A stretch of DNA of 64,000 nt from Pseudobdellovibrionaceae bacterium (GCA_947449255.1 CANFQX010000001.1:1-64000), one strand, 5' to 3'; counted from the stretch's first letter, positions 1-64,000 are shown. Notes: generated by a model from the sequence alone, not told the origin. A program made the numbers and translations.

Positions 1-164
1 ATAGAAAGCGTATCAAAGCTCTTTTTTATGATGGAACAGGTTTGGTTTTGATCAGCAAAAGAATCGAGCGAGGAAACTTTATGTCTCTCTCTGAATTATT
101 GGGTCGTTCAGAAGTCAGTCTATCTGAATTAAAACTGATATTTCACGCTGGAATGAAATATTCA
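1..164 (+). pseudogene. IS66-type tnpB, C-terminal fragment
   Basis: The reading frame is open from the window edge (first full codon at position 3). It encodes a stretch beginning RKRIKALFYDGTGLVLISKR and continuing to IERGNF, the hallmark C-terminal end of the IS66 accessory protein TnpB (family pattern K-x-L-x-W/Y-D-G-x-G-x-x-L-x-x-K-R-x-E-x-G-x-F). A downstream hydrophobic patch (LSELKLIFHAG) matches the TnpB tail. The frame then runs without a stop into TnpC-like sequence, so tnpB and tnpC have been joined by an internal deletion that removed the start of tnpC. The 5' part lies outside the window. Not expected to be functional. Confidence 0.72.
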
Positions 165-739
165 ACAAACTTTGTTGTCAGTGTCGTAGCTGATAAATAC
201 GTAAGTCATATGCCTTTAGAAAGACAAACCCGAGAGATGGAGTCATTGGGACTTAAAGGAATCAAAAATAGTACGCTTTCAAGAATGGCAGGTCTTGCAG
301 CCGCTAGCCTTGAGCCAGTGCAATTAGAAATTCTTAAAGAACTAAAATCTAGTGACTTGGCATTGCACCTAGCTTCCCTAAAAAAAAATTATTTGAGGTG
401 CATCCAAAGTCCCGTCCGGGAAGTCAAAAGCGAAAAGCTATTGAGTACATAACCAAAAGATGGGATGGCTTTACGTTATTTTTAACAGACCATAGCATTC
501 CACTGTCGAAGAATGAGGCTGAGCAAACAATTCGGCATGCCGTTGTGGGTAGAAAAAATTATTATGGTTCTGGAAATCACACTGGCGCTGAGACCGCAGC
601 CACCTTATTCACAATTATTGAATCTTGCAAAAAGAATGAACTTGATCCCCGAAGATATCTCACCATGGCCCTAAATATGGTCGCCGATGGCAAAAATCCA
701 CCAACCCCACTTGCACATGTTCGAGCCCTCCGTCAATAG
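165..739 (+). pseudogene. IS66-type transposase tnpC, broken remnant
   Basis: Two pieces of an IS66 transposase lie in different frames. Codons from about 165 to 390 give NFVVSVVADKYVSHMPLERQ and STLSRMAGLAAASLEP, the conserved region just before the DDE core. From about 390 the matching frame shifts and gives AIEYITKRWDGFTLFL, NEAEQTIRHAVVGRKNYYGS and GAETAATLFTIIESCKKNELDP, the conserved C-terminal end. A run of A at about 380-388 sits at the shift. The intervening catalytic section is missing: a full TnpC has about 450-550 residues and this has under 190. It is a dead element; no intact terminal inverted repeat could be identified at the right end. Confidence 0.8.
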
Positions 740-1094
740 CGCGTGTTAGGCAGGGTTTACAAACAACCTATGTAAAACTACAAAACTGATCGCAGAAAAG
801 TTCACACGAAAAAACTGCGTGTCAAAAAGTTCGACGATCTAAAATAGCACTTGTAAAATGCGTAGGCACCCATTTTGCCTTCAATTCGAAATAAAATACT
901 TTTAAGAGCTGGCACAGAAATCGCATTATGAAATGTCCATAGGCGTTGTATTGGATAATTTGGGAAATTAGTCCCACCAAAATTACAACGCTATCTAATT
1001 TTAATTGATCGCCATGAAAGGCACCCTGGATGAAGCCCCAATTTCTTCGCACAGAGTTTCTAATTACAAACTAGATACAGACGGTAGGATTTTT
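740..1094. other. Intergenic stretch, nothing identified
   Basis: About 355 bases between the IS66 remnant and the next gene. No convincing open frame, RNA gene or strong hairpin was found. It includes GTTAGGC near 748, which resembles an integron core site, but no partner site exists. The right end of the insertion sequence presumably lies in the first part. Confidence 0.4.
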
Positions 1095-1511
1095 ATGAAA
1101 AAATATATTCTTTTGGCCTTGATTAGCTCTTCAGCAACAATTCTTAGTTCTGCAAAAGCTGAGTCAAAAGCGGATTATAAAGGAAATTTGAAATGCAAAA
1201 GCATTCAAGCTGATTATTCGGGCACAAACTATGATGTCCAAATATTGCAATCTGATATCAATGGCGACCGCACAGCCCAAATTTCTTGGATTCATGGAAC
1301 CAAAATTCACCACACGCAAACTTTTAATTTTGCATCCAACTTAGACTCCCCAAAAGCGACTGTAGAAAAATTCACTTTCACTGATGGAGCTGGCGAATCT
1401 CAGCTTGCGATTTTTAAAACGCCCTACTCTTGGCTTGGCAAAACTTACTACAGCGCAAATCTTTCGGGACCCTTATTCTATAAGGGAATCACACTGTCTT
1501 GTGCTAAATAA
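1095..1511 (+). CDS. Small secreted protein of unknown function
   Basis: Encodes 138 residues beginning MKKYILLALISSSATILSS, a typical Sec signal peptide with two lysines and a hydrophobic core, probably cleaved after AKA near residue 20. The mature part is short and beta-rich with two cysteines (about residues 30 and 136) that could form a disulfide. The ATG at 1095 is chosen over an upstream in-frame start at 1005 because it is preceded by a TAGGA ribosome-binding site and begins exactly at the signal peptide. No family is recognised. It is followed by a hairpin at 1534-1561. Confidence 0.75.
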   Translation: MKKYILLALISSSATILSSAKAESKADYKGNLKCKSIQADYSGTNYDVQILQSDINGDRTAQISWIHGTKIHHTQTFNFASNLDSPKATVEKFTFTDGAGESQLAIFKTPYSWLGKTYYSANLSGPLFYKGITLSCAK

Positions 1512-1533
1512 ATTAGATTCAATTCTTTTATTA

Positions 1534-1561
1534 AGAAGGCAAGTCCCTTGTCTTGCCTTCT
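1534..1561 (+). terminator. Hairpin downstream of secreted-protein gene
   Basis: AGAAGGCAAG (1534-1543) pairs perfectly with CTTGCCTTCT (1552-1561) across an 8-nt loop. There is no U-rich tail, so termination is likely but not certain. Confidence 0.5.
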
Positions 1562-1612
1562 CTAGTAGAACTCACCCCGAAGGTAAAGAAGTATAAATCG
1601 GGAAAGAAGATT

Positions 1613-2194
1613 CTATTTTTTCTTGGCGCTAATCACTGAGTTGGCATCTAAATTAGCCATCGTCAGCGCAGATGTGAACTTGCGAAATTGAGTGGCTTGT
1701 TGGGCTAACAGCCCGCGAATTGTTTCGTCGACAACTTGTCCCTCGCTATCAATCACTTTGTGCGAAGCCATGATAAAGACTCGCTCTGGAAATATAAAGG
1801 CATTGCGATAGCCAAAAATTTGCTGAAGATGTTCAACCGGTCTTAGTCCACCAAACATGCCGGCACTGAGACCCACAAAACAAACAGGACGGTATTCAAA
1901 AGATTCAGGAAATTTCAAATGATCTATGAAGTATTTCAGGATCCCTGGCATTGAACCATTGTACTCGGGACAAACGACGATGAGGCCTTCGCTATGCAGA
2001 ATTTTTTCCAGGTAGGGCTGCAATCCGCTGTCTTCTTTGCCGTAATGAGGCCCTGTGTGAAGATAAGGCTTCACTTCGGCAAGGTCTATGATCTCAACAT
2101 CTTCGCCCTGATTTTTATAAATAGACTGAATGTATTTGGAAAGCTTGAGTGTGCTTGAACCCACGCGATCTGTTCCTGATATGATGTATTTCAT
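1613..2194 (-). CDS. NAD(P)H-dependent FMN reductase-family oxidoreductase
   Basis: A 193-residue flavodoxin-fold protein. The N-terminal strand with a GSSTLKLSKYI loop fits the FMN phosphate-binding site, and PEYNGSMPGILKYFIDHL (about residues 97-114) is the signature of the NADPH-dependent FMN reductase family (SsuE/ChrR/azoreductase type). Members are cytosolic flavoproteins that reduce FMN, quinones or chromate with NAD(P)H; the substrate cannot be deduced here. AGAGGGA lies a few bases before the ATG at 2194. Length is normal for the family (180-200 aa). The gene stands alone. Confidence 0.85.
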   Translation of the reverse strand: MKYIISGTDRVGSSTLKLSKYIQSIYKNQGEDVEIIDLAEVKPYLHTGPHYGKEDSGLQPYLEKILHSEGLIVVCPEYNGSMPGILKYFIDHLKFPESFEYRPVCFVGLSAGMFGGLRPVEHLQQIFGYRNAFIFPERVFIMASHKVIDSEGQVVDETIRGLLAQQATQFRKFTSALTMANLDANSVISAKKK

Positions 2195-2447
2195 TTTTTA
2201 TCCCTCTTGCTGGCAATGCTGTTGTTGAATTCATTGTGATGTAAAAAATTGTTGGAATCACTTTATTGATTCTGTTTTGTTTATTTTTGCGGCACCGAAT
2301 TGACATTTTCAATGGAAATGGCGGCATTTTGCACTTGATGACCCCAAATATAGCCAACAAAATAAGCCAAGCAGCCGATCACAGTAAAAATAATCCATTT
2401 ATTTACGCATCTCATAAATATAGTTTTCATTTAGTTGTTTTTAACCG

Positions 2448-2476
2448 TTGACAAGTGGGTCTGGCAACAGTAATTT
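2448..2476 (+). promoter_or_regulatory. Sigma70-type promoter for tRNA-Gly
   Basis: A perfect -35 box TTGACA (2448-2453), a 17-bp spacer and the -10 box TAATTT (2471-2476) place the transcript start about 10 nt before the tRNA. Confidence 0.75.
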
Positions 2477-2492
2477 AAGCATCTCTTGAGAC

Positions 2493-2568
2493 GCGGGAAT
2501 AGCTCAGTTGATAGAGCGATGCCTTGCCAAGGCATAGGTCGCGGGTTTGAGTCCCGTTTCCCGCTCCA
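2493..2568 (+). tRNA. tRNA-Gly (anticodon GCC)
   Basis: The sequence folds into a complete cloverleaf. Acceptor GCGGGAA (2493-2499) pairs with TTCCCGC (2558-2564); the D arm is GCTC/GAGC; the anticodon stem ATGCC/GGCAT encloses the loop TTGCCAA with anticodon GCC; the T arm GCGGG/CCCGT encloses TTTGAGT. The discriminator T is followed by an encoded CCA (2566-2568). It reads GGC and GGU glycine codons. It has its own promoter upstream and a strong terminator downstream, so it is a single-gene transcription unit. Confidence 0.96.
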
Positions 2569-2604
2569 AATCTCTTTTAAATTTACCTAAAATTTAGTTA
2601 GAAT

Positions 2605-2640
2605 AAAAAAAGCACCACACGGTGCTTTTTTTATTTTTTT
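2605..2640 (+). terminator. Rho-independent terminator of tRNA-Gly
   Basis: AGCACC (2611-2616), loop ACAC, GGTGCT (2621-2626), flanked by an A run before and a long T run after, so the stem can extend by A-T pairs. Likely bidirectional. Confidence 0.9.
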
Positions 2641-2742
2641 TGGATAGAACTGCGACTTGGGTTTGGTTTATTTTTTATTGTCGTTGTTTTTTTCATACAG
2701 CTGCTCTCGGGGGATGCATGATTTGGCCATCCTGAGCGGCCT

Positions 2743-2769
2743 GACTCAGGCGCATCGTGCGCCTGAGTC
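2743..2769. repeat. Perfect 12-bp inverted repeat with 3-nt loop
   Basis: GACTCAGGCGCA (2743-2754), TCG, TGCGCCTGAGTC (2758-2769). There is no T tail on either side. A partial copy of the arm (CCTGAG) precedes it at 2731. It lies between tRNA-Gly and the convergent pseudouridine-synthase gene and looks REP-like or cruciform-forming rather than a normal terminator. Confidence 0.7.
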
Positions 2770-2847
2770 CGAAGAAGTGCTTTGGTTTTTTTGGGCGGCT
2801 TTTATAGCGCCATATTCACAGATTGGGCTGAACAAATAAAATCGGGT

Positions 2848-3552
2848 CTAATATTCAAATTCAACTAGGCCTCTGAAATATCCGGGGACTGGGGCTTCGA
2901 TGGTGATTCTTTTTTTGGAATGGGGATGATTCATTTCAATTGAAAAAGAATGGAGCATCATGTTTTTATGTTTTGCTTCCTGACTGCCGTATTTTGCATC
3001 GCCCACAATGGGGTGGCCTTTTTCTGAAAGATGCACTCTGATTTGGTTTTTTTTGCCTGTGATGAGGTTCACTTTCAGCAGGCTGTACTTGTCCGTTTCT
3101 TTAACAACCGTGTATTCTGTGCAAGCTAATTTGCCTTTTTTGCTATCATTGGTTGAACGGACAACATAGTCCTCGTCTTCTTCCAAATAGCTTTCAATCA
3201 CTCCGGATTTTTTGTTCAATTTGCCATGAACAATCGCGTAATAATATTTTATTGTCTCTGACCAATTGTCTTTAAGAAAGTGTTGAGCGGACTCAGATTT
3301 TGCAAAAATCAGAAGGCCCGAGGTGGCCTGATCCAGGCGATGAACAACATAAACGCACTTGTTTGAATGCACGCTGCCTTTTCTGACGTACTGATTGAGA
3401 GCGTTGTGAACAGTCACTTCGCGCTCCCAGAGGGCAGCTACGGTCAAGACGCCAGCTGATTTATTGCCAATGATCAGATCTAGGTCTTCATGAAGGATGT
3501 CAAAGCCAAAGGGCTGATATTTTTTGGGAATTTTTGGAGGATTTAGTTTCAT
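2848..3552 (-). CDS. RluA-family RNA pseudouridine synthase
   Basis: A 234-residue protein with the catalytic motif HRLDQATSGLLIFAK, the nucleophilic Asp being residue 74. Further RluA-family blocks are YYAIVHGKL, the TGKKNQIRVHL motif and GDAKYG. Such enzymes isomerise specific uridines in rRNA or tRNA in the cytoplasm. There is no N-terminal S4 RNA-binding domain, so it resembles the short RluA/RluC-like stand-alone form; the target base cannot be predicted. The start is an ATG at 3552. It is transcribed in the same direction as lon, 70 bp downstream of it. Confidence 0.88.
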   Translation of the reverse strand: MKLNPPKIPKKYQPFGFDILHEDLDLIIGNKSAGVLTVAALWEREVTVHNALNQYVRKGSVHSNKCVYVVHRLDQATSGLLIFAKSESAQHFLKDNWSETIKYYYAIVHGKLNKKSGVIESYLEEDEDYVVRSTNDSKKGKLACTEYTVVKETDKYSLLKVNLITGKKNQIRVHLSEKGHPIVGDAKYGSQEAKHKNMMLHSFSIEMNHPHSKKRITIEAPVPGYFRGLVEFEY

Positions 3553-3621
3553 TTTCTCTACATATCATAAAACCCTCTTAAGCCATAAAGGTAAATTTTA
3601 ACTCAGAAATATTTGCAGCCA

Positions 3622-6006
3622 CTAAAGCTCGGGCCCATTGACTGCGTGATCTGGGCCCTCATGCCTCCGTGGTTCGAATTCAACCTCAGGCAATTCAATA
3701 TTTAAGGCGTATTTTAAAACCTCATTTACATTATCAACAAAATGAAATTTAAGATCCCGGCGTATTTCGTCGGGAACCTCCTTGAGATCCCTTTCATTTT
3801 TTCGACACAAAATGACTTCTTTAACCCCCGCTCTGTGGGCTGCAATTATTTTTTCTTTAATCCCCCCCACAGGCAGCACATTGCCCCTTAAGGAGATCTC
3901 TCCGGTCATGGCAAGCTTTGGGTTGACCGGTTTTTTGAGCAGTTTTGAGGCCATGGAAGTGAGCATCGTCACCCCTGCCGAAGGACCATCCTTGGGAATG
4001 GCTCCTGCTGGGACATGCAAATGAATCTCTTTTTTTGAAAAATCTAAACTCGGATCTTTTAGAGGCAAGCGAGCCTTCAAAAGACTCAAGGCAATTTTTG
4101 CGGACTCTTGCATCACAGCACCCAGCTGGCCCGTGATCAGCAATTGACCATTTCCGGGCATTTCTTCGGTTTCGATAAAAAGAATGTCTCCGCCCACGGG
4201 TGTCCAAGCCAAGCCTGTGACGACTCCGGGGGGTAAAATATTTTCGATCATGTCTGAGAAAAATCTTTCTGTACCAAAGATTTCCTCAAGGTCTGCCACG
4301 TGCACGGTGATTTTTTGTCCTTGGTTTTCGACGATCTTAAGACTCATCGATCTGCACACGGTGGCGATTCTGCGCTGCAATTCTCGAACACCGGCTTCGC
4401 GTGTGTAGTCGGTGATTATTTTCGTCAAGGCGGCGTCGGTTATTTCCAATTGAGATTCACTGATGCCATGCTCTTTGATTTGTTTGGCCCAAAGATGGCG
4501 AAGGGCTATTTGTTTTTTCTCTTCAAGAGTGTAACCCGTCAGCTCAATGACCTCCATGCGATCCAAGAGCGGTCCGGGAATTCCTTCAAGGGTGTTTGCT
4601 GTAGCAATGAATAAGACCCTTGAAAGATCAAAGGGAGTGTCTAGGTAATGATCCTGGAAACTGCTGTTTTGTTCGGAATCCAGAGTTTCTAAAAGCGCAC
4701 TGGCCGGATCTCCGGTAAAGCTGTGCGATAATTTGTCGATTTCATCGAGAACAAAAACAGGATCATTTTCACCGGCTTTTTTAATGCTTGAAATAATTCG
4801 TCCAGGAAGGGCTCCGATATAGGTTCTGCGATGACCGCGAATTTCTGCATCATCACGAATGCCGCCCAGAGCCGCTCTGACATATTTTTTACCCAGGGCT
4901 TTGGCAATGCTTTTACCCAAGGAGGTCTTCCCGACTCCTGGAGGTCCGACAAACAGCAAGATTGAGCCCTGATGAGTTTTGCGCAATTTCATCACTGCTA
5001 AATGCTGCAGGATGCGTTTTTTTATTCTATCCATACCAAAGTGATCTTCATTGAGAATTTTTTCAGCCAGAGCCAGATCAATATCCTGCTGCCCTGAAGA
5101 TTTATTCCATGGCAGCTCCGTCATCAGATCCAGATGTGTGCGGATGATTTGATATTCAGGGGAGGCTGAATTCATGCTCTCAAGTCTGCGCAATTGGCTC
5201 ATTGCCAATTCCAAGGCCTCAGTGGGCATTCCGGCTTCCTTTATTTTTTTCTCATAGAGTTCGGTGATGGACTTGCTGTCTTCATCGCCAAGCTGCTGAC
5301 GAATGACCTTCATCTGCTCGCGAAGAATATTCTCTCGCTGCATTTGGTTGATATTTTCGGTCAACTTTTCACGGATTCCAATTTGAATTTTCAAGCGCTC
5401 TTTCTGTTCTTGCAAGAGCTCTAAGACCTTAAGTGCTCTTTCTTTGAGATCTGTCATTTCAAGCAGATCCTGCTTTTGCTTGAGGCTCAGGTCGGCATGT
5501 GTGGCGCAGACATGGGTTAAGAGGCCTAGGTCATTGATTTCAGCAATCCAGGCCTTCACCGGACGCATTTGAGTCCCTAGAAGATCCAGTGTCTCAAAAG
5601 AAATTTGTTTGAGACTGCCGAGAAGAGCCTCAGAAGTTTTAGGATCAATTTGCAGAATATCTTCCAACCCCTCGGTTTGAGCCTCAAAAATTCCGCCCTC
5701 GTGGCGCAAATTGATGACCCGGATCCTTTGCAAAGCGTTCACGAAAATACTGAAGGTCCCATCCTCTTCTTTTTTAAAAGATTCAATTTTACAAAGTGTC
5801 CCAATCGAGGGCAGATCTTCGATGGTCTCGGCCGAAAGCTCCGCACTTTTTTGCGTCAAAAGAATAATCCATTTTTGATCATTCAGGGCTTTGTTTAGGG
5901 CTTCTAAGCTTTTTTCCCTGCCCACTCGCAGGGGCATACTGATACCAGGAAACAGAACCGCATTGCGAAGGGGAATGATTGGCATGTAACCTGACATGTA
6001 GGACAT
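3622..6006 (-). CDS. lon: ATP-dependent protease Lon
   Basis: Encodes about 794 residues with the full Lon layout: N-terminal substrate-binding domain ([13 protein letters not shown] near residue 10), coiled-coil middle, AAA+ module with Walker A GPPGVGKT (about 354-361) and Walker [10 protein letters not shown], and a C-terminal protease domain with the Ser-Lys dyad (Ser about 676 in [10 protein letters not shown], Lys about 717 in GGIKEKI). Lon degrades misfolded and regulatory proteins in the cytoplasm. The ATG at 6006 is preferred over an upstream TTG at 6060 because GCGAGG precedes it with good spacing and the predicted promoter would start transcription near 6060. Length is normal for the family. 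Confidence 0.96.
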
Positions 6007-6065
6007 GATAAACCTCGCTCTATGGATTGAATTGGTGGGAACGAAAATTCCATCGCTCAAATTAA

Positions 6066-6094
6066 ATCATGGCGCGAGTTTTTTTTTGGTCAAG
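6066..6094 (-). promoter_or_regulatory. Heat-shock (sigma32-like) promoter of lon
   Basis: Read on the minus strand: CTTGAC (6089-6094), 16 nt, then CCATGAT (6066-6072). This matches the RpoH pattern CTTGAA...CCCCATNT with the same CTTGA-to-CCAT spacing as in the E. coli dnaK P1 promoter as I recall it. It lies about 60 bp before the lon ATG. Confidence 0.55.
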
Positions 6095-6169
6095 AGAATC
6101 CAATGAACAGGAGGTGAACTTTTATTTTACATATTCAAATGACAATTTTTTTCATTTCAAAGAATGAGA

Positions 6170-7195
6170 TTATATAAAAATATCCAGAGATCTGGCCCAC
6201 TTCACCCAATGATGTTCAGGATCGACCAGTCTTGGAGGTCCCATTAATTCTTGCAGAGGTGAAACACACACGCGACCTCCACGGTAAACGATAGCTTGCC
6301 CCCACCGTTGGTTTAAAACTTCATGGGCGGCAGCGACCCCCATGCCAAGGGTCAACAGTCTGTCTGTGGCCGTTGGGTGTTCGGCTCTTTGCAAATGCCC
6401 TAAAACAACATGACGGGCTTCATGATCTATTTCAGCTTCAATTTCGCGAGCTAATTTCTCGGCGATGCCACCATATCTTTCCGTTTGAGGACTGCCTACC
6501 ACGTGATGAGCGACCATGGGCAATTCTCCTTGAGGAGTGGCGCCCTCGGCTACAACCAAAACAAGACCTCGGCGCTGAGCTATTTTTTTTTTGATATGCA
6601 CTATTAGATCTTTTTTATCAAAAGAAATTTCTGGAATTAAAATGGCATCGGCATAGCCCGCAAGCCCTCCGCCCAGAGCAATCCAACCCGCCGTTCGCCC
6701 CATGGTTTCAACAATAATAACTCGGCGATGAGCGTCTGCCGTGGATCTCAGAGCATCCACGGCATTGGCAACCACGGAGCAAGCCGTGTCGTAACCAAAG
6801 CTGATCTCGGTTCCTGAGATGTCATTGTCAATTGTTTTAGGAAGTCCCAGAATTTGCACTTGATCTTGGAGGCCTTTGAGATTGGCAAAGGTCCCATCAC
6901 CGCCAGCCACAACAATTCCATCAAGCTTATAGTCTTGGTATTTTTTTATAAATTCTTGCTCATGCCCTCGAAGCCCAAACTTATTCGAAGTCCCAAGGAT
7001 TGTGCCAGCAAATTGATGACATCCTTGAATATCCTGAAGGCCCAATTCACGATGACGACCTAAAAGAAAGCCTTCAAAGCCATCTTCAATTCCTAGCACA
7101 GTAACTCCTTGACTGAGGAGAGTCTTTGCCACGGATTCAATAATACCATTGAGGCCCGGGGCATCTCCACCACCGGTTAAAATTCCAACTCTCAT
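6170..7195 (-). CDS. pfkA: 6-phosphofructokinase, group III type
   Basis: A 341-residue PfkA-family enzyme of glycolysis (fructose 6-phosphate to fructose 1,6-bisphosphate). It shows GGGDAPGLN (8-16) at the nucleotide site, GGDGT (98-102), PKTIDND (119-125) with catalytic Asp123, and the METMGR-like block VETMGRTAGW. Gly101 corresponds to E. coli Gly104 and favours ATP. Lys120 corresponds to E. coli Gly124 and is Lys in PPi-dependent enzymes, so this is the mixed-type signature known from actinobacterial ATP-PFKs. The ATG at 7195 follows a perfect AGGAGGC at 7202-7208; an upstream 38-residue extension is rejected. Confidence 0.93.
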   Translation of the reverse strand: MRVGILTGGGDAPGLNGIIESVAKTLLSQGVTVLGIEDGFEGFLLGRHRELGLQDIQGCHQFAGTILGTSNKFGLRGHEQEFIKKYQDYKLDGIVVAGGDGTFANLKGLQDQVQILGLPKTIDNDISGTEISFGYDTACSVVANAVDALRSTADAHRRVIIVETMGRTAGWIALGGGLAGYADAILIPEISFDKKDLIVHIKKKIAQRRGLVLVVAEGATPQGELPMVAHHVVGSPQTERYGGIAEKLAREIEAEIDHEARHVVLGHLQRAEHPTATDRLLTLGMGVAAAHEVLNQRWGQAIVYRGGRVCVSPLQELMGPPRLVDPEHHWVKWARSLDIFI

Positions 7196-7329
7196 GAAAA
7201 GCCTCCTGCTTAGCAAGCAGTCTGACCTGCTCGACAGGTAAAAGCATCCGTTTTTTTTTGAAAACCAACAGGGCTTGTTTATAAAAATTGAGGTATAGAA
7301 CTTGCACAATGCCGATCATGGAGATCCGC

Positions 7330-8130
7330 ATGCCCTTAAATCGATCGCTCTTGGTTTTTATTATGCCCTTGATTGTCGCTGTCTTCTTTTTCGACAGTTC
7401 ACTTGCTTTTGCTGAATTCGAACCAGAAATTCTGCTCGAGCAGGAACCTTTACCGAGCGAGAACTTTACAAAATGGACATGGATGCAAAACACCTGCGAT
7501 CGTTGCGAAATCGCAATCCACCCCACCAATGAAGAATTGAAAACGCCCCAGGTTTTGCAATTCATCGAAGCCCTCTCCCAGCACAAATCAGAACTTCAAG
7601 ATATCTATAAGATTGATGGCCCCGAATACACGTTGCTTGCGCAAATGTCGGTGGGAATTTTAGGCCGTGAATCGGATTTTTTTACAAGCCCTCGCTACCG
7701 ACTGAAGGAGGCCCTGCCTTGGGCTGTGCACTTAGCAAAAATAATCCATATTTTTTTATCTGGAAAGAATTCCAAGGTCTCAGCGAACAGTCGTGGTCCC
7801 ACTCAAATAAAAATAGTTCCTGACAAGGTGGCCCGTCACTTTGGCATTCACTCTGAAAACTTGTCTGTCCCAGAAAATGCAGCTATTGCCACGATGGGTT
7901 TCTTGATTGAAGCCCTCGAGGAATTGAAGCGGCACATTCAAAACCATCATTTGGAATTTATCACAGAGCCTCTGTATGCAGACTATTTGCCTTATATTTA
8001 TTTCGGCAGAACCAAGGCTCTGCTCAATCATACGGCAAAGCCTGAGCAAAATAGCTATGTTCGGGAGATGAAGAAATATATGTCTTGGGTTGAAATCTAT
8101 GAACTGCAACCTTTGCTAAAATTGCAGTAA
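7330..8130 (+). CDS. Exported lytic-transglycosylase-like protein
   Basis: About 266 residues with a signal peptide (hydrophobic core around residues 7-28, cleavage likely at AFA-EF). The segment GILGRESDFF (Glu114) followed by SRGPTQIKIVP (155-164) resembles the catalytic Glu-Ser and the G-L-M-Q-I block of SLT/lysozyme-fold transglycosylases, but the insertion between the two blocks is longer than usual. It may therefore cleave murein in the periplasm, although the fold is inferred from two motifs only. The start at 7330 is chosen for its GGAG at 7320-7323; ATGs at 7309 and 7318 are alternatives. Divergent from pfkA. Confidence 0.6.
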   Translation: MPLNRSLLVFIMPLIVAVFFFDSSLAFAEFEPEILLEQEPLPSENFTKWTWMQNTCDRCEIAIHPTNEELKTPQVLQFIEALSQHKSELQDIYKIDGPEYTLLAQMSVGILGRESDFFTSPRYRLKEALPWAVHLAKIIHIFLSGKNSKVSANSRGPTQIKIVPDKVARHFGIHSENLSVPENAAIATMGFLIEALEELKRHIQNHHLEFITEPLYADYLPYIYFGRTKALLNHTAKPEQNSYVREMKKYMSWVEIYELQPLLKLQ

Positions 8131-8221
8131 CTTGGTTTTGTCAAAATTTAAAAGCCACTCAATGAGCATGTGAATTAGCTACCCCCTGGCTCCGCTTGAA
8201 CACTTGGGCGCCTTACTTTAT

Positions 8222-9841
8222 TCACATGTATTCGAGCACCGATTTTATCAAGTGCTCTCTAGAAATTGGTTTTGTGATGTGTGCGTTGCAGCCTGCTTCC
8301 ATGGAGCGCAGAGTTTCCTCTTTGAGGGCGTGCGCACTGAGCGCTAGAATGGGATTTTTGTATCCGATTGAACGCAAGTGCCGAGTGGCTTTCAGTCCAT
8401 CAATTTTTGGCATTTGAATGTCCATCAATATGACGTCAAAATTTTTGTGCGAGGCCTTTTCAATAGCCTCTTCGCCATCATCGGCCACTTCAACCTTTGC
8501 ACCCGCGCCTTTAAGAAAACGCGCAATGAGCAATTGATTATCAACGGAATCATCGACAACTAAGATGTCTTTGTTCAAAAGGGATTGAGATTGGAAACTT
8601 TCTTTTTGAATAGTTTGAGATTCTGGTTTGAGCCCCTGGGGAGTTTCTGCAAAAGTGTAAGGCGAGGCATCGATTTGAAAGGAAAACCAACTTCCTTTTC
8701 CAGGAGTGCTTTCTATAAGTTTCAAAGTTCCACCCAAATTTTCAGCAAGACGCAAAGAAAGCAGCAGACCCAGTCCCGTTCCCCCAAACTGTCTCGTCAT
8801 CGACTCATCCACTTGTGAAAAAGCTTTAAATAACTTTATTTGATTCTCTGTGGAGATGCCAATGCCGGTGTCACTTACATCAAAACATAGCCTTTTTGCC
8901 GAATCGATTTTTACCTTCACGGCGACTTGACCTTTTTGAGTAAATTTAATCGCATTTCCAATAAGATTTAAAAGAATTTGACGTATTCTTGATGGATCTG
9001 AAACGGCAAAGGAAGGTGCTGTGAAATCCACATCTAAATTCAGTTCAATGCCCTTCAGTTTTGCACTGAGGCCCATCAATTCAGTGACTTCTTGGGCAAT
9101 TTCTCGTGGCGAAAACTTTTCTGATTTTTTTACAATTTTACCGGCATCAACTTTGGCAAGGTCCAAGATATTATCCAAGAGATTTAAAAGCGCTCGACTG
9201 CTTCTCTCGATCCGCTCCATGGCGTCCTGCCTGTCTAGTGAATTGAGAGATGGGTCTCTGAGCAATTCAATGTAACCCATGGCGGCGGTCATTGGAGTTC
9301 GAATTTCATGGCTCATATTGATTAAAAAAGCACTTTTGACACTGTTGGCGATCTCCCTGGCTTGGGCTTCTTTTTTTAATAACTCCAGGGCTTCATTTTG
9401 TTTCATTTTTACGAATTCACTGGTGGAGTTTCTAATTCCAAGCGTGATGGCGTCCATAATAATATCTTGCTCTTCTTCGCTAAGCCTCGTGCATTCCCTT
9501 AAAGTTGAAAAAATAATTTTTTTAAGGATCTGATACTCTTCGATCACGTTATTAAGATCGTAACTCTTAAAGTGAGCACGGTCTAAGCCGTGCTCCTTAC
9601 CCAACCCGCTAGTTGCTTGGATGGCATCAATGCAGTTTTCTGGATCTTTGAGGGCTTTTACAAGTTCATCAATAAGTTTAGGCAAAGAATTTCTAATTAC
9701 GGCAGAATCCATGGGCTGAATTGTAGGAATGAATTCTCTTAAGCCGTTTTCCCACAAAGACAGAATATGGTCTTTCTTCTGTTCAAGAAAAAAGGAAGCG
9801 GAGGATAAATTTTGATCTCTCTCGGATTCAACCGCGCTCAT
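8222..9841 (-). CDS. Cytosolic hybrid histidine kinase
   Basis: A 539-residue protein. The N-terminal helical region (about 15-145) resembles the RsbRD/RsbU-type sensor helices and has no transmembrane segment. HisKA has its phosphoacceptor in FLINMSHEIRTPM (His178). The HATPase domain has NLIGNAIKF (N box), DTGIGIS (G1) and GGTGLGL (G2). The C-terminal receiver (about 424-539) has acidic DD at 430-431, phosphoacceptor Asp474 in VILMDIQMP, and Lys524. It thus phosphorylates its own receiver and probably relays to a phosphotransfer protein encoded elsewhere. The ATG at 9841 follows GAGG. No response-regulator gene is adjacent. Confidence 0.92.
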   Translation of the reverse strand: MSAVESERDQNLSSASFFLEQKKDHILSLWENGLREFIPTIQPMDSAVIRNSLPKLIDELVKALKDPENCIDAIQATSGLGKEHGLDRAHFKSYDLNNVIEEYQILKKIIFSTLRECTRLSEEEQDIIMDAITLGIRNSTSEFVKMKQNEALELLKKEAQAREIANSVKSAFLINMSHEIRTPMTAAMGYIELLRDPSLNSLDRQDAMERIERSSRALLNLLDNILDLAKVDAGKIVKKSEKFSPREIAQEVTELMGLSAKLKGIELNLDVDFTAPSFAVSDPSRIRQILLNLIGNAIKFTQKGQVAVKVKIDSAKRLCFDVSDTGIGISTENQIKLFKAFSQVDESMTRQFGGTGLGLLLSLRLAENLGGTLKLIESTPGKGSWFSFQIDASPYTFAETPQGLKPESQTIQKESFQSQSLLNKDILVVDDSVDNQLLIARFLKGAGAKVEVADDGEEAIEKASHKNFDVILMDIQMPKIDGLKATRHLRSIGYKNPILALSAHALKEETLRSMEAGCNAHITKPISREHLIKSVLEYM

Positions 9842-10125
9842 AGCTCTACCTCATTTTCATAAAAAGGACTGAAGTGCGTCTAGAAATTGACTGCACAGGA
9901 AAAGATAGAATTTTTATGAATAAAGGCCAATCAATTCGTGGGAAAATTGCATTTTATTTGAGCAATCCAAAAAAATTGGGTAATGTTTTTTTAAAAATTT
10001 TTTCGATGGTGCGAGCGTATTTTTACTAACAAATATTATGTTACGCAATCAAGACTAAGGTGTGGTTTTTTTTATTCATGCATAAACCTCATTTTTTTTT
10101 AGATCGGAAAGTGTCATTTTAGTTT

Positions 10126-10311
10126 GTGGCTTTTCACAAAGGACTCAATGAAGATGAACGCTACAGAGAGTCGGTTGAATTTATTAAGCAAAGAACAAAT
10201 CCCGATGAAATTAATACCTTTGTCAGTTTTTTCCTGAGTAAGAATCCACAACATGAATCAAGAATAAAATCAGAATTTAACGACTCCGGAGGACAAAATG
10301 AAAGTAAATAA
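10126..10311 (+). CDS. Small hypothetical protein (61 aa), GTG start
   Basis: A short, charged, soluble protein with no recognised family. An in-frame stop at 10120 forces the start to be the GTG at 10126 or later, and no ATG is in frame. Its stop (10309-10311) overlaps the start of the next gene by 14 bp, and that gene's GGAGG lies inside this frame, so the two are probably translationally coupled. Coding status rests on this overlap and on sensible composition only. Confidence 0.5.
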   Translation: MAFHKGLNEDERYRESVEFIKQRTNPDEINTFVSFFLSKNPQHESRIKSEFNDSGGQNESK

Positions 10312-10741
10312 ATTCCGCAAAAAATGGCTGATCTTGCCTGCTTTTCAACTGCATTTCATGAATCATCTGACAATCCTTTTTGCGATCACTATAATGATTT
10401 TTATCGGTCATACCTTTTATTATTTTCAAGAATTAAGAAACTTGGGCTTTTTAGCTCAATTGCCGCCGGATCACATCTATTACAGTTTTATTGACTCGGT
10501 TGCCGAAAAATATTTAATCACCTCAATATCAGCTCTATGCATCGCTGGAGTGCTCTTCTATGCGTTTGGTGTTTATTATTCAAACAAGATTGCGGGACCT
10601 ATCTATCGCTTCACAAAAAGCCTGGATGAGTTGCAAAAAGATCCCAAGGCTAAAGTTTCATTTAAAATTAGAAAAGACGACTATTTCAAGGAGCTTTCTG
10701 AAAAACTAGAAGTGGCTATAAATAAAAATGACCAGCACTGA
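10298..10741 (+). CDS. HAMP-domain membrane protein without output domain
   Basis: A 147-residue inner-membrane protein. Two transmembrane helices (about 22-45 and 75-98) enclose a short periplasmic loop of about 28 residues, followed by a HAMP-like linker beginning NKIAGPIYRFTKSLDEL. The sequence ends within or just after HAMP, so no kinase, cyclase or chemotaxis output domain is present. A role as a signalling subunit acting through a partner is inference. GGAGG at 10289 precedes the ATG. It follows and overlaps the 61-aa gene, suggesting a two-gene operon; a hairpin (CCAGCAC/GTGCTGG, 10732-10753) spans the stop. Confidence 0.72.
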   Translation: MKVNKFRKKWLILPAFQLHFMNHLTILFAITIMIFIGHTFYYFQELRNLGFLAQLPPDHIYYSFIDSVAEKYLITSISALCIAGVLFYAFGVYYSNKIAGPIYRFTKSLDELQKDPKAKVSFKIRKDDYFKELSEKLEVAINKNDQH

Positions 10742-10763
10742 TTGAGGTGCTGGCGGTATTGAT

Positions 10764-11441
10764 CTATTTAGAGTTAGAGGCACAGATTTCAATTAAAGTA
10801 TTTTCTCGAACCAGGGCAAAAATTTCTTCAACCTCGCCATTGGTTAATGCTAGACATCCGTTCGTCCAATTCTCGGGGTGGTATTTCTCAACGGCTGCAC
10901 TTTTGATCGGATCATTGGGAAAGCCATGAATCATGATATTAGCCCCTGGTGATAAGCCAATGGATTTAGCGTAAGCCAGATCCGCCCTGTTTGGATAAGA
11001 CAAATGAAGACTTAAATGATAATTGCTTTCAGCATTTTTATAGTCCACGGAATACAGGCCCTCTGGTGTTTTGCCGTCGCCTTCGAAATGTTTGGGCCCT
11101 TCGGGGTTTGCTCCCAAAGCAATGCGATAGGTTTTTAAAATGATATTTTCTTTGATGAGATACAGTTCTCTTTTAGCTTTGGACACAAGAATTTTATCGA
11201 CCGCACCCACCTCGGGTTTACCCAGAATTCTGTTGATCTCATTTTGTTTGAGGGTTTTTTCAAGAAAGAGATTAAATTCAGGCAAACTCAACTGCGACAT
11301 CCCAAGAGTGCCTTGAGTCCCCGTGGCAGCCACCGCTAAATCTTTGCAGGTGGGTGGCAAATTTGCACCCAAAGCTGAAAAACTCAACAACAGAGTGGCC
11401 AGCAATATTTTTGAACTGGGTTGCTTTAGCAAATTAAACAT
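10764..11441 (-). CDS. L,D-transpeptidase (YkuD-fold) family protein, YafK/DpaA-like
   Basis: A 225-residue exported protein with a signal peptide (residues 1-26, cleavage near ALG-AN). The catalytic block has IMIHGFP (His172) and NWTNGCLALTN (Cys196), the YkuD-fold His/Cys pair. The residue usually given as Arg after GC is replaced (GCLAL), as in YafK-like members, which in E. coli release Braun lipoprotein from peptidoglycan rather than forming crosslinks. It acts in the periplasm on murein; the exact reaction is not determined. GAGGTGAG precedes the ATG at 11441. Convergent with the HAMP gene. Confidence 0.85.
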   Translation of the reverse strand: MFNLLKQPSSKILLATLLLSFSALGANLPPTCKDLAVAATGTQGTLGMSQLSLPEFNLFLEKTLKQNEINRILGKPEVGAVDKILVSKAKRELYLIKENIILKTYRIALGANPEGPKHFEGDGKTPEGLYSVDYKNAESNYHLSLHLSYPNRADLAYAKSIGLSPGANIMIHGFPNDPIKSAAVEKYHPENWTNGCLALTNGEVEEIFALVRENTLIEICASNSK

Positions 11442-11723
11442 GGACTCACCTCAAATCAATTTTCACTTTAAGTTTTAACTTCCAGAAGGCTCTGGTGTAA
11501 AACTCCCGTGCAAATCTCTGGCCTGATATTTTTTTGGGGCCCAACGCCTAACTCTGACTTCTGAAAGAGCTTCAAAAAGGATGAATAAGTATCTAAATCT
11601 ATTTGATTTTAATGATTTACTTTAAAGACTTTAGTGCCGCCAAAGAGCTGTCCGTTTTCAATAAACATGACGGCTCAACGACGGTAATTGTCAGGTGCGT
11701 ATTAAAGTTCAACAGTTAAATTT

Positions 11724-14700
11724 CTACAGTTTTTCAGGATCAGGGCTCGACGTGACCGCAACTGAACTTTTCATATATTTTTGAAAATGAACATACAAAG
11801 TGGGCAATACTAAAACAGTCAATAAAGTCGATGAGACAATTCCCCCAATAACAACAGAGGCCAATGGTTTTTGAACCTCCGCTCCGATTCTTGTTGAAAG
11901 CATCATCGGCAAAAATCCGAAGATATCCACCAGAGCTGTCATCAGAACAGGCCTTAATCGAAGTCTGGTCCCCTTGCGGGCGATCTCTTCAAAACCCAAT
12001 CCTTCTCTGTAGAGATCATTGAAATAGTTCATCAAAACCACACCATTCAAAACGGCAATCCCCGACAAGGCGATAAAGCCCACACCGGCCGTGATACTAA
12101 AGGGCAGTCTATTAAAGATGAGACCCAAGACCCCACCCACTAAGGCCATAGGGACGCAAGCAAAGACCAGCAAGGTCTGCCCAATGCTTTTAAAGGCCGC
12201 ATAGATCATCATCAAAACCAAAATCAAAGCCACTGGGGCCAAAATAATTAGCCTCGAACGAGCTTCCTGAAGATTTTTAAAGGTTCCGGCCCACTCCGTG
12301 TAATATCCCTCTGGAAATTGAACCTGAGCTTCAACAGATTTTCTGGCTTCATTGACAAAGCTTTCCGTGTCACGCCCACGCGGGTTGATCATCACGGCCG
12401 CTCGCCGTTGACCATCTTGGCGAGTGATGGTGCTGTAGGCTTCTTCAAATTTGATATTGGCTACTTCGGCTAGGGGAACACTTGAGTTGTGACTGACTCG
12501 AACCGGCAACTCTCGAATGGAGTTTAGATCAGATCTTTGTTCTTCATCCAATCGCACGATAATTGGAAAGCGTCGAACGCCATCATAAATATTTCCCGCC
12601 TCGGCTCCGCCAAGGGCAATCCCCACGGTTTCAAGAATTTGTAGAGTGGGAACACCCATTTTTCGCAGCAATTCTTTCTTGGGATTGATTCGCAACAAGG
12701 GGGATGTTCCGCGCAGTTCAGTTTCAACTTCACCTGCACCAGGAACTTTTTCAATAACGGCAGCAATTTCTTTGGTCAGTCTTGATAAGACATTGAGATC
12801 TTCCCCATAGACTTTAACAGACACGTCACTTTTTGAACCTTCCAGCAAATCATTAAAGCGCATTTGAATGGGCTGACTTCTGAGGACGGATTGCCCGGGA
12901 ATCTCTTCATCAAGACGAGCGATGATGGCTTCGGAAACCTGGGCACGAGTGCGTCTGTGCCCATCCACCTTAGGCCATTCACTTTCATCTTTAAAAACGA
13001 CATAGGTGTCCGCCTGATTGACTCCCATGGGATCATTGGCAATTTCTGACGTTCCAATTTTAGAGAAAGTGAATTTCACTTCTGGAAATTCCGAGATGAT
13101 ATTTTCAGTTTTTGCCTGCAAATTTAAAGATTGATCAATGCTCACATTCACTGGACGAGTGGTTTGTACCAAAAGAGTTCCTTCATCCAACTGCGGTAAA
13201 AACTCTCCACCCAAGAATGAAAACAACACCATCCCTATCACGGCGGCCGAAACTCCGACCAGCAGCGTTCTTTTTTTATGCGCTAAAACTTTATCTAGAA
13301 AAGGCGCATACCAATGCTCAATTTTTTTCATAATCCAAGGCTCTTTATCAGTCACTTTACCAGTCAAAAGTAAACTGGCTAAGGCTGGAGCCGCTGTGAA
13401 TGACAGCATCAATGAAGCGGTGATCGCAATAATAAAAGTTGCGGCCATGGGACGAAACATTTTCCCTTCAACGCCGACTAAAGAAAAAATGGGCAAGAAC
13501 ACCACAATGATAATCAATTCTCCAAAACCTGCGGCGGTGCGAATCTGCACAGCGGCGTCATAGATGGTTTTTTGCAATTCAGAGGGTGTTAAATCACGAC
13601 CTATTTTTTTTGACCTTTCATCAATCACACGCACACAGTGATCTAATAAAATAACTGTTCCATCGACGATAATCCCAAAATCCAGAGCGCCCAGACTCAT
13701 CAAGTTTCCAGAGATGTTAAGATATTTCATGGCAATAAAAGAAATCAACAAAGACAGAGGAATTGTTAATGCCGTAATCAAGGCCGCCCTTAAATTTCCG
13801 ACCAGCAAGGCTAAAATAACGATCACCAGAAAAGCCCCTGTGATCAGGTTGTGCTCGACAGTGCCGATGGTTGTGCTGACAAGATCGGAACGATTGTAAA
13901 GCGTTTCAATTTTATAGCCTTTTGGAAGTCCTTTTTGAATTTCAGCAAGTCTTTCTGCGACTCTGATGGCCACTGTTCGACTGTTTTCCCCCATCAACAT
14001 CATCACTGTGCCGATGACAGCTTCACGCCCACGGACAAGACCTGCCCCGGAACGCAACTGGGTGGCAAAAGTGACTTTAGAAATGTCACCAATGGTGACG
14101 GTTTGGAAAGTTTGTAAACTTTTTAAAGGAACTGTTTTTATATCTTCGATATTTTTAAGTAAGCCCACCGCTTGAACTAAAAACTGTTCCCCGGTTTGTT
14201 GAACATATCCGCCACCCACATTCTGATTGGTTTTATCAATGGCCTCTGTGATATCAGTGAATTGGACTCCATATTGAGCCATTTTTTTTGCATCAGGCTG
14301 AATGTGATACTGGCGTTCATAGCCACCGATGGTATTGACTTCAGCCACCCCCTTCACGGTCAGCAGGCGAGGTTTTACGAACCACTCCTGAAGAGTTCGC
14401 ATCTCCATCAATTGTTCAAGGCGCTTTTCGGGGGCCGCGATTTTTTCAGCCTCAATGGAGTAATGAACAATTTCACCTAAACCAGAGCTGACGGGGCCCG
14501 GTTGAGGATTTATACCTTTTGGCAAAAGACTTGAAACAGATTGAAGACGCTCGGCCACCAATTGTCGGGCTCTGTAAATTTCGACAGTGTCTTCAAAAAT
14601 AACTGTCACTTGAGACAAATTAAAACGAGTCAGAGATCTAACCTCTGAAACACCCGCTAAACCCCGCATGGCATTTTCAATCGGGAATGTCACATTCCGC

Positions 14701-14885
14701 TCTGTTTCTTCGGGCGAAAGTCCATCCACAGAGGTGTTGATTTGAACTTGATTGTTGGTCACATCAGGAACCGCATCAATCGGCAAATTTTGAAAAGTGA
14801 TCCAACCCGCAAAACCAATTCCTAGGGTCAAGGCCAGAACCAGAAATCGATTGTAGACAGAAAATTTTATTATTTTATCAATCAC
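11724..14885 (-). CDS. CzcA-type heavy-metal efflux RND transporter
   Basis: A 1053-residue inner-membrane proton antiporter of the HME-RND family (CzcA/CnrA/CusA), exporting divalent metals through a tripartite envelope complex. The N-terminal helix, the porter motif PDVTNNQVQI and the TM4 block NLMSLGALDFGIIVDG are all present. Asp402 and Asp408 are at the exact positions shown to be essential in Cupriavidus CzcA; the third essential residue, Glu415, is Asp here (ILLDH instead of the usual VEN). The TM4 type suggests Zn/Co/Cd rather than Cu/Ag. It overlaps the upstream adaptor gene by 4 bp (ATGA). No outer-membrane channel gene is in the window. Confidence 0.93.
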   Translation of the reverse strand: MIDKIIKFSVYNRFLVLALTLGIGFAGWITFQNLPIDAVPDVTNNQVQINTSVDGLSPEETERNVTFPIENAMRGLAGVSEVRSLTRFNLSQVTVIFEDTVEIYRARQLVAERLQSVSSLLPKGINPQPGPVSSGLGEIVHYSIEAEKIAAPEKRLEQLMEMRTLQEWFVKPRLLTVKGVAEVNTIGGYERQYHIQPDAKKMAQYGVQFTDITEAIDKTNQNVGGGYVQQTGEQFLVQAVGLLKNIEDIKTVPLKSLQTFQTVTIGDISKVTFATQLRSGAGLVRGREAVIGTVMMLMGENSRTVAIRVAERLAEIQKGLPKGYKIETLYNRSDLVSTTIGTVEHNLITGAFLVIVILALLVGNLRAALITALTIPLSLLISFIAMKYLNISGNLMSLGALDFGIIVDGTVILLDHCVRVIDERSKKIGRDLTPSELQKTIYDAAVQIRTAAGFGELIIIVVFLPIFSLVGVEGKMFRPMAATFIIAITASLMLSFTAAPALASLLLTGKVTDKEPWIMKKIEHWYAPFLDKVLAHKKRTLLVGVSAAVIGMVLFSFLGGEFLPQLDEGTLLVQTTRPVNVSIDQSLNLQAKTENIISEFPEVKFTFSKIGTSEIANDPMGVNQADTYVVFKDESEWPKVDGHRRTRAQVSEAIIARLDEEIPGQSVLRSQPIQMRFNDLLEGSKSDVSVKVYGEDLNVLSRLTKEIAAVIEKVPGAGEVETELRGTSPLLRINPKKELLRKMGVPTLQILETVGIALGGAEAGNIYDGVRRFPIIVRLDEEQRSDLNSIRELPVRVSHNSSVPLAEVANIKFEEAYSTITRQDGQRRAAVMINPRGRDTESFVNEARKSVEAQVQFPEGYYTEWAGTFKNLQEARSRLIILAPVALILVLMMIYAAFKSIGQTLLVFACVPMALVGGVLGLIFNRLPFSITAGVGFIALSGIAVLNGVVLMNYFNDLYREGLGFEEIARKGTRLRLRPVLMTALVDIFGFLPMMLSTRIGAEVQKPLASVVIGGIVSSTLLTVLVLPTLYVHFQKYMKSSVAVTSSPDPEKL

Positions 14886-15355
14886 TCTGCACCTCCAAAG
14901 GCATCCATGTCCGTGACTCTCAGCAAAGCCGCCCCTTGCACCACCACTTCATCTCCAGCTTGGAAAGCACCACCACTGAAGGTCACTGAGTTGCTTGGGC
15001 CCTTTTTTTCAATAGAAATGGGCACCAATTTAAACCAGCCTTGGCGCAAGCGATAAACACCCACTTGGTCTCCAAAATAAACCAGACAGCTTGCCGGCAA
15101 CGTGTAAGGGCTGCTGCCCACAGGCTGATGAACCACGCCGATATTTTTTTTGGCTTTGTCTTTCAAACGAAAACCCGAATTGAGATTGGCGGCTTCAACG
15201 GCAAGATTGGGCCCTGCTCGGACATTGGATTCTTTGGCAGAGGTTGGTTCATCTGCAGCCGACGACACTGAGTCTGATAAAACTGATATTGCGGACACTG
15301 ATGCTATGATTGAAAACAGAATCACACGCTTAAAAATCTGAATGCTTAGAAACAA
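14882..15355 (-). CDS. Stand-alone C-terminal domain of a CzcB-like efflux adaptor
   Basis: A 157-residue exported protein with an N-terminal signal (hydrophobic residues 10-25). The rest matches only the membrane-proximal and C-terminal part of metal-efflux adaptors: LPASCLVYFGDQVGVYRL, then FQAGDEVVVQGAALLRVTDMDAFGG. The biotinyl/lipoyl and alpha-hairpin domains of a normal adaptor (about 380-450 aa) are absent. It starts at TTG, preceded by AGGGGG at 5-nt spacing; no in-frame ATG exists before the C-terminal end. Translationally coupled to czcA. It may be a genuine short subunit or the surviving end of a truncated adaptor. Confidence 0.75.
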   Translation of the reverse strand: MFLSIQIFKRVILFSIIASVSAISVLSDSVSSAADEPTSAKESNVRAGPNLAVEAANLNSGFRLKDKAKKNIGVVHQPVGSSPYTLPASCLVYFGDQVGVYRLRQGWFKLVPISIEKKGPSNSVTFSGGAFQAGDEVVVQGAALLRVTDMDAFGGAE

Positions 15356-15572
15356 GGCAGCCCCCTAGCCAAAACTAACTCCCTAAAAGAAATCTGGTTT
15401 AAGACCTGCATTATAGCATTATCTAGGGGATTGGTCATAGACATCGCGCCACATCAAAAGAGGATATATTTAATGTTTTTCTTTCCAGATAACAAAATAG
15501 AATTAAAAGCTGAACCTAAAAAAGCAGTCTTTCCCCATTGCCTTTTCGCCTTTAGCAATTAAGATTCAAGGA

Positions 15573-16949
15573 ATGGCGCTTAAAATCTCGCGAATTCTTC
15601 ATGCTGGCTATGTGTTTGAGTGCAATGACATGCAAATTGCCTTTGATCCCATTTTTGAAAATCCATTCAGTCGAAATTGCCATGCCTTTCCTGACGTGAA
15701 ATTCAATTATCCTGAAATCAAAAAACTTCACTTTGAGGCCGTTTTCATTTCCCACTATCATGATGATCATTGTTCTTTAGAAAGTTTAGACTTGCTGGAC
15801 CGTAAAACACCGATCTATCTTTATTGCCTTTTCCAAGAACTTTTTGATTACATTAAAGAATTGGGCTTCATCCATGTTTATGCACTTGAAATAAATCATT
15901 CGATTCAAGTGGGTCCTTTCGCAGTCACACCATGGCGAGCCCTTGATGCCGATGTGGATTCGCTGTTTCAGATTAAAGTGGCAGGCCTAAATGTTCTGAA
16001 CGTGGTGGATTCGTGGATAGACTATGAAACCCTGGATCAACTTGTGCAACAAGGACCTTGGGATCTGGTGATGTGGCCTTTTCAAACAATGAGAGAGATT
16101 GAGGTTCTCACACCTTCAAGAACGGCGTTGATGAATATAGAGTTGCCCACAGAATGGATCGATCAAATCAAAATACTCACACCCCGATTCCTCATTGCGA
16201 GCTCCTGCCAATTTATTCAAGAAAGTTGGTCCTGGTACAATCAGGCCCTGTTCCCGATCTCTTATAAAAAATTTAAGGCAGAGATTGAAAAGGCAATGCC
16301 AACGTCCAAGGTGTTGCGCCTAAATCCCTCGGCAAGTTTGGTCTTGGACAAGCACTCGATTTATCCGGCAGAACCTCTCTCGTGGGTTCTTCCTGTGGGC
16401 GACCAAGATGTCGATTATAACTTTAATAAAAACTTGCAACCGCCTTCAACGGCTGAGATTTCCAGGCATTTCACAGCGCTCACCTTACAACAAAGCGAGC
16501 GGGTTTTTGAGTACTGCCAATCTGGATTGATTGAAAAATACAAAACCTTAGAAAGCCCTTCGGAGGGATACTTTGCAAAACCACGGCTGTGGAGACTGTC
16601 CGTCTTTGATCACAATGGTCTGGCCACGCACTTTTTTTATCAGCTCAGTGGTGGAAATATTGAACTTGCCCTGAACCCCCAAGGACCTTTAGCCTGGTTG
16701 ACCGAGGTCCCTGCGGCAAAGCTATTTGGAGCCCTGGAATCCGGAGAGGCCTTGACCTCTATGTACATTCGAGTCAATGACCAAAAATTCGCGGATGAAA
16801 TTGAGAAAGTAATTCAACATGTTGATGTTTTGGAAGATCCCTTAATCCGCTGCCTTTTTGATGGAAGTTTTGGCACCTATCAATTGGCGCAATTGAAAAA
16901 AATCAAAGACCGTGAGTCCTTAGCTCTTGCTTTTAATGTAACTCGTTAA
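15573..16949 (+). CDS. Metallo-beta-lactamase-fold hydrolase
   Basis: A 458-residue protein with the zinc signature ISHYHDDHCSLES (HxHxDH, about residues 60-72), preceded by DPIF, the usual Asp-containing first strand block. A second metal ligand region is present around DSWIDYET. The overall shape resembles UlaG/CMAH-type MBL proteins in the first 230 residues; the C-terminal 200 residues are not recognised. No signal peptide, so probably cytosolic; substrate unknown. Its 3' end overlaps the convergent ATPase gene by 30 bp. Confidence 0.78.
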   Translation: MALKISRILHAGYVFECNDMQIAFDPIFENPFSRNCHAFPDVKFNYPEIKKLHFEAVFISHYHDDHCSLESLDLLDRKTPIYLYCLFQELFDYIKELGFIHVYALEINHSIQVGPFAVTPWRALDADVDSLFQIKVAGLNVLNVVDSWIDYETLDQLVQQGPWDLVMWPFQTMREIEVLTPSRTALMNIELPTEWIDQIKILTPRFLIASSCQFIQESWSWYNQALFPISYKKFKAEIEKAMPTSKVLRLNPSASLVLDKHSIYPAEPLSWVLPVGDQDVDYNFNKNLQPPSTAEISRHFTALTLQQSERVFEYCQSGLIEKYKTLESPSEGYFAKPRLWRLSVFDHNGLATHFFYQLSGGNIELALNPQGPLAWLTEVPAAKLFGALESGEALTSMYIRVNDQKFADEIEKVIQHVDVLEDPLIRCLFDGSFGTYQLAQLKKIKDRESLALAFNVTR

Positions 16950-18260
16950 AAATAAGGGTAAATCACAGAGACGTCTTGAACTTTGCTTTTGCCAATCCAT
17001 CAATTCTTGAAGTGGCATGGGGAGTAACTTACGACTCAACCGAATTGCATTGGCGGTCTTATTTTCTTCTAAAAATAGATTGAGACTTTTTGCTTTTAGA
17101 TTTTGACCAGCCTTCACTTCAAGAGGCCGAAGAACACCCTGATCTTCAAATAAAAATTCTATTTCAGAGGTTCCTTTCTTGTATGAATAAAGAAAGAATC
17201 CTTTTGGAGCGACTGAATTTAGCTCTTGAATGACAAAATTTTCTGCAAGAAAACCTTTATGACTAAAATCATATTTCTTTAGTTCTTGATAAGGTATTGA
17301 TTTTAGATAGTTCAAAATACCAACGTCAAAATTAAATATTTTAAAGAAATTTTCTTTTGGATCTAAACTCAGTGGTTGTCGCGTAGATTCAATAATCGGC
17401 ACCTTGTAAATCAACCCAGCCTTACTTAGCCAGTCTATAGGGCCGGCAAAATCAGCATAAGTTTTTTTACCGGGGAAAACTCCTTTGAACTTAAATTTTT
17501 CAGAATGATCTTGGCCGATTTTTTCAGCAGAAATTTGCCACAGTCGCTGCAGAAACATTGCATTTTCTTTTCCACAATGCTTTGCCATATCCGCGATATA
17601 CCCGTTGATCAAGTCATCATGAATGGCAGTTATTTTTTCAAAAACAGGACCACCCATATCATGCTGATGATCAACGAAAGCTTGAACCGCCTCAGGCAGC
17701 CCTCCGACAACTAAGTAGTCAGTGTATCTATTCCAAATTCTTTCATGCAAAATTTCACTTGGTTTCTTAATATAATTATTTAGCAACTCTTCTTCGCCTA
17801 GAGCCTTTATGAATTCTTGAAAATTCATTGGGTAAAGAGAAAGGTATTCAATCTTTCCAACAGGGAAACTCGGATCCTCGGAGTAGAGACCTAAAAGTGA
17901 TCCCGCAGAGCAGACAAATGAATCTGGAGCATCTTCACAAAAATACTTCAATGACGTTAGAGCTCGTGGACACAATTGGATCTCATCAAAAATAATTAAA
18001 TCGTTGTGGATATCAATCTTTTTGTTTTTCAGATATTGAAGCTCTTCAATAATTGTTTTGGGATTCAGATCCCCTTGAAAAGCGATCTTGGCACTGGACT
18101 CTTTTTCAAAATTAAAATAATGAAAATTTGCAAATTCAGTTTTCCCAAATTCATTTAACAAAAAGGTCTTGCCTACTTGGCGAGCACCCTTAAAAATTAA
18201 GGGCTTTCTCTCCTTCTTATTTTTCCAATCGATTAGATTTTTAAAACCTGCGCGAAACAT
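16920..18260 (-). CDS. DUF4143-type AAA ATPase
   Basis: A 446-residue P-loop ATPase with Walker A GARQVGKT (25-32), Walker B LIIFDEIQ (about 87-94), the SAGSLLG motif and the ETDF-like GTSEIEFLF block followed by LEVKAG, a PD-(D/E)XK-like C-terminal module of this family. Such proteins are widespread, often horizontally transferred, and their function is unknown. The ATG at 18260 has AAGG upstream. It is noticeably more AT-rich than the flanking MBL gene. Three copies of a TTCATATGAA-like element precede it. Confidence 0.88.
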   Translation of the reverse strand: MFRAGFKNLIDWKNKKERKPLIFKGARQVGKTFLLNEFGKTEFANFHYFNFEKESSAKIAFQGDLNPKTIIEELQYLKNKKIDIHNDLIIFDEIQLCPRALTSLKYFCEDAPDSFVCSAGSLLGLYSEDPSFPVGKIEYLSLYPMNFQEFIKALGEEELLNNYIKKPSEILHERIWNRYTDYLVVGGLPEAVQAFVDHQHDMGGPVFEKITAIHDDLINGYIADMAKHCGKENAMFLQRLWQISAEKIGQDHSEKFKFKGVFPGKKTYADFAGPIDWLSKAGLIYKVPIIESTRQPLSLDPKENFFKIFNFDVGILNYLKSIPYQELKKYDFSHKGFLAENFVIQELNSVAPKGFFLYSYKKGTSEIEFLFEDQGVLRPLEVKAGQNLKAKSLNLFLEENKTANAIRLSRKLLPMPLQELMDWQKQSSRRLCDLPLFLTSYIKSKS

Positions 18261-18314
18261 TGATTGAAGCCTTTCTCAAGGTCTAATCAATACAATATCC
18301 TAATTCTGAATATT

Positions 18315-18385
18315 TTCATATGAATAAATTCAAAATTTTGAACTATTTCATATGAAAAACAAAATATTTAAACATTTCATATATT
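18315..18385. promoter_or_regulatory. Array of TTCATATGAA palindromes (candidate operators)
   Basis: Perfect 10-bp palindrome TTCATATGAA at 18315-18324 and 18347-18356, with a degenerate third copy TTCATATATT at 18376-18385; spacings are 32 and 29 bp, close to three helical turns. They sit immediately upstream of the DUF4143 ATPase start. The binding factor is unknown. Confidence 0.55.
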
Positions 18386-18464
18386 TAGCATGCATTTCAA
18401 TTGGATTCAAAAAAAATAGATATACTCCCGAACTTAGAATTCGCAATTTGGAACTTATATTTAG

Positions 18465-18743
18465 CTATTTTTCAGGAATCAGTGAGCGCCATATTTTAAG
18501 CACCGATGGATCCAATTTCATATCCTGACCTACATCATCTCTTAGTTCCTCACGAAAAACTTTCCATCTATCGCCATCTGGCAAAAATATCCAATAGAAA
18601 TACTCCACTTCGTCATCAATTCGAACTTCAGAGCCAATATGATCTGCTCGAGGAGAGAAAAATGGATCAACCATCAACTGCGCCTTACGCACTTTGCCAT
18701 CGATCCTATATTTAATTATCTTACTGACTCTAAAATTATTCAT
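18465..18743 (-). CDS. Hypothetical protein (92 aa)
   Basis: A small, charged, probably cytosolic protein beginning MNNFRVSKIIKYRIDGKVRK. Beta-rich N-terminal half, then YFYWIFLPDGDRWKVFREEL. No family recognised. The ATG at 18743 is preferred to the in-frame TTG at 18803, which would add residues without a ribosome-binding site. It precedes the ATPase gene on the same strand with about 200 bp between, so an operon is not assured. Confidence 0.55.
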   Translation of the reverse strand: MNNFRVSKIIKYRIDGKVRKAQLMVDPFFSPRADHIGSEVRIDDEVEYFYWIFLPDGDRWKVFREELRDDVGQDMKLDPSVLKIWRSLIPEK

Positions 18744-18883
18744 CAAAACCCAAACACCCACCAGCGCGAGTCCTCGAGAACTGATTAAAGCTTCTGGTCG
18801 CAAACTCTAGAGCTCAGCGAAATTGCAAATAGAGTATTGGGGGACCGCTAAAGGTCAGTGTGCAGAACAAGCTCAAGAGTTTT

Positions 18884-19537
18884 TTAAATAAAAACTTCAG
18901 GGGAAACTTTAAAGCGCTTAGCAAGAGCTTTGACTTGACGGATATTTAAATCACGTTCACCCTTTAGAATTTTTGAAACAATGGGTTGACCACCAACTTC
19001 TTTAGCCAAATCCTTTTGGGTTAGCCCTTGGAGATCCATTAAATAGGCGAGCATCTCTCGCCCTGTCACAGATTGTGATTTATAATTTTCTCGTTCATAT
19101 TCGCCAACAAGCTTTACAAGAGTCTTAAGGTAAACTTTAATGCCTTCATCTTCAGTTTCACTATCAACAAAAGAAATCACTCTCTCGATGACCTTAAGTG
19201 CAATAGTGTGTTGATCTTTAGTAACAATGGGTTGAAGCGGAAAGAGAGCCACAAGTTTATGGTAAGATTTATCCATTTGAATTGATGTAGATTTTACTTC
19301 TTCTTTAAGGGTCTTCATTAATTTTTTTGCGATACTCATAAAACTATTCCTTCCACCCACATCAAAAACGGCTTGTTGACCAACAAAATCTACATTGACA
19401 CCAAAAAACTGTTTGACCTCTTGTGGGTTTTTAAAATCAGCACTCTCGATTAATTTAATCCACCGATCAAAAGGCTTTCGACTCGAAGAGTGTCTCTTCT
19501 TAAAATCATCAATGATGTTTCTACCAAGGAGGTTCAT
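18884..19537 (-). CDS. HigB-HigA in-frame fusion: truncated toxin joined to antitoxin
   Basis: About 217 residues. The first 65 (NLLGRNIIDDFKKRH ... SADFKNPQEVKQFFG ... NRSF-like end) match the N-terminal two thirds of HigB mRNA interferase toxins. They then run without a stop into an HigA-type antitoxin: a helical N-terminal region and a C-terminal HTH_3/XRE domain (LQGLTQKDLAKEVGGQPIVSKILKGE, about 168-195). The normal HigB tail with its last strands and catalytic residues is missing, consistent with a deletion that fused a higBA operon. The protein is probably a DNA-binding, toxin-less antitoxin. Start chosen at MNLLGRN, matching HigB; a longer start at 19588 is possible. Confidence 0.75.
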   Translation of the reverse strand: MNLLGRNIIDDFKKRHSSSRKPFDRWIKLIESADFKNPQEVKQFFGVNVDFVGQQAVFDVGGRNSFMSIAKKLMKTLKEEVKSTSIQMDKSYHKLVALFPLQPIVTKDQHTIALKVIERVISFVDSETEDEGIKVYLKTLVKLVGEYERENYKSQSVTGREMLAYLMDLQGLTQKDLAKEVGGQPIVSKILKGERDLNIRQVKALAKRFKVSPEVFI

Positions 19538-19678
19538 ATTCACATAGCATAGCAAATTGAAATAGGCATCGCAAGACAAATATGTCATTTTGCTATATTA
19601 AGCCAAATATATAAAGACAAGATCAGAGCATAATACACCAAAACTCAATTGCAGCTTATTGAGGGCATTTTCATACAA

Positions 19679-21238
19679 TCATTTATAGTTCATGGGCGGA
19701 TTCAAAAAAGTAGACATATTACAAGTCTGAATACACTCCTCATGAGAGAGCGTCACCCGAGTGGCCAGGCAATCTGCGGTGCCCCGGTGCCGCACGATGG
19801 ACATCGTTCCCAAATTCGGCCTGTAGGTTTTGTTGTTCACTTTAGCGAGACAAGCGTAATAGGCATATTTCTGCAGCCCCGTGTTCATTTTCACAGAGGT
19901 CGATAAATAATCCCGGGCCTCGAAATGATTGATTCCCACGCCATCAATGCTGGGTGAACTCTGGGCAATAACGAAATTGAATTTTTTTGAATTCACACCC
20001 TCACAATCTTGCTCACTGCTCGCACTGTGAATCCCAAAGGGATCTTCACCGGCGCGGTCAATAATAAGAACATGTCCGTGAACGGCGACGATGTCTCCGG
20101 CCTTGATGGATTCATTGGCTGTCACTGAGATTTTGTCCAAACAGGTCAATCCATTGTTTTGTGGCTCTAAATAAGAGGTCGATCCCCAAGCCCAGGAGTC
20201 TGAGGCTTTCAAGGGGCGTCCCGATTTTAATTTCAAACCTGCCGCCGCCATCGATGTAAAAACAAAGCCCGAGCAATCTATACCCAGAACGCTCGTTCCA
20301 TCACCATTATTTTTAAATAAATTCAGCGGTGAGCTTTCTGCGACGGTCGCTGAAGGCTTACCCCCATAATCGTAAATCAAGGGATTGTTACGCACATCAA
20401 AGCAACTGGATCCATAGCGATTCATTTCTTTGATATAGGGATGAGTGGCTTGCACCTCGGAGAGATTGGCAACAATGCGTTTGTTGCCAATTCCATCTGG
20501 ATGTTTCCCCACAATAGAAATTCCTTGGATGTCTGGCGTCTCTGCAGAAAGCGATGGCAGCTCTAGACTTTGGCAGCTCTGATAGGCTGTGGCAAAGGCC
20601 CATCTTTGGCCAAAAACAGACATCGGCATTCCCGCGGCCAAGGCCTGACTTTTTCTTAATTCATATTCGGCGTTGATTTTTTGCGCGGCACTTTCTTCTT
20701 TCACTTTTTGATTTAATTGTTCTGCACTTTGACTGCAGTGCAAATTGTAGGAGGCCATCAATTTTGAAATCGCGGCGAAATCTTCGCGCACTAGATCTTG
20801 AATAGTGGAGCGAAAAGGTGTGGATCGATCGCCCACATCAATGGCTGAAATGAGCCCTAGAATTTCCTGAGCCGTGGTGACTTGTTCGGCCTTTGGAGCA
20901 TCCCTTAAGAGATGATCAATAAGTTTTTCCAGAGCCAGTGACAACTCACTTAAATCAGAAGGACTTGAGACCTTATTGGCAAAGGCCAAGTCGGCAACAT
21001 TGGCCTTGATGGCTTTTTTCAGGTCTTCCACTGAGATCAACGTGGGTTGCTCTAAAATATCAGTTTTAAGTGCGTCCCAAAAGCGCGTTTCAAAATCTTG
21101 GTTTTTGCAGGCAATGTCTTGCACCGCTTTGCCGGCAATTAAATTCTCGCGCGAATGATTTTCATGGGAACAAGCTGAAAGAAAAAACATTGAAGTGACT
21201 ATGGATATCAGACTCATGGTTGAATTTAATTTTATCAT
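19679..21238 (-). CDS. Lipoprotein with NlpC/P60-like cysteine hydrolase domain
   Basis: A 519-residue lipoprotein: signal peptide with lipobox LSAC (Cys23), a helical region (about 35-200), then a catalytic domain with GIDCSGFVF (Cys322) and GDIVAVHGHVLIID (His389), the Cys/His arrangement of NlpC/P60 peptidoglycan endopeptidases. The C-terminal tail contains six cysteines in a short span (residues about 455-515), possibly a disulfide-stabilised extension. It probably cleaves murein peptides at the cell envelope; the N-terminal half is unlike known family members. Confidence 0.78.
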   Translation of the reverse strand: MIKLNSTMSLISIVTSMFFLSACSHENHSRENLIAGKAVQDIACKNQDFETRFWDALKTDILEQPTLISVEDLKKAIKANVADLAFANKVSSPSDLSELSLALEKLIDHLLRDAPKAEQVTTAQEILGLISAIDVGDRSTPFRSTIQDLVREDFAAISKLMASYNLHCSQSAEQLNQKVKEESAAQKINAEYELRKSQALAAGMPMSVFGQRWAFATAYQSCQSLELPSLSAETPDIQGISIVGKHPDGIGNKRIVANLSEVQATHPYIKEMNRYGSSCFDVRNNPLIYDYGGKPSATVAESSPLNLFKNNGDGTSVLGIDCSGFVFTSMAAAGLKLKSGRPLKASDSWAWGSTSYLEPQNNGLTCLDKISVTANESIKAGDIVAVHGHVLIIDRAGEDPFGIHSASSEQDCEGVNSKKFNFVIAQSSPSIDGVGINHFEARDYLSTSVKMNTGLQKYAYYACLAKVNNKTYRPNLGTMSIVRHRGTADCLATRVTLSHEECIQTCNMSTFLNPPMNYK

Positions 21239-21372
21239 GCTTACATTATCAGCAATGTTATCCTAAAAATCTGCAATACTTTGCAGACCTGTACTTTTTT
21301 GTTTTCGGCTAGACGAAAAACAAGTAAATTTAAATTCGTCTTTTGAATTCAATTTACGAAGGGAATTTACAA

Positions 21373-22437
21373 ATGCCTGATCAACTTATTAAAGTACATG
21401 CACTCTATGGACTGCTCCAAGTGGAGCCCTACGTCTTGCTAGGAAGCCTTGTTGTGGTGGCTTGGATTTTTTATAAATTCTTTTTAAATGAGGTCAATGA
21501 AGAGCGGCACAAAAGTATCCAGAATCACTTTGGTCTGTTGCTGCGACACTTTGGAATTCTGACTTTCTTTTTTCTTTTTTTTATTTTCATGCAAACTTCA
21601 GAACCGCAATTGGGTCGTTTTGCAAATCTCACCCCCTATATGGGGACCTTGGCCTTTGTCTGGGGCAATATTGTCTTTGTGAAAACATCTCGTCTGATTG
21701 TGCTGCAGTATTTATTTTTGGGCTCGATGAGACATGGTGTGCCCTTGTTGCTCGTGAATATTTTTTCTCTGCTGCTTTCAATTCTACTGGCCTTTTGGGG
21801 CATCTCGCACATTTTTGGTGTGGACTTGGGACCTTTGCTGGCCACTTCGGCGGCGGCCTCTGTGATTTTGGGTCTAGCCTTGCAGGACACTTTAGGAAAC
21901 CTTTTCGCGGGTATATCTCTGCAGGTGGATCAGAATTTTGAAATTGGGGATTGGTTAGAAATAACCAGTGGAACTCAAAAAGCCACAGGCCAAGTGAAAG
22001 AAATGACCTGGCGATCTGTGACCCTTGTGGGTTTTTCTGAGGAGGTCATCACCTTTCCGAATCGTTTTATGGCCAATGCGCAAATTTCTAATTTTTCCCC
22101 TTTAGATCAGCCGATTTTACGCCGGCAAGTCTTTCGCTTCTCTCACGGAGAGAATATAACGCTGGTGAAGCAAATTTTGGAGCATGCCGTGGCAGGGATC
22201 AGCGAAATCAGGGGTGTTCCCAGTCCCTGGGCCTACACCAGTGATGTCAATGAAAGCTGGGTGGAGATGAAAATTCTGTATTTTATTGACCACTATGGCT
22301 CTCAATTCAATATAGGAGACAAGGTTTATGTGCGGGGAATGGAAGCTCTAAGTGCTGCCGGCATTAAATTATCTCGACAAATCATTGAGGTATCAGATAA
22401 AAGCACTACCCATGAGCACACAACGCCCCTCCTCTGA
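21373..22437 (+). CDS. MscS-family mechanosensitive channel
   Basis: About 354 residues with several N-terminal transmembrane helices (roughly 20-40, 65-85, 95-115, 130-155) and the MscS pore block LLATSAAASVILGLALQDTLGNLFAGISL followed by the beta domain QNFEIGDWLEI and the VTFPN-like VITFPNRF motif. It releases osmolytes across the inner membrane on hypo-osmotic shock. The ATG at 21373 is preferred to the TTG at 21343 because GAAGGGA precedes it. Its last 26 bp overlap ttcA, indicating co-transcription. Confidence 0.92.
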   Translation: MPDQLIKVHALYGLLQVEPYVLLGSLVVVAWIFYKFFLNEVNEERHKSIQNHFGLLLRHFGILTFFFLFFIFMQTSEPQLGRFANLTPYMGTLAFVWGNIVFVKTSRLIVLQYLFLGSMRHGVPLLLVNIFSLLLSILLAFWGISHIFGVDLGPLLATSAAASVILGLALQDTLGNLFAGISLQVDQNFEIGDWLEITSGTQKATGQVKEMTWRSVTLVGFSEEVITFPNRFMANAQISNFSPLDQPILRRQVFRFSHGENITLVKQILEHAVAGISEIRGVPSPWAYTSDVNESWVEMKILYFIDHYGSQFNIGDKVYVRGMEALSAAGIKLSRQIIEVSDKSTTHEHTTPLL

Positions 22438-23224
22438 TAGCACTTTTGGCAGCCCTTTTGAAAGCCCTTTAGCCATTAAATTGCGCAAACAAATCGTTCA
22501 GGCCCTCAATGACTTCAACATGATTGAAGAGGGGGACAAATTGATGGTTTGTGTTTCTGGAGGGAAGGATTCCAGTGTCTTGTTGGCCCTTCTCACTGAA
22601 ATCCAAAAGCGTTCAGAGAGAAAATTCACTCTCGAGGCGGCTATTTTAGATCAGAAACAGCCAGGCTTTGACTCTGCGGCCTTTAAAGGGTGGATTGAAA
22701 GCCTCGGGGTCCCCTTGCATGTTTTGGAGCGAGACACCTACTCCATCGTCAAAGAGAAAACTCCTGTAGGTGGCACCTACTGCTCCTTGTGTTCACGGCT
22801 TCGTCGCGCCATTTTATATGATTTCGCCCATGACAATGGCTTCACAAAAATGGTTCTGGGGCACCATCGGGATGATATTGTTCACACCGCCTTGCTGAAT
22901 CAGTTTTATGTGGGAACAACGGCGGGAATGCCTCCTAAACTAAAATCAGATAATGGCAGAAACATTCTGATCCGACCATTGGCCTATGTCTCCGAAAGAG
23001 ATATTGAACAATTGGCCGCAGATTGGGCTTTTCCCATTATCCCCTGCAACCTTTGTGGTTCCCAAGATGGGTTAAAACGTGTCCGCATCAAGAGACTTGT
23101 GCGTGACTTGGAAAAAGAAATTCCTAATATTTATGCTTCCATTCAGACTGCCCTTTCGAATGTAAAGCCCAGCCAAATGATGGATCAGGATCTTTGGGAT
23201 TTTAAAAATCTAAAAAGCGAATAG
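22412..23224 (+). CDS. ttcA: tRNA 2-thiocytidine biosynthesis protein TtcA
   Basis: A 270-residue cytosolic enzyme that thiolates cytidine 32 of certain tRNAs. The PP-loop is SGGKDS (49-54). Cluster-binding cysteines are TYCSLC (Cys123, Cys126) and PCNLCGSQ (Cys211, Cys214), matching the TtcA [4Fe-4S] ligands. LGHHRDDIVHTALLNQFY is the family's metal/ATP block. The start ATG at 22412 lies inside the end of the MscS gene; the longer frame from 22352 is rejected as it lies within mscS coding sequence. Followed 60 bp later by tRNA-Val. Confidence 0.95.
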   Translation: MSTQRPSSDSTFGSPFESPLAIKLRKQIVQALNDFNMIEEGDKLMVCVSGGKDSSVLLALLTEIQKRSERKFTLEAAILDQKQPGFDSAAFKGWIESLGVPLHVLERDTYSIVKEKTPVGGTYCSLCSRLRRAILYDFAHDNGFTKMVLGHHRDDIVHTALLNQFYVGTTAGMPPKLKSDNGRNILIRPLAYVSERDIEQLAADWAFPIIPCNLCGSQDGLKRVRIKRLVRDLEKEIPNIYASIQTALSNVKPSQMMDQDLWDFKNLKSE

Positions 23225-23240
23225 TCAACCCGCCGTGGCA

Positions 23241-23271
23241 TTGCTTGCAATAGCGAGCCAATTCATATAAT
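23241..23271 (+). promoter_or_regulatory. Probable promoter of tRNA-Val
   Basis: A consensus -10 box TATAAT (23266-23271) with a weak -35 TTGCTT (23241-23246), spacer 19 bp. The tRNA begins 13 nt downstream. Confidence 0.5.
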
Positions 23272-23283
23272 TTTAAAAAGATT

Positions 23284-23359
23284 GGTCTGTTAGCGCAGTT
23301 GGTAGCGCGTTCCCTTGACATGGGAGAGGTCACTAGTTCGAGTCTAGTACAGACCACCA
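23284..23359 (+). tRNA. tRNA-Val (anticodon GAC)
   Basis: A complete cloverleaf: acceptor GGTCTGT/ACAGACC, D arm GCGC/GCGC, anticodon stem TTCCC/GGGAG around TTGACAT (anticodon GAC), T arm ACTAG/CTAGT around TTCGAGT, discriminator A and encoded CCA (23357-23359). It decodes GUC/GUU. Its part from 23307 onward, plus 12 bp downstream, is repeated exactly at 27538-27602. Confidence 0.96.
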
Positions 23360-23371
23360 ATCTTTTCCTCC
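23307..23371 (+). repeat. Direct repeat copy 1 (3' part of tRNA-Val, att-like)
   Basis: 65 bp identical to 27538-27602, covering the tRNA from the D-stem/anticodon region through CCA and 12 bp of flank. A second exact 38-bp match follows (23377-23414 and 27636-27673). Placement at a tRNA 3' end is typical of tyrosine-integrase attachment sites, but no integrase gene lies between the copies. Confidence 0.85.
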
Positions 23372-23388
23372 CTCAAAATATTTCTAGC

Positions 23389-25444
23389 CTAGGTTTTCGG
23401 TGGTTCTTTCCCCACAACAGCCTTGATAAAGTCCATGGCTGGGAATTGATCAGGAGAGTAGCCTGTCGCTAGGTATAAGCATTTAAAACCCTCTGCAAAC
23501 AACTTCCGAGCCACGTCTTCACCTTTCACACCATAACTTAAATTGGAATCGATGAATATTTTTTGTTCAAAATCCAATTTGGCTTTATAAGCATAGAGCT
23601 CTTCTGGAGTTCTGAAGTATTTTAAACGCTTGTTGTATTCCTTCGCTGCAAATTCCCACGTCATTTTAACGAGGTCATCGTCATCTAAGAGCACCCAATC
23701 ATAAACTTCCTTGGGCTGTTGCAGTTCAAAGGGCACAAAGCCAGCAAGGGCCTTGGGAAGTATCGGCAATCGCAATCTTGAGGCTCGGTCCTGGATTGCA
23801 CTTTCCTCATAACGGCTGGTGACTAGAATCGAGTATTTTTCAATTCCGAGTTCATCGATAATATCAAGGCCAGTGAGGGATTGATTTAACAACTCAAAGT
23901 CCACTAAAAAAATGGACTCTTTGAGTTTGTTCATATTTGAATTCACATAGTGCTTAAAAGTCTCGCCAGATTGAAACCTTAAATGTTCAATATTATTAAA
24001 ACCAAGGCTGCTTAATCGCCCAGCCCATATTTGATGAATGCTGATGTCGTCATCGAGAGATGATCAGGTATTTTTTTGCAGATAAATCAATTTTATTAGC
24101 AAACCAAGTTGGAGGTTCTGCAAGAGGTAAAATAATTCTGATCGTGGTCCCTTTTCCTTCAACGGAATCAATTTCAAAAGTGCCGCCAAAGGACTCAGCC
24201 GTTTTTTTAGCGTGATAAACACCAAGCCCACTGCCCGATTGTGTCCCTTCTTTGCCGTGAGTGACACCCATTTGGCCTAGTTTCTCAAGGATGTGTTTTG
24301 GGATTCCCCGACCATTGTCTTTAACAAAAATTTCAACTTTTTGGTTATTAGCTGCTGTGATTTTTCTAACACCAACAGTGATTCTGCCTTGGTGGTTCTG
24401 AAAGGCCTCGACGGCATTATTGACCAGATTGCTGATCACTCTTTTTAATTCATTGCTGTTGATCTGAGCGAAGGATCCAAAGCTGTCTTTAAGGTCCACT
24501 TCGATTTCTAGGCCAGAGTGCTCGCGGAACTGCATTCTTTTCTCGGAGACCAGGATGTCGATGATGACGGGGATAAATTCGGTGCTTGTTGTTGGAATGA
24601 CATTTGTACTGCTGGACGCAACGGGGCTGTGATCCTCTTTGCCTTTTTGCAAAAGGTCATTGGCGATGTCGTTTATTCTTTGAGTAGCGTTTCGGATCAG
24701 GAGCCGTTTTTCTTCTGGAATTTCCTTCAGCGTACCTATGATCATTGATAGTGCAGAAAGGGGCGATCGGATGTCGTGGGAGACTTGTTGGGCAATATCA
24801 AAACTTGCTTTAAGTCGAATAAGTTGCTCCTGCTGAGCGATTAAATTTTTTATTTTTTGGAATAGCGAATTAATTTCAATGACCTCAACAATAGATTCGT
24901 CAACAAAGTTTATTGAATTTTCAATTTCTGAGATTCTGGTCAAATTTTGCTCAATTGATTTAAAAACTATATTAACTTTACTTTTGATAATGAGAAAAAA
25001 AATGGCAAAGCCCATTACAATAGTAAAAAGGAATACAAGTGAAATTACTAAATCAAAAAGCGAAAATATCTTTACACAGCCGCCGATTCCAACATTTTTA
25101 GCTGCAGATTTATTATCACACAGGGCCATGACTCCAAATTTCTCAATGCCAATTGGGCCAGCTATTTGCTCTCCTGACGAAGAATATACCCTGACGCCAT
25201 AAATATCAGAGCCTAATATATTAGACCCAATATTCTTTTGAACCAAATCCCAGTCGCCAACTTTTATAGAATCATTTATGGTTAATAGGGAGACCTGCAA
25301 AACTGATTCTAATTGTCGCTGTTTGTAAATCCGCAAGCAAGTAGCCAAGAGGCAAAGAAAAATCACTATGAAAAAACAACTTAGGAGGATAAATATTCGC
25401 TCTTGTTTTCGCCAAAGATATTGATTTAATGATTGCATAGGCAC
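23389..25444 (-). pseudogene. Hybrid histidine kinase with two receivers, interrupted by a frameshift
   Basis: Reading down from 25444: N-terminal TM helix (18-37), short periplasmic domain, second TM (130-153), HisKA with QQVSHDIRSPLSA (His223), HATPase with NNAVEAF, DNGRGIP and GSGLGVYHAK. The frame stops at 24050 just after KKYLIISR. A one-base shift within about 24053-24063 restores LDDDISIHQIWAG, the start of a receiver, continuing to the stop at 23389. The first receiver has FLVDFELL (Asp), VTSRYEE and the Lys of LPKALAG. A second has LLDDDD, FIDSNLS, ATGY and VVGKEPP. One base therefore separates kinase from both receivers; a sequencing error cannot be excluded. Confidence 0.85.
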
Positions 25445-25467
25445 GTCCGCCGTTTAAAATTAAAAAT

Positions 25468-26895
25468 ATGAAATTAAATAAAAAAACAAAAATGACAATT
25501 GACACGATAAACATATCATTCGCGAATAAAAGGTTATCGACAAGTGAATTATTACTTTTTATTCTAACTCTTCCTGTATTAGTCCTATTCATCGGTCAAC
25601 TTGTTCATTTTTCAGGCATGTCAAAGAGATCAGTCTCTAAAACTAATGGATTAACAATTGGAAGTGCAAGTTCTATTCAAACGTTAAATCCAAGCGAGTA
25701 CGACGAGTGGGGATCCTTGTTTATTGGGAATCATATCTATCCAAGATTGCTGCAAGATGAGCGATCAGATCGTTCGATTGCATTTGGCAAAATTAGCAAG
25801 AGAAGTTGTGTCGATACGACGAGTAATAGATGCTTAAGGGAACGCCTTACTATAACTATTTCAGAAATGAAGAGTTGTGCTGGAATCAAGATCAATGCAA
25901 AAATTATTAAAAAAGAATTGGCAATTATTTTACTGAAAAAGAATTGGCTAATCCCTGAATGGAGCTTTTGTCCAAGTAATATAGACTCGGAAATTTGTCT
26001 AGAAGTTAAAAATCCTGATGATATTGATCGACGTCTAAGAAGTGTATATTTTCGGTTTGGTTGGTCCACCGATCAGCCAAAATCTGAAATCAAAGGCATT
26101 GCTCCGTACTGTTTTAAAAATATTTCTTACGATCATGATGGAATAAATAGCGGTACATTGGTAAGCGCAGAAAATCGCTTTCCCGAATTAAAATTTATCT
26201 CTTCGATGAAGTCTACAGATCAAGTTGACATTGCACTTTATGGAAGTGAAAATCTTTTAAATAAAACGAAAAAGAAACTTCTTGTTCATACACCTGCTGC
26301 ATATTACTTAATATCCAGTACCAAAAGCATAAATCCTCAAGACCTTCCTTGGAATTTTCTAGAATCGCAAAACTTAATAAAGACCTTCCTAAAAAGTGAA
26401 AATCTGACCATAGGTGATGGCGATGAATTTAATAACATTATTCCAAAAGGTGAGGCCTCTTTCATTGATAAAAGTTTGGGAAAAAATAATACTGCATTGA
26501 CCTTTTTAATTCCGGATTACTTTCATAATTGTGAAATTTTAGCACAACAGCTTAATAAGAAATGGCGTCAGATTGGATTTTTGAATGCTGTTTCTCAGTG
26601 TGAGGATATTTCTAAATTTATACCTGAAAGAGTAATAGCAAATACTAAAAAGTGGGATGGATTCATTTCGCCAATAACCCCCGGAGGATATTTTAGAAAT
26701 GCTATTGGCCTAGAATACCTCTCAAAGACTTCTAATGAAAGTTGGATTCGTGGCGTCGAAAAAACTGAAGATTATTTTTTTAGACTAGGATTGGCGCAGA
26801 CATTTATTGTTACATCAACACGAATATGTAACGTTTTGCCAAACCCCATGGGATTGAGTGATCTTTTGATTTCTGATTTAGAACTCTGTAATTAA
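25468..26895 (+). CDS. Membrane-anchored solute-binding-like protein
   Basis: A 475-residue protein with one N-terminal membrane helix (about 27-48) and a large extracytoplasmic part. GLTIGSASSIQTLNPSEYDEWGSLFIGNHIYPRLL (residues 62-96) resembles the start of family 5 (peptide/nickel) ABC solute-binding proteins, where a strand is followed by T-L-D/N-P and the I-Y-x-x-L-L helix. The remainder is diverged. No ABC permease or ATPase gene is nearby; instead it is divergent from the interrupted kinase with only 23 bp between starts, so a sensing role is inferred. Base composition is more AT-rich than most neighbours. Confidence 0.6.
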   Translation: MKLNKKTKMTIDTINISFANKRLSTSELLLFILTLPVLVLFIGQLVHFSGMSKRSVSKTNGLTIGSASSIQTLNPSEYDEWGSLFIGNHIYPRLLQDERSDRSIAFGKISKRSCVDTTSNRCLRERLTITISEMKSCAGIKINAKIIKKELAIILLKKNWLIPEWSFCPSNIDSEICLEVKNPDDIDRRLRSVYFRFGWSTDQPKSEIKGIAPYCFKNISYDHDGINSGTLVSAENRFPELKFISSMKSTDQVDIALYGSENLLNKTKKKLLVHTPAAYYLISSTKSINPQDLPWNFLESQNLIKTFLKSENLTIGDGDEFNNIIPKGEASFIDKSLGKNNTALTFLIPDYFHNCEILAQQLNKKWRQIGFLNAVSQCEDISKFIPERVIANTKKWDGFISPITPGGYFRNAIGLEYLSKTSNESWIRGVEKTEDYFFRLGLAQTFIVTSTRICNVLPNPMGLSDLLISDLELCN

Positions 26896-27537
26896 TTTCT
26901 AACCGATATAAAATAAATAAGTGGTGAAGTGTCGAATTTACATAATATCGGCCGAGGGCCAAAAAAAAGGCACTTCACTATTCTAGCGCCAGTCAGTGCG
27001 ATAGTTCAATCATTTAGGCGCAAGTCCACACAGACTCATTTATACCAATTCTAAATAGGTACTTTTCAGTGACTATTATTATTTTTTTCCAAATTTCGAA
27101 TTATTCTTCAAAAAAGTTCATTTCCTGTTTTTATCTAAATTTTTCTTTTTTCTATTTATATAGCTACGCTTATATAGTTCCCGGACGTATTACTTATACA
27201 TCCGGGAACGCCCAAGGGCGCTGCCGCTTAAGGCTTTCGCGCCCCCGGGCGTTCTCATGCATTTAAAAACCTCTCTAGACGACTCCTCAAGCTCTATTCT
27301 TTTAACCCTACTCGCTGTAGCAGCAGCATGACTTCTCTGAATCTAGAGCCATCCTAGCGCATTAAAACAGGTCTTTTCTCCACCAATCACAGCGTCTTCA
27401 TACTCAGACTGAAAATAATGCGCCTTTTGAGTCCACTAGCGCCAAATTGCAACTGCACCCAATCACAAATCCACGTACCCCTATTTATCTGCTGATTTCG
27501 ACGAAAAAAACAACGCCACGAATAAAAATGGTAGCTG
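26896..27537. other. Non-coding 640-bp stretch with stable hairpins and a short gene relic
   Basis: No credible full gene. It contains GTGAAGTG/CACTTCAC arms (26924-26931 and 26971-26978), the GC-rich hairpins described separately at 27177-27254, and on the minus strand a roughly 30-codon open stretch (about 27352-27440, including HYFQSEYEDAVIGGEKTCFN) ending in a stop and blocked upstream by another stop, which looks like a gene relic of unknown origin. Confidence 0.45.
27177..27254. ncRNA. Two overlapping, mutually exclusive GC-rich hairpins
   Basis: Hairpin 1: GTTCCCGGA (27177-27185) pairs with TCCGGGAAC (27201-27209), with an inner GTAT/ATAC. Hairpin 2: GAACGCCC (27206-27213) pairs with GGGCGTTC (27247-27254), with an inner GGGCGC/GCGCCC. 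GAAC (27206-27209) is shared, so both cannot form at once. GC-rich in an AT-rich surrounding. Whether it is an RNA, a recombination site or a mobile-element end is not known. Confidence 0.4.
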
Positions 27538-27602
27538 GCGTTCCCTTGACATGGGAGAGGTCACTAGTTCGAGTCTAGTACAGACCACCAATCTTTTCCT
27601 CC
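27538..27602 (+). repeat. Direct repeat copy 2: truncated tRNA-Val relic
   Basis: Identical to 23307-23371. Just upstream GGTAGC(TG) (27530-27537) also corresponds to the tRNA D-loop with a 2-bp insertion, but the 5' acceptor strand is missing, so this copy cannot fold into a functional tRNA. Downstream, a piece resembling the tRNA leader (CATATAAATCTAAAAAATTGG, about 27611-27631) suggests a former tandem copy. Confidence 0.85.
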
Positions 27603-27635
27603 ACTTAGCTCATATAAATCTAAAAAATTGGTAGC

Positions 27636-27673
27636 AATATTTCTAGCCTAGGTTTTCGGTGGTTCTTTCCCCA
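27636..27673 (-). pseudogene. Exact copy of the 3' end of the receiver gene
   Basis: 38 bp identical to 23377-23414, which carries the stop and last codons (GKEPPKT) of the interrupted hybrid kinase. It ends abruptly at TTTCCCCA, where the toxin-antitoxin segment begins. Confidence 0.8.
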
Positions 27674-27677
27674 GTTT

Positions 27678-28041
27678 TCAAGACTCATCATCATCTGCAG
27701 AATACGTATCCAGTTTGTGACTGGGATAAATATCAAGATTTTGCTCCTTATTATCAATTATCCTCTTTAACAAAATAGAATGTGGGATTGAATTTTCGAT
27801 ACACAAATATTTTAGCCGATATCGAAACCAGCCACGATGATCACGACAAAACGGCCAGGACCGTTCACCCATTTCATCTTTTTTAGGAGTTGTTGCATTT
27901 GTATGAACCCACTGAACAGCAGCATCTAATTCGTCTATAAACTTGTCTACAAATTTAATATCGTACTCGTTTGAATTATAGATATGATCTTCGATCTGAA
28001 AGCTGGTCGTCGTCAAATTGCTTGGTCTTAACAATCTTCAT
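27678..28041 (-). pseudogene. Putative toxin partner of a YefM/Phd antitoxin, probable frameshift
   Basis: The antitoxin stop overlaps an ATG (28039-28041, ATGA overlap) opening MKIVKTKQFDDDQ, which ends after about 21 codons. The long frame downstream (FQIEDHIYNS ... IDELDAAVQWVHTN ... WPFCRDHRGWFRYRL) has only a TTG start at 28034 and no ribosome-binding site. Skipping one base in the GACGACGAC run joins the two into about 120 residues. The product is not a recognised RelE, ParE or Doc protein; toxin identity rests on its position after the antitoxin. Probably inactivated, unless the TTG start is real. Confidence 0.5.
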
Positions 28042-28292
28042 TTTTTAAATCTTTTCAACCGATTTTTGTCACCAATTTTATATTCAGTGGTTTCACCCGC
28101 TAAAGCCTGATTAGCAGAGAGCAAACTTTTTTGCAGAGACGAGATCTCACTCAGCAAACCTTCGTAATATTCCTCAGACATTAAAACACAAGCACTTCCC
28201 TCGCGCTTTTGAACACGAATTGGCTTCTCCTCAGCCATATCCATATATTCTTTTAAATTAGCTCTGAACGTTCTTGGGGACGTTGATTCCAT
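28038..28292 (-). CDS. Phd/YefM-family antitoxin
   Basis: An 84-residue protein starting MESTSPRTFRANLKEYMDMAEEKPIRVQKREG, the Phd/YefM N-terminal DNA-binding fold (S-x-x-x-F-R-x-x-L-x-x-x-x-x-x-A, then V-x-R-x-x), followed by VLMSEEYYEGL and a disordered toxin-binding tail. It would neutralise its toxin and repress its own operon. The ATG at 28292 has GCGAGG in front; the longer frame from 28409 is discarded. A palindrome with the YefM-type TGTACA core lies 40 bp upstream. Confidence 0.85.
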   Translation of the reverse strand: MESTSPRTFRANLKEYMDMAEEKPIRVQKREGSACVLMSEEYYEGLLSEISSLQKSLLSANQALAGETTEYKIGDKNRLKRFKK

Positions 28293-28332
28293 AAAAACCT
28301 CGCTTAATAGCCAACATACCATAAGTACGCAT

Positions 28333-28344
28333 ATGTGTACACAT
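28333..28344. promoter_or_regulatory. Palindrome ATGTGTACACAT, candidate YefM-type operator
   Basis: A perfect 12-bp palindrome about 40 bp upstream of the antitoxin start. Its core TGTACA is the hexamer described in operators of YefM-YoeB modules. A possible second half-site with GTAC lies next to it (near 28325). Confidence 0.65.
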
Positions 28345-28414
28345 CTTTTTAAAAGAACTTGAAAGCCTACCCACCACCTAAACCGCAGTGAAGTTTGATT
28401 GTGTCCCACCTAGC

Positions 28415-28528
28415 TTATCGACGCTTTCCCCCCCCAACAACTTTAATAAAGTCCACGACTGGGATCACATCGCCAGATGTTGCCTTTTCTAAAGGGCCTG
28501 TGAGCCGCGGATACAGGTTATCTGCAAC
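28415..28528 (-). pseudogene. Fragment of a second receiver-domain paralogue
   Basis: A 37-codon open stretch ending in a stop at 28415. It encodes NLYPRLTGPLEKATSGDVIP and then VVDFIKVVGGGK, recognisably the last part of the C-terminal receiver seen at 23389 (LYLATGYSPDQFPAMDFIKAVVGKEPP) but diverged, and preceded by an in-frame stop. It lies on the far side of the toxin-antitoxin cassette from the 27636-27673 fragment. Confidence 0.6.
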
Positions 28529-28754
28529 TTACTTTTTAGGCTGTCTCAATTTCAAATTTCATCTTTGGGTAAAGATTTACAACATAGCTGATCAATCTTT
28601 CAAAGGAATAGCGCTCAACTTTATAGTGCAAAACCCGGCTGATTTCTGGTCCATCTAAGCTAAGTTTTTTTTGCTAGATCTTTTTGCCTTAAATCATGAA
28701 TCCGCTTCAAATTGAGAATGGCACTGCTAAAATTTGTAAGAAAATAATATCACG
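28529..28754. other. Intergenic, nothing identified
   Basis: Degraded sequence between the receiver fragment and the di-haem gene. No supported gene or hairpin. Confidence 0.35.
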
Positions 28755-30326
28755 CTACTTCTTCTCACTCAGATTTTGAAAGTAGTCTTCGAGCACTTGA
28801 ATTTGTGATTCACTCAGATTTAAGCCTCTTGGCATTTGGTTTGGGCCAGCCTTGGGCGAAAGTCTATAGAGGATTTCTTGTAGCAGAGTTCCGCGGGGGT
28901 AATTGCCCTGATTCAGCAGGGTGGACATTCTGTCTTTATCTAGAAAAGGAAGAGCCGGGCCGACAACACCTTGGTGGCAGCTAGCGCATAAATTCAACAA
29001 ACCGGGCACGGGATCGGCTTCGGCGACGGTTCTTATTTTTTCTTCGGAGTAGATTTTTTGAAGACTTTGAGCTGTGCTTAAACCCGACCCTTTTTTAAGG
29101 CCCTGGGCTAAATTTGGCGAAATATTTTTTCGCAGATACTCACAATATTTAACAGTCGAGCCCACTGCACGCAGCGAGACCAGGTTCTTTAATTTTTCGT
29201 CACTTTTTCCTATTTGATGGATCAGCTCTTTTTCCAAGGCCAATTCAACGGAATCTGGCTGAGTGTAATCATAGGTGTCCGCCTCAAGGGCCATTGTCCA
29301 AAAATCAGTGGAGATATTAAGACTCTGCTCCACGATAAATCTAAATTGATCTAGAGCCTTATTTTGCAGAATTTGATTTGCAAAAAGATTCTGATTCACA
29401 GTCAGCGCGCGACCCTTTTTAAGCAGATCTTGTTTTTTATTTTTTACAAAAGTGTCCACAGAAAAAAGCTCGAGATCCTTGACCACCGTGGGCCTTACAC
29501 CATCTGGCAGGAAAGACTCAAAGCTGCCACAATCTTGACTGAGGCTGGCTAAATATAAAAACTGAAATTTTTCAAATTCAGGCGACCGCTTCATTTGCCC
29601 GACAATTTTTTGAATGTTGTATTTGGCTAAATACTTCGAAAGCTCAACAACTGGAGAGTCTTTCATAAAATTGGTGTATCGCGCAGCCACGTCTGGCTTG
29701 AAAGTATTTTTCTCTGTAAAAATATTGATGTTTCTGAGATGCTTATAGCGCGGATGAGATCCTTGAATGGCTAAGAATTTATTTAAGCCCGATCGCTCTG
29801 CAAACGACAAATCCGTCAAATAATTTTCACCATAAACGCCGGGCCACAAGGGATGTGTATCCCAGATGGGTCTGGGCGTTTGGCCGTGACACTTTAGACA
29901 TTTCTCGGGATTGTCGTCAGAAAAACGCACCACTGAGCTTGGAGATTGAGATTCTTTTTCATTTGGAAAAAGAATCTCTCGATACTTAAATTCACTTGTG
30001 CTTTGATCGTATTCCATCGTTTCGAGGCCAAGGTAGCCTTTCTGCTCTGGCGAACCATTAAAGGATAAAATAAAACTGGCATCTTCACCATAAAGCAGAA
30101 CCCTTGGGTTCTCAAAACTAGATCCATGCAAACTTCGGCTTTTAAAGATCAGCACGTATTTAGACTTGTAAGAAAGGGGCAGTTTCTCGATAGTGTCCGA
30201 GATGGTTTTTAATTTATTTTCTTTAATTAATTTTTCTAATTGAATATAATCGAAGGCCTGGGCAAAACCGGTGGCAAAAAACACAAAAGGGACTATAAAA
30301 TATTTTTTTAAATTTTGGTACTTCAT
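28755..30326 (-). CDS. Exported di-haem cytochrome-like protein
   Basis: A 523-residue protein with a Sec signal peptide (about 1-24, cleavage after AQA). Two covalent-haem motifs: KCLKCHGQ (143-147) and LCASCHQG (447-451). The latter is followed by a class I cytochrome c tail with a likely Met ligand in QMPRGLNLS. The long middle part is unrecognised and the N-terminal region reads as a beta-rich domain. It is probably periplasmic electron transfer or a haem-containing oxidase-like protein; partners are not evident in the neighbourhood. Confidence 0.72.
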   Translation of the reverse strand: MKYQNLKKYFIVPFVFFATGFAQAFDYIQLEKLIKENKLKTISDTIEKLPLSYKSKYVLIFKSRSLHGSSFENPRVLLYGEDASFILSFNGSPEQKGYLGLETMEYDQSTSEFKYREILFPNEKESQSPSSVVRFSDDNPEKCLKCHGQTPRPIWDTHPLWPGVYGENYLTDLSFAERSGLNKFLAIQGSHPRYKHLRNINIFTEKNTFKPDVAARYTNFMKDSPVVELSKYLAKYNIQKIVGQMKRSPEFEKFQFLYLASLSQDCGSFESFLPDGVRPTVVKDLELFSVDTFVKNKKQDLLKKGRALTVNQNLFANQILQNKALDQFRFIVEQSLNISTDFWTMALEADTYDYTQPDSVELALEKELIHQIGKSDEKLKNLVSLRAVGSTVKYCEYLRKNISPNLAQGLKKGSGLSTAQSLQKIYSEEKIRTVAEADPVPGLLNLCASCHQGVVGPALPFLDKDRMSTLLNQGNYPRGTLLQEILYRLSPKAGPNQMPRGLNLSESQIQVLEDYFQNLSEKK

Positions 30327-30367
30327 AGCCCTCCTTTTCTAATAAAACGTCGAAATCTAAATTGAAT

Positions 30368-30646
30368 CTAGGCGCACTTTTTTGCCCAAGAAGTTTCCGT
30401 ATCCTCGACCCATTTGTTTTTTCGAACCTCAGTCCAAACAAAAGATTCTAATTGTGCTGGCGTTGAAACATCCAACCAAATACTACAATCCCAATCACCT
30501 TGAGTGGACCAAACTCCTTTAACCCAATCATTTTTAGATAAGCCCTTCCAAGCATCTGCTGGAGCTCCGGACTTCCATTTAATTTGAACCCACCCTTGCC
30601 AGTTGTCTTGAGACCATTTTTTTTCATTTTTTTTAGGTGTCTTCAT
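30368..30646 (-). CDS. Tryptophan-rich stand-alone Lrp/AsnC-type RAM domain protein
   Basis: About 92 residues. WVKGVWSTQGDWDCSIWLDV, then LESFVWTEVRKNKWVEDTETSWAKK, follows the pattern of the Lrp/AsnC ligand-binding (RAM) fold: V-x-x-x-x-x-T-G-x-x-D-x-x-x-x-V, then a helix, then V-x-x-T-x-T. No DNA-binding domain is present, so it resembles SARD-type proteins. Unusually rich in Trp (nine). The start at 30646 is favoured by AAGGAG upstream; a start at 30703 would add 19 basic residues. Assignment is by pattern only. Confidence 0.5.
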   Translation of the reverse strand: MKTPKKNEKKWSQDNWQGWVQIKWKSGAPADAWKGLSKNDWVKGVWSTQGDWDCSIWLDVSTPAQLESFVWTEVRKNKWVEDTETSWAKKCA

Positions 30647-30912
30647 AAACAGCTTACTCCTTGTTGGAATATCAATAAATTTTTTTTTCGTTGATCCTTT
30701 CATAATGATAAACCCGCATGAAATTGAAAAGTAAAAAGGCAGGTCATTGGCATATACAAGCCCTTGAACTAGCTTAAAGGATGTTTTTAATTTTAAATTG
30801 TGCAAGCCTAAAGGTTAGAACCGAGGCTTTAAAAGTTTGAACCAAAAATTTTACAGACACTTCATTAGTCGAAACTAGGATGCAAAGATCATGTTTTCAA
30901 AAAAACCACGGA

Positions 30913-31188
30913 CTAGTATTTCAAATAATCATACATCTCATTGGCAGCCAAATACTCTTCAGCCATCACTGCACCAATGTCGGAAGTTGTGAAGGAAATG
31001 CTTTTATCTAGAGTCACTAAAAGCCCTGCTGCCATTAAATTCGAAAGTATTTCACTGGTTTCAATTGAAATTTGCAAGCTGTCCGCAGAGGCATGAAACT
31101 TTTGAACAATATCAACAATAGTTTGAAGTTCAGTAGGTCCCTCGTAGCAGAAGGCTAAGATTTCTTCTTGTACCTTATTAAAGTTCAT
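30913..31188 (-). CDS. Small hypothetical protein (91 aa), winged-helix-like
   Basis: A helical, acidic cytosolic protein: EEILAFCYEGPTELQTIVDIVQ, then ETSEILSNLMAAGLL, then VTLDKSISFTTSDIG. The helix-helix-helix-wing order with a terminal beta hairpin (LLVTLDKSISFTT) suggests a winged helix-turn-helix, but no family is recognised. GAGGTCATT precedes the ATG, a clear ribosome-binding site. It stands alone between the RAM-like gene and icmF. Confidence 0.6.
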   Translation of the reverse strand: MNFNKVQEEILAFCYEGPTELQTIVDIVQKFHASADSLQISIETSEILSNLMAAGLLVTLDKSISFTTSDIGAVMAEEYLAANEMYDYLKY

Positions 31189-31477
31189 AATGACCTCACT
31201 GGTGAATTGTTTTTAACTCTTTGTTCCTGATACAAGAATAGTATTAAAAATCTAGAAAAGACTTAAACATCCACTTACTAATTTGATGTGATTTGATGGG
31301 ATTCAACTCTAGGACTTAAACCCTTGAAACCCATATCCAATGATCGTTTCGGAGGATGTCTTATTTTGAAATTAGTGCGCTTATTAAAGCTATTTACAAT
31401 TATTTAAGAGAGTTAAAAAAGTATCTTTAACCCTCTTAAATCTCATTTTAAATCAATTTGGGGCTGCATGGCTGGCC

Positions 31478-34400
31478 TTAAAGATTTCGTCGGTACTGTC
31501 CGCCCACTTCATACAAAGCCTGAGTCATCTGATAAAGACTGCAACAGCGAGCAGCCGTCATCAGCCCCGCAAAGATATTGCCTCCACTCAGGACTGTCTC
31601 TTTAAGCTTTCGCAGCTCAACTTCAGCTTCGGACTGATGTTCTTTTTGATAACCGTGAACATTGTCGAGCTGTTGATTTTTTTCTTCATAAGAAGCTCGT
31701 GCCAATTCAATTTTTGGTGGCAAATAGCCTGTGGCCATGGTTTTTGGATCAATGAATGAATTCACACCGATGATGGGTAAGGTGCCATCATGCTTGAGTC
31801 GCTCATAATATAAAGATTCTTCTTGGATTTTTGATCTTTGATATTGAGTTTCCATGGCTCCTAAAACTCCGCCCCGCTCACTGATTTTTTTAAATTCATT
31901 CAGCACGGCCTCTTCAACTAAATCCGTCATCTCTTCCAGGAAGTAGGAGCCCTGCATCGGGTTCTCATTCATGGTCATGCCGAATTCACGGTTGATGATC
32001 AGCTGAATGGCCATGGCTCTGCGCACAGACTCCTCTGTGGGGGTTGTGATGGCCTCATCGTAGGCGTTGGTGTGAAGGCTGTTGCAATTGTCATAGATGG
32101 CGATCAGCGCCTGCAAAGTGGTCCGAATATCATTGAAATCAATTTCTTGAGCATGCAAAGAGCGTCCGGAGGTTTGAATATGATATTTCAATTTCTGCGA
32201 ACGATCGTTGCCCTTGTAAAGATCCCGCATGGCCACAGCCCAGATGCGACGAGCCACCCGGCCCAACACGGAGTATTCAGGATCTAGACCATTGCTAAAA
32301 AAGAAGGACAAATTGGGCGCAAAATCATCAATTTTTAAACCCCGCGACAAATAGTACTCTACAAATGTAAATCCATTAGAAAGTGTAAAGGCCAATTGGG
32401 AAATGGGATTCGCACCCGCTTCTGCAATATGATAACCCGAAATACTGACAGAATAAAAATTGCGAATTTTTTTAGTGACAAAATACTCTGCAATATCGCC
32501 CATCATTTTTAATGCAAAATTGATTGAGAAAATACAGGTGTTCTGACCCTGGTCTTCTTTTAAAATATCAGCCTGAACAGTGCCTCGCACCTGCTGCAAA
32601 GTCCAAGTGGCAAGCTCTGATTGCTCTTGCGCAGTCAAATCACGGCCCAATTCTTTTTTCTTTTTCTCGATCTGCTGATCCACTGCGGTGTTGAAATAAA
32701 ACGCCAAGATCATCGGTGCGGGACCATTGATGGTCATGCTGACGGAGGTGTTGGGATTCACCAGATCAAATCCGGCATAGAGTTTTTTCATGTCATTCAA
32801 GGTGCAAATATTCACACCAGATTCCCCGACTTTACCAAAAATATCTGGCCGCTGATCAGGATCTTGCCCATAAAGAGTGACCGAATCAAAAGCCGTGGAT
32901 AAGCGGTGAGCCGTCTCCCCTTCCGTCAAATAATGAAAGCGTTTGTTCGTGCGTTCAGGAGTCCCTTCGCCGGCAAACATCCGCTTGGGATCTTCATCCG
33001 CTCTTTTTAAAGGGAAGACACCGGCCGTGAAGGGAAACTCGCCGGGCACATTTTCAAGTTTTAGATATTTAAACCGGTCGCCCCAGTCTTTAAATTTCGG
33101 CACCACCACTCGGCGAACTTTTGTACCACTCAAGGATTCTCTTGTCAGGGGCTGGCGAAGCTCTTTGTCTCGCACTTTAAATACAAGTTCATCTCCTGAG
33201 TACCTGGCAATCAATTCGTCATAGTTTTTTAGAAAATCCAGCTCTTCATTGGTCATTTCTGATTGCAGTTCTAATTCCACTTTTTTAAATTGCTCTGGGC
33301 TAGTGCTGAGCAAAGGGGCCAGTTTGTAAAGCCCCCCAAGTTTTGAAGCTTGTTCGGAGAGCTCTTCGGTGCGATTTTTATATTTGTGAATGGTCTGCAC
33401 AATTTCAGACAAATAATTTTGTCGGTCTGGAGGAATAATTCCATGCTCTTCGGCGGAGAGTATATTTTCTCGGTGTTTGGGATCGACAATCCACAGGTTT
33501 TTTTGTTTTTCATTTAAGATGTCAGCCACCTGAAAGAACAACTTATTCACGCCGCCATCATTAAACTGTGAAGCTTGAGTTAAAAAAACAGGGACTTCCA
33601 CTTTTTCATCAAAGATTTTTCGCGAGCGCTTAAACTGCTTGGTCACATCGCGAAGGGCATCCAAAGCGCCCCGGCGATCAGCCTTATTCACAGCAATCAA
33701 GTCTGCGAAATCGATCATATCAATTTTTTCTAGCTGCGATTGCGCGCCAAAATCAGAGGTCATCACATACATGGTCAGATCACTGACTTCTGTGATGGCA
33801 ACATTCCCCTGACCAATCCCTGAGGTCTCAGCAATGATCAAATCAAAATCAATTTTTTTTAAAAATTCTAAAATTCCAGGCAAAGATGAAGCGATCTCTC
33901 GACCGGAGCCCCGTGAAGCGACCGAGCGCATATAGACCCTCGAACGCGAAAGGGAATTCATGCGAATTCGATCGCCCAGCAAAGACCCACCCGTTTTTCT
34001 TTTCGACGGATCCACACACACCACAGCAATTTTTTTAGTTGGATAGGCATTTAAATATCGTTGAACCAACTCATCAATTAAAGACGATTTGCCAGCACCG
34101 CCAGTGCCGGTGATGCCCAAAATGAGTGGCTGAACTTTCGCCTTAAAAGCCTCCAGACCAAAATCATTGAGAGAAAGATCAGCGCCTTTTTTTTCATTCG
34201 ATGAATTTTCGATGGCTGTTAAAGCCACTCCCAATTCTACGGAAGGAACACTGTCGCCAACGAAAACATTTTTTTTCTGTTTAAATTCTTTTTGTTTTGC
34301 CAGCAAATCAAAATCACAACCACGCATGATCATTTCAATCATGCCTTCTAAACCTAAGCGACGGCCATCATCAGGATGAAAAATCTGGGCGATTCCATAG

Positions 34401-34732
34401 GCTTCCAATTCACGTTTTTCTTCGTGAATAATGACTCCACCGCCACCCCCGTAGATTTGCACATAGCCAGCTCCTGCTTCATTCAGCAGATCCCGCATGT
34501 ATTTGAAGTACTCCATATGTCCGCCCTGATACGAGCTGATACAGACGCCTTGGGCTCCTTCTTGCAGCACAGACTTCACAACATCGCTCACAGAGCGGTT
34601 GTGACCTAAATGAATCACCTCTGCGCCCAGATCCTGGAGAATACGGCGCATAATATTAATGCTTGCATCATGCCCATCAAAAAGAGCTGCAGCGGTGACA
34701 ATTCGAACTGAGTGAAGTGGAGTGTAAGCCAT
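31478..34732 (-). CDS. icmF: Fused isobutyryl-CoA mutase IcmF
   Basis: A 1084-residue adenosylcobalamin enzyme interconverting isobutyryl-CoA and butyryl-CoA (or related acyl-CoAs). Domain order is the IcmF order. An N-terminal B12-binding domain has FDGHDASINIMRR (His21-region ligand) and the YGGGGGVI loop. A MeaB-type G-protein chaperone has GITGTGGAGKSSLIDEL and a NKAD motif. The C-terminal mutase barrel carries ERTNKRFHYL, GQDPDQRPD, SGYHIAEAGANP and the NPMQGSYF block. Last gene of an hbd, crotonase, icmF operon, 9 bp after the crotonase. Full length. Confidence 0.95.
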   Translation of the reverse strand: MAYTPLHSVRIVTAAALFDGHDASINIMRRILQDLGAEVIHLGHNRSVSDVVKSVLQEGAQGVCISSYQGGHMEYFKYMRDLLNEAGAGYVQIYGGGGGVIIHEEKRELEAYGIAQIFHPDDGRRLGLEGMIEMIMRGCDFDLLAKQKEFKQKKNVFVGDSVPSVELGVALTAIENSSNEKKGADLSLNDFGLEAFKAKVQPLILGITGTGGAGKSSLIDELVQRYLNAYPTKKIAVVCVDPSKRKTGGSLLGDRIRMNSLSRSRVYMRSVASRGSGREIASSLPGILEFLKKIDFDLIIAETSGIGQGNVAITEVSDLTMYVMTSDFGAQSQLEKIDMIDFADLIAVNKADRRGALDALRDVTKQFKRSRKIFDEKVEVPVFLTQASQFNDGGVNKLFFQVADILNEKQKNLWIVDPKHRENILSAEEHGIIPPDRQNYLSEIVQTIHKYKNRTEELSEQASKLGGLYKLAPLLSTSPEQFKKVELELQSEMTNEELDFLKNYDELIARYSGDELVFKVRDKELRQPLTRESLSGTKVRRVVVPKFKDWGDRFKYLKLENVPGEFPFTAGVFPLKRADEDPKRMFAGEGTPERTNKRFHYLTEGETAHRLSTAFDSVTLYGQDPDQRPDIFGKVGESGVNICTLNDMKKLYAGFDLVNPNTSVSMTINGPAPMILAFYFNTAVDQQIEKKKKELGRDLTAQEQSELATWTLQQVRGTVQADILKEDQGQNTCIFSINFALKMMGDIAEYFVTKKIRNFYSVSISGYHIAEAGANPISQLAFTLSNGFTFVEYYLSRGLKIDDFAPNLSFFFSNGLDPEYSVLGRVARRIWAVAMRDLYKGNDRSQKLKYHIQTSGRSLHAQEIDFNDIRTTLQALIAIYDNCNSLHTNAYDEAITTPTEESVRRAMAIQLIINREFGMTMNENPMQGSYFLEEMTDLVEEAVLNEFKKISERGGVLGAMETQYQRSKIQEESLYYERLKHDGTLPIIGVNSFIDPKTMATGYLPPKIELARASYEEKNQQLDNVHGYQKEHQSEAEVELRKLKETVLSGGNIFAGLMTAARCCSLYQMTQALYEVGGQYRRNL

Positions 34733-34741
34733 TGTGTTTTC

Positions 34742-35542
34742 CTATAATCCCTTGAAATTTGCTTTGCGCTTTTCAATAAAGGCGGCAGTGCCTTCTTTGA
34801 CATCTTCGGTTTTAAATAAATTTGCAAAAATTTGCGCTTCATTTTTTTGTGCTTGTTCAACATCCATATCCCAAGCCTGATTGATGGACACTTTAGCTGC
34901 CGCTACTGCCAAAGGGGCTTTTGCTAAAATAACTTCTGCTGTTTTCAAAACCTCGGTCATCAAATCTGCCGCCGGCAAAACTTTATTGACTAAGCCCATC
35001 GCCAAAGCCTCACTGGCTGTGATCATGCCTCCGCTGAAGGTCAACTCACGCGCTCTGCGCGGACCTACAGCCCGGGCCATTTGCACGGTGCCTGCAAAAC
35101 CTGGAATCAGGCCCAAACTTGTTTCAGGCAAACCAAACTTTGCTTTTTCTGAAGCATAAATAAAATCACAACCCAGAGCCAGCTCACAACCGCCACCCAA
35201 GGCAAAGCCGTTCACGGCGGCGATCACTGGGATTTTCAACAGCGACAGCTGGTGAAACACAGCCTGTCCGGCTTCAGCAAAACTCAGCGCTGTGTCTTCA
35301 TTGAGGGCATTGATTTCTTTGATATCAGCACCGGCGACGAAAGATTTCTCACCCGCTCCCGTGATGATCAGGGCTCTGATTTCTGAAAAAGGCATCGCAA
35401 AAATTTGTTCAGCAGCATCACTCAATTCACCAAGAACAACACTGTTTAAGGCATTGAGTGCCTCAGGACGATGGATTGTTAAAAGCCAAATTCCTGTGTC
35501 TGTTTTTTTTTCAAGCAGCAAAGTTTTGTATGAAAAATTCAT
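34742..35542 (-). CDS. Enoyl-CoA hydratase (crotonase family)
   Basis: A 266-residue crotonase-fold enzyme that hydrates 2-enoyl-CoA. AGADIKEINAL forms the oxyanion/CoA-binding block, NGFALGGGCELALGCD (about 112-127) the second oxyanion hole Gly, and the catalytic Glu pair lies in FGLPETSLGLIPGFAGT. Length is normal. It lies 12 bp after hbd and 9 bp before icmF, so the three are probably one transcript degrading short or branched acyl-CoA. The exact substrate is not fixed by sequence. Confidence 0.92.
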   Translation of the reverse strand: MNFSYKTLLLEKKTDTGIWLLTIHRPEALNALNSVVLGELSDAAEQIFAMPFSEIRALIITGAGEKSFVAGADIKEINALNEDTALSFAEAGQAVFHQLSLLKIPVIAAVNGFALGGGCELALGCDFIYASEKAKFGLPETSLGLIPGFAGTVQMARAVGPRRARELTFSGGMITASEALAMGLVNKVLPAADLMTEVLKTAEVILAKAPLAVAAAKVSINQAWDMDVEQAQKNEAQIFANLFKTEDVKEGTAAFIEKRKANFKGL

Positions 35543-35554
35543 TTTTTATTTATC

Positions 35555-36463
35555 CTATTTCTGATTGTAGCTGTAGAAACCACGACCTGATTTACGCCCC
35601 ATCCAACCTGCTTCCACATATTTCACCAAGAGTGGACAAGGGCGGTATTTCGAATCCCCTAAGCCTTCATGCAAAACATTCATAATCGCTAGACAAGTGT
35701 CCAGTCCGATAAAATCCGCCAAGGTCAATGGGCCCATCGGCTGATTGGTTCCTAGCTTCATCGCACTGTCAATGGACTCCACAGAGGCGATTCCCTCATG
35801 CAGGGTGTACACGGCCTCATTGATCATTGGCATTAAAATGCGATTCACAATAAAGCCCGGCATGTCTTTCACGGACTCAACAAAAACCTTGTCCATTTTT
35901 TCAGCCAAAGCTTTGATGGCTTTAAAAGTCTCATCTGAAGTTTGCAAACCTCGAATGCCCTCAACCAATTTCATCAAGGGCACAGGGTTCATAAAGTGCA
36001 TTCCAGCCACTTTTTCAGGGCGCTTTGTTGCCGCCGCAATTTTTGTAATAGAAATAGATGAGGTGTTTGAAACCAGCAGGGCAGAGGCTTTCACCGCCGC
36101 ATCGAGCTCTTTAAATATTTTCAATTTTAAATCTACGTTTTCAGTTGCCGCTTCAATGACGATATCGCAATCCTTAAGTCCCGCGATCTCCTGGGTGGTT
36201 TTAATGCGACCAAGAAGGGCTGACTTTTCGGCTTCGTTCATCGTGGTTTTTTTGATCAAGCGATCGCAGCTTGAAGCAATTGTGGCTAGGCCTTTTTCAA
36301 GAGAAGCTCCGCTCACATCCATCATTAATACATCAAAGCCAAAGCTTGCCGCAACTTGAACAATGCCATTGCCCATTTGTCCAGCCCCCACAACTCCAAT
36401 GAGACTGATGGCTGGCAGAGATGGTGAATTTGCGTTTGAATCTGTTGATAAATCCTGAGACAT
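35555..36463 (-). CDS. hbd: 3-hydroxybutyryl-CoA dehydrogenase
   Basis: A 302-residue NAD(P)-dependent short-chain 3-hydroxyacyl-CoA dehydrogenase. The Rossmann motif is GVVGAGQMGNGIVQVAA; catalytic His lies in GMHFMNPVPLMKLVE and the C-terminal helical domain has the GFIVNRILMPMINEA and GPLTLADFIGLDTCL blocks. It oxidises 3-hydroxyacyl-CoA to 3-oxoacyl-CoA. First gene of the acyl-CoA operon; AGGAG precedes the ATG at 36463. The first 12 residues (Ser/Asn-rich) are a non-conserved extension. Confidence 0.94.
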   Translation of the reverse strand: MSQDLSTDSNANSPSLPAISLIGVVGAGQMGNGIVQVAASFGFDVLMMDVSGASLEKGLATIASSCDRLIKKTTMNEAEKSALLGRIKTTQEIAGLKDCDIVIEAATENVDLKLKIFKELDAAVKASALLVSNTSSISITKIAAATKRPEKVAGMHFMNPVPLMKLVEGIRGLQTSDETFKAIKALAEKMDKVFVESVKDMPGFIVNRILMPMINEAVYTLHEGIASVESIDSAMKLGTNQPMGPLTLADFIGLDTCLAIMNVLHEGLGDSKYRPCPLLVKYVEAGWMGRKSGRGFYSYNQK

Positions 36464-36521
36464 AACATGGACTCCTGTGGTTGAAGAAAAAATGGGCTTG
36501 AAACAACTTTTTTTACTTCAC

Positions 36522-36540
36522 TTTAGACCTGAGGTCAAAA
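36522..36540. promoter_or_regulatory. Inverted repeat TTTAGACCTGAGGTCAAAA, candidate operator
   Basis: Nine-base arms around a central G with one mismatch, in the 116-bp divergent region between hbd (60 bp away) and the SH3/BNR gene (40 bp away). Size and symmetry suit a TetR- or GntR-type regulator of acyl-CoA degradation; the regulator is not in the window. Confidence 0.55.
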
Positions 36541-36549
36541 GTTCTGGTC

Positions 36550-36579
36550 TTGAGAGCACCCTAGCTAAAGCGCGATAAT
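36550..36579 (+). promoter_or_regulatory. Promoter abutting the start codon (possible leaderless mRNA)
   Basis: TTGAGA (36550-36555), 18-bp spacer, GATAAT (36574-36579), directly followed by ATG at 36580. Transcription would begin near 36586, which is itself an in-frame ATG. No ribosome-binding site is present. Confidence 0.4.
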
Positions 36580-37971
36580 ATGAAAATGAAGTTTTTTACC
36601 TTTGCCGTCAGTTCAACTCTGCTTCTCTGCGCATCGCTTTCGGCTGTTGCGGCAAGCCCCATGAGTTTCAGCCAGGCTGAGCCTTTCTATCGCCATCGTC
36701 AGAGCCCCTTTGCCTCTGGCCAAGCGAGTCGAGCAGAGCTTGAACAAAAGCTTCAGTTCACTGAGCTGGGATTTTCCTATTCAGTCACCTGGAACAATAA
36801 AAACTATTCCCTACAAAGCGATCAAATTGTCAGGGACATTCAAACTTCACATTTTGTGGAAACAAAAATCAATTGTGAGTTGCTCAGCCAGAATCGTCGC
36901 GAGTCCAAAGTCATAAAAATGGTCCCAGAAAAAACGCAGTGGGTGTTGCTCCGTGCAGATGACTACTGGGGTCAAGTGAAGGAGGAGGCCGGCTCTGCGA
37001 AGGGATGGCTTCCGCTTTCTGTTTTGCGTCCAAGATACGACGACAAGGGCTTTTATATCGCGGCGATGAAAACCGCTTTAAGAAAAAATCCCGATTTTAG
37101 CTCTGGGGCTATCGACAATTTGCCTCAAGGGTTTCGCGTTCTGCCTTTGGCCATTGAGAGTGGTTTTTTTAAAATTGCTTTCGAAAAAAAAGTGGGCTTT
37201 GCAGACATCAATAATTTTATTTCCAAAGCGGACTTTGCCAAATTGGCTTACACACGAAAAACGGGCTGGATCAAGATCAGCCATCGCAATGGTCAAGAAC
37301 TCATCGCGCGCAACGGCACACAAATTCCCCTTCAAAATGTTTTGGGATATCAAACCCATTCAGATCGGGGAATTGTCATCAAAACCCTCGACGCTGAGGG
37401 CCCGCAATTGCGTTCCTGGGTGCAAATCGTCAATCCCGAAACCCACTTTTGGTCGGTCAGTCGACTCGAAGGGCATGGTGATGTTTGGTGGAAAAAAGAA
37501 AATTTAATACAAACTCAAAATTCACAAACTCAAGCGGCGACAATCACCACGGATGAATTGATGAAACGAGAAATTTATTCCATCGCTTTTGAGAATAAAA
37601 ACTCTCTGCAAGGAATCGCCTCTTCGGAAGGCATTTACAGGACTGAAGATGGTGTCACTTGGACTTTGTTGCCAGAGTTTGGCAAGCAAAACCAACCCGT
37701 GGCCATCCACCCCAAAGGCGGATGGTTTGTGGGATCACTTAAAAGTTTAGACAAAGGAAAAACTTTTGAACCCTTCATCCGTTGGGATCTGATCGCCGAA
37801 GCCATTGAGCACACTCTGCATAAAAATCCAAAGACTCTCAGACTGACTCAAATTGAAGCTACGCCAGATTCTCAGATTCAAATTCACTTGAACACGGGCA
37901 CCCACAAATTGAAATTACTGAGCCCCATGCATGGGCTCAGTTGGAGTGTGATAAAAAATAAGGCTCCATAA
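36580..37971 (+). CDS. Exported SH3-like and BNR/Asp-box protein
   Basis: A 463-residue protein with a signal peptide (cleavage near AVA-AS, residue 24). The middle contains bacterial SH3-like segments (WVLLRADDYWGQV ... GWLPLSVL and GWIKISH). Near the C-terminus lie two Asp-box-like motifs, YRTEDGVTWTLL and SLDKGKTFEPF, typical of beta-propeller BNR repeats. The combination suggests a wall- or surface-associated protein; no catalytic site is seen. The gene ends 35 bp inside the convergent acyltransferase gene. It may start at the second ATG, 36586. Confidence 0.7.
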   Translation: MKMKFFTFAVSSTLLLCASLSAVAASPMSFSQAEPFYRHRQSPFASGQASRAELEQKLQFTELGFSYSVTWNNKNYSLQSDQIVRDIQTSHFVETKINCELLSQNRRESKVIKMVPEKTQWVLLRADDYWGQVKEEAGSAKGWLPLSVLRPRYDDKGFYIAAMKTALRKNPDFSSGAIDNLPQGFRVLPLAIESGFFKIAFEKKVGFADINNFISKADFAKLAYTRKTGWIKISHRNGQELIARNGTQIPLQNVLGYQTHSDRGIVIKTLDAEGPQLRSWVQIVNPETHFWSVSRLEGHGDVWWKKENLIQTQNSQTQAATITTDELMKREIYSIAFENKNSLQGIASSEGIYRTEDGVTWTLLPEFGKQNQPVAIHPKGGWFVGSLKSLDKGKTFEPFIRWDLIAEAIEHTLHKNPKTLRLTQIEATPDSQIQIHLNTGTHKLKLLSPMHGLSWSVIKNKAP

Positions 37972-38677
37972 TTTTAAAGACTTTTTCTTGCAGCTCAGAG
38001 CGTTGATCTAAGCTATAATCCTGAGCATCAATAGCGGGAAGCACCGTCAAAGTGATTGTGCTCGACCAAACACCCCAGTTGGGCAGGATGTGCCCCTTAG
38101 GCAAAACAGCCGCCGCCCCCTTCACAATCACCGGCACAAGGGGTGCTTTGGCGTTGATTGCAAAAATAAAAGGCCCCGATTTAAAGGCCCCTAAACTGTC
38201 ATCGTGAATTCGCCTGGTGCCTTCTGGCGCCAATGCAAAACGCTCACCTTTTTTTATGCGAGACTCTGCCGCTTGATAAACTTTTAAAACTTCATCACGG
38301 CGGCCGCGAGAAATCGGCAAGATCCCCGCTCGACGCATTCCCGCGCCAAAAATAGGAATGCTGAACAATTCAATTTTAGCCCCAAAGCGAAAACTGCCCA
38401 ACCATCCGTTCATGGCAAAAATATCAAAAAAACTGGTGTGATTAAAAACATAAAGAAAGCCACCGTCGGGCCGATTCTCTAACCCCTTGGTGATCACTTG
38501 CACGCCAAACAGTCGGCAGCAGTTTCGGCACCAAAACTCAACGATATGATCTTCCAATTTTCGATTGTGAAACAAAATATTCACGACAACTAAACTGCCG
38601 GCACAAATTGCGGTGTGGATCGGCAACAGAATCACTCCAAGAATTGAACGCGGATAAGAAAGCCATTTTAAAAACAT
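37937..38677 (-). CDS. plsC: 1-acyl-sn-glycerol-3-phosphate acyltransferase (PlsC family)
   Basis: A 246-residue inner-membrane acyltransferase with an N-terminal membrane helix, the HX4D active site in FNHTSFFDIF, the second-block GAKIELFSIPIFG and the third block ALAPEGTRR (glycerol-phosphate binding). It makes phosphatidic acid from lysophosphatidic acid. Length is normal. It overlaps the convergent SH3/BNR gene by 35 bp at the 3' end. Paralogous acyltransferases with other lipid acceptors exist, so the acceptor is an inference from motifs. Confidence 0.88.
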   Translation of the reverse strand: MFLKWLSYPRSILGVILLPIHTAICAGSLVVVNILFHNRKLEDHIVEFWCRNCCRLFGVQVITKGLENRPDGGFLYVFNHTSFFDIFAMNGWLGSFRFGAKIELFSIPIFGAGMRRAGILPISRGRRDEVLKVYQAAESRIKKGERFALAPEGTRRIHDDSLGAFKSGPFIFAINAKAPLVPVIVKGAAAVLPKGHILPNWGVWSSTITLTVLPAIDAQDYSLDQRSELQEKVFKIMEPYFLSHSN

Positions 38678-38746
38678 GGCTCTGCCCTATTTTCTGGTTT
38701 ATTTTGTGTTTTTTTCGCTGCTCTATTTGCCACTTTATTCTCCACT

Positions 38747-39862
38747 TTAATCAGGAAAAAGTCTTTTTCGTGCGGCGACTCTTTGCCTTTCTTTATAGGC
38801 CTGATGCTCAGAAGGCCCAGAGGAAATGCGCTTATATGCAGCTTGATCCATGATTTGCACTTCAAAGGGATAAAAGAAACTGAACTCTTCTTTACCCCCC
38901 TGGGGCTTAATGTGAATCAACTTGCGTGCAATAAATTTAATAAATTTATGATCCGTACTTGAGAAATTATTTTCTTTGCGCAAAAATTTAACTCCATCAC
39001 CGAGCAGGGCTAATTTTTGATCAAAGGCGGCTTGAATTGTAGCTTCATCAAGAATGATTAAACTTTGTGCTAGTTCTTCACAAACCTGCATAAAAACATC
39101 CAAGGGGTACAAATTGTTCGAGCTTTGATCCGGCATAATATGAGGAAAACTAATTATATTTTCTCGCACCAAAAAACGCACGACTTGATAGCAATCAAAT
39201 AAATTTCGCGTGATAAAACGCACCCCTAATTTATCAAATATTTTCATCGCCAAGGCGTCGGGCTTAGCCAGCAATTTAATCACGGTGCTTGAGGAGGTTT
39301 TAAAAGGCTTCACTTCAAAGCCCAACAATTCAATGGGCTCAACCGTGCTCAAACTGGTGTTGACTCTAGCCCCTTCCAACTCGGTCAAATAGGTTCTGTG
39401 AGTGTTGCCATCATTGAGAATGCAATTTTGAAAGGGTGTTAAAATTTGGGATTGAATTTCTTCTGCAAAGGAACTGAATAAATCATTTTCAGCATGGACA
39501 AAAACATGCATACAGCGAATCATGGCACAGGACCAACGCTGCAAATCTTGTCGGTCAGGATCTCTGGAACTTGCAAAAATTAATAAATTTCTGACATCAC
39601 CCAGGCGTTTTAAATCTCTAAAGACCTCGGGAATATCGAGCTCTTTAAAGCCTAATTTCTCAACCATCAAAACCAGAGCGCGACGGTGATAATGCTCTAG
39701 CCGCTCGACATCTTTTTCTCTGTTGAGATCAAAGCCATAAGACAACAAAAATGAACTTGCGGCCTCGAGGGAGTGAATATTCAGGGCCGGGATATCGATC
39801 ACAGATCGACCACCAACGACAGAGCTTAAAATAGAGGCATCAAAAATAAAACGTTGAGGCAT
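38747..39862 (-). CDS. Conserved hypothetical protein, unknown function
   Basis: About 371 residues, no signal peptide or membrane segment, so cytosolic. Alternating helix-rich and mixed segments; LLAKPDALAMKIFDKLGVRFITRNLFDCYQVVRFLV (about 215-250) has a RelA/SpoT-like look, and the last 60 residues include FFYPFEVQIMDQAAY. I recall similar proteins from Bdellovibrio and myxobacteria (TIGR04552-like), but this is memory, not verified. The ATG at 39862 is chosen over a TTG at 39898. It lies upstream of plsC on the same strand, 70 bp apart. Confidence 0.65.
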   Translation of the reverse strand: MPQRFIFDASILSSVVGGRSVIDIPALNIHSLEAASSFLLSYGFDLNREKDVERLEHYHRRALVLMVEKLGFKELDIPEVFRDLKRLGDVRNLLIFASSRDPDRQDLQRWSCAMIRCMHVFVHAENDLFSSFAEEIQSQILTPFQNCILNDGNTHRTYLTELEGARVNTSLSTVEPIELLGFEVKPFKTSSSTVIKLLAKPDALAMKIFDKLGVRFITRNLFDCYQVVRFLVRENIISFPHIMPDQSSNNLYPLDVFMQVCEELAQSLIILDEATIQAAFDQKLALLGDGVKFLRKENNFSSTDHKFIKFIARKLIHIKPQGGKEEFSFFYPFEVQIMDQAAYKRISSGPSEHQAYKERQRVAARKRLFPD

Positions 39863-39975
39863 AGAGGTTATCTTCGAACTCACCCACTGGGGAATCAAGA
39901 CGCAGTGCCTTAATCCAGACGAACAAAGAGGTGCGGACCGGGTCGCTGGGCTTGCCTTATTGCTTGCAAGGTCTG

Positions 39976-40635
39976 TTAATTCATGAGGACTGCTCTTGGA
40001 ATTGAAAAGGATCCCAGAGTTCCTTGGGCTGGCTGTTGATTGGTCACAATATTTTTATAATTTTGAAAATAGATGGCACCTGTGACCATCTGCCCATTGT
40101 CCTGCCCGACAACAGTTAAATTGCCAAATGAATCCTCGAATTGAACGCTTATTTTACCTGTACTGCGATCGTGGCTTCCGCCCTTGGCATTTTTAAAGTT
40201 AAGTTCGTAGGGGGGAATGGTCCTTCCGTTCACAACCATTCCGACGTAAGAGTCAATCACCTGCAAAAGAATTCCAGAGCCTGTGGGATTAAGAATGCCA
40301 TTCGCATCAAATATAAAACGTGCACTGAAGTTCACTTTGCAAATTCCTTTAAAACTATCCTGACCGATTGTTGCTGTCACGAGGCCAAGAACCGCGTTGA
40401 CGTCAAACTGCAGGGAACCATTGCCCGTTTGATTGTCTGAGCATGTGGAGGTGTTTTGCGGCATACCACCAGACATCCCATTTCCGTTTGAAATAAAATT
40501 GACATCACCATTGATCAAGCCACCCCGACCAGGGACTCGAACGGCAGTGCCCTCTTTTTGTGCGCAGGAAGTAAGACCTAATGAGAACGCCACCAGTCCG
40601 CCAAAAAATGCTTTAGAGATAAGGGATGAATTCAT
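39976..40635 (-). CDS. Lipoprotein of unknown function
   Basis: A 219-residue protein with a lipoprotein signal: lipobox LTSC near residue 24. The mature part begins with a Gly/Asn-rich linker (PGRGGLINGDVNFISNGNGMSGG) followed by a beta-rich domain of about 150 residues with two cysteines. Probably anchored in the outer membrane and facing the periplasm or surface. No family recognised. Confidence 0.72.
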   Translation of the reverse strand: MNSSLISKAFFGGLVAFSLGLTSCAQKEGTAVRVPGRGGLINGDVNFISNGNGMSGGMPQNTSTCSDNQTGNGSLQFDVNAVLGLVTATIGQDSFKGICKVNFSARFIFDANGILNPTGSGILLQVIDSYVGMVVNGRTIPPYELNFKNAKGGSHDRSTGKISVQFEDSFGNLTVVGQDNGQMVTGAIYFQNYKNIVTNQQPAQGTLGSFSIPRAVLMN

Positions 40636-40689
40636 CTGAGCCTCCGTTTAAGTTCTTGATCCTACTTCAAATCGAAAAGGACCTTCATA

Positions 40690-40827
40690 ATGGGTAGAGG
40701 CAAAGTTCGCGCCAAGGGTGACGTGCTCAAATCAATTAAAAAGGGGGCTCTTGCATCCGCGCCGTATCAGATCGAAACACTGGATCAACGAGTGACTGCA
40801 TGGGCTCTGAATTGTCTAGTTTTTTGA
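40690..40827 (+). CDS. Possible small basic protein (45 aa)
   Basis: ATG at 40690, preceded by AAAAGGA with 8-nt spacing, opens MGRGKVRAKGDVLKSIKKGA and ends at a TGA at 40825-40827. The N-terminal half is strongly basic. Below usual gene-finder length limits. It could be a true small protein or the start of a gene whose remainder is lost, since an HNH remnant follows directly. Confidence 0.35.
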   Translation: MGRGKVRAKGDVLKSIKKGALASAPYQIETLDQRVTAWALNCLVF

Positions 40828-40868
40828 CAGCTTTAAAGACTGTTTTGGAACTTGCACTTTCGATCTAA

Positions 40869-41228
40869 AGTAAGCCTCCGCTGTTAAAAAAAAAGGTGCT
40901 TATTCGAGATGGATGCTGCCAGTACTCGCCCCCTGTCACTGGAAAAAGATGTCATTCAAAATTTGGCTTAGAAGTCGACCATAAAACAAGTCAATGGACT
41001 GAAGGGAAACACTCCCTGACAAACCTTCAAACCCTTTGGTGGCAGCATAACAACTTTAAATGTGAGCAGGAGTCGGGATTTCGAACATTGACCTCATTTA
41101 ATCACAGCGAATTCCCTCCGAATATCAGAACTGCTGCGGACGTTTTCGATGGCCCCCTATCTGCCGTCTGCGACTACTCACGATCTGAGAGCGTGATGAT
41201 ACCTCCCTATTTTTGGCATGGGTATTGA
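40869..41228 (+). pseudogene. HNH endonuclease, C-terminal remnant
   Basis: The frame encodes KKKVLIRDGCCQYSPPVTGK ... FGLEVDHKTSQW ... SLTNLQTLWWQHNNFKCEQE, the HNH layout (R-D-x-x-x-C, D-H, N-L, H-N-x-x-K). The usual N-terminal domain is missing, the frame opens after a stop at 40866 with only GTG (40896), and an expected Cys in the LLC-x-x-H-N block is Trp. A decayed nuclease, perhaps from a mobile element. Confidence 0.6.
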
Positions 41229-41336
41229 ACCGCCGCAGAACTGACTCTGGAAATACAAACCAGAAAAAATGGCCTCTCAAAAAAGAGACTGATGGACTGA
41301 CTTTAGTTGCTCCATTCAATTTCCAAAGGGTCCAAC

Positions 41337-41350
41337 ACTATCGGTATAGT
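41337..41350. promoter_or_regulatory. Palindrome ACTATCGGTATAGT overlapping a -10 box
   Basis: Arms ACTAT/ATAGT around CGGT. TATAGT (41345-41350) can serve as -10 for the toxin-antitoxin operon beginning at 41421, so the XRE antitoxin could repress by covering it. Confidence 0.5.
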
Positions 41351-41420
41351 TGAAAGGGCTGAGTAAAGATGAAAACAATTAACTTGCCAAATATGGGAAG
41401 TCTTGATAAGGTGATCTCTG

Positions 41421-41714
41421 ATGTTTCGTGTAGTTGAAATACGATTTTTCATCAATGAGACATGGTTCAGCGAAGTCTGGATTGATACGCACTATGAAGA
41501 AAAACATAGTCGGTCCATCAACGATCAACTGATTCTTGAACTGTTGGGATTATTGAACTACGAGTGTTTTTTACCCCAATTGGTTCGCAAAGACGGCTTT
41601 CAGTTTTATGACACAGATCTGTTTTTTGGCGGCAAACCTTATCGACTGATTTGGGTTATACCGCCCGATGCTTGCTACATTGGAATAAGGAATGCCTACA
41701 GGAGGTCAAAATGA
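41421..41714 (+). CDS. RelE/HigB-like toxin of a type II toxin-antitoxin pair
   Basis: A 97-residue protein: FRVVEIRFFINETWF, then a helix (NDQLILELLGLLNYE), then strands ending FFGGKPYRLIWVIPPDACYIGIRNAYRR. The closing G-K-x-Y-R-L-I-W ... Y-I-G-x-x-N-A-x-R pattern is that of RelE-superfamily toxins paired with XRE antitoxins. It overlaps the antitoxin start by ATGA and is preceded by AAGGTGA. A 22-codon open frame (41369-41437) overlaps its start and may be a leader peptide. Toxicity is inferred from gene pairing. Confidence 0.7.
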   Translation: MFRVVEIRFFINETWFSEVWIDTHYEEKHSRSINDQLILELLGLLNYECFLPQLVRKDGFQFYDTDLFFGGKPYRLIWVIPPDACYIGIRNAYRRSK

Positions 41715-42055
41715 AAAAAACAAGGATTGTCAAGATCAGCAAAACTCCACCACCAGGATGGCCTACAAAAAGCGAATGGATTGAAATTGAGAAAACCTTG
41801 GAAAAATCTAAGGCAACTCAAATAATCTCTTCCCAGGCAAGTCCTGTAGACCGAGCTAAGCACGAACTGTGTGCCCATTTTGTTCGCTATTGCCAAGAAA
41901 AGAAAATAACTCAACGGGAGTTGGCAAAAATTCTTGGTGTCAGCGAGTCCAGAGTCAGCGAAATAGTTCATTACCGCCATGGTCGCTTCACTATTGATAA
42001 ATTGCTTGAGCTTTTGAATATCATTAAGCCGAAGCTCAAATTCAAAGTGGCCTAA
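41711..42055 (+). CDS. XRE-family antitoxin
   Basis: A 114-residue protein. The N-terminal part (KISKTPPPGWPTKSEWIEIEKT) is the toxin-neutralising region; the C-terminal HTH_3 domain has ITQRELAKILGVSESRVSEIVHYRHGRFTIDKLLELL. AGGAGG stands 5 nt before the ATG at 41711; its first bases overlap the toxin stop. It probably represses the operon through the palindrome at 41337. Followed by a terminator. Confidence 0.88.
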   Translation: MKKTRIVKISKTPPPGWPTKSEWIEIEKTLEKSKATQIISSQASPVDRAKHELCAHFVRYCQEKKITQRELAKILGVSESRVSEIVHYRHGRFTIDKLLELLNIIKPKLKFKVA

Positions 42056-42076
42056 ACGAAACCAGAATTTTCACAA

Positions 42077-42112
42077 AAAAAGGGAGAAATACCATTTCCC
42101 CTTTTGATTTTC
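42077..42112 (+). terminator. Rho-independent terminator of the toxin-antitoxin operon
   Basis: AAAAGGG(A)GAAAT pairs with ATTTCCCCTTTT across a 3-nt loop with a single bulged A, followed by GATTTTCT. Confidence 0.75.
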
Positions 42113-42136
42113 TATTAAGGTGAACTTTAGAATCAA

Positions 42137-42475
42137 TTATTTATTATGAAACTCAACATCACAGCTCAGAGAACTTTCTAGACAAAATAAATTCGGCCGA
42201 TCCTCGGGCCGCCCCTTGATATAAAAAAATCGGCATCCGCTTTCTGAGTAGCGAGCTGCGCCCATTTTTTCTTTTATTTCATCAGCCTGACGTCGCAAAT
42301 CACCAACGGCCTCATTGTCCACTGGAAATTCACAAATATTCTTTTCGCAAAACCCAAGAGGATAACAATTTTGTGCCGAACCATAAATGATCTGCCTTTG
42401 CGGCAAAGCCGCCTCAACCGTGCAGCTAATAAAAAGAGCCAATACAAAACTATTCAGTAAGCTTGTGAATTTCAT
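42137..42475 (-). CDS. Small secreted cysteine-containing protein
   Basis: A 112-residue protein with a signal peptide (about 1-22, cleavage at VEA-AL). The mature part has six cysteines (CYPLGFCEKNIC, then SGCRFF, LFCLESSLSCDV), enough for three disulfides. Periplasmic or secreted; no family recognised. Confidence 0.68.
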   Translation of the reverse strand: MKFTSLLNSFVLALFISCTVEAALPQRQIIYGSAQNCYPLGFCEKNICEFPVDNEAVGDLRRQADEIKEKMGAARYSESGCRFFYIKGRPEDRPNLFCLESSLSCDVEFHNK

Positions 42476-42660
42476 TTAAAATACTCCCAGTGCAAAAATT
42501 TCGAGCAAACAATTAATCGTAAAAAGAATTCAATTTTTAAGACTCTTAGCCCACAGAATCTACTTGATGACACTGAACAACGACAACACAAAAATGCGTT
42601 CCGTTCAGGTTTTTTAGACTTCACATTCTTATCTTGAGAGTCCGTTAATAGAAGTCTAAC

Positions 42661-42834
42661 ATGCTTGAAATTGACCGATGGCACAGAGGCTACAGAGGCT
42701 ACAGAGGCTACAGAGGCTACAGAGGCTACAGAGGCTTGCCGACTCTAGCACCTAAATGCGCAATCAACCGAGTGTTGGATGTCGAGAGAATTTTAATCAA
42801 GCCTTGGAGCTTTTTCGCAATATCCAATTCCTGA
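42661..42834 (+). CDS. Possible repeat-containing small ORF (57 aa)
   Basis: ATG at 42661 opens a frame in which the 9-bp tandem repeat is read as (R-G-Y)n: MLEIDRWHRGYRGYRG and so on, then LPTLAPKC, ending at TGA 42832-42834. No ribosome-binding site is evident and no homologue is known, so coding is doubtful; the 9-bp unit length would keep the frame whatever the copy number. Confidence 0.2.
   Translation: MLEIDRWHRGYRGYRGYRGYRGYRGLPTLAPKCAINRVLDVERILIKPWSFFAISNS
42683..42736. repeat. Six perfect tandem copies of a 9-bp unit (ACAGAGGCT)
   Basis: Six identical 9-bp units without interruption, 42683-42736, a variable-number tandem repeat. No spacers, so it is not a CRISPR array. Confidence 0.97.
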
Positions 42835-42839
42835 TAATA

Positions 42840-43082
42840 CTACGCAGCTTTTTTAGACTTTCTTAGTCCATCCAAAATAAAGCTTCTCATTAGCACCTGA
42901 TAGGGAATTCCCTTTAAAGCAGCCAGTTCCTTTAATTCCTGAATCGTCTCATCTTCTAGGGCAACACTCGTGGGCTTTTTCTTGCTCTTGAGAAGTTTAC
43001 GAGCTGATAGCGCAGCCTTCTTATCAAAATCAATTCTCTTGTAGATGCTTTCGTCGGTATTTTTAATCGTTTTTTTCTTCAT
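42840..43082 (-). CDS. BrnA-like antitoxin
   Basis: An 80-residue basic protein. Disordered Lys-rich N-terminal half, then a ribbon-helix-helix-like segment (TSVALEDETIQELKELAALKGIPYQVLMRSFILDGLRK). It follows the BrnT-like toxin gene, overlapping it by 20 bp, which is the usual brnT-brnA order. It would bind and neutralise the toxin and repress the operon. Confidence 0.8.
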   Translation of the reverse strand: MKKKTIKNTDESIYKRIDFDKKAALSARKLLKSKKKPTSVALEDETIQELKELAALKGIPYQVLMRSFILDGLRKSKKAA

Positions 43083-43398
43083 ATATTTCCCTTTCCTGCT
43101 TATTAGCTTTCCGTGTGGAAATTATTCTTATCTGAAGAACTCTAACGGTAAAACTAACAAATAAAATTTTATCAGTTGATGTTTTTCCAATAACACCAAA
43201 CCTGATCTCACTAGGTAGTGGCTGAGTTTGAATGCCAAGTGGAAGAATTTCTTTATCATAAAAAACTTCTTCAGCTTCGCTGGTCAAAATTCCATGTTTT
43301 GCTTGGCTTTTATATTCATTTCCAGAATCCCACTGAAATTTAAAAAGTGGCTGTTTTAAAAACTCGACGAGCCATAAAATATATTCAAACTTTGCCAC
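43063..43398 (-). CDS. BrnT-family ribonuclease toxin
   Basis: A 111-residue protein. FKFQWDSGNEYKSQAKHGILTSEAEEVF is the BrnT signature (F-x-W-D-x-x-x-x-x-x-x-x-K-H-G-I ... A-x-x-V-F), followed by RFGVIGKTSTDKILFVSFTVR and IRIISTRKANKQEREIYE. It carries about 18 extra N-terminal residues before the usual start; GTG at 43398 has AGG upstream, but a shorter start is possible. BrnT toxins cleave mRNA. Paired with BrnA downstream. Confidence 0.82.
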   Translation of the reverse strand: MAKFEYILWLVEFLKQPLFKFQWDSGNEYKSQAKHGILTSEAEEVFYDKEILPLGIQTQPLPSEIRFGVIGKTSTDKILFVSFTVRVLQIRIISTRKANKQEREIYEEKND

Positions 43399-43423
43399 GA
43401 ATAAAGGACCTCTCTCCTAATGA

Positions 43424-43438
43424 TAGTGTCGCACACTA
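43424..43438. promoter_or_regulatory. Palindrome TAGTGTCGCACACTA, candidate brnTA operator
   Basis: Perfect 6-bp arms around CGC, 26 bp upstream of brnT, with TATCAT just after it on the minus strand as a possible -10. Confidence 0.6.
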
Positions 43439-43629
43439 CGTAAAAAAGAGCAAATATTAATTGTTGGACCATATTTATCACTTTAATTAAAGGGTATGAC
43501 CTCAAGGAAATATATAAAATAGAAAAAAGTTAATACTTCCGCATCCCCTCTGAGATTCGGCCGGAGAGACTCTTTAGAGTGAGTTTATAAAAAAATATTA
43601 TGTTACAGTGAATATAAACAAAAAAACTC

Positions 43630-45471
43630 TTAAAAATTAGACTCCAAAAGAAAGCTAAGGAAAGTCCCATTCAGAGAGGATTTATTAACAGAATCCGCAG
43701 AAGCATAACTTGCGGGCCCCGTGGTGGCCTTGTAAGACAAACCATCCGTGCGTTGCGTGATCCCCATGAGCCCGGTGATTTGTCGGCTCAAACGATAACT
43801 GCCCAGCAGTCCAAGCTGATAAGACAGGACTGACGAAATGTCCTGATCGTTAGGAGTTTGAATTTTCAATAAAGGCAAATAAACATGACCATTGATTTGA
43901 AGCCCTAATTTTGGTGTCAATGAATGCCAATACTCAAGTCCCAAATGCGGACCCACCGCAGAAACTTTATCAAAATTCACTTTACCAAGGGAGGGATCTC
44001 CAATGCTCTCTGGAACTTCTTTATAAAAGGCACCCACTTGAAACCTGTATTCACCCTTGTCGCCCGAGGCCTTCTTGGTCACCAAATTAGCCTCAACAGC
44101 GGCATAAGTTTGCACTTTGCCTTGCAAGGTGAAACCACCAAAATCAGCCATGCCGACAAAACCAAAAAGATTTTTGGGATGATACCACCCCAAACCCAGC
44201 CGCCCTGTGCCGCCAATCGCATCAAAACTTGTCGTCGAATTTTTTTCAGCATTAGAACCAAGATATTTAATTTGTGTAATTTGATAACTGGCAAATCCAT
44301 ACCAACCTCTGGATCTTTCAAAAGAAGAGCGCAGCTGCGAAATAAATTTTGCAGCCGCGTTTCTGCGATCAGCGGCCTCTGTGACCTTGCGATATTCATT
44401 TTCAGCTACAGCAGAACGATTTCCCGATCTGACAGCAAATTCAATCCGTGCGGGCTTTGAATCGGGACGCAGTGATCCCTTCGCTTGAACTTCTAACTGG
44501 TATCGACCGCCACTCCATTTTGGTTCAAACTGAAGTGAAGTCTCGTTAAAATTTTTAAGCTCTTTCAATTTTATCCAATGACCAGACTTGGATTCATAGC
44601 TTGAAATCACCACATCAAAGCCTTGCGTGAAGTCGGGCTTTGTCCATTCGATCTCGCGCACAAATTCATTTTCTGGCGCCGTGATTTCTGGGGTTTCAAG
44701 TTGTGCTCCAGCCAGGGTGAATTGAGATTCGGTGGGACTGTCGCTTGCGATACCTTCTTCAGTGATGGCCTTTACCTGCCACGTGTATTTCATAGCGACC
44801 GGCAACTCTAATTTCAAAAAAGGAGCCGCAACTTGTTCTGATTTTTTAAACGAACCGTCCAAGGACTCTATTGCAAAAACATATTGATCGGCATTGGGGA
44901 CTGGATCCCAAGCCAACTGCAGCTCTTGAAAGCGGGGATTTTTGGAAGCCAGTTCAGCATCATTTCTGGGGCGCAAACCTTTGACGGATTCAAGTCCCAC
45001 CTCGAAATCACTGGCTTTGCCCCAGTTTCCAGCGACGTGACTTTCATTCAGGGTTCTTATTTTTAGCAGGTAATGGCCTGGCAAAAATTGCCCCACGAAA
45101 GTATTTTCTTTTGATTCATAGATGTCTGATTTTTGCTCAACTTGACCTTTTTTTACGATGGACAGTTGATAGGATTCTGCGCCCTTGATGACTTCCCACT
45201 CCATTTCAACTTTGCGTGGGGTGGGCTCGGCCCAGCTTTTGATGGGGATTGAGATGGATAGGAATAAAAATAGGGAGAACACAAGAAAGGACGCTAGCCT
45301 TGATAAAATAAGTGAGCTCTTGAAAAATTCAAAATTTTTCAAGGCAAATAAAAAGCTATTTTTTTTTTGAGACAGCTTTATTCTTGAGTTAAATATCAAA
45401 AGGGATCTCCGTCCTTCTCCTTTTCGGCGATAACAAAACTTTGATGAATCATAAAGACCCCTTGTCTTCAT
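43630..45471 (-). CDS. FnIII-domain protein with C-terminal outer-membrane barrel
   Basis: A 613-residue exported protein. After a long basic leader, a hydrophobic signal segment (about 55-80) ends near SWA-EP. Three or more fibronectin III-like domains follow (about 85-350: LQLAWDPVPNADQYVFAI, YTWQVKAITEEG, IEWTKPDFTQGFDVVI). The last 240 residues (from about 375) are alternating amphipathic strands ending ...LLESNF, the C-terminal Phe typical of outer-membrane barrels. The FnIII part is probably periplasmic. The true start may be downstream, since the leader before the signal is unusually long. Divergent from the RCC1 lipoprotein gene. Confidence 0.75.
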   Translation of the reverse strand: MKTRGLYDSSKFCYRRKGEGRRSLLIFNSRIKLSQKKNSFLFALKNFEFFKSSLILSRLASFLVFSLFLFLSISIPIKSWAEPTPRKVEMEWEVIKGAESYQLSIVKKGQVEQKSDIYESKENTFVGQFLPGHYLLKIRTLNESHVAGNWGKASDFEVGLESVKGLRPRNDAELASKNPRFQELQLAWDPVPNADQYVFAIESLDGSFKKSEQVAAPFLKLELPVAMKYTWQVKAITEEGIASDSPTESQFTLAGAQLETPEITAPENEFVREIEWTKPDFTQGFDVVISSYESKSGHWIKLKELKNFNETSLQFEPKWSGGRYQLEVQAKGSLRPDSKPARIEFAVRSGNRSAVAENEYRKVTEAADRRNAAAKFISQLRSSFERSRGWYGFASYQITQIKYLGSNAEKNSTTSFDAIGGTGRLGLGWYHPKNLFGFVGMADFGGFTLQGKVQTYAAVEANLVTKKASGDKGEYRFQVGAFYKEVPESIGDPSLGKVNFDKVSAVGPHLGLEYWHSLTPKLGLQINGHVYLPLLKIQTPNDQDISSVLSYQLGLLGSYRLSRQITGLMGITQRTDGLSYKATTGPASYASADSVNKSSLNGTFLSFLLESNF

Positions 45472-45590
45472 TTATTTTACAATACCAAGCCCAAATTCGA
45501 GACGTCTCAAAATGCGGCAATGTTTTTTTCACTTTAGTCCTGTTGGCTCTCCCAAATATACCGAAAAGATGAAGGTCGGGAGGACTCAGT

Positions 45591-48500
45591 CTGTTTAAAA
45601 TTTTAATTGTCTTGTCAGCTTTATTTTCGGGCCTAATCGCCTGCACGGACACAAATCCAGATGTGAAGGTCTTGAACAGTCAAAATCTCGGGATTATTGG
45701 GTTTCAAAATGAGCTTGTGTTCAATGATCAGATTTATATAGCCGATCCACTTCTTCAGGTGACTTCACAATTCTTTGGCCCCGTGACTGACATTGCAATT
45801 TCTGAAGGGTCCCTCTGTGCTCCTGCTGAGACCGCGACTTGGTTGGATTTAAAAACCAATATCCCCTTTACTTTGTCGCCAGGCGATGGGCCGAAGGTCT
45901 TGAGCTTTCGCTACCGCAACAGCTTCATGATGTTTGACTGCCAAAGTATCACTGTGGTTTTGGATACGACAGCCCCTGTTTTTGCGAATTTGAATCCACC
46001 CACAATTTCCGCGGTCGCCAGTCAGGATATTGCAAACACACCCATCCTAACCTGGTCAGAGGCGACTGACAACGGTTCGGGGATTAGAAATTATGAGCTG
46101 TCTTTGGCTTCATTATCCCCAGGGGGCATTGCAACACAAATTGTTGATTGGACTGATTTCAAAAAAGGTCTTTCTGGGGGACTGACTGGTTTAAATTTAG
46201 ATAATGGGTCTTATGAGTTACGACTTCGTGCTGTTGATAATTTACTTCAAGTTTCCGAAACACAGTCTTTAGTTTTTGACAAAATCACGGTCCCTATTCC
46301 CTCACTGGCACTGATTCCAAATGTTCTAATTGGGAGTGCAATACCTACGATTACTGTAAGTTCTGCAAATGCTACAAACGGTTTTGTCAGTGGCGATTTG
46401 ATTTCCTTATATACTGATAGTAACTGTACGGGTCTCCTTCAAGAGCTAAATGCAACAACCAGCTCAGTTGATTTTGTTCCTGTCCTTCTCATAGATGGAC
46501 CTTACAAATTCTATGCAAACACCCTCCGAAATGGTTTGTTTTCGGCTTGCTCTTCAGGAATTAGTTACACCTTAGATACCCTAGCGCCTGTAATAAGCTT
46601 GTCAGATCCAAGGCCTTCAATAGGTAATAGTTCGAGCGCATTTGTATGGACAGTCGATTATACTGGTGCGGATTTCGTCACACTGAAAGCTTCAGATATT
46701 TCTTTTTTAGGCCAAGATACAACAGGCTGTGTGGCAAATGTATCTAACGTTTCAATCGCGGCGGCCACTGTCACGGTCACAGGTTGCACGGCCCCGGCCA
46801 GCGATCTAGGCATTCAAATCGCGAATGGCTCTGCGATTGATCTGGCAGGTAATCGGGCTGCTTCGATTTCATCTAACACCTCCAGCGCAATGGCTTTTGC
46901 CACTGTCGATAATGTCGCGCCCGCTGTGACAATTGGCAATGTTAATTTAAGCTTGGGAAATTCCAAATCCACTTTTATTTGGCCTGTAACTTATGTTGGG
47001 GCCACGGCCATTCCCTTACTTGCAAGCGACGTTATTTTGAATGACCCAAATTTGGGTTGTACTGTACTCATTGCTGATAGCCCAAGCAACTCCTCGATAA
47101 AAAATATTGTCGTCCGCGGCTGCACAGGCAATGGCCATCTATCTGTAAGCATAAAAGCCGGCACTGCCAGCGACGCAGCCGGAAATTCTGCCCCCAGCGC
47201 TAGCGGTTCTGATTTTGCATTGATTGACAACACTAGCAACACTAGCAACATCATCACCATCGGCAACCCCAATCCAAGTTTCGGCAGTTCAACCACGGCC
47301 TTTGTTTGGCCTGTGACCTACATGAATGCAGCTTTGATCACTTTGGTCCCGGCTAATATCAATTTGCTAGGTGCGACTGCCGGCTGTTCCCTGGCTGTGG
47401 GTGAGGGACTGACTGCAAATGTTAAAAATATCATTGTTACAAATTGCACCGGCAGTGGCACACTCACTTTTAGTATTGCCGGTGGCACAGCCACGGATTC
47501 GTCTGGAAATCAATTCCCACCCTCTGGGGTATCCGCAGCGGTGACTTTAGATCAGCAGATTTATACCATTCAATTCGCGAACCCTTCGGACGCAATTTTT
47601 GAGGGCAATGCAGACAACACTCAAAGTATTTCATTGACGATTGATCCAGCACCGGCCCGTGATGTTACTGTTAACTTGAGTGTGAATCCGGCAGCCACAA
47701 CTGCGGCGCCTGCAGACTACAGTTTTCCTTCAATAAGGAGCGTAACTTTCTTAGCGAACAGCACCAGCACCGCCATGGACTACATTTATCATGGAAATAA
47801 AAATCAGGAAATTTCCAAAATCCTTCAATTGGATATTGCCTCTATGAATGGGCAGGTGAATTCAAGGGTCGGTCCAAATCAACGGGTGCAGAGATTAATA
47901 AAAGATGATGACAATCTAAATATTCTAACTGCTCCTTTCGATGGATTCACCAATATTTCCGCCGGTGAAAGTCATACTTGCGGAGTTACCAATTCTGGCG
48001 TGATGAAATGTTGGGGAGACAATAGATTCGGTCAACTGGGCAGCGGACCAACCGCTCCGGGCGCAGTCCCGCAATCCAACACTCCTCTAGGCATTGATCT
48101 TGCGACAAAATATTCGCAAGTCACCGCGGGAGGCAGTCACACCTGCGGGTTGGCATTTGCAAATATAAATACACCTGGAACATTAAGTTGCTGGGGGGAT
48201 AATACCTATGGGCAGCTTGGCAGCGGTCCAAACACTGCGGGTGCAGTCCCACAATCAAATAATCCTGTTAAAGTTGATCAAGGAACAAACTACCAACAAA
48301 TCGCAGCGGGCAGCCTTCACACTTGTGGACTAACTTCAAGTGGTCAATTGAAATGTTGGGGAGACAACTCAAAAGGTCAGCTGGGCATTAGACCAGCTGG
48401 TACAAGCACAAAACCGATAATCTTCCTTCCGACGGTGATTGATGACTCTACGGCAATTTACCTCCAAGTCACGGCTGGCGCCTCCCACACCTGTGGGATC

Positions 48501-50153
48501 ACGTCGGCAAAAGTATTAAAATGTTGGGGCGACAACTCAATGGGCCAGCTTAACAACGGACAATCCCTACAATCCTATGTGCCCCTCGTGATCGATTCAG
48601 GGACTCAATACCAAAACGTCTCTGCGGGTGCTTTTCACACCTGCGGGATCACTACAGGTGGAGTACTCAAATGCTGGGGCGACAACTCAAATGGCCAGCT
48701 AGGCAGCGGCGACCTCTTACCTCCGGCACTGGCCACTCCCCTTGTCATTGTCGATTCAGTGTCCTACACGCAAGTTTCAGCCGGTACCGTTCACACCTGC
48801 GGGATTACTACAGGTGGAGTCCTTAAATGCTGGGGAAGCAACCTCCTGGGCACGCTCGGAAATGGACTGCCCACCCCGTCCTACACCCCATTGGTGATTG
48901 ATTCTGCAAATCTGTATGCAAAAATCTCCGCGGGCTCTGCTCATTCTTGTGGAATCACTTTAACAGGAGAGTTAAAATGCTGGGGAGATAATTTTACAGG
49001 CCAACTTGGCAATGGACTCTCCGAAACTTCCCATACGCCCTCTGTGATTGACTCCACGACTGGCTACCAACAAGTTTCTGCCGGTACTTCTCACACCTGT
49101 GGAATCAACTCCACCGGATCGTTGAAATGTTGGGGAGACAACAATTCGAATCAGCTTGGCAACGGACAATCCATACAATCCTATTCGCCCCTTGTCATTG
49201 ATTCAGAGACCAATTACCGACAAGTCTCTGCAGGTGATCTTCACACCTGTGGGATCACTTTAACTGGAGTGTTAAAATGCTGGGGGAAAAACATACCAGA
49301 CCCGCTTAACAATGGACTCTTTACCAATTCTAGCACGCCTGTTGTGATTGATTCTTTAGCTAGCTACTTACAAATCTCAGCCGGTCTTTCACACACCTGT
49401 GGGATCACCTCGAAAAGTGATTTAAAATGTTGGGGAGATAACCCCAACGGCGAGCTAGGCTATGGATCACCAACTGCAAATCCCTCATCTGCTAAGCCTT
49501 TACTGATTGATTCTGGAATCATCTACTCACAAGTCGCTGTAGGCAATAGTCACAGTTGTGGAATAACAGTGGCAAATGTAAATACCGATCCAATATTAAA
49601 ATGTTGGGGAGATAATTCTAACGGCCAGCTTGGCGATGGATCACAACCTGCAATACCCAAATCTGCTACGCCTTTGCCCATTGATCCTGGAATCATTTAC
49701 TCACAAGTCGCCCTGGGCGCTTATCACACCTGTGCGATCACTTTTGCAAGAGTGTTAAAATGTTGGGGAGATAATTCTAACGGCCAGCTTGGCTATGGGC
49801 CACCAGCGGCAACTCCCCAATCAAATACACCACTCACAATCGATTCGAAGAATAACTACTTGAAAGTCGCAGCGGGTCCTCGTCACACCTGTGCGATCAC
49901 TTTTGCAGGAGTGTTAAAATGTTGGGGAGATAATTCTTCCGGCCAACTTGGCTATGTATTACCAAGCGGAATCACTCAATCAAATACTCCGACAGACGTT
50001 GATCCTGGCATTTTATACAAGGACATATCAACAGGCTCAAGTCACACCTGCGGCTTAACTCAAGCTAATGAATTAAAATGCTGGGGCGACGACTTATACG
50101 GCCAACTCGGGCGAGGCCTCTGGACAAACCTCCCAGGCTTCGTCATTCAATAA
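45591..50153 (+). CDS. Giant RCC1-repeat lipoprotein
   Basis: About 1520 residues. Lipoprotein signal ending in lipobox LIAC. Next are an FnIII-like domain (about 115-225) and three Ig-like repeats of about 110 residues (about 325-645: F-x-W-P-V-T-Y ... C-T-G-x-G ... D-x-x-G-N). A Calx-beta-like segment (about 650-770) is followed by 14 RCC1-type repeats, each with H-T-C-G ... L-K-C-W-G-D-N ... G-Q-L-G. Two Cys per repeat suggest a disulfide in every blade; fourteen blades would make two seven-bladed propellers. An in-frame CTG at 45591, after GGGAGGA, gives the signal MFKILIVLSALFSG, better than TTG at 45612. Surface location likely. Confidence 0.88.
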   Translation: MFKILIVLSALFSGLIACTDTNPDVKVLNSQNLGIIGFQNELVFNDQIYIADPLLQVTSQFFGPVTDIAISEGSLCAPAETATWLDLKTNIPFTLSPGDGPKVLSFRYRNSFMMFDCQSITVVLDTTAPVFANLNPPTISAVASQDIANTPILTWSEATDNGSGIRNYELSLASLSPGGIATQIVDWTDFKKGLSGGLTGLNLDNGSYELRLRAVDNLLQVSETQSLVFDKITVPIPSLALIPNVLIGSAIPTITVSSANATNGFVSGDLISLYTDSNCTGLLQELNATTSSVDFVPVLLIDGPYKFYANTLRNGLFSACSSGISYTLDTLAPVISLSDPRPSIGNSSSAFVWTVDYTGADFVTLKASDISFLGQDTTGCVANVSNVSIAAATVTVTGCTAPASDLGIQIANGSAIDLAGNRAASISSNTSSAMAFATVDNVAPAVTIGNVNLSLGNSKSTFIWPVTYVGATAIPLLASDVILNDPNLGCTVLIADSPSNSSIKNIVVRGCTGNGHLSVSIKAGTASDAAGNSAPSASGSDFALIDNTSNTSNIITIGNPNPSFGSSTTAFVWPVTYMNAALITLVPANINLLGATAGCSLAVGEGLTANVKNIIVTNCTGSGTLTFSIAGGTATDSSGNQFPPSGVSAAVTLDQQIYTIQFANPSDAIFEGNADNTQSISLTIDPAPARDVTVNLSVNPAATTAAPADYSFPSIRSVTFLANSTSTAMDYIYHGNKNQEISKILQLDIASMNGQVNSRVGPNQRVQRLIKDDDNLNILTAPFDGFTNISAGESHTCGVTNSGVMKCWGDNRFGQLGSGPTAPGAVPQSNTPLGIDLATKYSQVTAGGSHTCGLAFANINTPGTLSCWGDNTYGQLGSGPNTAGAVPQSNNPVKVDQGTNYQQIAAGSLHTCGLTSSGQLKCWGDNSKGQLGIRPAGTSTKPIIFLPTVIDDSTAIYLQVTAGASHTCGITSAKVLKCWGDNSMGQLNNGQSLQSYVPLVIDSGTQYQNVSAGAFHTCGITTGGVLKCWGDNSNGQLGSGDLLPPALATPLVIVDSVSYTQVSAGTVHTCGITTGGVLKCWGSNLLGTLGNGLPTPSYTPLVIDSANLYAKISAGSAHSCGITLTGELKCWGDNFTGQLGNGLSETSHTPSVIDSTTGYQQVSAGTSHTCGINSTGSLKCWGDNNSNQLGNGQSIQSYSPLVIDSETNYRQVSAGDLHTCGITLTGVLKCWGKNIPDPLNNGLFTNSSTPVVIDSLASYLQISAGLSHTCGITSKSDLKCWGDNPNGELGYGSPTANPSSAKPLLIDSGIIYSQVAVGNSHSCGITVANVNTDPILKCWGDNSNGQLGDGSQPAIPKSATPLPIDPGIIYSQVALGAYHTCAITFARVLKCWGDNSNGQLGYGPPAATPQSNTPLTIDSKNNYLKVAAGPRHTCAITFAGVLKCWGDNSSGQLGYVLPSGITQSNTPTDVDPGILYKDISTGSSHTCGLTQANELKCWGDDLYGQLGRGLWTNLPGFVIQ

Positions 50154-50587
50154 CAAACCCGCGCCTGAATCAACTCAAGCCCCGTATCCCCGCCATGAAG
50201 CAAGGGATTGGGTTTTCTCAAACGAATGAATAAAACTTGATCCACCCAGCCCAGAGTTCCGTCCATGGGCTTTTTAATTTCCACCGTCATCTGAGTGGAT
50301 TGATTTAAATACCCTGAAACTTTTTTAATCTCGGCAAAGTTCTCAATAACAAAACGACGTTCGGACTGAGTGCCCTCGTTCACAACATAAATGAATTGAT
50401 TTTTTGGCGTTTTTTGCATGCGCAAGAAGCCCTTCATTTCATATTTGCCACAAAGGGCTTCCGCAAAAGCCACCTTCCCCTGAAAAATAAAACCCAGACA
50501 AAACAGGATCTGCACAAGACGAAGCCTTCTCATTTGCCGCTTTAAAAAATCAACCAACTTGATATCCGCAATTTGCATTACGACCAT
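50147..50587 (-). CDS. Small exported protein, last gene of the caspase-like cluster
   Basis: A 146-residue protein with a hydrophobic signal (about 24-42, cleavage near AFA-EA) after a basic leader. The mature part is beta-rich with two cysteines (residues 46 and 145). The ATG at 50587 follows AAGGA; starting at residue 19 would give a more standard signal length. It lies 11 bp after the caspase-like gene and its 3' end overlaps the RCC1 gene by 7 bp. No family recognised. Confidence 0.65.
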   Translation of the reverse strand: MVVMQIADIKLVDFLKRQMRRLRLVQILFCLGFIFQGKVAFAEALCGKYEMKGFLRMQKTPKNQFIYVVNEGTQSERRFVIENFAEIKKVSGYLNQSTQMTVEIKKPMDGTLGWVDQVLFIRLRKPNPLLHGGDTGLELIQARVCY

Positions 50588-50598
50588 AAAAATCCTTT

Positions 50599-52101
50599 TT
50601 AAAGTTTAAAATCTCGGCAAGGATTTGAATCGATCTCTCCTTTGAGAGCGGCCGATCTTTTTCTTTCCTCTGTGTTTTTCTTATAGAGTTCATCATAAAG
50701 TTTCTTAGCTTCGAGGCCAACTTTATTGGCCCGGCTAAAGGTCTCTTCGTCAGTGTGGACAATATATTGCAAGGCTTGCAGTTTGCCGTGGGCCTCTGGA
50801 CTTAATTTGGCCGCAATGCCGTCTCTGATTTTTATTTTTGCTAAATTAAGATCAATCAATGCCTGCATATTTTTTCTTCCATCAATTTCCTTAGGACGAG
50901 AATTTTCTAAAACCCTCCGAAAAACCGAATTAGACCCTTCATAGTTAGCACTTAAAAAGGCCATGGGCTCATCTCCCTTCCATAAGTCCTTTTGCGCGCC
51001 ATAATTATCTTCCAGGATTTTTTTAATCTCAGCTTCAGCCTTGTTCGCAGCCTTAAGTGCCTCTTCATATTTTATCTGATAATTTCGATAATCTTCCAAG
51101 GCCTGCTTTAAAGGCTTTGTATCCAAATCCTTTAAAACCGCAGACTGTTTGGCGATAAAATTCTGTAATTTCTTATAGTCGTCTTGATGCTGACACGATA
51201 TTTGATCAATTTTTTTCCGATTGTACATGGAATCGAAATCGTTTTTATTTTTATAATTAAAATAAAGATAAGGTGTGATCAGCTCATACAGCTCTGCTTC
51301 AGCCACCTGTCCCTCTGGCGTCGAAATCATCGGAAAATCAGGATTGTCAGAGGACTTGCGGGCGTTTAAATAAACCTCTTCCAGATTTTTTCCACTTTTC
51401 ATTTTATCATAAAACTTTCCAGAAAAATGGGTCGAGTAGTTAAAGAAAAATATTTTTTGTCCCCCACCAAACGCCGGATGTGCACTCCCCGCGGAGGAAA
51501 TCAAACAAGTCTGCTTGTCATTGAGGGCTTGAGTATTCCCCGAATAGCAACTGTTGTCGATGATCGCGAGCTTGACACCCTTTTGATGAGCCAAGTCCAT
51601 AATAGGTTTTAGACGATCCATTGAAAAAGTCTGAGTTCCCTGCGCACCCACTTTGTTCGACAACACAATGTCGTGGGATCTCTGTCCGTTTTGACCACCT
51701 TCGACTCCGTGCGTGTCGACGATCAGCATCAGTTGATCGTTTTTTTTAAGGGTGCCCTCGTTTAATTTTTTTGTAATCTCAGACAAGGAATCTTTAAATC
51801 CCTCTTCATTGAAAGGACTCCACCGACTGGCTTTTTTAAAATTACTTTTTAAAAGCGACTCTGTATCAGAGTGTCCGCCATTGAAAATGACCGCGGCTTT
51901 CCAATCTGAATGGCCAACAAAACTGCCCAGATTTTCCATGTTGCGATCAAACATGGTGGTTGTTCCCGTGGGCTCACCGCCGCCACCTAAAACATAGAGG
52001 TGCTTTTCGTTGGCAGATACTTTAGAAAAAAACAAAAAGGCCACCAACTGGCCTAAGAGAAAAAAAACTTTTATAAAATAAAGTGGATTTTTTTTATGCA
52101 T
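50599..52101 (-). CDS. Secreted caspase-like (clan CD) peptidase with coiled-coil tail
   Basis: A 500-residue exported protein: signal peptide 1-30 (cleavage VSA-NE). A caspase/C13-like catalytic domain follows: QLMLIVDTHGVEGG with His131, then VKLAIIDNSCYSGNT with Cys185, the His/Cys dyad after two hydrophobic strands. Residues about 300-490 are long charged helices (ALEDYRNYQIKYEEALKAANKAEAEIKKI), probably coiled coil. Clan CD enzymes cut after specific residues, typically Asp, Arg or Asn; specificity is not predictable. It starts 9 bp after the barrel gene. Location in the periplasm or outside is inferred from the signal. Confidence 0.75.
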   Translation of the reverse strand: MHKKNPLYFIKVFFLLGQLVAFLFFSKVSANEKHLYVLGGGGEPTGTTTMFDRNMENLGSFVGHSDWKAAVIFNGGHSDTESLLKSNFKKASRWSPFNEEGFKDSLSEITKKLNEGTLKKNDQLMLIVDTHGVEGGQNGQRSHDIVLSNKVGAQGTQTFSMDRLKPIMDLAHQKGVKLAIIDNSCYSGNTQALNDKQTCLISSAGSAHPAFGGGQKIFFFNYSTHFSGKFYDKMKSGKNLEEVYLNARKSSDNPDFPMISTPEGQVAEAELYELITPYLYFNYKNKNDFDSMYNRKKIDQISCQHQDDYKKLQNFIAKQSAVLKDLDTKPLKQALEDYRNYQIKYEEALKAANKAEAEIKKILEDNYGAQKDLWKGDEPMAFLSANYEGSNSVFRRVLENSRPKEIDGRKNMQALIDLNLAKIKIRDGIAAKLSPEAHGKLQALQYIVHTDEETFSRANKVGLEAKKLYDELYKKNTEERKRSAALKGEIDSNPCRDFKL

Positions 52102-52110
52102 ATTGAAATC

Positions 52111-52584
52111 TTAGAATCTGACCCTGACGCCAATCCCAAGATCCAAGTCCGTGCGGATTTTTGAAATTAAATCCAAGGTCAGTGCCATTTCACCGAAAAA
52201 CTCAAAATCTGGATTCGAGATATTATAGATCAAACCCAAAGGTGCCCTAGGTCCCAGCGCCACAACATTGTCATTGTTATTGTTTTTGTAATCAATGAGC
52301 CGAACTCCCAGGCCATAATACAAATCCACGGGTCCCTGCCTGCCGCCAAAACTGCGCGCATGCTCAGTGAGATAAGTCACATGCAAATGAGTTCCATCAT
52401 AATAACCCGAAGAAGCTGCCAAGGCGCCTTCAATCGAGTGACGAGAATCTAAACCAAAGCGAACGGACAACCCGGAGGGATCACCCAGCACTGCACCCAC
52501 GGCTGAATCTGCCATGACCGGCTCTGTGGTTAACAGAAAAAAAACTAGGGCGAATAAAAAATCAAAAAAATTCGACCGAAACAT
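52111..52584 (-). CDS. Small outer-membrane barrel-like protein
   Basis: A 157-residue protein with a signal peptide (cleavage VMA-DS, about residue 25). The mature sequence is alternating amphipathic beta strands (AVGAVLGDPSGLSVRFGL ... LYYGLGVRL ... FFGEMALTLDL) ending in ...GVRVRF, an aromatic C-terminus. About eight strands would fit a small barrel. GGAGG precedes the ATG at 52584. Immediately upstream of the caspase-like gene. Confidence 0.7.
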   Translation of the reverse strand: MFRSNFFDFLFALVFFLLTTEPVMADSAVGAVLGDPSGLSVRFGLDSRHSIEGALAASSGYYDGTHLHVTYLTEHARSFGGRQGPVDLYYGLGVRLIDYKNNNNDNVVALGPRAPLGLIYNISNPDFEFFGEMALTLDLISKIRTDLDLGIGVRVRF

Positions 52585-52650
52585 AAAGGAGCCTCCAATA
52601 AATAAAACTCTTTTAAAAATACTTTTTTCAGGCTTCAGGTTTTGTTCATT

Positions 52651-53295
52651 TTATTTTAATGAAAACAAGCGCAAACCCGTGATAAATCCAGGAACATCAA
52701 CTCTAAAAAGCAAAGAGAGCGCTGGCAAAACCACCACCCCTGTGGCAAGTACCAAGGTGCTCCTAAAGAGGACTCTCCACACATATTTAGAAGTTAATTT
52801 CTGGTGGGGTTGCCCCAGACGCAAATCAAGAGCCCATTCCCCGATCGTAAATCCCATGGCACTTCGCATAGCTATCAAGTAAACCCACACCATTAAAAAA
52901 TAGATCTCAGCAAAAAAAGAAATTCCACTGTTTTTTCCCATCTTGATTTGGATGATGGATCCCATCGCACTGCCAAAAAAAGATTTCGCAGTCCAAGAAA
53001 ATAAAAACACAAACAGACAAGTCACTGCCACCAAGATCAGCGCATCCACAAGGGCTGCCATATAAGACCATCCCACAAGCTTTGCGCCTCGGCGTCCAGT
53101 TCGTCCGCCATGAAAGCCTGCACCAATTCCCGCGCTCTTAAATTCCAAGCCTGGAGTTTTTTTAAAAACTTCGTAAACCTGATTCAGAGGGGGTTTATTT
53201 TTTGGATTTCTGGGCACAGGAATTTCCGGAGAGTTTTTGGAAGGCCCACTCTCCGGCGTTTGAATCTGATTTTTTTCATGATCGGTATTTATCAT
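52651..53295 (-). CDS. RDD-family inner-membrane protein
   Basis: A 214-residue protein. A Pro/Lys-rich cytosolic N-terminus (1-70) leads into an RDD domain: WSYMAALVDALILVAVTCLFVFLF (first helix with the conserved Asp), a second helix IYFLMVWVYLIAMRSAMG followed by TIGEWALDLRLG, and a third LVLATGVVVLPALSLLF. RDD function is not known; some members affect transport or stress tolerance. GAGG lies upstream of the ATG. It sits 34 bp after the 656-aa gene and 66 bp before the barrel gene. Confidence 0.85.
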   Translation of the reverse strand: MINTDHEKNQIQTPESGPSKNSPEIPVPRNPKNKPPLNQVYEVFKKTPGLEFKSAGIGAGFHGGRTGRRGAKLVGWSYMAALVDALILVAVTCLFVFLFSWTAKSFFGSAMGSIIQIKMGKNSGISFFAEIYFLMVWVYLIAMRSAMGFTIGEWALDLRLGQPHQKLTSKYVWRVLFRSTLVLATGVVVLPALSLLFRVDVPGFITGLRLFSLK

Positions 53296-53329
53296 TTTTA
53301 AACAGCCTCAACTCAATTGTTTCAAATAA

Positions 53330-55300
53330 TTAGCGAACTCCACCAAATCCTTGCGGACCATTTCCTGTTCCCGCCTCACTTGCAGGAATTACAGGCGGAG
53401 TGATCACCGGCGTGGTGCACACACCATTGATGACCGTGTTCGGTGCCGGGCATGGATTCACTGGCGGCGGATCTACTGGCTGCGGACCAGGAGGAGCCAC
53501 AGGCGGCGGCAATGGCGGTGCCGCTGGCGGAACATAAACTGGTGTTGTTGAATTGTTGTCGTTGCTGTCGACGAGCCACCAGACCAAGCCCAGAGCAGCA
53601 AGTCCTACGCCTGCACCAATGAACCAGCCTTTGTATTTACACCAAAAACCACACTCATCCTCGGGAGGAACTTTTGGACCAGACAATTGATTGTTGAACT
53701 GAGGATCACCCTTCACTGGCTCTTGGGGGGACGTGGGTGGAGCTTCAATAATTTTATCTTCAACTTCAACTTGCAATGCAAAAAAACGTTTTTTCAAATT
53801 ATCGCAGGCTTCTTTTTGATCTGGTCTTAGACCTGGAGGTTTACCTACAGCTTTAGCATGCTGATCCCAATCGGCAGGAGTCGGAGGATTTGGGCCTTCT
53901 AAATAATTGTCTTTCAAACAATATCCGGCTGCATTTAAGTAATGTCTTTCAAGGTCGTACATATAACTGCCCAATTTCTCTGAGCAGTTTTTTGAAATCA
54001 GAGACTTGCCATCTTTTTCTTTGATGGAACAAAGTCCTTCTTTGTCACCTTTTGCCTTGGCGATACTTTTGATAATTTTATCTTGATCACTTGATGAGTT
54101 CAATGGACTTTTCTCGTTGCATTTTTTGGTGGCTGAATTGATGTCACTTTTGGCTCCAGTGATACAATAGGGCTCACTTGAAGCACCTTGACTATCAAAA
54201 CCAAACAGCAGTGGATTGCAAGGAAGGCCGTTTTTTTGAACACAGCTTTGCACTTTTGAAATCACATCAGCAGGAAAGATATTATTTGATTTTAATTGAT
54301 CAATTTGTGTTGTGAGATTAATTCGACCCTGGACCGGACTAGCACAAGAGTTGCCATTATAAATAGAAACCCATCCCGAGACGATACAAGGTGATCCATC
54401 AGGCCTATTGTCGGATCCCGAGCTTCCATTTCTGTTTGAGGATCTACTTTTTGATTGCTTTTTATTAGTCCCGGCAGATTTTGCATTTGCTGTAGCAGTT
54501 TGTAGCACTGTGGATGTGCCTCTATTCGCCTCAGCATCTGCCCCTAAAAAAGCTCTCCAAAACGCAGTCGAAACAGTCTCTGAATTTTTATTTTTTTCAT
54601 ATTCAAACGAAGCCCCACTGCCAGCGGGTTTTCGTTGTGTCTCTAAAACACGGTCCGCGGCGTCGGAGGCCTCACGCATTTTAAACATGTATTCCATCTG
54701 TTGATGCAGGGACATTTTGGCAAGCTCTTTGCCCGACAGAATTCTTTTTACTTTCACAGAGGATACTTTTTTCAAAGAATCTTTTGGCGTGGATTTAGCT
54801 GCAGAATCCTTGTTAGATCTGAGCGGATCTTCATTGGCGATTTTTTCTGCCATTTTGTTAAAGTTTTTAAAGTCATACAATTCTTTTTTGGTTAAAGTCA
54901 AATTGTCCGCTTTAAGTGGCTTGTCTTCATCGCCGGTGAAAGTCAGTGTGTGATTTTCTGAATCTTTGGAGAGTACCAGGCGAACTTGCTCTTTGTTATC
55001 AGAATCTTTAAAAGAACTGGCCTCTATTCTTGGCATCATTTCATTTTGATGGATCTTCATCCAAGGATCTAACTGTTTTAATAAAACAGGAGGATAGACA
55101 TGACGAACCTTGGCCCAAAATTGCCCAATAGTTAATTTTTGCGTGGTCAAGCCTGTTTCTTTTAGATAGCGATTGATTTTATCTTTGTTACTGCGTTTCG
55201 CCGCAGCACCCTGGGCAAGTGGCGCCATGCACATGGTCCACACGGAAAGTGTGACCGCAAGGGATTTAAAAACAGTCTTAGGTTTGCAATTCAATCTCAT
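53330..55300 (-). CDS. Large exported protein with TM hairpin and proline-rich C-terminus
   Basis: A 656-residue protein with a signal peptide (cleavage AQG-AA or nearby, residue 31). A charged, Lys/Ser-rich region (30-310) is followed by a cysteine-rich middle (about 310-480, a dozen cysteines such as SPCIVSGWVS and YCITGAKSD), then a membrane helix (WFIGAGVGLAALGLVWWLV, about 555-575). It ends in a Pro-rich tail (PPAAPPLPPPVAPPGPQP). No family recognised. First gene of a run of five on the same strand that includes the caspase-like peptidase. Confidence 0.7.
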   Translation of the reverse strand: MRLNCKPKTVFKSLAVTLSVWTMCMAPLAQGAAAKRSNKDKINRYLKETGLTTQKLTIGQFWAKVRHVYPPVLLKQLDPWMKIHQNEMMPRIEASSFKDSDNKEQVRLVLSKDSENHTLTFTGDEDKPLKADNLTLTKKELYDFKNFNKMAEKIANEDPLRSNKDSAAKSTPKDSLKKVSSVKVKRILSGKELAKMSLHQQMEYMFKMREASDAADRVLETQRKPAGSGASFEYEKNKNSETVSTAFWRAFLGADAEANRGTSTVLQTATANAKSAGTNKKQSKSRSSNRNGSSGSDNRPDGSPCIVSGWVSIYNGNSCASPVQGRINLTTQIDQLKSNNIFPADVISKVQSCVQKNGLPCNPLLFGFDSQGASSEPYCITGAKSDINSATKKCNEKSPLNSSSDQDKIIKSIAKAKGDKEGLCSIKEKDGKSLISKNCSEKLGSYMYDLERHYLNAAGYCLKDNYLEGPNPPTPADWDQHAKAVGKPPGLRPDQKEACDNLKKRFFALQVEVEDKIIEAPPTSPQEPVKGDPQFNNQLSGPKVPPEDECGFWCKYKGWFIGAGVGLAALGLVWWLVDSNDNNSTTPVYVPPAAPPLPPPVAPPGPQPVDPPPVNPCPAPNTVINGVCTTPVITPPVIPASEAGTGNGPQGFGGVR

Positions 55301-55478
55301 GGTGACCTCATAGTTTTGCTTCTTTTCGGTACATCACAAAATTACTTAAGTCAGACCTTGGTCCCATTCAATTCAGTATAAAAGCGGGGCTAGATTCACG
55401 GACTGGATTCAATGGTTGCGCCCTTCACTGTATCTATTTAATATAGTCGAGAGTCCCTCACCAACTTGGAGTGAAATT

Positions 55479-56066
55479 ATGGAATTAGAAAATGGCTATG
55501 AAATCAGGGAAATGACTGCCCAAGAATTTTTTCCACAATTTGGAAAAATATATGACTCTTTGTTTGGTGATGATCACACCTTTTTTCCAGATGCCTTTTA
55601 CACGGACGAAGAAAAGGAAAAACTAGAAAACATCAAAAATCGCCTGGGCGAAGTCTTTGAATTGCACCTGGGCTTATTTTCACCCAGCAAAGAATTCGTC
55701 GGCTTTTCCTTTGGCTTTCAAGAAAACTATGAGTCTTACTATATGGCCGCCTCTGCCGTCTTGCCTGCCCACCGCGGTCAAGGACTTTACAGCGAGATGG
55801 TGAAATTCGTCATTGATCGCGCAACCAAAGAGGGCTTTCAGAAAATCTATGGGACTCATTGCGCGACTAATAATGCCGTCTTAATTCCCAAAATGAAACT
55901 GGGTTTTATTTTTTCAAAAATTGAACTTTCTGATATGTTTGGAACAGTGATTCACTTGCAATATTTCACCAATCCTTTGCGCCGAAAAGTGATGGACTAT
56001 CGCAGTGGCTTGACTGTGCCAGACCGAGAATTAAAAAGTGTGATGAAGTTTGACAGAAAAAAGTAA
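55479..56066 (+). CDS. GNAT-family N-acetyltransferase
   Basis: A 195-residue protein of the GNAT fold. YYMAASAVLPAHRGQGLYSEMVKFVIDRA (about 90-118) contains the acetyl-CoA pyrophosphate loop (R-G-x-G-L), followed by FQKIYGTHCATNNAVLIPKMKLGF, the usual N-x-x-x-x-x-x-x-x-x-G-F block. The acceptor is unknown. The ATG at 55479 is preceded by TTGGAG; the frame extends to 55416 but the extra 21 residues lack a ribosome-binding site. A weak terminator follows. Confidence 0.85.
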   Translation: MELENGYEIREMTAQEFFPQFGKIYDSLFGDDHTFFPDAFYTDEEKEKLENIKNRLGEVFELHLGLFSPSKEFVGFSFGFQENYESYYMAASAVLPAHRGQGLYSEMVKFVIDRATKEGFQKIYGTHCATNNAVLIPKMKLGFIFSKIELSDMFGTVIHLQYFTNPLRRKVMDYRSGLTVPDRELKSVMKFDRKK

Positions 56067-56077
56067 TTTCTTTTAGG

Positions 56078-56102
56078 GCCTTATCAAAATGAGGCTTTTT
56101 TT
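56078..56102 (+). terminator. Weak Rho-independent terminator
   Basis: GCCTT (56078-56082) pairs with GAGGC (56091-56095), one G-T wobble, followed by TTTTTTT. Downstream of the acetyltransferase gene. Confidence 0.55.
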
Positions 56103-56185
56103 GTTCCCTTTCAAGGATTCGATTTTTACAAAAAAATTTGACTTAGGACCTTGGTTCAAGAGCCCTTTGTTCCGATAAGCAGTCT

Positions 56186-59100
56186 ATGAGTCAAATATTG
56201 ATTTTTTTTAAATTTATTTTTTCAGTTTCGATGGCTACCTTTTTAATTATGGGCTGCAGTCGACCTGCCGTGGACACTGCAAAATTTACGATCTCTTTGC
56301 CAGCGCAAAAGCGAATGGCCTCAACAATTGGCACATCCCCTCTTGTTAATGGAATTCTGGGCCATGTCGTTATTAATATCCGGGGGCCAGGAATTGATGT
56401 TCCCATCTCTTTAACTTATGATGCTGATAAAAGTAACCAAAGCGGCAGCCCATCGCAGGGCCTGCCTTCTTCATTCTCCGTGGATATTCCGGCGGGATCG
56501 TCTCGGCTGATCCAAGTTCTGGCGGTCTATATGGATCAAGTCAGCATGAACGGTGAATTTTATTATGGGGACACCACTGCGGATTTAAATTCAGGAAATG
56601 TCAATTTACCAGTTCCCATCGCTTTTGCGGGAGCAGGCAATCTTGATGGCGGCGGTGTTTCTGGCCGGTACTATTCTGCCAATGCTTTTACTCCCACAGG
56701 GAATGTGGAAACAAGATTTCAACCTGCAAACGGAAAACCCGCACTGATTATTGATCGAAGTCCGATGATGTCTGGTTGGTTCAAGGCCTTTGCTCTGAAT
56801 TCAATTCCCCTCGATCTTTATGCGGTTCCCGGTAACGGAGCTCCTGAAGAATTGATCTATCATAATTTCAGTTTGGACTTGGCGACAGTCTCGGATGAAA
56901 CGAAAATGAAAATCACTGTGCCCAACAGTTTTCAATATTCTGGCTCTAGCTCTAGCAATAGCACCGGAACGAGCTCTATGGAAAGCCGCCGATCACAAGC
57001 TCAGCTGATTGGTTTTTTTGGTCCTGGAGTTCCCAGTGGATTAAAGGTCTGCTATACAATAGAGAGCTATGCTTTTCAAAATCTCTTTTCAACCTCTACC
57101 ATTGGCGGTCCTTCTCTGCAATGGCAGGCAAATCCTGCACAAAATACTTCCTCTGATATCGTAAGCACACGACTCAGCACCGTTGGACTCTGCTCACCAA
57201 CACCATCACCCTCTTCTTTTGTCACTGAGTTTCCCTTTGATCCAAGCCTCTTAGATAGTTGGGGCGGCGGCGAAGCGCTCAGTGGATTTTATGCCATTTT
57301 TAAATTTCAACCTCCATCAGGGCAAGGTGGACGCAGCCCTGTCGCTGTTTTTTATGATAATGCGATAACAACCTCGCCCAAACTTGGTGTTGCCTTCTCT
57401 TTGCTTCCTGGCATTCCAGATGTCGTTGATTCGGTCGCTATTTTTTATCGCGCCTCGAATATTCCAAATGACTTCTGGGGCAATGGAAATATTCCCTGCG
57501 CCGAGATTTCAAAAGGCAGTTATGGTTTTGCAAAGATGACTGAAATTCCACTGACACATGCAATTCTAGATTATAAAACTAATTTTACTGCTCCCGCGGA
57601 TGTAAGTCCTAATGGAAACTCGGTCCTTGCCTTTTGCCCTCAAAAAGCTGGCGTCCCCGTGCCGGGCGGTTTTATTCATGATCATGTTTCTAGTCAGACG
57701 GCGACCGTTGGAGGTGGGGGCAGCACTGCACCTACTACTCCAGGCACCGGCGCTGGCACTGGAAGTGGCACAACCGCCAGTGTGAATTCTTTCCAGGCCT
57801 TTACATTGTTTAATAATATAGGACCAGGACAATGCCATCGCGTGAATGTGAACCTGATCAACAAAGATGCGGCTGGTAACGTCCTTTGGAATGTAACAAA
57901 TGGATCCGATAGAACTTTCCTCTTATCGAGCAGCAGCGGCAGCACTTTCTATTCAACGGAAAGCGCTTGTCTCTCACAAAATGGAACAAGACTGCCAAAT
58001 TCTCAACTGACGATCGCAACCAACTTCACCCTTTCTGAATTTTGGATTAAAGCATCCACCGCGCCCAACTCTGAACTCATTTCAATCATAGGCACGGGCT
58101 TAACTTTTGGAGGTTCTGATATCCTGCAGCCCCTGCAACTTTCAATATCAACGCCAAATCCAGCGACCAACTTAAGATCAAACATGGATCGCATCAGTCT
58201 GAATGCCAACAGCTGTCAATTCATCGAAATTTATAGTGTTGATAACGCCGGAACGCCATCGCCATTAGGATCCGCTGTCCCCATATTAATAAATAAATTT
58301 GATGTGATCTTGAATAGCCCAGTGACAGATTTAAGTTTTGATTTCTATCCTGACTGCAACACAACCACCAATTTGCCGATCACGGGAATCTCAATGCCTG
58401 CTGGCTCCTTCAAAACATCATTTGCCATCAAAACCAGCAGCACCGCTATCCCTGCAATCAACACTCGAAAGATACAAATTTCGGGCGCTATCTCTGGCCA
58501 ATTCACAAATATATTTGATATCTTTTTGAACACAACGCCCATTGCAAATTATCTCAATTTAAATATCAACGGCTCGCAAGCTTTCTATGAGCGCACTTGC
58601 ATACCATTCACAGTTCAAGCCATGGACAGCATGGGCTATATTACCACCACAGCCAATTTCCCATTCAGCTTGAATATTCAAAATGCAATAGTCAGCAATG
58701 ATACCTACTGCTCAAATGCAAATTATTCGGGGTCAACTCCTCCATCTGCAAATAACTTTTTGAGCATTGTCAATGGGGTGAGTGCGCTGAGCCTCGTTGC
58801 GATGAACCTCAATGGATTCCCACAGAATATCACGGCCTACCCAAGATCACCCTTTGTTAGTTTTGAAAAACCAATGCCGTTGAACGTTTTGGCTGTTGAG
58901 GCTTTTACCAGAACCAGCCTTAAAGTTCATCTCACCTCAGATGTCCTTACCCCCAACCTCAATACGACAAATATTCCTTGGCCGGCTCCCATTGGCAGAC
59001 CTGATTTAAGTCCTCCATCTCTTTCCACTACCAGCGCAGCCACGGGACTAAACCCAAAAGGTGAGGGGCTTTTATTCTCTACCGCAAACTCAAAAATGAA

Positions 59101-59581
59101 TGGCTCAATAAATCTCAGTGAAGCTGATGATTTCACGATGACTGTTCGCTTTAAATTAAATACGCTCGCAAAGGTCACCATTTTGTCTCTGAAAAACAGT
59201 GCTAGTACATCCACGTCAAATTATGATCTGCGAATTTATGTCGAACAAGACAGCTCGAACGGCTCCTATCACATCAAAGGAACGGGCGGATGGTCTATGA
59301 GTACGGAGCTTAGTATAAACACTTGGTACACAGCCTCTTTAAGTCGAACAGGAAATCAATTTAGTGGCTTTGTTACTTCTAATGCCGCTGGTTCATCAAC
59401 CATCAATGCTGGAACCACGACTTACAACCCACCGACTACGGCCTCAAGCTATCCAACCTTCGAAGTGGGCGGCTTTGATGGCGCAGTGAAGGCCGTGATC
59501 ATCGACAGCTCGCCTGCAAATTCAGGAGCGGGAGCCCTTGGCAACAGAGATCACGCCTACCTCAACAACCGGGTGCCCTAG
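56186..59581 (+). CDS. Large surface lipoprotein with C-terminal LamG-like domain
   Basis: A 1131-residue protein with a lipoprotein signal (lipobox IMGC, Cys24). Residues about 30-520 are beta-rich with a Ser/Asn-rich linker near 255-270 and a Gly/Thr-rich linker at about 510-535 (GGGGSTAPTTPGTGAGTGSG). Ig-like segments follow, and the last 150 residues (INLSEADDFTMTVRFKLNT ... LRIYVEQDSSNGSYHIKG ... TFEVGGFDGAVKAVIIDSS) look like a concanavalin/LamG sandwich. Probably exposed on the outer membrane with an adhesive or carbohydrate-binding role (inference). Confidence 0.75.
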   Translation: MSQILIFFKFIFSVSMATFLIMGCSRPAVDTAKFTISLPAQKRMASTIGTSPLVNGILGHVVINIRGPGIDVPISLTYDADKSNQSGSPSQGLPSSFSVDIPAGSSRLIQVLAVYMDQVSMNGEFYYGDTTADLNSGNVNLPVPIAFAGAGNLDGGGVSGRYYSANAFTPTGNVETRFQPANGKPALIIDRSPMMSGWFKAFALNSIPLDLYAVPGNGAPEELIYHNFSLDLATVSDETKMKITVPNSFQYSGSSSSNSTGTSSMESRRSQAQLIGFFGPGVPSGLKVCYTIESYAFQNLFSTSTIGGPSLQWQANPAQNTSSDIVSTRLSTVGLCSPTPSPSSFVTEFPFDPSLLDSWGGGEALSGFYAIFKFQPPSGQGGRSPVAVFYDNAITTSPKLGVAFSLLPGIPDVVDSVAIFYRASNIPNDFWGNGNIPCAEISKGSYGFAKMTEIPLTHAILDYKTNFTAPADVSPNGNSVLAFCPQKAGVPVPGGFIHDHVSSQTATVGGGGSTAPTTPGTGAGTGSGTTASVNSFQAFTLFNNIGPGQCHRVNVNLINKDAAGNVLWNVTNGSDRTFLLSSSSGSTFYSTESACLSQNGTRLPNSQLTIATNFTLSEFWIKASTAPNSELISIIGTGLTFGGSDILQPLQLSISTPNPATNLRSNMDRISLNANSCQFIEIYSVDNAGTPSPLGSAVPILINKFDVILNSPVTDLSFDFYPDCNTTTNLPITGISMPAGSFKTSFAIKTSSTAIPAINTRKIQISGAISGQFTNIFDIFLNTTPIANYLNLNINGSQAFYERTCIPFTVQAMDSMGYITTTANFPFSLNIQNAIVSNDTYCSNANYSGSTPPSANNFLSIVNGVSALSLVAMNLNGFPQNITAYPRSPFVSFEKPMPLNVLAVEAFTRTSLKVHLTSDVLTPNLNTTNIPWPAPIGRPDLSPPSLSTTSAATGLNPKGEGLLFSTANSKMNGSINLSEADDFTMTVRFKLNTLAKVTILSLKNSASTSTSNYDLRIYVEQDSSNGSYHIKGTGGWSMSTELSINTWYTASLSRTGNQFSGFVTSNAAGSSTINAGTTTYNPPTTASSYPTFEVGGFDGAVKAVIIDSSPANSGAGALGNRDHAYLNNRVP

Positions 59582-59602
59582 AAAGCTTCAAAGATTTAAT
59601 AG

Positions 59603-60967
59603 CTACCGCACCTTCGAAGGAACCGGCTCCAGCGACATTAAATAATGAATGACGGCGGATTTATCGACAGGTGAAAGCTTTGAAGTTGCACTGCGAACAA
59701 GTTTTTTCATCTCCCCACCCGTCCATTCCCCATTTGGTTTTTGACCCGTAGTTAAAAAATGATCCCAATTGCTTGCCGTCCAAGCATACAGACCCGAAGC
59801 TCGGTCTGAGGTGATATTAGGAGCAGGCACACTGTCAGCAGAAAAGCGCGCGCCCGCCATCCACTGTTTTGCAATCAAGCCTCCAGAGGAATTTCTTGGC
59901 GTGTGACAGACTGTGCAATGCAAAGCCCCTTCAGCTAAATAAGCTCCCCGGTTCCATTCTAAATCATGATCGGCCATATTTTGAAAAGGCCCTTGGGCCA
60001 ATTTGTAATTCCAAAAATTCTGCCTAGAAATTTTTGGGAAAAACAAAGGCCGCCAAAGCGACAGCAAAAAACGTTGATTGAAAGGAAATTGAATTTCATG
60101 GGGCCTGTTAGGATTTTCGATCGGCTTTAAGCTCATAATGTAAGTCCGAATAGATAAGATGTCTTCATCACTGAGCTTTGAATAATTCGTAAAGGGAAAG
60201 GCCGGATAATAATAATGCTTGCTTGGGCTCATACCCTCTCGCAGAGCCCTTAAAAAATCCGCAGCCGACCAGGCGCCGATTCCAGTTTTAATATCCGATG
60301 AAATATTGGGCGAATAAAAAGTCCCATAGGGACTCTTTAAAGCCTTCCCTCCAGCCAGTGGTTTTTTAGAATCCACCGTGTGGCAAGATAGACAAGATGA
60401 CAGTTGAAACAGATATTTTCCGCGGGCAGCAAACTCTTTCATCGCAGCCGATTCATAAATGATCACAGGATTTAACTCCTCTGCAGATACAGAAGGCTTC
60501 TCTAAGGAACCGGCTCCCTCAGCAACGGGGGTCCCTGAGACGCTTTTGTGTTCAGGAGCCCCTCTTGCAATCCAAGTTAAAATTATTTTCTTTTCAAGGG
60601 CTGTCAGTTGATCATCCCCCCTCGGCATGGATCCATCTTCAATATCAGCCTTGACCTCAGAAAGATTGTTAATTAAGGCCCCATAGGTCTCAAGATTAAT
60701 ATGCCCCTTATTCCCAGACGCTGCCGAATGACAAGTCAGACATTTCTTTTCAAGCACTTCAATTTTTACGGTGGAAAAATCAAGATTCAAAAAACCAGAA
60801 TTCAAAGAGCTGTCTTTGGTGCCAGCAGCACTTTTCGACAAAGAGGGCCCTTTGTCAGAAGATTTATAAACCCCAGCCTCCTGCAAAGCAAAGCTGCAGC
60901 CCAGCTGGCTAGCAACTGTCAGAAAAAAAACGGCGCTAAAAAAAATACGCAAAAAGCCCCAAATCAT
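59603..60967 (-). CDS. Tri-haem c-type cytochrome (AdhB-like)
   Basis: About 454 residues with an N-terminal hydrophobic signal (FFSAVFFLTVASQLGC, an imperfect lipobox). Three CxxCH motifs: CLTCHSA, SCLSCHTVD and CTVCHTPRNS. The last two domains, with YSPNISSD and the NRGAYLAEGALHC block, resemble the cytochrome subunit of membrane alcohol/aldehyde dehydrogenases. The first haem domain with MPRGDDQLTALEKKIILTWI resembles a planctomycete-type cytochrome. No dehydrogenase subunit is adjacent. The ATG at 60967 places the signal normally; a start at 61042 adds 25 residues. Confidence 0.78.
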   Translation of the reverse strand: MIWGFLRIFFSAVFFLTVASQLGCSFALQEAGVYKSSDKGPSLSKSAAGTKDSSLNSGFLNLDFSTVKIEVLEKKCLTCHSAASGNKGHINLETYGALINNLSEVKADIEDGSMPRGDDQLTALEKKIILTWIARGAPEHKSVSGTPVAEGAGSLEKPSVSAEELNPVIIYESAAMKEFAARGKYLFQLSSCLSCHTVDSKKPLAGGKALKSPYGTFYSPNISSDIKTGIGAWSAADFLRALREGMSPSKHYYYPAFPFTNYSKLSDEDILSIRTYIMSLKPIENPNRPHEIQFPFNQRFLLSLWRPLFFPKISRQNFWNYKLAQGPFQNMADHDLEWNRGAYLAEGALHCTVCHTPRNSSGGLIAKQWMAGARFSADSVPAPNITSDRASGLYAWTASNWDHFLTTGQKPNGEWTGGEMKKLVRSATSKLSPVDKSAVIHYLMSLEPVPSKVR

Positions 60968-61262
60968 AGAGCATTTATACCAGACCACGGTCTGAAACAG
61001 ACATGGTTTATATAGACCCTGAATTTTAGAAAGGAATGTCATAAAAATAGACGCCCCCCTTTAAGTCCATTGAACCCAGGACTTGCAGAAGTCCTAGATG
61101 GATTTGCCCTTGACCAGCGCCACAATGGCTTGAACGCTGTCAAAGACTAAACAACTTTTAAATAAACTCAAAACTAGAAAAAAATAAATGCAAAATGACA
61201 GCAAACTGCAAGCCTAGACCCATGAGTTGCCTCCATCAGAATTATTTGCCAAAATAATACAA

Positions 61263-62090
61263 ATGAAAAAAAAACCAAGCCAAACCGCAGTAAAAAAAAA
61301 TAGCAAAAAAAAACAATTGTGGGTCATTAAAATTGGCAGCCAGTTGATCACAGAGGGTGGTCCCCTTTTAATTCGAGCCCTCATCCAAGAAGTTGCAAAC
61401 CTCATAAAAAACGATGATCTCGATATTGTTTGGGTGACTTCTGGCGCGATCGCCTCGGCCAGACAAAGACTGGCCACCACTTCAGCCAGACAGCGCCAGA
61501 ACAATCAAAAAAAATCTTTACCTGAAAAACAAGCCTTGAGCGCTTTAGGTCAACCCATCTTGATGGAGCTCTACAACTTGGCTCTGCAATCTCAGGGCTT
61601 GATGGGAGCTCAGGTTCTTTTAAGTTATTCCGATTTTCGCAGATCAGAAAGTCGGGCCAATTTAAGAAACACCATCGCTCAGCTCTTGTCCTGGAAAACT
61701 CTTCCCATCCTCAACGAAAATGATGCTGTTGCCACAGATGAAATTCAATTTGGCGACAATGATCAACTGTCAGCCATGGTTGCCTGTGAATTGAAAGCTG
61801 ATCGATTGTTGATCCTGACAAACGTCGAAGGCCTTTATGATCGCCATCCTTCAGATAAAGAAGCCCAATTGATTTCCTTTTTGCCAGCCATAGGCAGCGC
61901 CATCATCAAGAAAACCGTCTCTGCTAAAAAATCAGAATCAGGAAGCGGAGGCATGGCCTCAAAGCTGCAAGCCGCACAAAGAGCCTGGGCTCAGAAAATT
62001 CCTACAGTCATTGTCCAGGGATCAGAGCCAAAAGTCCTGACGCGAATCTGGAAAAATGAAAACCTCGGAACTGCGATTGGAAAAAGGTAA
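61263..62090 (+). CDS. proB: Glutamate 5-kinase
   Basis: About 275 residues: first step of proline synthesis (glutamate to glutamyl-5-phosphate). Amino-acid-kinase fold with VIKIGSQLI, WVTSGAIASAR, LNENDAVATDEIQFGDNDQLSAMVA and the GSGGMASKLQAAQRA block. The C-terminal PUA domain present in E. coli ProB (367 aa) is missing, as in several other bacteria. The ATG at 61263 is preferred to the upstream TTG at 61227. proA follows 9 bp later; together they make glutamate semialdehyde. Confidence 0.93.
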   Translation: MKKKPSQTAVKKNSKKKQLWVIKIGSQLITEGGPLLIRALIQEVANLIKNDDLDIVWVTSGAIASARQRLATTSARQRQNNQKKSLPEKQALSALGQPILMELYNLALQSQGLMGAQVLLSYSDFRRSESRANLRNTIAQLLSWKTLPILNENDAVATDEIQFGDNDQLSAMVACELKADRLLILTNVEGLYDRHPSDKEAQLISFLPAIGSAIIKKTVSAKKSESGSGGMASKLQAAQRAWAQKIPTVIVQGSEPKVLTRIWKNENLGTAIGKR

Positions 62091-62099
62091 AACCACAAA

Positions 62100-63410
62100 A
62101 TGACCACAAACATTCACGAGAAAAAAAATCTCAATGTAAATACAATGCCGTTGCAAAACCGCCTGAGCCAATTGACGGCCACAAAATCCTCACTGCGAAG
62201 CCTTTCCTCAGAGCAAAAAAATAAAGTGCTCAGAAATCTAGATCATCAACTCACCAAACGAACCCAAGATATTTTAATAGCCAATCAACAAGATGTTGAA
62301 TCCTATAAAATAAGTCCGCATTTTCAGAAAGCTTTTTTAGACCGGCTTATTTTAACACCTGAGCGCATTCGTCAAATGCAAGAAAGCCTGCAAGTTGTGG
62401 CCTCCATGACCGATCCGGTGGGAAAAGTTTTTGATTCAAAAACTTTGCCCAATGGCTTGAGGCTTAGCCGAGTTCGCAGCCCTTTGGGTGTGATTTTTTT
62501 AATCTTTGAAGCTCGCCCCAATGTGATCACCGATGCCTTTGCTCTCGCTTTTAAGGCTGGCAACGCCTTGATTCTTAAAGGTGGGAAGGAATCTAATAAA
62601 ACCAGTCAAATTATTTATCAATTGATCGAAGAAACTTTAAAAGAAGAAAATTTAAATCCACATTTATTTTGGGGCTTAACAGAAACACCCACCGAATCCA
62701 CCAGAGAAATCAGTGATTTCTTAATCAGACAAAATAAATTCATAGATGTTTTAATTCCCAGAGGTGGAGATAAACTGATCGAATACGTCAGCCAAAACTC
62801 AAACATTCCCATCATCAAAAATGACCGTGGACTGTGCCATATCTATGTTCATGGCGAAGCTGATCTAAAAATGGCTTTAAAAATTCTCGACAATGGTAAA
62901 ACTCAAAGACCTAGTGTCTGCAATTCAGTCGAGACCGTCTTGGTGGATGAATCCGTTGCCGCTGATTTTTTACCAGACATGCACCGTGAGTTGAGCGCCA
63001 AGGTCGTTGATTTTTTTGCCTGTGAAAAAACACTTTCGCTTCTTGCCGGCAAAAGTGGACTGCACAAAACGGATTTGAAATCCTTTGACACTGAATATCT
63101 AGATTTAAAATTAAATGTGAAAATCGTCAAAAACATCGACGAGGCCCTCGAGCATATCGAAAGACATGGCTCGCACCATTCTGAAGCCATCATCACAGCT
63201 AACAAAAAATCGGCTCAATATTTTTTATCCAAAGTGGATGCCGCTGCTGTTTATTGGAATGCCTCAACCCGATTTACCGATGGCGGTCAATTTGGAATGG
63301 GCGCTGAAATTGGCATTAGCACCCAAAAGTTGCATGTGCGAGGCCCGGTGGGCTTAGAGGCCCTCACTTCTCTCCGCTGGATTGTCGAGGGCGATGGACA
63401 GATTCGTTAA
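62100..63410 (+). CDS. proA: Glutamate-5-semialdehyde dehydrogenase (gamma-glutamyl phosphate reductase)
   Basis: A 436-residue NADPH-dependent enzyme reducing glutamyl-5-phosphate. Blocks: FEARPNVITDAFALAFKAGNALILKGGKE (cofactor region), VLIPRGGDKLI, GKTQRPSVCNSVETVLVD with the catalytic Cys, and VYWNASTRFTDGGQFGMGAEIGIST near the end. Length is normal. Second gene of proBA; its stop overlaps the convergent RadD-like gene by 4 bp. No proC is in the window. Confidence 0.96.
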   Translation: MTTNIHEKKNLNVNTMPLQNRLSQLTATKSSLRSLSSEQKNKVLRNLDHQLTKRTQDILIANQQDVESYKISPHFQKAFLDRLILTPERIRQMQESLQVVASMTDPVGKVFDSKTLPNGLRLSRVRSPLGVIFLIFEARPNVITDAFALAFKAGNALILKGGKESNKTSQIIYQLIEETLKEENLNPHLFWGLTETPTESTREISDFLIRQNKFIDVLIPRGGDKLIEYVSQNSNIPIIKNDRGLCHIYVHGEADLKMALKILDNGKTQRPSVCNSVETVLVDESVAADFLPDMHRELSAKVVDFFACEKTLSLLAGKSGLHKTDLKSFDTEYLDLKLNVKIVKNIDEALEHIERHGSHHSEAIITANKKSAQYFLSKVDAAAVYWNASTRFTDGGQFGMGAEIGISTQKLHVRGPVGLEALTSLRWIVEGDGQIR

Positions 63411-64000
63411 TCAAAAATTTTTTCTCGCACACTCCAAAAATATTTTTGTTTGCGAGCGATCACGAAAACAGGCTTACGAAATTTTGATTGCAACTTCAGG
63501 ACATCATCCACTGAATGAATAAATATTTTTTGTTCAGGCAATCGCAGGTGCATTCTTGTGAAATTAAAATAAAAAGCCCGCGCGTCCTCAGGGGTGTTGA
63601 TATAAAAATATTCTTTGAGGACTTGAGCATCCACATCGTAATAGTGAACCTCTAGGCGCTGGGACCCTTTTTTATCAAAGCTTGTTTGAAAGGTCATGGT
63701 CTCCACGCGAAGGACATGGGCGTCTTTGAGTGCCATGGCTTCTTTTAGTTTTTTATCATTGTCCACAAGCACATGGCTGCACTCCACACATCCGCGAGCG
63801 GCAATGTCATTCTCAGCGCCACATCGATCGCATTTTTTAAAGCGAAAACGAAATCCACACTTTTCAATTTCTTGGCTGTGGGGATCCTCAAAGGCCCCCT
63901 GACATTTGCGACCATAATGCTCAATCAATTCACCTTCCTCATCGCAAAGACCCCAAAATGAATTGACCACCCCGCACTGGGGGCACAACACTTCGACGGG
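63407..64000 (-). CDS. RadD/YejH-like helicase, C-terminal part (runs off window)
   Basis: The frame is open to the window edge (PVEVLCPQCG upstream of the first internal start), so only the last 197 or so codons are seen. A zinc-ribbon part has CPQCGVVNSFWG, YGRKCQGAFE and CDRCGAENDIAARGCVECSHVLVD, followed by a beta-rich tail ending YFWSVREKIFD. This layout resembles the C-terminal region of the RadD (YejH) superfamily 2 helicase as I recall it. RadD helps resolve recombination intermediates. The helicase motifs lie outside the window, so the call is tentative. Confidence 0.65.
   Translation of the reverse strand, partial: PVEVLCPQCGVVNSFWGLCDEEGELIEHYGRKCQGAFEDPHSQEIEKCGFRFRFKKCDRCGAENDIAARGCVECSHVLVDNDKKLKEAMALKDAHVLRVETMTFQTSFDKKGSQRLEVHYYDVDAQVLKEYFYINTPEDARAFYFNFTRMHLRLPEQKIFIHSVDDVLKLQSKFRKPVFVIARKQKYFWSVREKIFD

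What the first reader, a model, noticed from the sequence alone, without database searches (positions are those of the whole stretch)
50147..55300. Five-gene envelope cluster centred on a secreted caspase-like peptidase
Five genes on one strand with gaps of 34, 66, 9 and 11 bp: a 656-aa exported Cys-rich/Pro-rich protein, an RDD membrane protein, a small outer-membrane barrel, a caspase-fold peptidase with His131/Cys185 and a long coiled-coil tail, and a small exported protein. Exported clan CD peptidases with these partners do not match any system I know. A proteolytic relay across the envelope (barrel as anchor or exit, peptidase as effector, RDD as inner-membrane partner) is inference. It stands in a region rich in surface proteins.
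Basis: partly seen in the sequence, partly recalled or inferred. Interest (0 to 1): 0.68.

Follow-up and report, generated by a model that had tools for sequence, protein, structure and literature searches.

The report
Exported caspase-like peptidase and small partner
Of the five neighbouring genes, only the last two form a conserved system: an exported caspase/legumain-like protease almost always encoded beside a small exported OB-fold protein that is probably its private inhibitor; the other three genes are chance neighbours from two unrelated units.

Summary
The five minus-strand genes, their gaps (34, 66, 9, 11 bp) and the His131/Cys185 dyad are real. The five-gene system is not: in relatives these genes sit at three separate loci. 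The 656-aa and RDD proteins form one genus-wide unit. The barrel stands alone elsewhere. The peptidase and the 146-aa protein form a third unit.

That third unit is the real finding. Across 291 Bdellovibrionota genomes, all 57 strong homologues of the 146-aa protein lie next to a peptidase homologue, upstream or downstream, and 59 of the 61 best peptidase loci carry it. In Bdellovibrio the two genes are present together (11 genomes) or absent together (12) at one site. The window's pair is of a different lineage, related to Bacteriovoracaceae.

The peptidase has a legumain/caspase fold (Z 16.1) with an invariant dyad; the supposed coiled-coil tail is a helical insertion before the last core strand. 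The small protein is a predicted OB-fold; its top structural match is a peptidase inhibitor, potempin A, at modest Z 7.2.

Best reading: a periplasmic or secreted clan CD peptidase with its cognate inhibitor. Inhibition is untested.

The parts
50599..52101 (-). Exported clan CD (legumain/caspase-fold) cysteine peptidase, 500 aa; signal peptide about 1-30, catalytic His131 (codon 51711-51709) and Cys185 (codon 51549-51547), helical insertion about 283-487, C-terminal core strand 493-500
   Evidence: AlphaFold2 pLDDT 80.0, pTM 0.79; VIA-align Z 16.1 to legumain, about 14-15 to MALT1, metacaspase and caspase; profile match to the caspase-like protein GSU0716 (3bij) E 7e-5 and metacaspase-1 E 0.02 with His and Cys aligned; dyad invariant
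50147..50587 (-). Cognate small exported partner, 146 aa; OB-fold beta-barrel; invariant C46, G47, Y49, C145; proposed peptidase inhibitor
   Evidence: AlphaFold2 pLDDT 84.8, strand order b-b-b-helix-b-b; top VIA match potempin A Z 7.2; 57 of 57 strong homologues lie next to a peptidase; present or absent together with the peptidase
52111..52584 (-). 157-aa exported putative outer-membrane barrel; neighbour only, not part of the conserved pair
   Evidence: Homologues in 35 of 60 genomes searched, at loci without any of the other four genes in all 15 neighbourhoods fetched
52651..53295 (-). RDD-family membrane protein; second gene of a separate, genus-wide two-gene unit
   Evidence: Pfam RDD 28.4 bits, cut-off 24.1; directly downstream of the 656-aa homologue in the 20 loci fetched, with a small ORF between in one
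53330..55300 (-). 656-aa exported Cys/Pro-rich protein; first gene of the separate 656-RDD unit
   Evidence: In all 24 genus genomes searched, next to RDD in relatives, away from the peptidase

Best explanation
The functional unit is a two-gene module: an exported clan CD cysteine peptidase (50599-52101) and its cognate small exported OB-fold protein (50147-50587). Both have signal peptides and would meet in the periplasm or outside the cell. The small protein most likely binds and inhibits the peptidase, protecting the cell's own envelope until the enzyme reaches its target (for a predator, plausibly prey proteins). Shown here: the genes, the fold match and conserved dyad, the near-obligate and order-independent linkage, joint presence or absence, the predicted OB-fold, and separation from the other three genes. 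Inferred: export, binding, inhibition, target and timing.
For: Linkage: 66 of 77 small-family hits lie within 1.5 kb of a peptidase hit on the same strand, including all 57 with E < 1e-10; 40 are downstream and 26 upstream. 59 of the 61 best peptidase loci carry the partner, and the two exceptions have an adjacent ORF of 130 or 135 aa. Ten of the 11 remaining weak small hits directly adjoin or overlap a gene with an HG motif, and six of those genes match the peptidase profile at E < 1e-3 in a small set. Joint presence or absence: 11 Bdellovibrio genomes carry both genes between the lipoprotein gene and queF; the 12 others have that junction without either. Distance matrices of partner and peptidase agree (Mantel r 0.82, permutation maximum 0.19). 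Peptidase fold: Z 16.1 to legumain; H131 37/37, C185 38/38, D182 38/38. Partner fold: OB-fold; top VIA match potempin A, Z 7.2 against 6.2 for the next unrelated row. Potempins are small proteins encoded directly before KLIKK proteases and inhibit the co-expressed protease (PMC7296668).
Against: OB-folds are common and Z 7.2 is within the range seen for unrelated matches, so the fold does not show inhibition. No sequence similarity between the small protein and any solved inhibitor was found. Potempins are described as lipoproteins; the residues before the conserved Cys here are not a consistent lipobox. Gene linkage fits an activator, chaperone or substrate adaptor equally well. No activity data exist for either protein.
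Confidence: 0.52

Rival explanations
1. The small OB-fold protein is an activator, folding helper or substrate/targeting subunit of the peptidase, so that the pair is a two-subunit enzyme.
For: Near-obligate linkage, joint gain or loss and matching distance matrices fit an obligate subunit as well as an inhibitor. The large helical insertion of the peptidase offers room for a docking site.
Against: The best structural match of the partner is a known peptidase inhibitor (weak). Order-independent gene placement and low conservation outside a Cys-Gly-Tyr core are more usual for inhibitor or immunity proteins (inference).
Confidence: 0.3
2. All five genes form one envelope system in this organism: the barrel as exit or anchor, RDD as inner-membrane partner, the 656-aa protein as scaffold.
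For: Five close, same-strand genes with gaps of 9-66 bp, so co-transcription in this genome is plausible.
Against: In relatives the genes form three independent units at three loci: 656+RDD, barrel alone, peptidase+small. Twelve genus genomes keep 656, RDD and barrel homologues and lack the peptidase. The window's pair is of another lineage, placed with Bacteriovoracaceae (100/99), so the join looks private to this genome's line.
Confidence: 0.06
3. A self-destructive or bacteriolytic exported peptidase with an immunity protein (toxin-immunity pair) used between predators or against prey.
For: Patchy distribution, gain or loss as a unit at one site, several divergent copies per genome in one family of the phylum (up to four), and likely movement between lineages.
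Against: No delivery-system or polymorphic-toxin domain was found on the window's peptidase. Mechanistically this is inhibition with a different ecological role, so it overlaps with the best explanation.
Confidence: 0.12

Closest known systems
Potempin-KLIKK protease pairs of Tannerella forsythia
   Same: Small exported protein encoded directly beside a secreted peptidase; predicted OB-fold as in potempin A and D; one cognate partner per peptidase.
   Different: Here the peptidase is a clan CD cysteine enzyme; KLIKK peptidases are metallo- and serine peptidases (own knowledge). The partner gene may be on either side, there is no consistent lipobox, and no sequence similarity was detected.
Legumain family (C13)
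   Same: Best fold match, Z 16.1 over 215 residues; some family members or relatives hit Pfam C13.
   Different: About 9% identity; the window protein itself has no C13 hit; large helical insertion before the last strand.
Bacterial metacaspase/caspase-like proteins (C14), e.g. GSU0716 (3bij)
   Same: Profile match with His and Cys aligned, E 7e-5; five of 20 members match Peptidase_C14 at E up to 0.1, best 0.006.
   Different: The acid two residues before the catalytic Cys in the matched C14 proteins (DSC) is not conserved here; the family has an invariant Asp at minus 3.
Staphopain-staphostatin and SpeB-Spi
   Same: Secreted cysteine peptidase encoded beside its own small inhibitor (own knowledge).
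   Different: Those are papain-fold peptidases of Gram-positives with cytoplasmic inhibitors; here both partners carry signal peptides.

Membership tests
Clan CD cysteine peptidases | Caspase-like alpha/beta fold | tested here: met
   AlphaFold2 model, VIA-align Z 16.1 to legumain and about 14-15 to MALT1, metacaspase and caspases
Clan CD cysteine peptidases | His then Cys dyad at the ends of adjacent core strands (HG and C-x-S-G motifs) | tested here: met
   H131-G132 follows strand 123-130 and C185 follows strand 177-182; invariant in 37/37 and 38/38; aligned with 3bij and 4f6o
Clan CD cysteine peptidases | Peptidase activity | not testable with these tools
   Needs an assay
Peptidase family C13 (legumain) | Pfam Peptidase_C13 at its curated cut-off | tested here: not met
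   No C13 match for the window protein at E up to 1; a few distant relatives match
Peptidase family C14 (metacaspase type) | Pfam Peptidase_C14 at its curated cut-off | tested here: not met
   No match for the window protein at E up to 1; best among 20 members E 0.006
Peptidase family C14 (metacaspase type) | Asp two residues before the catalytic Cys (basic S1 pocket; own knowledge) | tested here: not met
   Position 183 is Asn in the window and mostly F, M or L in relatives; the Asp is at 182
Potempin-like inhibitors | OB-fold small exported protein | tested here: met
   Predicted only: model m6a1e6397fd89, pLDDT 84.8; PotA Z 7.2, PotD Z 5.6
Potempin-like inhibitors | Gene directly upstream of the target peptidase gene | tested here: inconclusive
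   Adjacent, but upstream in 26 and downstream in 40 of 66 linked cases; downstream in the window
Potempin-like inhibitors | Outer-membrane lipoprotein (lipobox) | tested here: not met
   No consistent lipobox before the conserved Cys (EALC in the window)
Potempin-like inhibitors | Inhibits the neighbouring peptidase | not testable with these tools
   Needs biochemistry

The most novel reading that the evidence does not exclude
Bdellovibrionota carry a phylum-wide, previously undescribed class of peptidase-inhibitor modules. One OB-fold inhibitor family (signature C-G-x-Y ... C) is paired with widely diverged exported clan CD peptidases (C13-like, C14-like and possibly larger gingipain-like ones of about 950-1000 aa), and the two move together as a cassette, perhaps to keep predator digestive enzymes safe until release into prey.
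Probability: 0.4. Interest if true: 0.72.

Novelty: new variant of a known kind. Interest (0 to 1): 0.55.

Why it matters
Predatory bacteria make large amounts of hydrolases and must not digest themselves; how they restrain them is mostly unknown (own knowledge). A conserved exported peptidase with a dedicated small partner, tied together in nearly every well-matched case, gives a directly testable answer for one enzyme class. If the partner inhibits, it would be a protein inhibitor family for bacterial caspase/legumain-type enzymes and a second, independent case of OB-fold peptidase inhibitors encoded beside their target.

Tried and rejected
Five-gene conserved system: rejected on gene order. 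Pfam, NCBIfam and PADLOC for the five proteins: only RDD. Single-sequence PDB search with the peptidase: nothing; the profile succeeded. PDB sequence search and Pfam with the small family: nothing usable. Foldseek alone for the small protein: only generic OB-folds, no E below 0.001. Plasmid search with the peptidase: none. The first genome-contig query with the wide alignment failed for lack of conserved stretches; the narrower one returned nine loci, all Bdellovibrionota, but with strict patterns, so absence elsewhere is not shown. The literature library returned no obvious description of this pair; the searches were few and only titles and abstracts were looked at. Laying the whole genome in the Python box was not available. 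A complex prediction of the two proteins was not possible (single chains only). The terminator-like and promoter-like sites in the cluster are near chance counts.

Full report
Observation. Only the RDD protein has a Pfam match above cut-off. The other four have none, and none of the five has an NCBIfam or PADLOC assignment.

Is it one system? The five proteins were searched in genomes of the same genus, family and order. The 656-aa protein and the RDD protein are in all 24 genus genomes searched. The 656-aa homologue is directly followed by the RDD homologue in the loci fetched; in one outer genome a small ORF lies between. The barrel is elsewhere in the genome; in 15 barrel neighbourhoods none of the other four genes is present. 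The peptidase is in 12 of 24 genus genomes, this one included, and in relatives lies away from both. For example, in genome G020 the three loci on contig C1 are at about 0.088 Mb (peptidase), 1.61 Mb (barrel) and 1.94 Mb (656-RDD). In genus relatives RDD is normally followed by a converging tRNA uracil-5-methyltransferase-type gene; in the window it is followed by the barrel and the pair. So the five-gene row is a local joining of three units.

The real unit. tblastn against relatives' loci showed homologues of the 146-aa protein beside the peptidase. With profiles, 63 of 291 phylum genomes have the peptidase and 51 have the small protein. Position matching: 66 of 77 small hits are within 1.5 kb of a peptidase hit on the same strand (40 downstream, 26 upstream), including all 57 with E below 1e-10. 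Of the 61 best peptidase loci, 59 have the small gene; the two others have an adjacent small ORF of 130 or 135 aa. The 11 unlinked weak small hits were fetched. Ten of these small ORFs adjoin or overlap a same-strand gene with an HG motif, and six of those genes match the peptidase profile at E below 1e-3 in that small set; for the larger proteins (663, 954, 1005 aa) the assignment rests on the motif alone. In the eleventh case the small ORF was not called; a 530-aa gene with an HG motif ends about 50 bp away. Two neighbours match Pfam Peptidase_C13, one above cut-off.

Presence and absence together. In 11 Bdellovibrio genomes the pair lies between a 678-aa lipoprotein gene and queF, with a cytidine/guanine-deaminase-type gene further upstream (in one genome the contigs break inside the peptidase). 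In the 12 genus genomes without the peptidase, lipoprotein and queF genes are directly adjacent, with neither peptidase nor small gene between. The two genes are gained or lost as one block. The window's genome lacks the lipoprotein gene altogether.

Origin of the window's pair. In a maximum-likelihood tree of 42 peptidases the window's protein groups with five Bacteriovoracaceae proteins (100/99), whereas the ten Bdellovibrio peptidases of the lipoprotein-queF site form another clade (100/99). The small protein's closest relative is also from that Bacteriovoracaceae set. Distances of the two partners agree across 38 pairs (Mantel r 0.82; highest of 2000 permutations 0.19). Shared ancestry alone produces such agreement, so this shows joint inheritance, not contact.

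The peptidase. A family profile matches the caspase-like protein GSU0716 (3bij, E 7e-5) and metacaspase-1 (E 0.02), with His and Cys of the dyad aligned. The AlphaFold2 model (pLDDT 80.0, pTM 0.79) matches legumain at Z 16.1 over 215 residues, and MALT1, metacaspases and caspases at about 14-15. All 50 top alignments run from about residue 30 to residue 500. The helices from about 283 to 487 are therefore best read as an insertion, and the conserved C-terminus (NPCRDFKL) completes the core. C199 and C495 are invariant in 38 pairs; a disulfide between the neighbouring last strands is my inference. The Asp at minus 2 of the Cys in the matched metacaspase-type proteins is absent; an invariant Asp stands at minus 3. 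Substrate preference therefore cannot be read across.

The small partner. The model (pLDDT 84.8) has strand order b-b-b-helix-b-b, an OB-fold. Foldseek gives mostly generic OB-folds. VIA-align puts potempin A first (Z 7.2, 77 residues, rmsd 3.4), about one unit above the first unrelated row, with potempin D at 5.6. The tool's own note says Z under 8 may mean only a common arrangement. Potempins are encoded directly before KLIKK proteases and inhibit the co-expressed protease (PMC7296668, read). The invariant residues of the wide family are C46, G47, Y49 and C145.

Mechanism. Shown: gene identity, fold and dyad, linkage, joint gain or loss, separate status of the other three genes. Inferred: export by signal peptides (read from sequence), a disulfide C46-C145, binding, inhibition, and a role in keeping a digestive or prey-directed enzyme quiet until needed. 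I put the inhibitor reading at 0.52, with activator or adaptor the main rival.

Novelty. Peptidase-inhibitor neighbours are a known kind. An OB-fold partner for an exported clan CD peptidase, in this phylum and with order-independent placement, was not found in the libraries or papers searched, which are incomplete.

Noticed in passing
L073:11134-12716 and matching loci L076, L077, L078, L080, L081: Upstream of the pair in several Bdellovibrio genomes lies another exported peptidase (papain family C1, with Cys, His and Asn motifs) next to or overlapping a small exported protein gene in either order (clusters c18 and c19); possibly a second peptidase-partner pair.
   Followed up: partly
L209:34-3442, L210:2759-5987: Weak small-family homologues overlap genes for 1005-aa and 954-aa proteins with GHGGPS or TDHGGPG motifs, which look like larger clan CD (perhaps gingipain-type) peptidases; no Pfam match.
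   Followed up: partly
L073:7637-9676 (678-aa lipoprotein family): A lipoprotein of about 678 aa without Pfam match is in 23 of 23 other genus genomes but missing from the window's genome.
   Followed up: partly
window 10764-11441 and 19679-23224: The L,D-transpeptidase and other genes that flank the 656-RDD unit in relatives lie over 30 kb away on the other side here, so this region has been rearranged.
   Followed up: no
window 45612-50153: 1513-aa exported protein with 12-14 RCC1 repeats and a lipobox-like LIAC near its N-terminus (TTG start), converging on the pair.
   Followed up: no
window 52054-52038, minus strand: A GC-rich hairpin followed by a T-run lies inside the peptidase's signal-peptide codons, like an intrinsic terminator; total counts are near chance.
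   Followed up: no
L072:6164-9797 (G030): One relative has two peptidase copies flanking one small-partner gene, plus a third peptidase with a partner on another contig.
   Followed up: partly
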